From: Candidatus Zixiibacteriota bacterium
GTDB taxonomy: Bacteria; Zixibacteria; MSB-5A5; GN15; PGXB01
Direction: 5' to 3'
Assembly: GCA_026397505.1 (NCBI GenBank)
Contig: JAPLUR010000110.1
Location: forward strand, 1 to 35,391
DNA length: 35,391 nt
The notes under the pieces are model-generated. The model made no database searches and was not told the DNA's origin. It saw only the letters and a program-made list of their open reading frames with translations. Shown piece by piece: positions 1-35,391 of the stretch. The first letter of the stretch is position 1; each line of letters starts with the position of its first letter. The position numbers were made by a program, and so were the translations under genes.

Positions 1-84
1 TCCAACCTGGCCAGTGGATTATATTTCTACAAGGCCAATGCTGGAAACTTCTCGGCCACCAAGAAGATGGTCCTCCTGAAGTAG
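1..84 (+). CDS. 3' end of a T9SS-tail secreted protein (partial)
   Basis: Only the last 27 codons and the stop are inside the window. They read SNLASGLYFYKANAGN and end KKMVLLK, which is the C-terminal end of a type IX secretion (Por) sorting domain, so the protein is probably exported across the outer membrane. The 84 bases are identical to the last 84 bases of the complete gene ending at 4192, so the two genes are tandem paralogues or their 3' ends have been homogenised. A strong terminator follows at 127-160. What the missing N-terminal part does cannot be said. Confidence 0.8.
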   Translation, partial: SNLASGLYFYKANAGNFSATKKMVLLK

Positions 85-153
85 CGTCCTCGCCCGACCT
101 GACGTTACTACAGGATAACACCACTGCCAAAGCCCCGTGAACCGGGGCTTTGG
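1..153 (+). repeat. Direct repeat, copy 1 (T9SS tail end plus terminator)
   Basis: Bases 1-153 match 4109-4261 with only three differences that I can count. One is in the spacer before the terminator (ggataacacc against ggatgacacc) and two are in the terminator loop. The match may extend further left, beyond the window. It covers the last 27 codons, the spacer and the terminator stem, and it stops right after the stem, where the sequences diverge (ctttttta against tttgtaca). Confidence 0.9.
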
Positions 154-160
154 CTTTTTT
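127..160 (+). terminator. Rho-independent terminator after the partial T9SS-tail gene
   Basis: A perfect 10-bp stem (ccaaagcccc at 127-136 with ggggctttgg at 144-153) and a 7-base loop are followed by a run of six T at 155-160. It lies 43 bases after the stop codon at 84. The same stem recurs after the paralogue at 4235-4261. Confidence 0.85.
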
Positions 161-352
161 ATGGGCGGCAGTTTTATCTACGGCGGCGACAAAAATGGAT
201 TTGACATTGAACAACAAATCCAAGCGCCTGAACAACAGGCGATGAAATGAATTGCACTTTATCTGCAGACATGATAATATCCTCTTATTAGTGGGGATAG
301 TTACAATACAAATAACGTATTGTTTTTGATATGAAGGAAATGGCGATTTTAC

Positions 353-426
353 GATGGCACCGATAGACACTGGCTACCACCTATAGTACTCAAAATGCCG
401 GCAATTTCTCTAAAAAAGTACTTGAC
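353..426 (+). pseudogene. Decayed remnant of a T9SS C-terminal tail
   Basis: Read with two frame changes, this stretch gives DGTD (353-364), DTGYHL (366-383) and YSTQNAGNFSKKVLD (382-426). That is the order seen in intact tails, for example WDGTDDSH in the protein ending at 5883 and ANAGNFS followed by KK in the paralogues here. No reading frame is open across it. I see nothing else coding between 161 and 730. The inference is a third, dead copy of a T9SS-tail gene between the two live ones. Short matches can mislead, so confidence is moderate. Confidence 0.5.
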
Positions 427-730
427 ATACGCGGTCGGATATCTTCTATTAAAACCGGAATACCTACCCGAATAAGAGCACACTTCGAGTATGGACAATT
501 GAGCCGAACTAGCCGCGCAAGTAATAGCCAGACTATTTGGTGAAGATGTCCCGTTTTTGAATAAGGTCTGATATTTCTATCAGGACTATAATGCGATCAG
601 TATTGTTCTTGTCTGAAGTGAAATTTAAGAAACCTATAACAGAGCACTAGAGGAGGTGGTCGGGCACAATTTTCATTGCGGTGTAAGGAAATTTGTTATT
701 TGCATTTATTTGAAAGAAGGAGAGGATGAA

Positions 731-3700
731 ATGAAAAGTATTTTTAAAACAGTGTTGGCGCTCGGTATTCTGCTCGTCATGGGCGCTTCATCCGGATTTT
801 GCCAGGCACCGCGGGTCAATGTGATGCCCGGCAATCAGGGTTCAATAGTATATCCCTATGCCTGGCTGGGGCGCGTATTGACCATTTGGGGAAATGTCCA
901 TGATGGTACCGCTCCCTATACCTATTCATGGGATTTCGGCGATGGTTCGGCGCCGGTATCGGGAAATGTCGCTAATCCCAAGTACATATCCGTCACTCAT
1001 TCTTATGCTACCATGGGTCCGAAAAGGGCTGTTCTCACTGTCACCGACGCCAATAATGAATCGGATTTGGATACCGTGGTCATTGAGGTTGTAGTCAGAG
1101 AACACAAAGTTGAAGTCAACGCCGCCATTGAGGATGCTCTCCGCTGGCTGTATTTGCAGCAGACACCAACGGGATATTGGTACAGCTATGGTGGTTATTA
1201 TGCGACTTCAACGGCAACGGCAATTCTGGCATTTGAGAACAATAATCATTTGCCAATCAATGATTACAATAAGGACATCTATGCTGAATATGTTAAAGCG
1301 GGTTTGGATTATCTTTTTAGAACATTGATTTCAACCTCGGTTCCCATTCAGGGGGCGGGTGATCCCGAAGCTGATGCTCCAGGAAACACGGACCACAATG
1401 GGATCGGAATTGGAGTCAATACCGACCGAAGTTGCTATGAAACCGGTATTGCGCTTATGGCCGTCGTGGGGAGCGGTCCGATTGCGAGCGGCGCCCCCAA
1501 TCTCACAGCACCGGCCAATTGTGCTTCCAATGTCGCCAACCGCACATATCGCGATATCGCTATCGATATGGTCGACTGGCTGGCTTGGGCTCAGAATGAT
1601 CCCGCGACCGGATCTTATCGCGGCGGTTGGCGCTATTATGCCAATTATGGAAATAGCGACAATTCCGCTTCCCAGTGGCCTTCCATCGGTTTGGAGGCGG
1701 CTGAAAGCAATTGGGGTATCGCCGCACCATCATTTGTCAAGAGCGAGCTCTTATTATGGCTTGCTTATAGCCAGGCTTCCGGTGGGGGCAATGACGGTGC
1801 TTTCTATTATCAGCCATATGGCTGGCCATATCCATGGAGTTCGATCGGCCCGACCGGCTCGGGAATCTGTCAGCTCTCATATGCCAAAGTCCCCAAGACC
1901 GATGCGCGCGTAACCCGAGCTCTCAATTTTCTGTACCGGAATTGGAATACCAGTGGAAATATAGACAACTTATATAATTATTATGCAGTGGCTAAAGGAT
2001 GTTTGATAGCAGTAAATGGGTCTGGCACTACTGAGAAAATCAATTCCATCAATGGTATAGATTGGTATGATTATTACTCTCGTAGTCTGGTAAATACACA
2101 GCAAGCCGATGGCGGTTGGCCCAATTTCAATAATCCGGTCCAATATGGCCGTGAACTCAATACGGGGTGGTCCGTTCTGGTCCTATCCCGCTCAATCATT
2201 GAGCCGGGACCGGTAGCGGTGATTACGGCTCAGCCTTCAGTCCCGCCGGGAACGCCATTCGGGATGGATGGTGCTTTATCCTACCACAGAAATCCCGCAA
2301 AGAGAATTATGGAATGGCTGTGGAAGTTCGATGTGGCCGATCCCGATGCTATTGACTGGAGCACGCCCGATGCAAGTGGCGTCTCGGCAATGAATCCCGG
2401 CTATATTCTGCCTTTGGGAGTAGATTGTGATACTTTCAATGTGGCTCTGCGGGTGGCGGACAACAGCGATTCGACAATGACCGATGTGGCGCTAAAGCAG
2501 ATCATAGTCAGCAACAATGAAAACCACCCCCCGACCGCAGTTGCGGGCGGCCCATATGCGGGCAAAATAGGTGAACCAATTACATTCAGCGGCTTGCAGT
2601 CTTATGATCTTGATGCGGGAGATTCCATTGTCGGGTATTCCTGGGATCTTGACGGCGATGGCGTCTTCGGCGATTGCACCGATGCCATTTGTCAGCGCAC
2701 CTGGAATGCAGAATACTCCGGTTATGTCCGATTGATAGTCACTGATTCGTATGGCGCTTCATCATGGGATTCCTCGACCGTAAAGGTATGGACTTCCAGA
2801 GTGGATATTGGTCTGACTTTCCATGATATCTCCTGGGATAACCCATATCCGCTCCCCGGAGACAACATTGTCGTCACGGCCGTAATACATTGTGATACCT
2901 ATTCTGATCCTGTAAACAATGTTCTCGTTCGCTTTTTCGATGGCGATCCTTCAAATCCATCAAATCAGATTGGCTCGGATCAGACCATTCTATCTATGTC
3001 CGCCGACGATGCGGTGCCGCTGTCGGTCAATTATATTGTCGGCGATCCTCTGCCGCGCTCCATTTTTGTCGTGGTCGATCCGAATGCCGCCATTGAAGAA
3101 TTTAATGAAGATAACAATATCGCTATGAAGAGAATTGAACTGCCACCATCGGTTGGTTCTGCTTATGGCCTTGTAACAGCTAATTCCCAGGGATTAGCAG
3201 GCGTGACAGTCAACCTATTCCAAGAGGAGCTGTTGGTCAAACACGCCATCACCAATGCGGCCGGCGGTTATCTTCTTGACTCCCTTGGCGATGGCGATTA
3301 TAGAGTTGAAGTGGAGCCACCCCTCGGCTTTACTCCCTTATCCGATCCGTCCGCACAGGTTTCTATCGCCGGTCTGCCGGTCGAGGTAAATTTTGAGTTG
3401 ACGAATGCGGCCACCGGCAAAATCCATGATATCTGGTGGTGGAAGACTCAGCTCCAGTACATCCGTGACAAGAAGCCGTCTGTGATATCTATGGCTAATA
3501 TCAATGCCTTCTGCCAGACTATCTATAAGCATTTCTATTTGAGAGACGATGGATATGCCATCCATATCGAAAATGTTACATTTGCGCCCGGTCCGGAAGC
3601 GCTCGATTTCTATGATGTGCTCAACTTTATGGTCACACTGGCTGCCGATAATTCCTACCAGGCGTGTGCCGCAAGAGGTCTTCTGACCAACCTTCTCAAT

Positions 3701-4192
3701 ATAGCGGCCGGATACCAGAGCCAGCTCGCCCTGGTCAGTGATGATGGCGCCACGGCCAGTCAGGCCATCACTTATTTCGCCGGACTCTATAATCTGGGCG
3801 GAAATGTGGCCTATTATTCGGTTCATATTAATACGAGAAGGATGCATATGGGGCAGATGATACCGGCCGGAATCATTCCTCTGATGACTCCCAATATTAT
3901 GTTCAAGCAGGAACAGAAAGTTGTCATTCCGTCGGATTATAGTCTGTCGCAGAACTATCCTAACCCGTTCAACCCTGTTACGACCATCGAACTGGCTCTG
4001 CCGACCGCTTCCGACTGGACGATCGCTATCTTCAACGTCTCAGGACAGAAGGTGGCTGAATACTCCGGTCATAACGAAGCCGGCATCGTCACGGTGAACT
4101 GGGATGCTTCCAACCTGGCCAGTGGATTATATTTCTACAAGGCCAATGCTGGAAACTTCTCGGCCACCAAGAAGATGGTCCTCCTGAAGTAG
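731..4192 (+). CDS. Secreted multidomain protein: PKD, alpha/alpha-toroid, CARDB, T9SS tail
   Basis: This is a cell-surface or secreted protein of 1153 residues. I chose ATG 731 rather than the upstream GTG 656 because a signal peptide begins there (MKSIFKTVLALGILLVMGAS) and AAGGAGAGG sits 6-10 bases upstream. In order I see a PKD domain (about 30-122, YTYSWDFGDGS), a helical toroid-like region of the prenyltransferase/squalene-cyclase type (about 130-492, with LYLQQTPTGYW and QQADGGWPNF repeats), two more PKD-like domains (495-690, YSWDLDGDG), a CARDB-like domain (690-803), a carboxypeptidase-regulatory-like beta domain (810-890), an unassigned stretch, and a T9SS tail (about 1068-1153, NYPNPFNPVTT to KKMVLLK). 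PKD and CARDB domains usually mediate adhesion or spacing. No catalytic residues could be assigned to the toroid. Confidence 0.88.
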   Translation: MKSIFKTVLALGILLVMGASSGFCQAPRVNVMPGNQGSIVYPYAWLGRVLTIWGNVHDGTAPYTYSWDFGDGSAPVSGNVANPKYISVTHSYATMGPKRAVLTVTDANNESDLDTVVIEVVVREHKVEVNAAIEDALRWLYLQQTPTGYWYSYGGYYATSTATAILAFENNNHLPINDYNKDIYAEYVKAGLDYLFRTLISTSVPIQGAGDPEADAPGNTDHNGIGIGVNTDRSCYETGIALMAVVGSGPIASGAPNLTAPANCASNVANRTYRDIAIDMVDWLAWAQNDPATGSYRGGWRYYANYGNSDNSASQWPSIGLEAAESNWGIAAPSFVKSELLLWLAYSQASGGGNDGAFYYQPYGWPYPWSSIGPTGSGICQLSYAKVPKTDARVTRALNFLYRNWNTSGNIDNLYNYYAVAKGCLIAVNGSGTTEKINSINGIDWYDYYSRSLVNTQQADGGWPNFNNPVQYGRELNTGWSVLVLSRSIIEPGPVAVITAQPSVPPGTPFGMDGALSYHRNPAKRIMEWLWKFDVADPDAIDWSTPDASGVSAMNPGYILPLGVDCDTFNVALRVADNSDSTMTDVALKQIIVSNNENHPPTAVAGGPYAGKIGEPITFSGLQSYDLDAGDSIVGYSWDLDGDGVFGDCTDAICQRTWNAEYSGYVRLIVTDSYGASSWDSSTVKVWTSRVDIGLTFHDISWDNPYPLPGDNIVVTAVIHCDTYSDPVNNVLVRFFDGDPSNPSNQIGSDQTILSMSADDAVPLSVNYIVGDPLPRSIFVVVDPNAAIEEFNEDNNIAMKRIELPPSVGSAYGLVTANSQGLAGVTVNLFQEELLVKHAITNAAGGYLLDSLGDGDYRVEVEPPLGFTPLSDPSAQVSIAGLPVEVNFELTNAATGKIHDIWWWKTQLQYIRDKKPSVISMANINAFCQTIYKHFYLRDDGYAIHIENVTFAPGPEALDFYDVLNFMVTLAADNSYQACAARGLLTNLLNIAAGYQSQLALVSDDGATASQAITYFAGLYNLGGNVAYYSVHINTRRMHMGQMIPAGIIPLMTPNIMFKQEQKVVIPSDYSLSQNYPNPFNPVTTIELALPTASDWTIAIFNVSGQKVAEYSGHNEAGIVTVNWDASNLASGLYFYKANAGNFSATKKMVLLK

Positions 4193-4261
4193 CGTCCTCG
4201 CCCGACCTGACGTTACTACAGGATGACACCACTGCCAAAGCCCCGTGGATCGGGGCTTTGG
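4109..4261 (+). repeat. Direct repeat, copy 2 (T9SS tail end plus terminator)
   Basis: This is the second copy of the repeat described at 1-153. The coding part (4109-4192) is identical to copy 1. The three changes are all after the stop codon. Such identity at silent sites as well implies a recent duplication or gene conversion rather than selection on protein sequence. Confidence 0.9.
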
Positions 4262-4267
4262 TTTGTA
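4235..4267 (+). terminator. Terminator hairpin after the PKD/T9SS gene
   Basis: A perfect 10-bp stem (4235-4244 with 4252-4261) has the loop gtggatc. Its T tract is weak (tttgt) compared with the paralogous copy at 127-160, so read-through may be higher. Transcription from here meets the convergent minus-strand gene. Confidence 0.65.
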
Positions 4268-4285
4268 CAAAGAAAAATCAGCAAT

Positions 4286-4319
4286 AAAAAACCCGGCCGT
4301 TTATCAACCGACCGGGTCT
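4286..4319 (-). terminator. Terminator of the phosphomannomutase gene
   Basis: On the minus strand an imperfect stem (acccggtcggtt paired with aacggccgggt-type sequence) is followed by a T run, seen as aaaaaa at 4286-4291 on the plus strand. It lies about 25 bases beyond the stop of the gene at 4344-5684. Confidence 0.7.
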
Positions 4320-4343
4320 ATAATATCTTGGAGATTTTCTTAT

Positions 4344-5684
4344 CTACGCACGAATAATCTTCAGAATCTCCGCCACCTTCTTATCCAATAGTTTCCTTGA
4401 GTCGGCTTCCACATTAAGTCTGATCAAAGGTTCGGTATTGGAAGGGCGGAGGTTGAACCAGAAATCCTTATAAGAGACGGTCAGGCCATCAAGCCGGTCC
4501 TGCTCGCCATCGATGAAATGCGCCGCCACCTGCTCGATTTTGTCCCTGGCCGATTCAACCCGGCTGTTGATTTCCCCGGAACGAAAATATGGATCGATTT
4601 CCTTTATTTTCTCATCCAGCGGCTTGGCGCTCCGGCTGAGCAGTTCCAGGCAGACCAGGAATGCAATCAGTCCCGAATCGGCAAACCAATTATTCCGAAA
4701 ATAGAAATGTCCGGAGTGCTCGCCGCCGAAAATGGCATTGTATTTTTTCATCAACGGTTTTATCAAAGCATGCCCCACCCGGGTCTTTATTGCTTTTCCC
4801 CCTTTGCGCGCAATCAGCTCCGGCACCGCCCGCGAGCAAATCAAATTGTAGAGGATGGTCTCGCCGGGATTTTTATCGAGAAGGTTGTCGGCTACCAGCG
4901 CCGTCACCATATCGCCACCCAGTTGCTTTCCGAAACGATCGATCAGAAACATCCGGTCGGCGTCGCCATCGAAAGCCACGCCGAAATCCGCTTTTTCCGC
5001 GGCCAGCTTTTTCTGCAAGTCGACCAGATTCTCGAGTTCTATCGGTGATGCCGGATGATGCGGAAAAGAACCGTCCAGCTCAAAATAAAGAGGGGAGAGC
5101 TTGGCCGGGAGTTTCTCGAAAACCAATGGCAGAGTCAGTCCGGCCATGCCGTTGCCGGCATCGGCGACAATATGGAACGGTTTGATAACCGAAATATCTA
5201 TGAACGACAGGCAGTGCTCGGTATAATCGTTGAGAATATCCTTGCGGGCAATATTCCCCCTTTGCGGGGCCTTAAATGGCATGTCATTTTCCAGCGCCAG
5301 TTGTATCTTATCCAGCCCCTCCTGCCCGGAAAGGGGAAGCGCCTCGCGTCGGCAGATTTTGAATCCGTTATATTGTTTCGGATTGTGGCTGGCGGTAATC
5401 ATCACGCCGCCGTCATACCCGAATTTCCCTACGGCAAAATAGAGCGCATCGGTTGAGACCAGTCCAACATCAACCACATCAACCCCCGAATCGACTATGC
5501 CGCGCACCAGAGCGTCAGAGAGTTCTTCTGATGAGAGCCGCATATCCCGCCCCACCGCAATCGAGGTCGGCTTAAGATAAGAGGCCAGGGCGTTTCCGAT
5601 ACGGTAGGCTATTTCGCCATTCATCTGCTCCGGGACCACCCCCCGGATATCGTAGGCCTTAAATATGGAGCTGTCGAATTTCAT
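4344..5684 (-). CDS. Phosphomannomutase/phosphoglucomutase
   Basis: This cytoplasmic enzyme of the alpha-D-phosphohexomutase family interconverts hexose 1- and 6-phosphates (mannose or glucose) for sugar-nucleotide synthesis. At 446 residues it is close to the usual 450-460. All four family signatures are present: the phosphoserine loop TASHNPKQYNG near residue 100, the metal loop DGDADRMF near 245, the sugar-binding loop GGEHSGH near 325, and the phosphate-binding RPSNTEPLIRL near 417. ATG 5684 is preceded by AAAGGAAAT. It is transcribed alone, or after the T9SS-tail gene at 5883-7727, and has its own terminator. Substrate preference (ManB/AlgC-like) cannot be read from motifs. Confidence 0.93.
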   Translation of the reverse strand: MKFDSSIFKAYDIRGVVPEQMNGEIAYRIGNALASYLKPTSIAVGRDMRLSSEELSDALVRGIVDSGVDVVDVGLVSTDALYFAVGKFGYDGGVMITASHNPKQYNGFKICRREALPLSGQEGLDKIQLALENDMPFKAPQRGNIARKDILNDYTEHCLSFIDISVIKPFHIVADAGNGMAGLTLPLVFEKLPAKLSPLYFELDGSFPHHPASPIELENLVDLQKKLAAEKADFGVAFDGDADRMFLIDRFGKQLGGDMVTALVADNLLDKNPGETILYNLICSRAVPELIARKGGKAIKTRVGHALIKPLMKKYNAIFGGEHSGHFYFRNNWFADSGLIAFLVCLELLSRSAKPLDEKIKEIDPYFRSGEINSRVESARDKIEQVAAHFIDGEQDRLDGLTVSYKDFWFNLRPSNTEPLIRLNVEADSRKLLDKKVAEILKIIRA

Positions 5685-5751
5685 AAGATTTCCTTTTGAG
5701 AGAGTTCCAATATAAGGATTTCATAACCTCCAAGTCAACCCAAATTCATCC

Positions 5752-5776
5752 CCGGCAACAAGGTATCTGTTGCCGG
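5752..5776. repeat. Intergenic perfect inverted repeat
   Basis: ccggcaaca (5752-5760) and tgttgccgg (5768-5776) form a perfect 9-bp stem with a 7-base loop, 68 bases upstream of the phosphomannomutase start. There is no T run on the minus strand, so it is not an obvious terminator for the upstream gene. It could be an operator or a leader structure, but nothing here decides this. Confidence 0.5.
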
Positions 5777-5826
5777 AAAATCCGGTATATTTATCCATAT
5801 CGTCAGGAATGGGAAATTCCCTATAG

Positions 5827-5859
5827 TAAAAAGGGGATACCGGCCAATTCGGTATCCCC
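5827..5859 (-). terminator. Terminator of the T9SS-tail gene at 5883-7727
   Basis: A perfect 10-bp stem (ggggataccg at 5833-5842 with cggtatcccc at 5850-5859) and a 7-base loop are followed, on the minus strand, by TTTTT. It lies 24 bases past the stop codon. Confidence 0.85.
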
Positions 5860-5882
5860 GCTATATACAGCTTAATTCACGC

Positions 5883-7727
5883 TCATTTAAGAAGTATCAT
5901 CTTCTTCGAGCTGGCAAACTCCCCGGCCTTGACCTTATAGAAATAAATCCCCGAGCCGGCCGGCTTGTGCGAATCATCGGTGCCATCCCAAATAATCGAA
6001 TGGCTCCCCGCCGGCTTTTCACCTATCTCAATTTCCCGAATCGCCTGGCCAAGGATATTGAAAATTGTCAGAGTCACATTGGCCCGCGCCGGAATTTCGA
6101 ACGCAATCTCGGTGGCGGCATTGAACGGGTTGGGATAGTTCTGGTGTAAAGCAAACCCTTTGGGAATCCCCGGCGGCCCCGGCTGGCCCGGAATATCGGT
6201 CGGCGGCTCGGCAAAAAGATCGGGCACACCATCACCCTTGTAATAAAAAGTATCTACCCCGCAGATACGATATTTCCCCTTGTATCCGTCGCTGTCGGTA
6301 TCGACTCCGGGAATATCGTAGATCCATTCTGCCGTTAAAGCATTCAACGCCAGATCCGAGAAATCCAGCTGATCGGCAAAGGCATCAGGCGATGATGCAT
6401 TGAAAAGATTGGCGAAAGCATCACAGTCGGTATGGAAATTCTCTCCCCCCACATAGGCAAAAACTATCGGAAGTGTCTGCCCCGGCAATATATCAAACGG
6501 CCCGAAAGAAAGAAGATAGCGGGTATCAATCCCATCGGCAAAACCAGCGGCATTTGACGGAGGCGCCAGCCATCCCTCTGAGGTATGGTCAACGGCGGTG
6601 AATAGCTGGTCATAGTCAATTTCCTCATGATGCATCATATAGTACTTGTTTTTGTCTCCTTCCGGTGTTCCCAGAAGGCCGCCAAGACTGCCAAAATCGC
6701 GGAACGGATACTCGGTTGTCCCGGCCCGCCGTGGGCCAAAATCAAGAGCGGCATTGCTATTGGGCAGCCACCAGTTGAACGCCGTCTTCAGTGAATCCGA
6801 GGGGGCATAAAGAACTCTCACGCCGGTCACCGAGGTGAGCGATTGGGAAGTATACGGACAAATATCGTAGCTTTCTTTCCCGTCGTTATCCGCAATCCAG
6901 GCAATATTGACCGTATCGATAAACCCGCACCCCTGGGGGGACGGGACGGTTTTCTTGAAACCGCAAATATCATCACTCCACCCTGTAGCGCTCCCTTTCC
7001 GGTAGACGTCAGCATCGGCATAAATTCCGATATATGTCCCGGTCAAAACATTCGTCCCGATATTTTTAATAGCCAGATCGAAAATCACAAAATCCTCGGT
7101 GAGCGGATACCCCCAGGCATAAGTCTTCTGAGTGATCTCGATTCCCAGCGGTATATGCGGGCGTCCATCGCGAAAGTCCGGGACCGCGTAATCGGGGTCG
7201 GTCAGCGTATCGGTATAAACCGCAATTATGTCTTCTTGGGATTTTGCCCCCGGGTCGCCATTGTCGATTGAGCGGCGGATAAGGGCGCCAACGGGCAGAG
7301 AATCGGGCCACATCTCGCGGGTTATGAGCCAGCCGTCGGCCGCAACCGTAACCAGCGTGTCGGTTCCGACCACGGCGCCAACCCATATCGCCCCGCCGAA
7401 AAGATATTCCAAATTGCTGCCATAGGGATAAGTGCAGGAGGGGGCTGGCTGGCCGGTGACCGGATCGACAAAATCGCCGATGAAAGCGTTGCCGAAAGTT
7501 CCGGTGTTGGTCACCGTCAGGCCGATTTTGCCGACATAATAAACCGCCCCTTCAACATGAGGAATATCGGCGGTCAATTTATCGACCCTGGGCAAAGCTT
7601 GCTCGAATTGCCGCATATCCCGGGCTGCGGCCCAACTGCCGAGGCAGAGAATTGCCAGCAGCGCAATTAAGAGTGGTTGATGGCATCTGGACGACAGGCA
7701 GAGGCCTTGTTTTTTCTTGATTTCCAT
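5883..7727 (-). CDS. Secreted protein with T9SS sorting domain, function unknown
   Basis: The protein has 614 residues. A basic N-terminus and hydrophobic core (LLIALLAILCLGSWAAA, about 19-35) form a signal peptide. The body is a beta-rich extracellular region with no catalytic motif I recognise. It has several Asp-rich stretches, such as DTDSDGYKGKYRICG near 480, which look like calcium-binding or linker segments. The end is a full T9SS type A tail, from NYPNPFNAATE through WDGTDDSHKPAGSGIYFYK to KKMILLK. ATG 7727 has a strong GGGAGGAGA site 6 bases upstream. Such proteins are common as surface or secreted proteins in FCB genomes. It is probably transcribed on its own, since it has its own terminator. 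Confidence 0.85.
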   Translation of the reverse strand: MEIKKKQGLCLSSRCHQPLLIALLAILCLGSWAAARDMRQFEQALPRVDKLTADIPHVEGAVYYVGKIGLTVTNTGTFGNAFIGDFVDPVTGQPAPSCTYPYGSNLEYLFGGAIWVGAVVGTDTLVTVAADGWLITREMWPDSLPVGALIRRSIDNGDPGAKSQEDIIAVYTDTLTDPDYAVPDFRDGRPHIPLGIEITQKTYAWGYPLTEDFVIFDLAIKNIGTNVLTGTYIGIYADADVYRKGSATGWSDDICGFKKTVPSPQGCGFIDTVNIAWIADNDGKESYDICPYTSQSLTSVTGVRVLYAPSDSLKTAFNWWLPNSNAALDFGPRRAGTTEYPFRDFGSLGGLLGTPEGDKNKYYMMHHEEIDYDQLFTAVDHTSEGWLAPPSNAAGFADGIDTRYLLSFGPFDILPGQTLPIVFAYVGGENFHTDCDAFANLFNASSPDAFADQLDFSDLALNALTAEWIYDIPGVDTDSDGYKGKYRICGVDTFYYKGDGVPDLFAEPPTDIPGQPGPPGIPKGFALHQNYPNPFNAATEIAFEIPARANVTLTIFNILGQAIREIEIGEKPAGSHSIIWDGTDDSHKPAGSGIYFYKVKAGEFASSKKMILLK

Positions 7728-7877
7728 AATCCGTCTCCTCCCGAAAAAGAATTATAGGTTATCGATTCTAAGACTCTTCCTATTTAATAAACGTTCTAAA
7801 TCAATCCGTGTCAAATGGATTGTTGTCGGGCATCAATAGAGGCAGAAAACCGGGTATTATAATTGAAATGGAAATGT

Positions 7878-10800
7878 TTAAATGAAAAGGTCACCGTTTT
7901 TTACAAATCTGCTCTTGGATAAAAGAACATCCGCGTCCTGGCCTGATTCTGCAAGCAATTTCTCGACTAGTTTGTTAATCTTAGACATGTTGGCAGCAAG
8001 GATTTTTCGGACTTCAGCCCGCACTCGCCCTAGGCTGCCTTGCAAGTTGGGGATAAATGGTTTTATTTCATCGTGACTCTTTGCGCCAAGTTCGGATAAT
8101 TGCGTATGAACCTTATTCGAAGGATCAAAACGCGATATATTGCATACCTCGAAAGGGCGACGATGAATATCACGCTCGCCGTACAAACCTTGGGGTTGAT
8201 ATTCCTTTATGGCGAGGTTCACGATATCTGAATTCAACACGGCCACAAGATAGAATCCTTCTTCGATTGACTTTGGATAATAATAATAGGTTTTAGCGTC
8301 AGCAATGAATCCATGAGACTTGAATTGTTGGTTGGGATGCGCATCATTAATATAAAGGGCCGCCGATATATTGGTCCCAGAAGTATTGTAGAGAACAACA
8401 TAGGGCGCGTCGATATCTTGCTTTGAAAGCTTTTGATTATAGTTTAGCCATTCGGCCATTGATCTATCGTCAGATTTCCTATATTTATTCCAAAGGTCTT
8501 CCACTTTGCCCATCCAATTGGCCGCAGATTGATAGCCATTCTCCATTAATGCTGCAGCATCAGCAACAAAAAAGGAATGCTTCTGTCTTATTAAAGGGAG
8601 GAATAAGGGTTCCACGCGGCTTACTGCAAATGGCATAATCCCTTTGGCCAGGACGGTTTGAAAGATGAAGCGCTTTTCGACCTTTCCTGATATCTTCATC
8701 TTCCACTGTTCTTTGGATTCCTTCATAGCTTCTTCGCCGGTTTCCAGATACAGATGCTCTTTGTGCATCGCGGCGTCCTTATCTTTTTGTACAAACCAGA
8801 AGCATCGCGGCACGATGGTCGCGCCCTGCAAAAATAGCGGATAATAATAAGAGACTGCTGTGCCGGCAATCAGCAGAGTTTGCTCTGTCTTTCTTCTCGT
8901 GATAATTTTCTTAGCCGAATCCCAACGCATATTTTTCAATGGCAGGACGCCATTATATAAAGTTGTTGGGATATTATTGATCACGACCGAATTTGGGTCT
9001 TTGATAATCAGCACGGATCTAACGTTAAATAAAGGCGTAACGCCTGTAAAATCGTGCACCTCAGAAAAACCCTTTTCCTGAAAATTGCGATGCTGCTTGG
9101 CCGGTAATATCACTGTTTTCGGGAGGACAAAAGCGATTTTTCCATTTTTCTTCAGGAATTCTCTTTCGGAATGAACAAAAAACAAGGTGCTTGTATCCAT
9201 CTGAGTAAACAGCTTACCGTCTTCCGGGTTAAGGAGTTTGTATTCTAATGTAAGCTGCTTAACTCTCTTCTTATAGTTTATGTCCTTAATGTATCTGTAA
9301 GCCAGCCATGGAGGATTGCCCACAACGTAATCAACCTTCCTGAGTCGGATAAATGCCGGGCGATAAGCATTCTTAAGAATAAATGCCCATATGGTGTCCC
9401 TATTATCGCTAATTAAATTCATCAGTAAATTGAAGTTCTTTCTCCAAAGCCATTCATCCGATTCAGAAATATTATCCCTATAGCGCTTCAGGAATCCTTT
9501 GAGCGCCGCATCTCTGTCTTTGTCGTCCGTTGCCGCTTTTCTACAGGATAAGCACAAATCATCTATCATGGCATCTGCATTCAGCTTTTTCCCAATAATG
9601 GAAACAGGTATGGCAAAGCCATCGCCGTTTGCAACCTCTATTGCAACTGCCCTAGTCTTCTTATTCTCGCTCGTCATCAAAGAATCAGACATATAGACAG
9701 GCAGGTAGACATCAGCCCCAAGCTTCCTAATTTCCTTTGCGAGGCCAAGCAGCAAATTTGCCTTCGTCATTATTACGGCCAGCGGATGCACATCTATTCC
9801 AAGAACGGATTCCAGAGTCTTATTCACTAATTTGCCGCCCGTAAGACCCATCTTGCGTAGCCTTCTTATCACAGCCAGCAAGAAAGTACCTGAACCGCAG
9901 GCAGGGTCAAGTATTGTGCCTTTCCTGTATTTCAATGCGGACAAGGCAATGTCTGCAATCCAGTCTGGTGTATAATATTCGCCCAGCGAGTGCCTGCTTT
10001 CAGGATCCACAAGTTCCTGATATATTTCTTTCAATATGTCTTCATCAATATTATCCAGCTTGAACGGAGAAAGGTATTTGTCCACCTTGGCCAAAAGGCC
10101 AACAAAGTGATCCTCGATTTCAGTGTCAAGAGCCCAACTGAAGAAATCGCGCTCGGCCATGTTAAGCAAATTGTGTTTGGCGAAAAAATCACCTGTCAAT
10201 AGACCCTTGTACAAGTTTGCGGATTTCTTGGTATCTGGGAAAAGAGCATTCAAAACGAGCAGGCGGGAAAACATCGTCAAATAAGTATGTTTAAGAAATA
10301 GCCTTAAATCGCCAACTGGCTCGCCATAAACTTTCGAGAGAAGACTGTTCCATTCGGTGAACTTCACTTTGACGCTGGGATTGAGACTGACATGTTGATA
10401 TAGTTCCTCTAATATGCCCCGCGCCTTATTGAAAACAGCACTGTTTGGTCCGAATCTTGTTGTTATGTCAATCGATTTCGGCGTCGTCTTCCTTGAGGCA
10501 AAAAGGAGATCGTCAAAAACTCTAAATGAAGCAATAACATCTGATTCGCTAAGCACGAACCGGGAAATAGCTGTAACATTCTCATGTTCGTATTGATAGA
10601 GAATGAAATTCAACCCGTCTGTCACGACAGCCAAGTACTCTCCGGGTGCTACTTGCGATTCAAAATACTTCTGCAGTTCCAATTCCGCCGCTTTTAGTTC
10701 GCCTTCCAAATTTGTCTTAAACTCGAAAATCAGATACTTATATAAGGCATCGATATAGCCTCTAACGGCGGCAACCTTAATTTTTTCCTCAATTTCGATT

Positions 10801-10985
10801 TCTGTGGGGTCAACGTCGTATGCCTTTCGCAGAAAGTCTATGAATAATGCGCGCCTGTGGTCGTGATGTTTGTTGGCACGTATAGCCTCATTCGCCTGGG
10901 TAATATAGGCGGTAAGTAATGATGGATATTCCTTCTTATAAGGATAAACTTGCTGACCCAATTGAAGATGACCCGGCTTTTTCAT
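7878..10985 (-). CDS. Type IIG-like restriction-modification enzyme (Eco57I-type)
   Basis: This 1035-residue single-chain enzyme probably both cuts DNA and methylates adenine N6. Near the N-terminus, D79 and E88-F-K90 (in GYIDALYKYLIFEFK) fit a PD-(D/E)xK nuclease. A helical linker follows, then SAM-dependent methylase motifs: motif X (LGEYYTPDWIADIAL, near 335), motif I (DPACGSGTFLLAV, D360) and motif IV (NPPW, near 557). The remaining 450 residues should hold the target-recognition domain. There is no separate specificity or nuclease gene beside it. By eye it is AT-richer than its neighbours and sits between unrelated housekeeping genes, which suggests horizontal acquisition. The start has only a weak AGAGAA site. 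The recognition sequence cannot be predicted from this reading. Confidence 0.85.
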   Translation of the reverse strand: MKKPGHLQLGQQVYPYKKEYPSLLTAYITQANEAIRANKHHDHRRALFIDFLRKAYDVDPTEIEIEEKIKVAAVRGYIDALYKYLIFEFKTNLEGELKAAELELQKYFESQVAPGEYLAVVTDGLNFILYQYEHENVTAISRFVLSESDVIASFRVFDDLLFASRKTTPKSIDITTRFGPNSAVFNKARGILEELYQHVSLNPSVKVKFTEWNSLLSKVYGEPVGDLRLFLKHTYLTMFSRLLVLNALFPDTKKSANLYKGLLTGDFFAKHNLLNMAERDFFSWALDTEIEDHFVGLLAKVDKYLSPFKLDNIDEDILKEIYQELVDPESRHSLGEYYTPDWIADIALSALKYRKGTILDPACGSGTFLLAVIRRLRKMGLTGGKLVNKTLESVLGIDVHPLAVIMTKANLLLGLAKEIRKLGADVYLPVYMSDSLMTSENKKTRAVAIEVANGDGFAIPVSIIGKKLNADAMIDDLCLSCRKAATDDKDRDAALKGFLKRYRDNISESDEWLWRKNFNLLMNLISDNRDTIWAFILKNAYRPAFIRLRKVDYVVGNPPWLAYRYIKDINYKKRVKQLTLEYKLLNPEDGKLFTQMDTSTLFFVHSEREFLKKNGKIAFVLPKTVILPAKQHRNFQEKGFSEVHDFTGVTPLFNVRSVLIIKDPNSVVINNIPTTLYNGVLPLKNMRWDSAKKIITRRKTEQTLLIAGTAVSYYYPLFLQGATIVPRCFWFVQKDKDAAMHKEHLYLETGEEAMKESKEQWKMKISGKVEKRFIFQTVLAKGIMPFAVSRVEPLFLPLIRQKHSFFVADAAALMENGYQSAANWMGKVEDLWNKYRKSDDRSMAEWLNYNQKLSKQDIDAPYVVLYNTSGTNISAALYINDAHPNQQFKSHGFIADAKTYYYYPKSIEEGFYLVAVLNSDIVNLAIKEYQPQGLYGERDIHRRPFEVCNISRFDPSNKVHTQLSELGAKSHDEIKPFIPNLQGSLGRVRAEVRKILAANMSKINKLVEKLLAESGQDADVLLSKSRFVKNGDLFI

Positions 10986-11118
10986 GTTCTCTATTCTTGA
11001 CTGATTCCAATTAATAACTCGACCACGTTACTCAATTAAAGGATGCTAACCGGCGTGTCAAGGACAAAGGAATTAAATATTTCGCTATTCTCCCTTGTGA
11101 AAACATTCACAGAAAGAT

Positions 11119-11147
11119 TGCCAATTATGGCGAAATTCGCTATAATT
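11119..11147 (+). promoter_or_regulatory. Sigma70-like promoter of the ior-buk-ptb operon
   Basis: TTGCCA (11119-11124), a 17-base spacer and a perfect TATAAT (11142-11147) lie 35 bases upstream of the iorA ATG, giving an expected leader of about 30 nt. This is the best promoter match seen in the window. Confidence 0.7.
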
Positions 11148-11182
11148 ACCCCACTGAAATGCACTTATAATCGAGCCTTTAT

Positions 11183-12964
11183 ATGAAAAGATTACTTTCC
11201 GGAAATGAGGCGGTGGCGCGGGGCGCATTCGAGGCCGGGGTTAAACTCGGCGTCGGTTACCCCGGCACACCCTCCACCGAAATCCTCGAAACCATAGCCG
11301 AGGAATACCGCTCCATCTACTCCCAGTGGTCGCCCAACGAAAAAGTGGCTTTCGAGGTCGGTATCGGCGCCTCATTGGGGGGCGGCCGCGCTCTGGTGAC
11401 CATGAAACATGTCGGCCTTAATGTCGCCGCCGACCCGTTTATGACTTTCGCTTACACCGGAGTCAACGCCGGCTTTGTGGTGGTCTCGGCCGATGACCCC
11501 GAAATGCACTCCTCTCAAAACGAGCAGGATAACCGTTTCTTCGCCAAATTCGCCCAGATACCGTTTCTGGAACCCTCCGACAGCCAGGAATCGAAAGATT
11601 TTGTCCGCCGGGCGTTCGAAATCTCGGAGATGTTCGACACGCCGGTGATGCTTCGGATGACCACCCGCATTTCACACTCCAAGGCGATTGTCGAGGAATA
11701 CGAGCCGGTAGTGCTCCCCGAATCAGGTTTCAAGCGGGATATGCAGAAATATGTGATGATCCCCGCCAACGCCAAGAAACGCCACGTGGTGGTCGAGCAG
11801 CGCCTCGAGAAACTCCACCTCTTTTCCGAATCAACCGAACTCAATAAAGTCGAAAACAACGGCTCCGAAATCGGCATCATCACCGGCGGTATTGCCTACC
11901 AGTACGCCAAGGATAACCTCCCCGATGCCGATTATCTCAAAATCGGCTTTGGTTTCCCACTGCCAATCGAAAAAATAAGTAAATTTGTTGCGGCCCATAA
12001 GGTCAATTTGATTATCGAGGAACTGGAACCGTACTACGAAGAGATTATCAAGGCCGCCGGGATAAAGATAGAAGGGAAGAAGTACTTCTCGCGGCAGGGC
12101 GAACTTTCACCCTATAAGGTTGCTCTGGGTCTTAAAGAGGCCGGCCTTCTCAAATCGGTCGCTGGCGCCGAAATCGAACCGGAGACTCTTTTCCCGCGTC
12201 CGCCAATTCTCTGCCCCGGCTGCCCCCATCGTGGCGCCTATATGGCGCTGCGCAAACTCGGCGTGGCCGTCACCGGAGATATCGGCTGCTATACCCTCGG
12301 CGTGCTTCCCCCGCTGGAATATCTCGACTCCTGTATTTGCATGGGTGCCTCTATCGGCAATGCCATCGGCATTGATAAAGTCGATGGCTACAAAAAAGGG
12401 GTGGTGGCGGTTATCGGCGATTCCACTTTCCTTCACTCCGGAATCACCGGCTTGCTTGATGCCGTCTATAACAAGAGCGACATCACCGTTGTCATTCTGG
12501 ATAATCGCATCACCGCCATGACCGGCGGCCAGCAGCATCCCTCCACCGGACATACCCTGATGGGTGAGGAAACCAAATCGGTCAATCTGGCCCAGTTGGC
12601 CCGGGCGCTCGGGGTGGATTCGGTGCGTGAAATTGATCCCTATGATTATAATGGCATGATACGGGCGCTCGAAGATGAAATCAGACGCCCCGGCCCTTCG
12701 GTCATTATCACCAACCGCCCCTGTGTTCTCATGCCCAAGCGGATTCTTGATCGGCCGTACATGGTGATACCCGAGGACTGCAACGGCTGCAGCGCCTGTT
12801 TCCGGATCGGCTGCCCGGCCATTTCACCCTCAACCGAGATGACCAAACATGGTCGCCCCAAAGCGATCATTGATGCCGTTCTCTGCACCGGCTGTACACT
12901 CTGCGCGCAGGTTTGCAGGCCGGAAGCGATAGTCCCGATACCCGATAAAACCCCGGACAAGTGA
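11183..12964 (+). CDS. iorA: Indolepyruvate ferredoxin oxidoreductase, alpha subunit
   Basis: This is the large subunit of the enzyme that oxidatively decarboxylates aryl (indole-, phenyl-) pyruvates with CoA, giving aryl-acetyl-CoA, CO2 and reduced ferredoxin. At 593 residues it is the normal length. The N-terminal pyrimidine-binding half opens with GYPGTPSTEI, and the thiamine-diphosphate half has GDIGCYTLG (near 368) and GDSTFLHSG with DNRITAMTGGQQ (near 412-450). Two C-terminal 4Fe-4S motifs use C533/C536/C539/C544 and C568/C571/C574/C578. No clear ribosome-binding site precedes ATG 11183. It heads a five-gene operon, overlaps nothing, and is followed within 7 bases by iorB. The actual 2-oxoacid range could include branched-chain acids. 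Confidence 0.95.
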   Translation: MKRLLSGNEAVARGAFEAGVKLGVGYPGTPSTEILETIAEEYRSIYSQWSPNEKVAFEVGIGASLGGGRALVTMKHVGLNVAADPFMTFAYTGVNAGFVVVSADDPEMHSSQNEQDNRFFAKFAQIPFLEPSDSQESKDFVRRAFEISEMFDTPVMLRMTTRISHSKAIVEEYEPVVLPESGFKRDMQKYVMIPANAKKRHVVVEQRLEKLHLFSESTELNKVENNGSEIGIITGGIAYQYAKDNLPDADYLKIGFGFPLPIEKISKFVAAHKVNLIIEELEPYYEEIIKAAGIKIEGKKYFSRQGELSPYKVALGLKEAGLLKSVAGAEIEPETLFPRPPILCPGCPHRGAYMALRKLGVAVTGDIGCYTLGVLPPLEYLDSCICMGASIGNAIGIDKVDGYKKGVVAVIGDSTFLHSGITGLLDAVYNKSDITVVILDNRITAMTGGQQHPSTGHTLMGEETKSVNLAQLARALGVDSVREIDPYDYNGMIRALEDEIRRPGPSVIITNRPCVLMPKRILDRPYMVIPEDCNGCSACFRIGCPAISPSTEMTKHGRPKAIIDAVLCTGCTLCAQVCRPEAIVPIPDKTPDK

Positions 12965-12971
12965 GGTGGTC

Positions 12972-13577
12972 ATGGAAAACATTACAACCAACATTCTTAT
13001 CGTCGGTGTCGGCGGTCAGGGAGTCCTTCTGGCATCGGAGCTTCTCTCCGAGACGGCCATGAATGGCGGTTATGATGTGAAAAAATCCGAGGTGCATGGT
13101 ATGTCGCAGCGCGGGGGAGTAGTGAGTTCGCATATCAAATTCGGCCCGAAAGTCTACTCGCCGATTATCCCGTACGGTCAGGCCGATATCCTGATTTCCT
13201 TTGAGGTGGCCGAGGCGCTGCGGGCTATCGACTGGATGAAAAAAGAGGGGTTTCTGGTTACGGCTATTACCCGTCTGGTGCCGCCCATTGCCACCGGCGG
13301 AAAATTCCATTACCCTGATGATCCGGTTGCGGAGCTCCGGAAAAAAGTCCACCGCCTGCTGGTGCTTGAAGCCGAAGATATCGCCAGAGACCTGGGCGAT
13401 GTCCGGCTGGTCAATACCATCCTTCTTGGCAGCCTTTCCACCGACCTGGAATTCGCCGAATCGCTCTGGCAGGAGGTTATTCGTCAGAGGGTCAAAGAGA
13501 AATTTATCGAAATGAACCTTCAGGCCTTTGCCCGCGGACGGCAGTTGGCCGGTTCGGTCAATAAAGGAACGGCCTGA
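12972..13577 (+). CDS. iorB: Indolepyruvate ferredoxin oxidoreductase, beta subunit
   Basis: This gamma-type subunit of the 2-oxoacid:ferredoxin oxidoreductase family partners the alpha chain just upstream. It has 201 residues from ATG 12972. I preferred this start over GTG 12966 because GAGG (12963-12966) lies five bases before it. The family signatures VGVGGQGVLLASELL (near 13) and KKSEVHGMSQRGGVVSSHI (near 37) are intact. The gene starts 7 bases after the iorA stop, so the subunits are translationally linked. The product is cytoplasmic and needs the alpha subunit for cofactors. Confidence 0.94.
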   Translation: MENITTNILIVGVGGQGVLLASELLSETAMNGGYDVKKSEVHGMSQRGGVVSSHIKFGPKVYSPIIPYGQADILISFEVAEALRAIDWMKKEGFLVTAITRLVPPIATGGKFHYPDDPVAELRKKVHRLLVLEAEDIARDLGDVRLVNTILLGSLSTDLEFAESLWQEVIRQRVKEKFIEMNLQAFARGRQLAGSVNKGTA

Positions 13578-13587
13578 GGAAAAAGCA

Positions 13588-14655
13588 ATGGAAGAAATAA
13601 TCATTGTTATCAACCCCGGTTCTACTTCCACCAAAATGGCCCTCTTCCGCGCGAAGGAGAAATCAGCCGAGACCAATGTTACCCATTCCTCGGAGCAACT
13701 GGCTGCTTTCGACAATGTCGCCGACCAGTTCGAGCTGCGGATGAAAAATATTGATGAGTGGCTGGCGTCACAGAATATTGATCAAAAAAGAGTCGTTGCG
13801 GTGGCCGGACGCGGCGCCCCGCTTCGTCCCCTCGAGGGCGGCGCTTACCGGATAAATGAGAAAATGCTCGATGACCTTCATCATATGAAATACTCCAACC
13901 ATGCCTCCAATCTGGGTGCCATTATCGCCGACCATCTCGGCCGACGATATAAAGTGCCGGCGGTCATTGTCGATCCGGTAACGGTCGATAATTTCACCGA
14001 CATGGCGCGGGTCTCGGGGATTCCCGAGATTGAGCGCAAATGCCGTTCGCATGCCCTCAATATCAAAGAAATCTGTCGGCGTCACGCGGCGAAGATTGAC
14101 CGCAGTCTCGAGCAGTGCAATTTCGTGGCGGTGCATATGGGGGGCGGCATATCGGTAGCGGCGGTGGAAAAAGGGAAAATTGTCGATGTCAACGATGCTC
14201 TTCTGGGCATGGGGCCGTATTCGCCCGACCGCGCCGGTGCCCTGCCGATCGGCGCTCTGGTCAAACTGGCCTTCTCCGGTAAGTACACCGAGAAAGAGTT
14301 GATCGATAAGCTTTCGCGCAAAGCGGGACTGCTTGCCTATATCGGGCAGTCCGATCTGCGCGAAGTCGAGAAAATGATCGATTCCGGCGACAAAAAGGCC
14401 GAGCTCTATTTCCGGGCCATGGCCTACCAGATTGCCAAGGAGATCGGCGCCTGCACTGTCGTGCTGAAGGGTAAACTTGATGCTATCATCCTTACCGGCG
14501 GAATGGCCAATTCAAAAAGATTGGTGGATATTCTGAAAGAATATATTTCTTTCCTGGGTGAGGTAATTGTCGTGCCGGGCGAGTTCGAGATGGAGGCTCT
14601 GGCGGCCGGCGCCCTGCGCGTGATCGAGAAAAAAGAGGTTCCCAAAGATTATTGA
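13588..14655 (+). CDS. buk: Butyrate kinase (acetokinase family)
   Basis: The enzyme transfers the phosphate of an acyl-phosphate to ADP, yielding ATP and a free carboxylic acid. Within this operon the acid is more likely an aryl-acetate or a branched short-chain acid than butyrate itself; that is inference. The protein has 355 residues, the usual length. ATG 13588 is chosen because AGGA lies 7 bases upstream and the protein then begins MEEIIIVINPGSTSTK, the standard N-terminus. Other signatures are VDPVTVDNF (near 131), HMGGGISVAAVEKGK and DALLGMGPYSPDRAG (near 182-220), and TGGMANSKR (near 303). It follows iorB by 10 bases and is followed by ptb after 10 bases. Confidence 0.93.
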   Translation: MEEIIIVINPGSTSTKMALFRAKEKSAETNVTHSSEQLAAFDNVADQFELRMKNIDEWLASQNIDQKRVVAVAGRGAPLRPLEGGAYRINEKMLDDLHHMKYSNHASNLGAIIADHLGRRYKVPAVIVDPVTVDNFTDMARVSGIPEIERKCRSHALNIKEICRRHAAKIDRSLEQCNFVAVHMGGGISVAAVEKGKIVDVNDALLGMGPYSPDRAGALPIGALVKLAFSGKYTEKELIDKLSRKAGLLAYIGQSDLREVEKMIDSGDKKAELYFRAMAYQIAKEIGACTVVLKGKLDAIILTGGMANSKRLVDILKEYISFLGEVIVVPGEFEMEALAAGALRVIEKKEVPKDY

Positions 14656-14665
14656 CAGGTAAATT

Positions 14666-15565
14666 ATGGCCTATCCTTATGACTTCATAAGTTCTTCGGA
14701 TGAGATCATATCCTCGGGGGCAAAACTCTCGGCCGGAGGCAAAAGAAAAATGGTGGCCGTGGCCGCGGCACAGGATGTTGATGTTCTCGGCGCGCTGTCA
14801 TCGGCAGAGGCCGAGGGGATTCTCGATGCCACCCTGTTCGGTGATAAGACGCTGATTGAAAAAATGGCCGCGGACGGCAATATCGATATTTCCCGAATGA
14901 CAATAGTTGCCGAACAAGATGTCAATAAGGCCGCATATGCCGCCGTAAGAATGGCCGCCGAGGGAAAGGCCGATGTTATCATGAAAGGATTTGTCTCAAC
15001 CTCGACCCTTCTGAAAACGGTCCTCTCCAAAGATTTCAACCTCCGCACTAAGAACACCCTTTCACATGTCGCGGTGCTCGATATTCCCGGTTACGGCAAG
15101 CTCCTTTCCATGAGCGATGGCGGCATGGTGGTCAAACCGGATTTGGAGCAGAAGCTGCAGATTATGGAAAATGCCATCCTCATATCCCGGGCGCTGAAAC
15201 TGAACCATATCCGTGTGGCGGTCTCGGGAGTAAACGATAATGATACTAAAGCTTTTCTTGGCCGCGCCAGAGAGCTTCATATGCCCGATCTCGAACTGAA
15301 AGGCCCTCTTACTTTCGACCGAGCCGCCGGCCGAGGCGGCGATACCGATATTCTCATTTCCGCCTCTATCGAAGAATGCAATATTATAGCCAAGGCTCTG
15401 ATCAATTTTGCCGGGGCGGTATTTGCCGGGGTCATTGTCGGCGCGAAAGTCCCGGTGAGCCTGGTCTCACGCACTGATACCATCAAGAATAAAAAAGCCT
15501 CGGTCTCCCTTGCCTGCCTTATCGCCGACTACTATCAGAAATCGGGGTACGGAGTTGTCCAATGA
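14666..15565 (+). CDS. ptb: Phosphate butyryltransferase-like protein 1
   Basis: This protein converts acyl-CoA and phosphate to acyl-phosphate, feeding butyrate kinase. It has 299 residues. The N-terminal half has the family features: VAVAAAQDVDVLGAL (31-45), KADVIMKGFVSTSTLLKTVL (101-120) and TLSHVAVLDIPGY (131-143). The C-terminal SR-x-D motif (S268, R269, D271), which by analogy with phosphotransacetylase contributes the catalytic Ser-Arg, is present. However, the middle of the C-terminal half is shortened: the family's VE.I.P.M and KM.DRGQI segment is missing (about 186-212), and so is the histidine-containing loop after GPLTFDRA. The downstream paralogue has those segments. It overlaps that gene by 4 bases. 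It could be active alone or need its partner. Confidence 0.85.
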   Translation: MAYPYDFISSSDEIISSGAKLSAGGKRKMVAVAAAQDVDVLGALSSAEAEGILDATLFGDKTLIEKMAADGNIDISRMTIVAEQDVNKAAYAAVRMAAEGKADVIMKGFVSTSTLLKTVLSKDFNLRTKNTLSHVAVLDIPGYGKLLSMSDGGMVVKPDLEQKLQIMENAILISRALKLNHIRVAVSGVNDNDTKAFLGRARELHMPDLELKGPLTFDRAAGRGGDTDILISASIEECNIIAKALINFAGAVFAGVIVGAKVPVSLVSRTDTIKNKKASVSLACLIADYYQKSGYGVVQ

Positions 15566-16473
15566 ACGCCTGCAAATCATTTACCGATATTCAGACCGCC
15601 GCCCGTGAAAAAGCGGGATCCGGTAATCCTCTCCAGCTTGGCATTATTTCTCCCATCCAGCAGAAGGTTTTGGAAGCCGCAGTCAGGGCCGGGAAAGGGG
15701 GACTTGTCTTTCCGCAATTCCTCGGCAAGAAGAGAGATATTGAAGATATCGCGCGAGTGGCAAAACTCAACCCCGACGATTTCGGCATTATTGAAAGCAC
15801 GGATCCGATTGCCGATGCCCTTGCTCTTGCCAACTCAGGCAAGCTGGATATTCTACTCGTCTGTAACAACGCCATCTCGGATTTTGTATCAGCGGCAAAC
15901 AAGGATTCCTCCGGTTTTATTTTTAGAGGGACTCAGGCTACTCATGTTACTCTTCTGATCGTTCCCGGATACCATAAAATGCTTTTTGTCGCCGACGGCC
16001 TTATGGTGCAGCCACTCGAAATTACCCAATCCATCTCAATAGTGCAAAATACGGTGACCGTCGCCCGGAAACTGGGTGTGGCTCTGCCGAAAGTGGCGCT
16101 TCTGGCGGCGGTGGAGGCAGTTTCGCCCGCCATGCCGGTCACTATGGCGGAAGCTGTCATTGCCAAGATGGCCGACCGGGGACAGATAAAGAATTGTGTT
16201 ATCGATGGCCCGCTCTCTTTTGACTGCGCTATCAGCGCCGAGGTGGCGCAGCATAAGGGGATAAAAAATTCCCCCGTGGCCGGCGACCCGGACATTTTTA
16301 TCGGACCCACTTTGGAGACGGCTGATGGGATATTCAAGGCCCTATCGCTCTATGCCAAAGCTGAGTCGGCCGGGGTGATTTTTGGCGGGAAGGTTCCCGT
16401 GGCCACCGAATACGAAATCCAATCGGTTCAGGATATTGTCAATTCCATCGCCCTGGCCGTGTTATTGAAATAA
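15562..16473 (+). CDS. Phosphate butyryltransferase-like protein 2
   Basis: This is a second phosphotransacylase paralogue of 303 residues, starting in an ATGA overlap with ptb and therefore translationally coupled. Its C-terminal half keeps the family segments AAVEAVSPAMP (182-192), KMADRGQIKNCVIDGPLSF (202-220) and AQHKGI (229-234). Its N-terminal half has lost the MKG.V.T motif (here LDILLVCNNAISDF, 95-108). The C-terminal Ser-Arg is replaced (EYE at 283-285), so it may lack catalysis by itself. The pattern is the mirror image of the upstream protein. The likely role is as the second subunit of a heteromeric phosphotransacylase; a noncatalytic or regulatory paralogue is the alternative. 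Confidence 0.8.
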   Translation: MNACKSFTDIQTAAREKAGSGNPLQLGIISPIQQKVLEAAVRAGKGGLVFPQFLGKKRDIEDIARVAKLNPDDFGIIESTDPIADALALANSGKLDILLVCNNAISDFVSAANKDSSGFIFRGTQATHVTLLIVPGYHKMLFVADGLMVQPLEITQSISIVQNTVTVARKLGVALPKVALLAAVEAVSPAMPVTMAEAVIAKMADRGQIKNCVIDGPLSFDCAISAEVAQHKGIKNSPVAGDPDIFIGPTLETADGIFKALSLYAKAESAGVIFGGKVPVATEYEIQSVQDIVNSIALAVLLK

Positions 16474-16495
16474 ATTTGAAAACGTATTAGTATTT

Positions 16496-16984
16496 GTGAG
16501 CATAACTCTTTCAGATATTGCCAAACTGATTCTCTGTGTCGTAATCTGCCAGCTGGCCGGAGCGATCGGCTCTATACCGAATGTCAATTCAATCCCTACC
16601 TGGTATGCCACTCTGAATAGACCATCATTCAATCCCCCCAACTGGATTTTCGCCCCGGTCTGGATTACCCTTTATTTCCTTATGGGTATCGCCGCCTTCT
16701 TAGTCTGGAATAAGGGATTGGATACGCCCGGTGTGACCACCGCTCTGATCCTGTTTGTCGTTCAATTAATTCTTAATGCCCTATGGAGCTGGATATTCTT
16801 CGGCTGGAAACAAATATTCCCGGCCTTTATCGAGATTGTAATACTCTGGATAATGATTCTGGTGACCATGATTCAATTTTTCAAAATATCTGTCCCTGCC
16901 GGAATCCTTCTTATTCCTTATATATTATGGGTGAGTTTCGCCTCCATCTTGAATTTCAGCCTTTGGAGACTGAATAGAATCTGA
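16496..16984 (+). CDS. tspO: TspO/MBR family membrane protein
   Basis: This integral membrane protein belongs to the tryptophan-rich sensory/translocator family, which binds porphyrins and related compounds. It has 162 residues, the family's length. The sequence shows five hydrophobic helices and the family signatures WYATLNRPSFNPPNWIFAPV (36-55), LYFLMGIAAFLVW (60-72) and NALWSWIFFGWKQ (94-106). The start is GTG 16496, 22 bases after the second ptb gene. There is no visible ribosome-binding site, so it may be read through from the operon. Its ligand in this organism is unknown. Confidence 0.92.
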   Translation: MSITLSDIAKLILCVVICQLAGAIGSIPNVNSIPTWYATLNRPSFNPPNWIFAPVWITLYFLMGIAAFLVWNKGLDTPGVTTALILFVVQLILNALWSWIFFGWKQIFPAFIEIVILWIMILVTMIQFFKISVPAGILLIPYILWVSFASILNFSLWRLNRI

Positions 16985-17018
16985 TGGGACAAGAAAAATA
17001 AAACCTGGAATTTTGATT

Positions 17019-17429
17019 ATGGCAGGCAGACGGATCAATTTCGGATTTGTGGCAATAATCGCAGTTATAATTGCCCTTGCCATATATGCCTTCTTTGCGA
17101 AAAGAGAATCACCAAATATCGCTCCTGTTCAACTGAAAAGCATGATTGATTCCAAATCGCAGTTCAGGCTAATTGATGTCCGCCAGCCCTCCGAATTTAC
17201 CGGTGGGCATATCGCCGGGGCTGAGCTGCTGCCCCTTAGCGATATTCAACAGGGGAAGTATAATCTTGATAAAAGCGACACTATTATTCTCTATTGTCGC
17301 AGCGGTCGCCGCAGCGGCATTGCGGCCAAAATTCTGAAAGACTCCGGCTATGAATATGTCAGAAACCTTGAGGGGGGAATACTTAAGTGGGAATATGGCC
17401 TGGTTTCGGACTCCTCCAGCGCTGAATAA
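17019..17429 (+). CDS. Membrane-anchored rhodanese-like domain protein
   Basis: The protein has 136 residues from ATG 17019; a TTG at 17013 is also possible. An N-terminal membrane helix (about 9-26, VAIIAVIIALAIYAFF) puts the domain outside the cytoplasmic membrane. The rhodanese domain follows with LIDVRQPSEFTGGHIAGA (51-68) and the active-site loop C93-RSGRRS, which contains the persulfide-forming cysteine. Single-domain rhodaneses move sulfane sulfur or handle oxidised sulfur species; the substrate here is unknown. It lies 34 bases after tspO on the same strand. Confidence 0.9.
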   Translation: MAGRRINFGFVAIIAVIIALAIYAFFAKRESPNIAPVQLKSMIDSKSQFRLIDVRQPSEFTGGHIAGAELLPLSDIQQGKYNLDKSDTIILYCRSGRRSGIAAKILKDSGYEYVRNLEGGILKWEYGLVSDSSSAE

Positions 17430-17598
17430 TTGTGACAAGAATATGCATCAGATTGCAGCAAATTGCTATCAGGTTACTCATATTTCGCGATCAAAAATCC
17501 CTTTCCTGTCCGTTATATACTTGTCTTTCAACGCATTAATATTGCGGCACAAGAATTGCTTTCTAATTGGCACTATTAATATATTAACGTGTGGAGTT

Positions 17599-18198
17599 AT
17601 GCGTAAAACCATTCTAAAACTGTTGCTTTGCTTCGTCGTGGTGGCCGTGCCGGCAAAAATCTGGGCCACCCCTATGATGGTTGAGCATATCTACAACGAT
17701 TGGTTGTTTCAGGAGGATAGCCACCGTTACATGTACTCTTCCTATGTCGATTTCTTCGACAATACCCCCAGCGGCATAACCGCCGGGTATAGGTTCGGGA
17801 CCGATCCCACGCTGCAGCACGAGTTAACTTGGGGACATTCGCTCCCCTCGGATCTTCGTGTTCCGCCGGGCCGGGTCTTAAGAGCCAAGTTGTGGATCGA
17901 TGCTGCGAAAGTAGATGCGAGCAATAACTATGTCAGGATTCAGGAGACATTGGACTGGAACCCGCTTAACCGGTGGGGTGATGACAATAGCACCTACGAT
18001 CTGACAAATGTTACTGTAGCCGATTTCTGGAATAATAGTCCGCTCACAGCTAACATTCGTGCCGGAGAAATGAGACTGTGGATTTATCATGCGGCTTTGA
18101 TGGTTGATTACCGTCCGACCGCCGTTCCGGAACCGGCCACGATGGCCCTCTTCGGTTTGGGATTGACCGGCCTCGGTCTTCTCCGCCGTAGGAAATAA
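17599..18198 (+). CDS. PEP-CTERM sorting domain protein
   Basis: This exported protein has 199 residues. ATG 17599 is chosen because the signal peptide starts there (MRKTILKLLLCFVVVAV) and GGAG lies just upstream, though with short spacing. The body has no recognised domain; it is rich in W, Y and N and probably a beta-sandwich. The last 25 residues are a classic PEP-CTERM signal: the motif VPEPAT, a hydrophobic helix (MALFGLGLTGLGLL) and a basic end RRRK. In other bacteria such signals are cut by an exosortase and the proteins go with exopolysaccharide. No exosortase lies in this window. A strong terminator follows at 18218. Confidence 0.85.
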   Translation: MRKTILKLLLCFVVVAVPAKIWATPMMVEHIYNDWLFQEDSHRYMYSSYVDFFDNTPSGITAGYRFGTDPTLQHELTWGHSLPSDLRVPPGRVLRAKLWIDAAKVDASNNYVRIQETLDWNPLNRWGDDNSTYDLTNVTVADFWNNSPLTANIRAGEMRLWIYHAALMVDYRPTAVPEPATMALFGLGLTGLGLLRRRK

Positions 18199-18217
18199 CA
18201 CGATCCCAAGTTCGGGT

Positions 18218-18253
18218 AACCACCAGAGGCGTAAGCTCCTGGTGGTTTTTTTT
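18218..18253 (+). terminator. Terminator of the PEP-CTERM gene
   Basis: A perfect outer stem (aaccaccag at 18218-18226 with ctggtggtt at 18239-18247) runs into eight T (18246-18253). It lies 20 bases after the stop codon. Confidence 0.88.
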
Positions 18254-18383
18254 GCCCAAAATCCCATTTAATCTTTGTCGTTTCCGGAATTCTCCTGTTA
18301 ACAAATGGCAGAGTCTTACCTGGTTCGGTTGACCTTTAACCCGACTCCCCTTATATTGTCGCCATTGCGATTGAATCCGATTA

Positions 18384-19292
18384 TTGCGGCGAAAAATTAG
18401 TGACACAGTGAAAAACCCGGTGCTCAAATATATTCTGGAATTCCTGCGCCATTATTTCGGTGGGCTATATCAGCGCATCGATCAGCATCATCTCTTCCTG
18501 CTCAGCGGCGGGCTGGCCTTTTCTCTTTTTGTCTGTATCATCCCCTTTGTCCTTATCATTTTCTCGGCGTTGGGGAATATTCTGGGAAGTTCCTCGCTGG
18601 AGACACAATTGAATGCCTTTGTCGATAAAATCATTCCCTACGATAAGTACGGCGCCTTCGTGAAAAAATTAATTTTCGACCGCGTGGAGGAGTTCAAGGT
18701 TTACAAGAACATCGCCGGAATAGTCGGCGCTGTCGGGCTTTTTCTGGCCGCCAGCGGCCTTTTCAGCAGTATGAGGACCATTCTCAACCGCGTCTTTGTC
18801 ATCGATAAGGGGAAGCAGATACTAATCGGCAAGCTGCGCGATTTCGGGATGGTTATTCTGGTGATCGGCTTCTTCCTCGTTTCAACCGCCATCCTGCCCG
18901 GTCTCGGTCTTCTCAAAGGGGCGGCCGCCAAAACCGAGCTTCTGAAGTGGTTCCGTTTCAGCGAAGTGCAGAGCATTGTCTTTGCCGTGGTTTCTTATCT
19001 CGCCATTTTTGCCGCCTTCTTCACTCTCTATTATCTGGTTCCTTATGCCAGAATGCTTGTCAGGGTTCCGGCCCTGAGCGCTTTCTGGGCGGCTCTGTTC
19101 TGGGAGATTGCCCGGAGAGTATTCGGTTACTATATCACCAATTTCGCCTCGTTGAAACAGATCTATGGTACTTATGTCCTGATAATTGTGGTCGCTTTCT
19201 GGATTTATTACTCTTCAATAATATTCATTCTCGGCGCCGAAATCGGCCAGTTGTACCGCGAACGGCTATCCCGCGCCCATCCCACTAATTGA
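18384..19292 (+). CDS. YihY/BrkB family inner-membrane protein
   Basis: This polytopic membrane protein has 302 residues and about six hydrophobic helices. The family signature regions are present: LLSGGLAFSLFVCIIPFVLI (near 40-59), LFLAASGLFSSMRTILNRVF (near 119-138) and the C-terminal YGTYVLIIVVAFWIYYSSII helix ending at LGAEIGQLY. The family was once called ribonuclease BN, but that assignment was wrong. The transport or envelope role is unsettled. TTG 18384 gives the longest form and GTG 18408 (starting VKNPVLKYI) is equally possible, since neither has a clear ribosome-binding site. It is flanked by the PEP-CTERM terminator upstream and a convergent remnant downstream. Confidence 0.88.
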   Translation: MRRKISDTVKNPVLKYILEFLRHYFGGLYQRIDQHHLFLLSGGLAFSLFVCIIPFVLIIFSALGNILGSSSLETQLNAFVDKIIPYDKYGAFVKKLIFDRVEEFKVYKNIAGIVGAVGLFLAASGLFSSMRTILNRVFVIDKGKQILIGKLRDFGMVILVIGFFLVSTAILPGLGLLKGAAAKTELLKWFRFSEVQSIVFAVVSYLAIFAAFFTLYYLVPYARMLVRVPALSAFWAALFWEIARRVFGYYITNFASLKQIYGTYVLIIVVAFWIYYSSIIFILGAEIGQLYRERLSRAHPTN

Positions 19293-19705
19293 CGCATATC
19301 AATTCTTTGGCTTGTAAGTCTAATTCCTTGTCTCTTAACATGATAACATTTTTTGAAGGGTGCGGAAAGGGGAACGAAGCCGACACTAATACGCCCAAGC
19401 GCATATACCACAATAAGATGTGAAATTTGGCTTTGTTTTCCGAAATTTTGTATCCTTTCCAGCGCCGTATTGATTTCCTGTTTATTCGTTGCCGGAGAAT
19501 GGATTGGGTGGTCGGAAGAGAGGTCGGCAAAATGGGTTCGTTTCCCCATTTCTAAAGGATTCCTTTCTTCGTTCTGGTTGATGAGGGGGGGAGTTCGTTT
19601 CTTCATTTTTGTATTCTTTTGTAGTGATCTTGTAGCGGTTTTGGGGCCGGTTGATTTTTGGGCGTTGGCCTGGTTGGCCAAGAGTTGTTTTTGGCTAATA
19701 GACAT
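19208..19705 (-). pseudogene. Remnant of an ANAQKSTGP-signature gene
   Basis: The reading frame from ATG 19705 starts MSISQKQLLANQANAQKSTG and continues PKT. This N-terminus is typical of small proteins that recur in many genomes and normally go on with PEGKAR and NALKHG. Here the frame continues ATRSLQKNTKMKKR and then low-complexity residues, and its last 28 codons lie antisense to the YihY gene, so the gene appears truncated or fused to unrelated sequence. GGAG lies 11 bases before the ATG. The 19293-19866 interval holds this remnant and two hairpins and no intact gene. Confidence 0.45.
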
Positions 19706-19741
19706 ATAAATAATCACTCCTTCTATATAAGGGGGGAGTGC

Positions 19742-19772
19742 CAAAATCACCATCGATTCGATAGTGATTTTG
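19742..19772. repeat. Palindromic hairpin
   Basis: caaaatcac (19742-19750) and gtgattttg (19764-19772) pair perfectly, and inside them atcg pairs with cgat, giving a near-complete palindrome. It lies 37 bases upstream of the ANAQKSTGP remnant on the minus strand. It could be the end of a small mobile unit or an operator. There is no T run. Confidence 0.5.
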
Positions 19773-19817
19773 TAAAGTGAGAGGCGGCGGCCAAAGACCC
19801 AGCGGAACGATGAAAAA

Positions 19818-19843
19818 GGGCGAACACGCCGGTTCGCCCCTAC
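19818..19843 (-). repeat. GTAG-headed REP-like hairpin, also acting as terminator
   Basis: On the minus strand this reads GTAG, then GGGCGAAC, a 6-base loop, and GTTCGCCC, a perfect 8-bp stem, followed by TTTTT (aaaaa at 19813-19817). It lies 23 bases after the stop of the beta-helix gene and so can serve as its terminator. The GTAG foot directly against the stem is the layout of REP elements. Confidence 0.65.
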
Positions 19844-19866
19844 ACAATATTTTGGCTCATTTGCCC

Positions 19867-22506
19867 TTACAGGCACCCGATCTTTGGCGACGGGCCACCC
19901 TTGTATAGGAAATTTATCAAGTATGTAATATCCTGAATGTTTACGATACAATTACCATTGATGTCACCTACAAATTTCGGCACAGGGCCGGGCGGAATTT
20001 TATTATAGAGATAATTGATTAAGAAAGTGACATCCTGGATATTGACCAGCCAATCGCCGTTGGCATCACCCAGTTTCCAGGTGCGGAAATTGAGGGTATT
20101 GGACGAATAGGTATATCGCCCGGTTTTATCGGTCGCCTTCACTTTCCACCAATATCTGGTTGCGAATAAAAGGCTATCGGCCAACTGATAAGAATTGGAT
20201 TGAATGTTTTCAATAGTGCGGAGATAGAGGAAATTGCTGTCCAGAGCAATATACAAGGTATAATGAACCGAATCGAGCGGATCCGGGTCGGATGATGCCA
20301 GCCAGTGGAATTGTGGGAGCATTTGGAACACGGTTCCGGTTGTTTCGGGCAGAGGATTGATATTGAATAAGCCGGGCGGTTCTTCGACCGCATTCACCCA
20401 GAAGGATTTGATGGATGACCAGGGCGAATTTTCATATTGGTCATACGCGCGAGAACGCCACCAATATTTCCAATTCTCATTAAGGGACTGGAAAACCTGC
20501 CAGCCGGTCGAATCTATCCCTTCCGGAAAGCCCGATACACCATACTCATTCAACTGGCCAAATGCAGAATCATTGACTACCGCGAATTCGTAATTGATAG
20601 TGTCATTTTCGGCATCGGTCGAGTTGTGAACATAGAGAGTTGGGGTAGCGGTGTTGACAATAGCCCCGCTATCCGGCCAGGCCAATACCGGCACCGTCGG
20701 CACCGAGTTCATGCGAAACGTGGTGTCATACCAGAGCGACCAGAACGAGCCATTGTGCACACGCAGGCGCATATAATAGGTAGCCCCGTCAACAAGCGGC
20801 GCACCGGTATAAGTGACAAAGGTATCGGCGGAGGCTACCGGCGCCGGGTTCCACATTTCGGAAAAGGCCCAATCGGAATCAGTGCCAACAGCAATGAGAA
20901 AGCTGTCTTGTAATAGACTTCCAAGATCACGATAATCCCAGTATATTGTAGGGGTATTAGATAATACATGGAGTATATGATTGCCCTGAATGCCGTACCC
21001 AGCCAAATAAGGCCCGCAGGCGACATCATAGGCACCTATCAATTGGCCACAACTATTGTTGCTTGGTGCGCAAGGGGAACTGGTATTTATATGAAAATTT
21101 TTATTAGCAGTATCACAAAATAAAGGATCGAGTGAAATATTGCCATTTTGACCAAATTGTGCGGCTATGCAATCCACCCAGTTTCCGCTATCATTACCAT
21201 ATATATTTGAACAAGATAGGTAGGGGCCGCTAAGGCTCTCAAAGCAAAATATGCCAACACCAGATTTAGTGTTTGCCACTATCGAATTACTTATGACAGG
21301 CGCAGAAGAGCAGAAAATTGAACCCCCGGGCCCCCACCATCCCCACGCAACTCTATTGTCATAAAATAGACAATGATCAATAACACAATTGCCATTGCCC
21401 AAACTCATGGCAGCGCCGCTGTACTCGTAAGTTGAATAATTATACTCAAAGGTGCAATATTCTATTATGGACGATTGAGATCCACAACTTACAGCTCCTC
21501 CGTTCCTCGCGTAATTTGAGACAAAATTATTTCTGCTCATGGCGAACCAATTGCACAGCCCCATACTTATAGCACCAGCATCGCCGTCCCATGCGCAATT
21601 GGACATAAAATTGCAATCTGTAATAATACTCGTATCACACTGTGCGCTAAAGATGGCTCCGCCCGCCATATCGGAATTATTTCGATCAAATCGTGAATAG
21701 CTAATCACTAGCGTGCCATATCGCTGGCAAATTGCGCCGCCGAACCCAGCTTCCTCATATGACTCCGAATAACATCCATTGTCAGTAAATTCGCAGCTAT
21801 CAATATTCAAATATGATGAGATGCTAAAAATACCACCACCGGAACCATTATCAGCAAAATTCTCCCTAAAGTGACATTTGCTGAAAAACAATTGTGAATT
21901 GAGGCAATAAATGCCACCGCCAAATGTAAGTCCTACTAATGGCCTAAGATTTTTGGTATTGCGCAGTGCCCTTTTCGTTGCCGAATCGCCTGTTCGGTTG
22001 TTTTGGAAAGTGCAATTGACAAATATTACAGTTGCGTTTTCTATGCGCATTCCTCCACCGTAATGACCCATCCATTGATCACGTACAACACAATTATCGA
22101 TTGTTGCCGATGAATTATGCAGAATAAATGCGCCGCCATCAGTCCAGCCCATTGTATGCGGATTTGCAGTTATAGAAAATCCGGAAATATGTAGCGTTGT
22201 GTCTTCTCCGCTATTTATAATAAATCCGGTATAAGTATCTTCGCCGTGATCGACAAAAATGATAGTAGAATCCGGACCAGCACTGGAAATAATTATCAGC
22301 AATTTGCCTTGAGTGCTTATATTATGATTTCCATCACCAGTGTATGTCCCCGGTGCCACCAGCACTGTATCCCCGTTCCCCGCAACGTTTATCCCCGCCT
22401 GTATAGTCGGCTGGTCGGCGGGAACGTGAATAGTGGCCGCAAATGCATTGCTCGTGCTCAGAAACAAGAAGCCGAGCAGAATCCAAATAAATGATATCTT
22501 GCCCAT
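19867..22506 (-). CDS. Secreted parallel beta-helix protein with C-terminal dockerin
   Basis: The protein has 879 residues. A signal peptide (ISFIWILLGFLFLSTSNAFA, about 4-23) is followed by TIHVPADQPTIQAGINVAGN (near 25-44), the usual opening of right-handed beta-helix proteins. Irregular repeats with GG-A/G-IF and N-C-F patterns run to about 500. Two or three fibronectin/Ig-like domains (about 500-800, e.g. YYMRLRVHNGSFWSLWYDTT) come next. The end (about 812-875) is a type I dockerin with duplicated loops DANGDWLVNIQD and DINGNCIVNIQD, each followed by a helix TYLINFLY. No cohesin or polysaccharide-lyase motif is evident, so the dockerin may serve non-cellulosomal surface assembly. ATG 22506 has GAGGGA upstream. 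Confidence 0.87.
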   Translation of the reverse strand: MGKISFIWILLGFLFLSTSNAFAATIHVPADQPTIQAGINVAGNGDTVLVAPGTYTGDGNHNISTQGKLLIIISSAGPDSTIIFVDHGEDTYTGFIINSGEDTTLHISGFSITANPHTMGWTDGGAFILHNSSATIDNCVVRDQWMGHYGGGMRIENATVIFVNCTFQNNRTGDSATKRALRNTKNLRPLVGLTFGGGIYCLNSQLFFSKCHFRENFADNGSGGGIFSISSYLNIDSCEFTDNGCYSESYEEAGFGGAICQRYGTLVISYSRFDRNNSDMAGGAIFSAQCDTSIITDCNFMSNCAWDGDAGAISMGLCNWFAMSRNNFVSNYARNGGAVSCGSQSSIIEYCTFEYNYSTYEYSGAAMSLGNGNCVIDHCLFYDNRVAWGWWGPGGSIFCSSAPVISNSIVANTKSGVGIFCFESLSGPYLSCSNIYGNDSGNWVDCIAAQFGQNGNISLDPLFCDTANKNFHINTSSPCAPSNNSCGQLIGAYDVACGPYLAGYGIQGNHILHVLSNTPTIYWDYRDLGSLLQDSFLIAVGTDSDWAFSEMWNPAPVASADTFVTYTGAPLVDGATYYMRLRVHNGSFWSLWYDTTFRMNSVPTVPVLAWPDSGAIVNTATPTLYVHNSTDAENDTINYEFAVVNDSAFGQLNEYGVSGFPEGIDSTGWQVFQSLNENWKYWWRSRAYDQYENSPWSSIKSFWVNAVEEPPGLFNINPLPETTGTVFQMLPQFHWLASSDPDPLDSVHYTLYIALDSNFLYLRTIENIQSNSYQLADSLLFATRYWWKVKATDKTGRYTYSSNTLNFRTWKLGDANGDWLVNIQDVTFLINYLYNKIPPGPVPKFVGDINGNCIVNIQDITYLINFLYKGGPSPKIGCL

Positions 22507-22691
22507 ATAAATCCCTCGTACGAGAAATTGCAGGTAAATATTAACCTGTAATCAATATAAGCCCAAATCGGCACAACGCAAGCCATTTCTGCCGGATAAA
22601 AGAGTATATTGGTTGGGTATGACAATCACCCGCCCAGCGTTCCAGCGCTTTATTGGGTATGTCAGGAGCTTTACGCTCATGACAAAACCGC

Positions 22692-22718
22692 GTCAGGTCT
22701 GCAAGAGACCTGACCTAC
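22692..22718 (-). repeat. GTAG-headed REP-like hairpin
   Basis: On the minus strand: GTAG, then GTCAGGTCT, a 5-base loop, then AGACCTGAC. The 9-bp stem is perfect and directly abuts the GTAG. There is no T run. A shorter hairpin of the same plan (GTAG, GGG, CGAC, CCC) follows in the same orientation at 22728-22741, and an imperfect inverted repeat (gtcaggagc with gctcatgac) lies at 22661-22683. Confidence 0.65.
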
Positions 22719-22744
22719 AAAGTCTAAGGGGTCGCCCCTACATG

Positions 22745-24997
22745 CTATACCCGGAATAAGTACTGAAACTTCAGGAAAAACTGCTGCCGGGTATTCGTCA
22801 ATTGTCTGTCGGGGATATCATAATCATGGTACCCGTGCGAGGAACCGACATAGAATATCGTGAACGGATTTATCTTATAACTCAATAGCGGCTCAACGTT
22901 CAAATTCTTATCGAAATCATCGTACTCTACAATCAAACGGAGCATCAGCTCCCGGGTGAACTGGTACTTGAGACTGTTGCGGAAAATATAGCCGTTGAAA
23001 ATATCTTCCTCACGATCAGGATACTTCATCCGGGCATAATTGATCTCCGGGCTTATCACTATCCTCTGAATCGGCCGGAAAGAGGCCGACATATGCGCCG
23101 TGAACATCCGTCCCAATACCGGTGTCTCCAGGTTGCGGGCAATCCGGTTTCCCCACTCCAGGGCACCATCAATAGCGAGATACCGGCTGAAATTACTCGA
23201 GATATCGATAGTCCCGCCGTTTATACCGGGGAAATAGATATTCTTATATGTCTCGCGGCTCCAGACATAGGAAATATTCAGCTCGGTCATGCTTTTGAAA
23301 AGAATTCGCAGCATCGGCATGACCCATTCATCTTTGCGCTCTTTCCGGAAATTCCAGAGCCGCGCAATATCTATCTCGGGCGTAATCTCATCGATCAAGG
23401 CGCCGTTGGGTCGGAAAAAGAGACCGCTCCAGAGTTCAATCCGGCGCAGGTCATTGCGGGTACTAAAACCATTATCGGTTCGAAAAGTGGGGCTGTATTC
23501 AACGTAAGTCAGATTGGCGTTCCAAAGCCTGGCGTCACGCACAAGCGTGGCAAAGACCGCATGTCCCCAGTAAGTCTCGCCATCGAGCGCGACCGTATGA
23601 GCGCCGGCGAAAAATTTATCTTCCACATCGGCCGTCAACTCCGGCTTATTCGGTTCCCCAATCCGGCTGGCCAGCAACTGCAGGTTGAGACGATAATTAC
23701 GAAAGAATCTCAACGAGCTTTCGGTACTTAAGAGCGCCCCCGATCCGCCGTCATCGAAATTCCGCAGGGTGGCCAGCGCTCCGATGTAAGAATCCTCCAG
23801 CAGTGACTGCTTGATCCGGAAAACATTGGAGGTACTCTTGCCGTTCTGAACGAAAACACTTCTTTCGCTGAGCGGGATGATTATCGGGCTCGATTTATCG
23901 CGGGCGCCGAAATAAGCGACGCTGGTGCGCCCCAATTGCGCCGTCATCTTGCCCGCTATCTCCGGTTCGTTGATAGAACGGGTATAAACGGCGTTTACCC
24001 AGGTGCTGTAAAGGTCGCTCCCCTCCTGAAAAAACGGCCGACGTTCCTCGAAGAAGAGGGCGAAATTGGAATTGACATCAATTTGCCCCGGATCGGATTC
24101 CACCTGACTGAAATCGGGATTCACGGCCAGGTCAAAAACGATATTGGAGGAAGCCAGCGCACGCATATTCAGCGAAAGCTCTCCTTTGGCATTATCATTG
24201 TGAAAGGGCGAACGGGGATTTGTATCATCAGTAATATAGCCGGCCTGAGAGGCGGTCAGCGCCGGAAGAACCTCGAAATTGCTTCCCGCTTTGACATTCT
24301 TGATTCCTTTCAGAGTTCCGAATTGGCAGGGCCAGCATGGTACATCCCGGCTGAATGAGGCCCAGGTCATCTGATAGCGGCTTTCGCGGGGCATATTGCG
24401 CCAGAAAGTTGCCCGCCAGTTCTGCTCCGCCTGATCGGGGAAACGAAGACTGCTGAACGGGATGGAAACCTCTACCTGATATCCCGAGTCGGTGACTTTT
24501 CCTTTGGAATAAAAGACTATATCAAAGGTTGCATCCTCACTACCGTTCTGGTTCCAGCGCAAATCGCCCTGGATGCCGAGCGGATTAAGAAATATTTCAT
24601 AAGCCCAGGTGCCGTTGCCATAGGTGTCCAGTACCATGCCGATATAGTCATCGTTGAATATCTCATCCCGGTCACGCATCGAGGCCCTGACCGCGTCGGG
24701 CGAATCGTAGGCGATAAAAGCCAGATAGAGATGATTTTCATCATATCCTGTCAAAACTTTCGTTTGAACCGGCGGTCGTACCTGATCGCCGGGATTGTCC
24801 TCGGCGAAATTCGAGGCCACCGCCGCCTCACGCCAGGCCGGGTCACTCAAATCGCCGTCAATTTTGATCTCGCTGGTGAAAAGCGGCATATCAAGAACTG
24901 GTTTCATATTGGGATGAAAAGATGAATCGGTCTGGGTCCAACCGGTGACCGTCAGCAATCCCAGGGCCATCAGTGCCAATATCGATTTGAACAACAT
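22745..24997 (-). CDS. DUF5916 outer-membrane protein with CBM9-like N-domain
   Basis: The protein has 750 residues. A signal peptide (SILALMALGLLTVTGW, about 5-20) precedes a carbohydrate-binding-module-9-like domain (about 38-215), recognised by KIDGDLSDPAWREAAVASNF, YLAFIAYDSPDAVRASM and FLNPLGIQGDLRW. A DUF5916 region follows with FALFFEERRPFFQEGSDLYS (near 300). The rest alternates aromatic and polar residues and ends in F-R-V, as outer-membrane beta-barrels do. A GGAG site precedes ATG 24997. The family is common in Bacteroidetes-related lineages. Its substrate is unknown and the sequence does not show whether it binds or transports sugars. Confidence 0.88.
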   Translation of the reverse strand: MLFKSILALMALGLLTVTGWTQTDSSFHPNMKPVLDMPLFTSEIKIDGDLSDPAWREAAVASNFAEDNPGDQVRPPVQTKVLTGYDENHLYLAFIAYDSPDAVRASMRDRDEIFNDDYIGMVLDTYGNGTWAYEIFLNPLGIQGDLRWNQNGSEDATFDIVFYSKGKVTDSGYQVEVSIPFSSLRFPDQAEQNWRATFWRNMPRESRYQMTWASFSRDVPCWPCQFGTLKGIKNVKAGSNFEVLPALTASQAGYITDDTNPRSPFHNDNAKGELSLNMRALASSNIVFDLAVNPDFSQVESDPGQIDVNSNFALFFEERRPFFQEGSDLYSTWVNAVYTRSINEPEIAGKMTAQLGRTSVAYFGARDKSSPIIIPLSERSVFVQNGKSTSNVFRIKQSLLEDSYIGALATLRNFDDGGSGALLSTESSLRFFRNYRLNLQLLASRIGEPNKPELTADVEDKFFAGAHTVALDGETYWGHAVFATLVRDARLWNANLTYVEYSPTFRTDNGFSTRNDLRRIELWSGLFFRPNGALIDEITPEIDIARLWNFRKERKDEWVMPMLRILFKSMTELNISYVWSRETYKNIYFPGINGGTIDISSNFSRYLAIDGALEWGNRIARNLETPVLGRMFTAHMSASFRPIQRIVISPEINYARMKYPDREEDIFNGYIFRNSLKYQFTRELMLRLIVEYDDFDKNLNVEPLLSYKINPFTIFYVGSSHGYHDYDIPDRQLTNTRQQFFLKFQYLFRV

Positions 24998-25116
24998 ATC
25001 GCTCCGCTGCTAGAAAGTTGCATTTCTGTCATTTCGTCCGGATTAGGGACGACATAATCTTCCCTACGCAATACCGCACAAAAGGTTTCGGATTGCCATT
25101 TGGAGGAAAATAACGA

Positions 25117-26085
25117 TTGTTGTATATTATTCAAGTGATACGGAAAACAAAAATTGCCGTTCTGGGGTATGGTTCTCAGGGGCGTGCCTGGGCGCTTAAC
25201 CTGAAAGACTCCGGGCATGATATCATTATCGGTCTGCGCCCCGGCTCAAAATCACGGAACGCCGCCCGGCGCGAGGGGTTCCGGCAGATCGCCGCTCTCC
25301 CGAATACGGTAGCATCAGCCCAGGTGATTGTTTTCGCCTTTCCTGACCATCTCCATAGTAAGGTTTTCGATAAAGATATCAGGCCGCATCTTCAACCGGG
25401 GAGTACTTTGATTTTTCTGCATGGCCTGTCAATCCATTTCAAAACTGTCAACCCGCCCCGAAATTGCGACATTATCCTTCTGGCGCCGCTGGGGCCGGGG
25501 AATGCAGTCAGGGAAAAATATATCAATAATGAGCCAATTGGATTTTTCTATGCGATTCATCAAGACTACTCCGGCAAAGCCGAAGCGACTGTTAATATGT
25601 TTGTGCGCGCTTTGAAAATCGACCGCAGAGCGCTGATCAAAACCACCTTCGCCGAGGAGGCGGTCGGCGATATTTTCGGCGAGCAGGCAGTCCTGTGCGG
25701 CGGGCTCTCCCAGTTGATCAAGGCCGGGTATGATACGCTGGTGGAATCAGGATTGGCGTCCGATAAGGCTTATCTTGAGGTCGCTTATCAGATTGATTTG
25801 ATCGTGGAATTGATAAAGAAATATGGCATAGAGGGGATGCTCCGCCGGATTTCGGTCACCGCACGTCTCGGTTCGATTCTGGCCGGCCCGAGAATTATTG
25901 ACCGCGGCGTGAAAACCAGAATGAGAAGACTGCTCGGGGAAATTCGGGGCGGAAAATTTGTCAGAACCCTCGACTCTCTCGAACCCGCCAGGCTTAAAAG
26001 GCTTGACCACCGATTGAAGGATCTTTCGTCACCGTCATTTGAAAAATCCGCCCGGAAATTTTCTTCACAAAAGAAAAAGAAATAA
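25117..26085 (+). CDS. Ketol-acid reductoisomerase-like protein (divergent)
   Basis: This homologue of class I KARI, the branched-chain amino acid enzyme, has 322 residues. TTG 25117 is chosen because GGAGG ends 10 bases before it. The NAD(P)H loop LGYGSQGRAWALNLKDSG (16-33) and phosphate-binding GLRPGSKSR (39-47) are intact, as are H102 (FLHG), the metal ligands D185 and E189 (DIFGEQAVLCGG), E221 and S246. However, the family's active-site Lys in the APKGPG/APKAPG loop is Leu here (APLGPG, L125), and the metal-ligand Glu four residues after E221 is Gln (Q225). A basic 30-residue extension ends KKKK. No other valine/isoleucine genes are near. It may be a weakly active KARI, or an enzyme for another substrate. 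Confidence 0.85.
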   Translation: MLYIIQVIRKTKIAVLGYGSQGRAWALNLKDSGHDIIIGLRPGSKSRNAARREGFRQIAALPNTVASAQVIVFAFPDHLHSKVFDKDIRPHLQPGSTLIFLHGLSIHFKTVNPPRNCDIILLAPLGPGNAVREKYINNEPIGFFYAIHQDYSGKAEATVNMFVRALKIDRRALIKTTFAEEAVGDIFGEQAVLCGGLSQLIKAGYDTLVESGLASDKAYLEVAYQIDLIVELIKKYGIEGMLRRISVTARLGSILAGPRIIDRGVKTRMRRLLGEIRGGKFVRTLDSLEPARLKRLDHRLKDLSSPSFEKSARKFSSQKKKK

Positions 26086-26223
26086 TCTCCCCGGTTATTG
26101 CTCTCTCCCGGATCATCTCCCTGTTTTTAGTTGACGCTTCCCCAAATTCTGCTAAATTTTCATCTATAACTCGGTTAATCAATTTGCCCTTTGATGGCAT
26201 ACAGATTATAAGGCGGTGGCGTC

Positions 26224-28218
26224 ATGAGAAAAGCGGGAATAGTCGGACTGGTGCTCCTCTTAATTGTTATCGCTGTAGCTCTTTTCTATTACGACATACT
26301 TAACCTTCGCGGCAGCAAGGATGATATCATTGCCGCCATAATCGAATACGAGGATACCCGCCGCGCTCCCGACCGCCTGATAAGTTTTCTGAGCGATCCC
26401 GATCCGGAAATCCGCGCCCGGGCGGCGCTGGCGGTGGGAAGAATCGGCGATCTTGGCGCCGCCGATCATCTTTACCATCTTCTGGCTGATTCCTCGGTTG
26501 AAGTTGCCCGGACCGCCGCATTTGCGATCGGCCTGACCGGCGAGAAAAAGTTTGCCTCACAACTGCTGGAACTGGCGGTCGGTTTCGAGCCGGAACGGCT
26601 GGCTGCCACAATCGAGGCGGTCGGGCGGCTCACCGATTCGGGCATGACCGATATTATCGATGAACTTGCCAAATATCTTGATAACCCGGATCATCTGGTC
26701 CGCGAACAGGCGGCCTACGCTCTCTGGCGCGCTGGTGGAAAAGGAGCCGCCGCACGTCTGGCCGCTGTTGGTCGGAGCGACCCGGTGCGCTCTGTGAAAG
26801 TTGCCTGTCTCTATGCCCTGAATCGTTTGGGGATTCCCGAGCCGGTCGATTTATACTCCGAATATCTCCCCGATAGCGACCCCTTTGTCCGCTCGCTGGC
26901 GATTCGCGGACTGGCTCTGGGCAAAGATGATACCAAAACCTTCCTGGTGGCGGTCGGCCTCAATGACAGAGACAACAACGTTGTCTCGCAAGCAATCTCC
27001 TCATTGACCGCTATCGGAACACCGCGGGCAATCGGCTATCTGGCCGCACGATACGAGAGCGAGACCGATGAAAAACTGAAAGTACAACTGCTCGAATCTT
27101 TCGCCCGGCTCAAAAGCGATACGATTGCCGAACAGGTGAATGCCGAAATCGATTCCTGCGAGAACAGCAATATCATCGGAGCCGGAATTATCTATCTGGC
27201 CAAAGTCCGGGGAACCGAGTCAATTGCGCTCATTGATACGCTTCTCGCACTGAATGATGACCGTATCAATGTCAGCATTGCCCAGGCGCTTTCGGAAATC
27301 GGCGGCGAATTTGTCAAGCCGCGCCTTGCGGCTCTTTTCAAGGATATTAATCCCGGCGTGCGCGCCGCCGCCTTTGAGGCGCTGGCCAAAACCGACCCGG
27401 TCAATATCGATTATTATCTCAACAGCGCCCTCGATGACACCGATTTGGCAGTCATCTCGCAGGCGGTCGATAAAATCGGCCAGTCGAAATCCAAAGATTA
27501 CCTTCCCCGCCTGATGGGAATAATGAAACAACAGGGGACAGGTACCGATTTGAAACGCTCCGTAGTTTCCGCCGCCGGGGAGTTTCTCAATGCAAGCATA
27601 GTCGATTCGCTGGCCGAGGATATTCTATATCACGGCCTTCAGGACAAAGATTATCTGGTCAGCCGTGAGGCGGCCCTGATTTATAAAAACAAACTTGATG
27701 ATGACAAAACTGCCTATATCAATAAACCTTCCGGCTTAATCAGCAAAAGAGAAATCAAATCCTTTATCACCAAATATAAAACCAATCCCAGAGCGATAAT
27801 CAGCACCGGCCGGGGCGATATTGAAATAGAATTGTACCCCGATATTGCTCCGCTCACGGTCTATAATTTCATCAAGCTGGCCCAGGATAAATTTTACGAC
27901 AATCTGACATTCCATCGGGTGGTGCCGGCATTTGTGATACAGGGGGGCGACCCGCGCGGTGACGGTTCCGGCGGGCCGGGATACAATATCCGCTGTGAGT
28001 ACAGCGACAAGCCGTTTGAGCGGGGTGCGGTAGGGATTGCCACCTCCGGTAAGGACAGCGGCGGCTCGCAGTTCTTTATCATGCTTGGGGCGGCGCCGCA
28101 CCTTGATGCCCGTTATACCCTTTTCGGCAAAGTGACCGCCGGGATGGATACCGTCGATAAGATTGTCCGGGGTGATACCATAAAGAATATTCGAATCATT
28201 GAGGAGAAGCAAAAATGA
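26224..28218 (+). CDS. HEAT-repeat protein fused to cyclophilin peptidyl-prolyl isomerase
   Basis: The protein has 664 residues. One N-terminal helix (about 5-24, GIVGLVLLLIVIAVALFYYD) anchors it in the membrane with the rest probably periplasmic. About a dozen HEAT-like helical repeats follow (35-510, e.g. DPDPEIRARAALAVGRIGD and DPDHLVREQAAYALWRAGG-type units). A complete cyclophilin domain (about 520-660) comes last, with FHRVVPAFVIQGGDPRGDG (catalytic R565), GSQFFIMLGAAPHLD and YTLFGKV. It should isomerise prolyl bonds in exported clients, with the HEAT array as a client- or partner-binding arm. AAGGCGGTGG lies upstream of ATG 26224. It overlaps the next gene by 4 bases, so the two products probably work together. 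Confidence 0.9.
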   Translation: MRKAGIVGLVLLLIVIAVALFYYDILNLRGSKDDIIAAIIEYEDTRRAPDRLISFLSDPDPEIRARAALAVGRIGDLGAADHLYHLLADSSVEVARTAAFAIGLTGEKKFASQLLELAVGFEPERLAATIEAVGRLTDSGMTDIIDELAKYLDNPDHLVREQAAYALWRAGGKGAAARLAAVGRSDPVRSVKVACLYALNRLGIPEPVDLYSEYLPDSDPFVRSLAIRGLALGKDDTKTFLVAVGLNDRDNNVVSQAISSLTAIGTPRAIGYLAARYESETDEKLKVQLLESFARLKSDTIAEQVNAEIDSCENSNIIGAGIIYLAKVRGTESIALIDTLLALNDDRINVSIAQALSEIGGEFVKPRLAALFKDINPGVRAAAFEALAKTDPVNIDYYLNSALDDTDLAVISQAVDKIGQSKSKDYLPRLMGIMKQQGTGTDLKRSVVSAAGEFLNASIVDSLAEDILYHGLQDKDYLVSREAALIYKNKLDDDKTAYINKPSGLISKREIKSFITKYKTNPRAIISTGRGDIEIELYPDIAPLTVYNFIKLAQDKFYDNLTFHRVVPAFVIQGGDPRGDGSGGPGYNIRCEYSDKPFERGAVGIATSGKDSGGSQFFIMLGAAPHLDARYTLFGKVTAGMDTVDKIVRGDTIKNIRIIEEKQK

Positions 28219-29024
28219 GAAAAGTGATTCCTTTATTGATATTCCTGATACTGGCCGTCTCGGCCGTCGCCGCCACTCAGGATAGTGCCAAATTGACTCA
28301 AATTATCGACCGGGTGCTGGCGATAGATCGCGCCCAAAATGAATTTATAAAGGACATCACTTTTGATGTTGTCTCTTACGAAAAGAGTGTCGGGAGTGAC
28401 GGTAAAGTCAAAGAGACCAAAAAATACCTCAAGAGAGTTTATATGAAAAGGCTTGAAGGGGGTAAGTACGGCTATCATGAGGATTATCTGGATTACTATA
28501 TTGATGGTGTCAGGCAGGACAGTAAAGATTTGGACAAAATGGCTCAGGAGAAAGCGGAAAAGAAGAAGAAACGTGGCGGCAAAGATATCGCCTTCGATAT
28601 GTTTGCACCGCTCAAACCGGAAAACAGCAGTCTCTACATTGTGACCTATGAGGAGATTTCGCCGAAGGCGGTTGATGGTGTCACCTGTTATTTGGTGCGC
28701 GCCGCCGCCGACAGCACCAGTGCCCCCGAGGGGGTTCTCGATACTCTGGTCAATTGCCTCTATTATATCGATACCGCCTCGTACCATATTGTGCTGGCGG
28801 AGTTTGCCCCGGCCAAACTGGTGAGTAAGTTCATGTTCAAGATGAGCACGCTCGATATGTCGATAAATTATGAACCGTACAGCGATTCGCTCTGGCTTCC
28901 CTATCGGTTTCATATTCGCGGCAAAGCGAAAGCCATGTATTTCATGGGGATCAATTTCGAGGGTGAGGAGGATTACACCAACCCGGTAATCAACGCCGAT
29001 ATAAGCGACAGCCTATTCCAGTAG
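28215..29024 (+). CDS. Exported protein of unknown function, possibly LolA-like
   Basis: The protein has 269 residues and starts in an ATGA overlap with the HEAT/cyclophilin gene. The signal peptide is MRKVIPLLIFLILAVSAV. The mature part has long beta strands (IVTYEEISPKAVDGVTCYLV near 136, MSINYEPYSDSLWLPYRFHI near 216) and a highly charged stretch (MAQEKAEKKKKRGGKD near 108). The layout resembles periplasmic LolA/LolB-like lipoprotein-sorting folds, but I see no diagnostic motif, so that is only a guess. Coupling to an extracytoplasmic isomerase fits a role as its client or partner. Its stop codon lies inside a REP-like hairpin foot. Confidence 0.8.
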   Translation: MRKVIPLLIFLILAVSAVAATQDSAKLTQIIDRVLAIDRAQNEFIKDITFDVVSYEKSVGSDGKVKETKKYLKRVYMKRLEGGKYGYHEDYLDYYIDGVRQDSKDLDKMAQEKAEKKKKRGGKDIAFDMFAPLKPENSSLYIVTYEEISPKAVDGVTCYLVRAAADSTSAPEGVLDTLVNCLYYIDTASYHIVLAEFAPAKLVSKFMFKMSTLDMSINYEPYSDSLWLPYRFHIRGKAKAMYFMGINFEGEEDYTNPVINADISDSLFQ

Positions 29025-29047
29025 GGCACGAGTCCTGCGCTCGTGCC
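29021..29047 (+). repeat. GTAG-headed REP-like hairpin overlapping a stop codon
   Basis: GTAG (29021-29024) is followed directly by GGCACGAG, a 7-base loop, and CTCGTGCC, a perfect 8-bp stem. The TAG of GTAG is the stop codon of the gene ending at 29024. There is no T run, so it is not a classic terminator. Confidence 0.65.
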
Positions 29048-29115
29048 GATTCTTTGTGCTTTGAGGGAGAAACGATATTGTGAAATTGAAGGGTGAATAT
29101 GGAGAATAAAATGAT

Positions 29116-29143
29116 GTCAGGATCGAAGACGATCCTGACCTAC
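29116..29143 (-). repeat. GTAG-headed REP-like hairpin, inverted relative to 29021
   Basis: On the minus strand: GTAG, then GTCAGGATCG, a 4-base loop, then CGATCCTGAC, a perfect 10-bp stem. With the plus-strand copy at 29021-29047 it forms an inverted pair about 70 bases apart, like the paired REPs called BIMEs in enterobacteria. Confidence 0.65.
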
Positions 29144-29228
29144 CCGGCTTCTGGCATCGATTATTTAGAAAATGTAAGGGGATTGTTGCCTTCTCATAAC
29201 AGGGATAACTTTTTGGTGCGTATAATTT

Positions 29229-29792
29229 ATGACTGACGAAGAGCGGGAGATATTAGAGCTATTCTGCAAGCGTGTGGATGAAGTCGCAAAGTCCTCCATT
29301 TACAAGGATGGTGGGAGAGAAATATCCCTGAATTTAAAGGGAGATGCAAAGGGCAATGTCGCATTATCTATGTCTGTGCCTGATAAAGAAGTGTTACTGA
29401 GCTTGGTTACTAAATTGCGTCAGTTCTATATGCCTAAGGAGTCTATATATTTCCGAAAAGTATATAACATAGTATGGAAACACTTATCCTCGGCGTCGGA
29501 AGAAGAGAAGGAATGTGCAAAATCGGCGATGGCAACTTTCAAGCAGATAACGGAAGTTGGATGGTTTGAATTCCGTTTCAATAATGTCAAACTTACACCA
29601 AAAGATATAATTGATATCTGGTTTAATGGTAACATATTTCATGCGGATAAAACCCGGGTAAAACAGTTTGAATTACTTGCAGCATCGAATCTTGGCCCAT
29701 TTGTAGAATACCAATTTATATCGACAATATGTGACTTGGCAGGCTTAATGACCTATTTTGGTTCTTTTATCCGAGCAAGGCTTTTGAAATAG
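29229..29792 (+). CDS. Unknown protein next to the RES-domain gene
   Basis: The protein has 187 residues and I do not recognise its family. It begins MTDEEREILELFCKRVDEV, has no signal peptide or clear membrane helix, and looks mixed alpha/beta with a helical C-terminal half (FELLAASNLGPFVEYQF, SFIRARLLK). There is no ribosome-binding site; TATAATTT lies directly before the ATG. Base use is AT-rich compared with the genes on either side and similar to the RES gene 143 bases downstream on the same strand. The shared composition and orientation suggest the two arrived together, so it might be the antitoxin or an accessory. That is inference only. Confidence 0.7.
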   Translation: MTDEEREILELFCKRVDEVAKSSIYKDGGREISLNLKGDAKGNVALSMSVPDKEVLLSLVTKLRQFYMPKESIYFRKVYNIVWKHLSSASEEEKECAKSAMATFKQITEVGWFEFRFNNVKLTPKDIIDIWFNGNIFHADKTRVKQFELLAASNLGPFVEYQFISTICDLAGLMTYFGSFIRARLLK

Positions 29793-29935
29793 GCTATTGA
29801 TTTATGTTAGTGGTGGGTAGTTTCCTGGCATGCCATCTCATCGTTATGCCATATTTTTATACTGGCGGACTAAAGCAAAATTCGGTGTTATACAGACTCT
29901 TCGCATCCATATCGATAAAATTGTGATTAGAATTT

Positions 29936-30919
29936 ATGAAAAAAATTGAACGTCTTATTAAAGAAATCTCTGCCGATATCTGCTATTGCTACAATTGTCA
30001 GCCATATGAAGGCGGTGAACCATTTTGGATATTGGGTGAAAGGACGGATTTGGAGGAACTCTTTGATGATTATGATGTACCGGAAGATAAACGCAATGAA
30101 ATTGCCGATGCAATGAAGTGTCCCTGGTGTGGTACACATTTTCAGAGGGGAATCGAAGTTGGAATTAAAACGAAATCGCGTCGTGAACTAGAGAAGAAAC
30201 TCACCGTCTGGAGGAATCGATACGCAAATGATTTTGAGGATTTTGCAGCTTTCTTGGAGAAATTTCCTTACCTTGGCATTAAGCATACAATTGGCAAGAA
30301 GATTATAACGAATTTGTCGACTTTTCCCAAGAAAGATATAAAGGATGATAAATGGTTTCGTGCCCGCACAATTGTAGGTAGTAAACGTTTGAGTTGCGCG
30401 GACTTTAAGGCTCCCGACCAAGAAGTCGTAAAGATACCAGAGGGTCGTTTTAATCATTATGGGCAAAGCCATTGGTATTTGGCTAGTACCGAATATGGTG
30501 CCGCTTACGAAGCTGCTAGTTACAACGACGATATCCTATGGGTACAATGTGTCAATATCCGCTACGCGGTCGACATTCTCGATTTGCGCGTGTCAGATTA
30601 TGAAACGGATTTAGGTCTACCCGTTCTGGCCACAGGAATTATATTTTCGAGCATAATTCGACGCGATGTAATACACGACCGCAATTGGAAACCAGAGTAC
30701 TTTGTCCCACGATTTATCGCAGATTGTGCAAAACTCCACTCTTTTCAGGGAATCCTCTTTGACAATGATAAATTCCACGGCGCGAACCTTGTATTGTTCC
30801 ACCCGGACAGAGTTGATTATGAGTTTATAGAAAATCCAAGATTCCTAGAAATTCCAAGGGTTGGAACGGATCAAACCAAAAATGAGGAAGCTGATCCCAA
30901 TGCTGATCCGATTTTCTGA
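29936..30919 (+). CDS. RES-domain protein with N-terminal zinc finger
   Basis: The protein has 327 residues. The C-terminal two thirds match the RES family, whose studied members degrade NAD+ as toxins. It has GRFNHYGQSHWYLAS and YGAAYEAA with R171, Y181 and E192 in the spacing expected for the Arg-Tyr-Glu active site, then AKLHSFQGILFDNDKFHGANLV (split near 266-285). The N-terminal part has two CxxC pairs (C18/C21 and C62/C65), a probable zinc ribbon, and a helical stretch (80-125) like the HEPN/RES N-terminal domains of larger family members. No Xre-type antitoxin is adjacent. The start lacks a ribosome-binding site (TAGAATTT before the ATG). A cytoplasmic toxin or defence effector is likely. 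Confidence 0.8.
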   Translation: MKKIERLIKEISADICYCYNCQPYEGGEPFWILGERTDLEELFDDYDVPEDKRNEIADAMKCPWCGTHFQRGIEVGIKTKSRRELEKKLTVWRNRYANDFEDFAAFLEKFPYLGIKHTIGKKIITNLSTFPKKDIKDDKWFRARTIVGSKRLSCADFKAPDQEVVKIPEGRFNHYGQSHWYLASTEYGAAYEAASYNDDILWVQCVNIRYAVDILDLRVSDYETDLGLPVLATGIIFSSIIRRDVIHDRNWKPEYFVPRFIADCAKLHSFQGILFDNDKFHGANLVLFHPDRVDYEFIENPRFLEIPRVGTDQTKNEEADPNADPIF

Positions 30920-30958
30920 CAAACGGATTGTCCTAGTGTCTCATGATAATATAGTGCC

Positions 30959-30996
30959 GTAGGGCAGAACCCCCGACGAAGTCGTGCGGTTCTGCC
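30959..30996 (+). repeat. GTAG-headed REP-like hairpin with inner stem
   Basis: GTAG (30959-30962) is followed directly by GGCAGAAC, an 18-base middle that itself contains cgac-gaa-gtcg, then GTTCTGCC. The outer 8-bp stem is perfect. It lies 40 bases after the RES gene, bounding the AT-rich pair on its right; the pair at 29021-29143 bounds it on the left. Confidence 0.65.
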
Positions 30997-31091
30997 ATTT
31001 TGCCTGTCCCACAAAAAACCTTGATAATTCAAACCCCTCCCGCAATATTACCGGCGTAAGAATGAATATAATCATATTGTGAGGAGCCGAT

Positions 31092-31574
31092 ATGAAAACC
31101 AAAGAAATCGCCGTTCAATTCCCCCCCGATTCCAGTTTCATTTTCGGGCAGACCCACTTCATCAAAACGGTCGAGGATATCTATGAGGTGATGGTGGGCA
31201 TATCAACCATGGTCGAATTCGGCATCGCTTTCTGCGAGGCCTCGGGGCCCTGCCTGATCCGTTCCGATGGCAACAACGAAGAGCTTATCAAAGCCGCCGA
31301 AATCACCGCCTTTGATATTGCCTGCGGCCATACCTTTGTCATTTTCATGCGCAACGCCTACCCGATAAATTTCCTGCCCCGCCTGAAAATGGTGCCCGAG
31401 GTCTGCCGGATATTCTGCGCCACGGCCAACCCGGTGCAGGTGATAATCGCCGAAATCGAGCAGGGGCGCGGCGTTTTGGGCGTGGTCGATGGCTTCATGC
31501 CGAAAGGAATCGAGAGCGCCGAAGACAAACAGAAACGGCACAAATTCCTTCGCGATATCGGGTATAAAAGGTAG
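31092..31574 (+). CDS. Adenosine-specific kinase (DUF355 family)
   Basis: This small cytoplasmic protein of 160 residues belongs to the family described from archaea as adenosine-specific kinase. The family features are easily seen: GQTHFIKTVEDIYEVMVG (near 18-35), GIAFCEASGPCLIRSDGN (near 43-60), CGHTFVIFMRNAYPINFLP (near 78-96) and CATANPVQVIIAEIEQGRGV (split near 114-134). GAGGAG lies about 5-6 bases before ATG 31092. It stands alone between hairpin repeats. The biochemical activity in bacteria is less certain than the family assignment. Confidence 0.9.
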   Translation: MKTKEIAVQFPPDSSFIFGQTHFIKTVEDIYEVMVGISTMVEFGIAFCEASGPCLIRSDGNNEELIKAAEITAFDIACGHTFVIFMRNAYPINFLPRLKMVPEVCRIFCATANPVQVIIAEIEQGRGVLGVVDGFMPKGIESAEDKQKRHKFLRDIGYKR

Positions 31575-31636
31575 TGCCGTAACCCGTCAGGTCACACCTC
31601 TGTCCTGGCGGAAAATACAATGGGAAAAGCGACCGT

Positions 31637-32140
31637 ATGACTGAATTATTCCGATGCGGACATTTTGTTGTCAGACCAATTACAGAGCATAATATAGAAT
31701 CCACCCTGAAGGTCTATCAACAATCCGAGGATTTCCTTTCGTTGGGCCCCAACCCCCAAGCTTCCATTCAAATGGTATATAGTGATATGGAATGCTCAGA
31801 AAGGGCAAAAGGGCTTTTCTGCGGCATATGGAATATTTCAGGAACGCATTTGGGGATCCTCGATTTTGTTCCGGAAATAAGAGAGAAAACCGCTTTTGTT
31901 ACTTTGCTCATGATTGCCAGGCCGTACAGAAACAGGGGAATCGGTGCCGACATCGTAACCGCCTTATGCCAATACCTCGTCGCGTCACGAGCGATCAAGA
32001 CCATCGAGTCAACGGTACAGATCAATAATGAAAGGGGTATCAAATTTTGGAAAAAGTGCGGTTTCCACATGTCGGAGCAGGCGGAGCCGCAGGCCGATGG
32101 TACAACAACATTCCGGCTGAGACTGGAATTGCCGGTATGA
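31637..32140 (+). CDS. GNAT family N-acetyltransferase
   Basis: The protein has 167 residues. It transfers an acetyl group from acetyl-CoA to an amine; the substrate is unknown. Acetyl-CoA binding motif A is seen in ARPYRNRGIGADIVTAL (near 95-111), and the C-terminal NERGIKFWKKCGFHM (near 131-145) is the usual motif B. The opening FRCGHFVVRPITEHNIESTL is typical of Rim-like acetyltransferases. ATG 31637 has only a weak purine-rich site (gggaaaagc). It is a single gene, 62 bases after the adenosine kinase gene. Confidence 0.87.
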   Translation: MTELFRCGHFVVRPITEHNIESTLKVYQQSEDFLSLGPNPQASIQMVYSDMECSERAKGLFCGIWNISGTHLGILDFVPEIREKTAFVTLLMIARPYRNRGIGADIVTALCQYLVASRAIKTIESTVQINNERGIKFWKKCGFHMSEQAEPQADGTTTFRLRLELPV

Positions 32141-32164
32141 GGGTCTGAGCAACTTTACGCCAGT

Positions 32165-32191
32165 GCCCCACCCGCCACGGCGGGCTGTGGC
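32165..32191. repeat. GC-rich palindrome
   Basis: The core cccgcc (32171-32176), ac, ggcggg (32179-32184) extends outward with mostly paired bases (gccccac against ctgtggc). It sits between the convergent GNAT and DUF5335 genes and may help terminate either, although no T run follows. It lacks the GTAG foot of the other hairpins. Confidence 0.5.
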
Positions 32192-32298
32192 TAGGCCCCA
32201 ACCATCTATCAGTACATCAGATTATTATAATGTACATTCGAATCGCACGGCGTATCGATAGGCCCCGGAGTATTTTCACGAAAGACCGGTTATACGGC

Positions 32299-32781
32299 TC
32301 AGGTCAGTTGCTCTTCAGCCTCCCGAACGATCTTTTCCGCCTCGAGCCAGTCGTGCATATCATCGCCGTAGGTATATCCCCGTTTCTCGAACATCGAATA
32401 GGCCACTTTTTCGACCAGCCGCTGCGGGCTCTTCTCGCCGTACAATTCGATCCGCGCCTCGGTGCCGTCTTTGGCCTGCACGCGAAGCATTCTGTCATCG
32501 CCCCGGTCATCCTGTTCGAGAACGATTCTGGTCGGCTCCTTTATCGACATCACCGGCTCCAGCATTTTCTCCGGGTCCCAGCGTCCGGCAAAAAGTTGGA
32601 CACCGTCAATTATCCGCCCCTTTTTCTCCAGGCCTATTCCGAGTAGAGCCAAATTGTTGAATAATCGGCTCTCACCTTTGCTTTTATCGATGATGCTTAC
32701 ATTGGCCAGACGATACTGATTGGTCGAGTTGAAATTCCTGCAGAATTTCGACCAGCTGTTTCTACTAATCTCTTTAACCAT
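32299..32781 (-). CDS. DUF5335/DUF2934 domain protein
   Basis: This cytoplasmic protein has 160 residues. The N-terminal part (about 1-105; SRNSWSKFCRNFNSTNQYRL, then DGVQLFAGRWDPEKM) resembles DUF5335 proteins. The C-terminal 40 residues (RLVEKVAYSMFEKRGYTYGD, then DWLEAEKIVREAEEQL) match the short DUF2934 motif, in which an aromatic/Gly pattern is followed by DWLxAE. GGAGG lies 5 bases before ATG 32781, one of the best ribosome-binding sites here. Neither domain has a known function. Confidence 0.8.
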   Translation of the reverse strand: MVKEISRNSWSKFCRNFNSTNQYRLANVSIIDKSKGESRLFNNLALLGIGLEKKGRIIDGVQLFAGRWDPEKMLEPVMSIKEPTRIVLEQDDRGDDRMLRVQAKDGTEARIELYGEKSPQRLVEKVAYSMFEKRGYTYGDDMHDWLEAEKIVREAEEQLT

Positions 32782-32837
32782 AAAATCCTCCTTGATTGGT
32801 CTTCAGCTCGTGCTCAAAGCTAATCCAATCGTGATTT

Positions 32838-32863
32838 AAAAGCCGCCGGTTTCCCGACGGCTT
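32838..32863 (-). terminator. Possible terminator of the metallophosphoesterase gene
   Basis: aaagccg and cggctt flank an imperfect inner stem, and on the minus strand the hairpin is followed by TTTTAAAT. It lies about 175 bases beyond the stop at 33037 and upstream of the next minus-strand gene, so it would separate their transcripts. The T tract is short. Confidence 0.45.
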
Positions 32864-33036
32864 AATATTGGTAAGCCTATTCTCTCTCTTAAGCAACATA
32901 AAAATCCGAAATATGCTATTTCTACCATCCAAATCAATTTCCGATGAAATTATGGCCGATCAAAGGCCATGAAATCTTATTATTTATTCGGCAGAGAGCG
33001 GATTTCCATTACCTTAAAATGGATTTATTCATCCTT

Positions 33037-34236
33037 TTAGGTTCTTGAAATCAGTTCTATGACAGGCGCTTCCGGCGGACACCCCAACCGGAACGGAAAC
33101 CAGTGACCGATTCCCGAGGAAAGATACAACTGCGAACTCCCTCTCTCATATCTGCCCCAGAGATACCTTCCCGGCATAAACGGACTGAAGAAACTCCGGC
33201 CTCCAAACCCCACTTGCCCCCCATGTGTGTGCCCGGAAAGTGTCAGCTCGATCCCCCTTTCGGCGGCTATCTCGAACCCCTCCGGTCGGTGGGATAGAAG
33301 TACCCTGAAAGCTCCTTCCGGAGCACCGGCAATTGCGCGGCCGATCGTATCGCGAAGGACTGGTGTGTTGTCGTAGCGGAGCCGGTGTGGATCATCGGCC
33401 CCGGCCAAATAGAGCGGGACACCATTAATATATATCGTTGTGCCATAACTTTTTAATAGCGGGATGGCACTCTTCTCAAAAATGCTCAAAACTTCAGTTA
33501 TTCCCCTATAATATTCATGATTTCCCAGGCAGGCAAAGGCTCCATATTTCGGTTTTGAGGCTTCGACCATCTTGAGAACTTCAGGCAGCAACGACAAATC
33601 GTCGGCAATGTCACCAGTGATTAAGATTAAGTCCGGCTTGAACTTATCGGCATTTTCGAGAATTTTTTCCAGATCATCAAGGAATTTATAAATGCCCAAA
33701 TGTAAATCTGTCAAATGCAGGATTTTGAATCCGTTAAGTTGTTGTGGGAGATTATTATAAATCATGGCCCGAAGATATACCCGGGTTTCCTGAAAAGCCC
33801 GCGCCACTCCGCTGGCCCCCATCGAAAGGGTGAGCAGGGGCAAAGCCGCCGCCGCGCCTTTAAGGACGATTCGACGGTTAGGATCCGGTTCACTACCCCC
33901 TTTTTCCGCCTGCTTTTTCTTCCTTTTTTCCAACAAGTGATGTGCGAAATTGAGAATTCCCGAAATCGGAAGCGACAGGGTCAGCCCCAACATCAACACC
34001 AGACTTATTGCCACAGTCAACGAGGCAATTCGGCCGACCAATTGAAAACGGTAATAGCTGGTCCCAAACCAGACAATAATTGACAACATTCCGAATAGCG
34101 GAAGGAAATATGCACCCCAGCGGACAAACTTATGTTTCCACCAGACCCGGTTTAGAGTCCGGATAAGGAGAATCTCCAGAATCGAGAAGATGGTCAGAAC
34201 CACGAGGCTGAATATCAGAGGATAAAGACCACTCAT
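33037..34236 (-). CDS. Membrane-anchored metallophosphoesterase (YkuE/YaeI-like)
   Basis: The protein has 399 residues. Three or four N-terminal helices (about 3-26, 42-60, 68-95) are followed by a second export-type segment with a twin-arginine pattern (NRRIVLKGAAAALPLL, 120-135). The phosphoesterase domain (about 165-399) has every metal motif: DLHLG (177-181), GDIADD (208-213), GNHEYY (238-243), SHRPEG (315-320) and GHTHGG (335-340). Two metal ions at such sites hydrolyse phosphomono- or diesters, often on lipid or wall precursors. No ribosome-binding site precedes ATG 34236; a TATAAT lies only 8 bases upstream (34245-34250), so the transcript may be almost leaderless. Confidence 0.9.
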   Translation of the reverse strand: MSGLYPLIFSLVVLTIFSILEILLIRTLNRVWWKHKFVRWGAYFLPLFGMLSIIVWFGTSYYRFQLVGRIASLTVAISLVLMLGLTLSLPISGILNFAHHLLEKRKKKQAEKGGSEPDPNRRIVLKGAAAALPLLTLSMGASGVARAFQETRVYLRAMIYNNLPQQLNGFKILHLTDLHLGIYKFLDDLEKILENADKFKPDLILITGDIADDLSLLPEVLKMVEASKPKYGAFACLGNHEYYRGITEVLSIFEKSAIPLLKSYGTTIYINGVPLYLAGADDPHRLRYDNTPVLRDTIGRAIAGAPEGAFRVLLSHRPEGFEIAAERGIELTLSGHTHGGQVGFGGRSFFSPFMPGRYLWGRYERGSSQLYLSSGIGHWFPFRLGCPPEAPVIELISRT

Positions 34237-34318
34237 AATGTCTTATTATATATCTTCTTTCAAAAATTAGCTACGCCGGAAATAAAGAATCTCCATTTAC
34301 CAATTGTAATATTTTCGC

Positions 34319-34346
34319 TTGACAAACATGGAATTAATTGTATATT
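34319..34346 (+). promoter_or_regulatory. Candidate sigma70-like promoter upstream of the M23 gene
   Basis: A perfect TTGACA (34319-34324), a 16-base spacer and TATATT (34341-34346) read toward the peptidase gene. The start codon is 272 bases further on, so the leader would be long. Apart from this and the minus-strand TATAAT at 34245-34250, I see no structured element in the 34237-34617 interval. Confidence 0.5.
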
Positions 34347-34617
34347 TATGGTAACTCTTTGGGACGAATTGATTTGTCAATGTCGACCCGACCCCTCTAC
34401 TACCTTCTTTATCTAATAATTAATTCGATAGTGTTATAGCCTTCCCGCAATATCCCGAAATGAAAGGGATATTTTAGAAATAGCGGACTCGTATTTGCAA
34501 GAATTCTTCATATCAGGCAACTATATATGTACAACATGATAATCATCCATGATAGAAATTGATTATCCGTTAATTACATCCCCTTGACGGATTAATTTTT
34601 AGAGCAAAGGAGTCAAA

Positions 34618-35391
34618 ATGCCACGAAAACTAATGAAACTGCTGTTGCTGCTGTCAGCAATGACAGTGTTCGCGGTTTCCCTGAACGCCCATCCCTGGCC
34701 GGTCTGGCCGGACAGCTCTTATCATCAGATTATGCAATTATATGGATTGTGGTTCGGCGTGGACGATCAAAGCTCTCCACCTGGTATGCACAACGGAACA
34801 GATATTGTTGTTCCCTTCATGACACCGGTATATGCCGTTCAATCCGGATATGTCAAGGCTGTCTTAACCATTGTCGACGAATTGGTGAGCCCGGTTATAG
34901 CGGCCTCTTATTGGCGGATCGTGATCGCTGATTCCTCCGGAATTCAGCCCTGTGACGGTTGGATGTATGCCCATGTTGATAAATATTCCATCGCCGTTAC
35001 GGTCGGACAATGGGTCGAAACCGGGGATTCGCTGGGATGCGTCGCCAGCTGGTATAACTACGATTTTCCCAGCCACCTGCATCTTTCAGAGGTTCATTAT
35101 TATGGTACTGCGTCGCATTGGACTAATTGGAACGGCTGGGAATTTGTCGGCAATCCGCTGGATAAAATCGATAATGTCAATGACACGATTCTTCCGGTTC
35201 TCGAGACTGCTTACAATAGTCAATTGCTAGCCTTCTGTGCCAATGAGACCAGTAACTATTTCGAGGAGGGCGTTGCACTCAGCGGCGACGTGGATATTAT
35301 CAGCAGGGCGTACGACAACCACAACTGGGATTCCTGGAAAAATATTCCATATAGTCTAGAATACAGTATCAGCGGGGACTCCTCGATTCCC
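34618..35391 (+). CDS. Secreted M23 (LytM) family metallopeptidase, 3' end missing
   Basis: The frame is open for 258 codons to the window edge. ATG 34618 has AAAGGAG 5 bases upstream and begins a signal peptide (MKLLLLLSAMTVFAVSLNA, about 6-24). The LytM zinc site is complete: H58-NGT-D62, then H119 (YAHV), and H153-L-H155 (PSHLHLSEV). The glycine-rich entry and exit strands are also typical (VPFMTPVYAVQSGYVK; VTVGQWVETGDSLG). M23 enzymes cut peptidoglycan cross-links or Gly-rich peptides. After about residue 180 a different domain begins (LSGDVDIISRAYD), perhaps Ig-like, and the rest is outside the window. It diverges from the metallophosphoesterase gene. Confidence 0.87.
   Translation, partial: MPRKLMKLLLLLSAMTVFAVSLNAHPWPVWPDSSYHQIMQLYGLWFGVDDQSSPPGMHNGTDIVVPFMTPVYAVQSGYVKAVLTIVDELVSPVIAASYWRIVIADSSGIQPCDGWMYAHVDKYSIAVTVGQWVETGDSLGCVASWYNYDFPSHLHLSEVHYYGTASHWTNWNGWEFVGNPLDKIDNVNDTILPVLETAYNSQLLAFCANETSNYFEEGVALSGDVDIISRAYDNHNWDSWKNIPYSLEYSISGDSSIP

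Follow-up and report, generated by a model that had tools for sequence, protein, structure and literature searches.

A tandem pair of Ptb paralogues in Candidatus Zixiibacteriota divides the conserved active-site residues of the family and probably forms a heteromeric phosphate acyltransferase

The window, i.e., the whole 35,391-nucleotide stretch of DNA analyzed here, comes from a member of Candidatus Zixiibacteriota, a phylum within the FCB group. It carries a gene cluster in the order iorA-iorB-buk-ptbA-ptbB, all on the + strand and with almost no gaps, in which the ptb pair, two neighboring paralogues of phosphate butyryltransferase (Ptb, an enzyme of amino-acid fermentation), occupies the 3' end:

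11183..12964, + strand: iorA, indolepyruvate:ferredoxin oxidoreductase (IOR) alpha subunit, an arylacyl-CoA maker (TIGR03336, 707.8 bits, cut-off 650.9)
12966..13577, + strand: iorB, IOR beta subunit (NF005322, 260 bits, cut-off 237)
13582..14655, + strand: buk, acyl kinase of the butyrate kinase family, converting acyl-P and ADP to acid and ATP (TIGR02707, 462 bits, cut-off 289)
14666..15565, + strand: ptbA, Ptb paralogue with the own-subunit active-site half, 299 aa
15562..16473, + strand: ptbB, Ptb paralogue with the cross-subunit (donor) active-site half, 303 aa

The two ptb open reading frames are placed as the initial annotation of this DNA had them, with a shared 4-nt ATGA overlap, and lie in different frames. 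Both are stand-alone genes of about 300 aa without a malic enzyme fusion, and PTA_PTB (PF01515) is the sole Pfam match, over its cut-off, for each. Ptb models are among the best NCBIfam matches of both proteins at about 195-198 bits each, and neither protein reaches the cut-off of the TIGR02706 equivalog (410.5) or of the NF004472 subfamily (399); ptbB scores highest, at 211 bits, against the bifunctional PRK08190 model. The closest solved structure is the same for both, the Ptb of C. acetobutylicum (CaPTB, 7VG9). An ordinary complete Pta was found on another contig of the window genome (G000:C47, 395.6 bits), and a family search of that genome gave no member beyond ptbA, ptbB and this Pta, thus no complete Ptb.

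The conserved motifs of the family are distributed over the two genes as follows, with CaPTB residue numbering (7VG9 chain number minus 20) and MtPta denoting the Pta of M. thermophila:

14981..14989, + strand: ptbA, Met-Lys-Gly (MKG), residues 106-108 (CaPTB 96-98), kept
15230..15298, + strand: ptbA, block degenerate against the canonical VE.xxPxM ... KMxxRGQI, with Met199, Arg202 and Gln204 gone
15326..15337, + strand: ptbA, deletion site of the loop that bears Lys228 in canonical Ptb
15380..15394, + strand: ptbA, Asn239...Lys243 (CaPTB Asn250, Lys254; MtPta Asn279, Lys283), kept in 100% of orthologues
15467..15478, + strand: ptbA, Ser268-Arg269-x-Asp271 (CaPTB Ser279-Arg280-x-Asp282), kept
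15856..15864, + strand: ptbB, MKG replaced by Leu-Val-Cys, with loss of the own-site face
16108..16143, + strand: ptbB, AVEAVSPAMPVT block (CaPTB Glu181-Thr190), kept
16165..16188, + strand: ptbB, KMADRGQI (CaPTB Lys198-Ile205), kept
16204..16224, + strand: ptbB, DGPLSFD (CaPTB Asp211-Asp217), with Ser where MtPta has Gln244
16255..16260, + strand: ptbB, Lys232-Gly233 (CaPTB Lys228; MtPta Lys257), Lys in 100% of complete orthologues
16411..16416, + strand: ptbB, Tyr-Glu in place of the catalytic Ser-Arg

Window PtbB has Asp at the Asn250 position and lacks MKG, Asn250, Ser279, Arg280 and Asp282. The full active-site set is absent from either single polypeptide and is present once window PtbA and PtbB are pooled. 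SVQDIV in window PtbB seemed to offer a Pta-like Asp316, but this column reads N41 T23 A9 among PtbB, and the Asp was rejected as a conserved feature.

PtbA and a PtbB profile were searched against 132 genomes of the phylum, most of them fragmented assemblies, and the loci were then read. The yield, spread over families f1, f2, f3, f5, f9 and f10, was 66 ptbA and 65 ptbB, some of them truncated by contig ends. At 63 loci the order is always ptbA then ptbB on a single strand, and 52 of the 63 readable junctions are overlapping or at most 10 nt apart (18 with the 4-nt overlap). A ptbA without an adjoining ptbB occurs at contig ends only, and every uncut ptbA has ptbB directly 3' of it, which bears out the strict co-occurrence that the initial annotation had proposed to look for; among these genomes, none was found with either gene alone beside buk. 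The position of buk is looser. It lies immediately 5' of ptbA in the window and in most relatives; in f5, ptbA-ptbB is kept together while buk sits on another contig, and two genomes with the pair (G025 and G026, loci L108 and L031) gave no butyrate kinase in a genome search. The ptb genes are thus bound more tightly to each other than to buk. With the PtbB profile and matches listed down to about 150 bits, the pair-carrying genomes showed no third match as strong as the complete Ptbs. Families f6, f12, f13, f14 and f17 have one or two complete Ptbs in place of the pair, and most canonical Ptbs from the rest of the class or from other phyla are complete. The sample from other phyla consists of loci found with PtbB peptides only, and the pair may occur in further phyla. 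In one genome (G012, L114:9140-10113) iorA seems split over two frames, by sequencing error or decay.

Conservation was then compared with a canonical set of 53 Ptbs from this class and other phyla. These keep Met96-Lys97-Gly98, Asn250, Lys254 and Ser279-Arg280-x-Asp/Glu282, here called the own-site set, as well as Glu181, Met199, Arg202 (100%), Gln204 (83%), Asp211 (92%) and Lys228, here called the donor set. In PtbA the own-site set is kept at 94-100%, with Lys97, Asn250, Lys254, Ser279, Arg280 and Asp282 at 98-100% (column values of 0.94 for Met96, 1.00 for Asn250 and 0.98 for Arg280), and the donor set is mostly gone (Arg202 8%, Gln204 6%, Asp211 5%, Lys228 24%). PtbB presents the complement: Lys228 is kept at 100%, Glu181 and Met199 at 98%, Asp211 and Gln204 at 95% and Arg202 at 81%, and the own-site set is eroded (Met96 0%, Lys97 42%, Asn250 56%, Arg280 45%). 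Counted per protein, all eight own-site positions are present in 58 of 63 ptbA and 49 of 53 canonical Ptbs, against one to seven in ptbB; all five of the donor positions scored are present in 48 of 62 ptbB, and no ptbA has more than two. The two paralogues thus show asymmetric, complementary active-site conservation across families. Since the same partition was found again in about 60 genomes, it is not due to chance.

The partition is less uniform at individual sites. The initial annotation had described ptbA as keeping MKG and SR-x-D and as having lost both the RGQ block and the loop after GPL.FD, here the Lys228 loop; the former points hold, but the loop deletion is private to the window genome among its f1 relatives, the 12 other f1 ptbA keeping Lys228 though without the RGQ block. 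Its description of ptbB, with the donor blocks and without MKG and Ser-Arg, likewise fits the window, but Ser-Arg is fully gone only in f1 and f5. It is retained by 22 ptbB from other families (f9, f10, most of f3 and about half of f2), so that its loss appears to be later, lineage-specific decay. Asn250 is replaced by Tyr in the ptbB of f5, f9 and f10. At two f2 loci (L020 and L111) the own-site set of PtbB is complete apart from Met96, and these proteins might function alone. Tyr253, the counterpart of the own-subunit Tyr282 of MtPta, is absent from every PtbA, where the position is mostly Ala or Ser, and is kept in PtbB. This pattern runs against a simple own-site/donor partition. In the PTA domain of MaeB, Tyr721, the counterpart of Tyr253, lines the acyl pocket (PMC7902834); loss of Tyr253 would widen the pocket of PtbA and may reflect a bulkier substrate.

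The division of residues can be compared with the dimer geometry of the fold. In MtPta, subunit A holds CoA by Ser128, Asn279, Tyr282, Lys283, Gln286, Thr298 and Cys312, and subunit B contributes Gln244 and Lys257 to the CoA contact; CaPTB dimerizes via its C-terminal domains, and Asp217 forms a salt bridge with Lys254 (PMC9706017). In the PTA domain of MaeB, one acetyl contact, Gln683, comes from the opposing monomer (PMC7902834). By alignment, MtPta Lys257 corresponds to CaPTB Lys228, Gln244 to position 215, Asn279 to Asn250 and Lys283 to Lys254, and MaeB Gln683 maps to the Gln244 position by our own arithmetic (a constant offset of 439). Position 215 is Ser in every complete PtbB. Judged by the correspondence with these cross-dimer contacts, PtbA would have kept the cleft, and PtbB the arm extending into that of the partner subunit. 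The Arg202-Gly-Gln204 block is grouped with the donor set by virtue of lying in the same domain and being lost and kept together with it; its role is putative.

These observations suggest that the products of ptbA and ptbB assemble into an obligate heteromer, a phosphate acyltransferase of the Ptb family, and we consider it probable that there is one composite site per A:B dimer. The Ptb/Pta site would be formed in the cleft of one subunit by the MKG face, Asn250, Lys254 and Ser279-Arg280-x-Asp282, and would be completed by the second domain of the partner, through the equivalents of MtPta Gln244 and Lys257 (CaPTB 215 and Lys228). A single complete site would result, its own-subunit residues coming from PtbA and its partner residues from PtbB. 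The reciprocal site would be dead because PtbA lacks most of the donor set, and the own-site residues of PtbB could then have decayed variably by lineage. The initial annotation had likewise proposed a split enzyme, and an obligate heteromer remains the best reading of the sequences; its division into a catalytic and a structural subunit does not stand, as PtbB would instead act as a domain-II donor, with the split following the dimer geometry of the fold.

The upstream IorAB points to arylpyruvate or related 2-oxoacids as the source of the substrate. Most likely, acyl-CoA (probably arylacetyl-CoA) from IorAB would be converted by PtbA-PtbB to acyl phosphate, from which Buk would then make ATP. 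Homologues of Ptb and Buk beside such oxidoreductases have been shown or proposed, for other bacteria, to yield ATP from acyl-CoA (PMC13285125, PMC13290082).

The arrangement of the two proteins was examined by structure prediction. At 13 loci ptbA and ptbB share a reading frame and are separated by just one stop codon, which was read as Gly. A joint alignment of separate A and B rows with A-B read-through rows was discarded, as B was apparently pulled onto the A half, with a collapsed consensus and low identities; the paired alignment was limited to the 13 same-frame read-through rows. Because window ptbA and ptbB lie in different frames, the pair modeled was that of a relative (L094, G020). 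AlphaFold2 gave the A-stop-B read-through a pLDDT of 82.9 and a pTM of 0.80. A control buk-stop-ptbA read-through of equal depth (13 rows) gave a pLDDT of 78.6 and a pTM of 0.49, the level expected for two folded halves without fixed mutual placement. The best PDB match of the fused A-B model is 7VG9 (TM 0.93, normalized by target). The contrast in pTM supports a definite A:B arrangement and compatibility as a dimer rather than preference over A:A or B:B, since AlphaFold2 knows the Ptb homodimer.

In the tree, PtbA forms one clade and PtbB another, and f5 groups with f9 and f10 in both. Given these matching family groupings, the pair was most likely inherited jointly. The ratio of N-domain to C-domain divergence (median over 28 disjoint near genome pairs) is 1.09 for A and 2.21 for B, against 1.65 for pairs of canonical (complete) Ptbs, and the B ratio exceeds the A ratio in 24 of the 28 pairs (P = 0.0002, sign test). 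By comparison with complete Ptbs, conservation thus favors the N-domain in PtbA and the C-domain in PtbB. Mean identity of the N-terminal domain is 0.30 for PtbB vs. 0.57 for PtbA, and the C-terminal domain of PtbB has an identity of 0.72 in near pairs. Most of the Met199-Arg202-Gln204-Asp211 set is lost in the PtbA of all families, and own-site loss in PtbB depends on lineage. The simplest history would be an early loss of the donor role in PtbA, which left the own site of PtbB useless and free to decay.

Catalysis could instead reside in PtbA alone, as a homomer whose donor set is altered, with PtbB in a regulatory or stabilizing role like that of the MaeB PTA domain or IDH3 gamma. Every classical own-site residue is indeed kept in PtbA; catalytically dead PTA domains serve as sensors (PMC7902834), and the pseudo-site of the IDH alpha-gamma dimer is its allosteric site (PMC5241874). 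In f1 outside the window, where Lys228 is present, a PtbA homomer is conceivable. Yet Arg202, Gln204 and Asp211 are lost in PtbA and exactly these, together with Lys228, are kept in PtbB; moreover, an allosteric pocket should be conserved, whereas the own-site residues of PtbB vary from family to family. We therefore regard PtbA as sole catalyst as unlikely.

Isocitrate dehydrogenase is assigned to the same structural superfamily as Pta. NAD-dependent IDH3 alpha-gamma and yeast IDH1/IDH2 catalyze a different reaction, and their second site is a conserved allosteric one, whereas that of PtbB looks unconserved. An A:B dimer of this kind, with the catalytic site on PtbA and the PtbB cleft as a lineage-specific allosteric sensor of a CoA ester or aromatic acid, seems rather improbable; if true, PtbB would tune the ATP-yielding step of amino-acid fermentation.

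Two separate homomeric enzymes of different acyl-CoA specificities could also share an operon, as tandem, largely complete Ptbs in Cloacimonadota, Spirochaetes and one Bacteroidales genome, spaced Ptb pairs in other families of the same class, and certain nearly complete f2 PtbB would suggest. However, in about 66 genomes neither gene is found without the other, f1 PtbB lacks Ser-Arg and many more own-site residues, and ptbA-ptbB remain coupled where buk is separate, which makes this explanation very unlikely. That PtbB comes from a pseudogene in decay, or is a passenger of the operon repurposed to an unrelated function, fits the fast evolution of its N-terminal domain, but hardly deserves credence when its frame is open throughout, its C-terminal domain is conserved, its donor residues stand mostly at 95-100% over several families and no complete ptbA locus lacks it.

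The heteromeric PtbA-PtbB reading was compared with known systems; the characterized phosphotransacylases cited for this comparison are homomers. The pair resembles CaPTB (7VG9, TIGR02706) in fold, in linkage to buk and, pooled over two subunits, in conserved residues; CaPTB is a homo-octamer with all residues in one chain, whereas here they are divided between two paralogues. MtPta (1QZT/2AF4), of the same fold, provides the precedent for a composite site in having its site completed by the partner's Gln244 and Lys257 (PMC9706017), but is a homodimer, unlike the proposed A:B heteromer. In C. scatologenes, HpdJ and HpdK are a p-hydroxyphenylacetyl-CoA phosphotransferase and a kinase; as in the window, Ptb and Buk homologues are clustered with an arylpyruvate ferredoxin oxidoreductase, but the single Ptb homologue HpdJ is active alone and the oxidoreductase is HpdDEFG instead of IorAB (PMC13285125). 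The MaeB PTA domain has the PTA fold, degenerate catalytic residues and a CoA cleft completed by the opposing Gln683 (PMC7902834), but it is fused to malic enzyme and senses acetyl-CoA without transferase activity, whereas ptbA keeps its own-site catalytic residues. Among titles and abstracts retrieved for heteromeric Ptb, Zixibacteria butyrate kinase and composite-site phosphotransacetylase, a source with subscription journals mostly outside it, no such pair appeared.

If confirmed, the pair would be a clean natural case of mutual subunit dependence through complementary loss, along a line set by dimer geometry, and the complete Ptbs that persist in related families allow comparison with the split pair. 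In annotation, neither ptbA nor ptbB alone should be named a working phosphate butyryltransferase, and expressing either gene singly may well fail.

Tandem Ptbs of other kinds were also observed. At L077-L082 (f12-f14, same class), two complete Ptbs lie about 1-3 kb apart. In three Spirochaetes tandems (L035:4845-6802, L038:603-2550 and L041:3889-5882), the first Ptb has an insertion at MKG (MNGEESYY), with Lys254 replaced by Gln and Ser-Arg by Ser-Lys, and the second has the usual residues; this is possibly an independent, earlier stage of a similar division. In tandems of Cloacimonadota and one Bacteroidales genome (L039, L044, L045, L050, L052 and L048), the second Ptb has Phe for Asp217, reading DGPLDIF or similar, and the first retains Asp217, which hints at an asymmetric dimer.

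Several other genes of the window were noted. The minus strand at 7878-10985 encodes a large protein (1035 aa) of the Eco57I/N6-adenine methylase type. Read by eye, the protein at 17350-18198 has a PEP-CTERM-like tail (VPEPATMALFGLGLTGLGLLRRRK) and the large secreted protein at 19867-22506 a dockerin-like C-terminus. The protein encoded at 26224-28218 joins HEAT repeats to a cyclophilin-type peptidyl-prolyl isomerase domain at its C-terminus. A RES-domain protein at 29936-30919 is preceded by a 187-aa open reading frame at 29229-29792, and the two possibly form a RES/Xre toxin-antitoxin pair.
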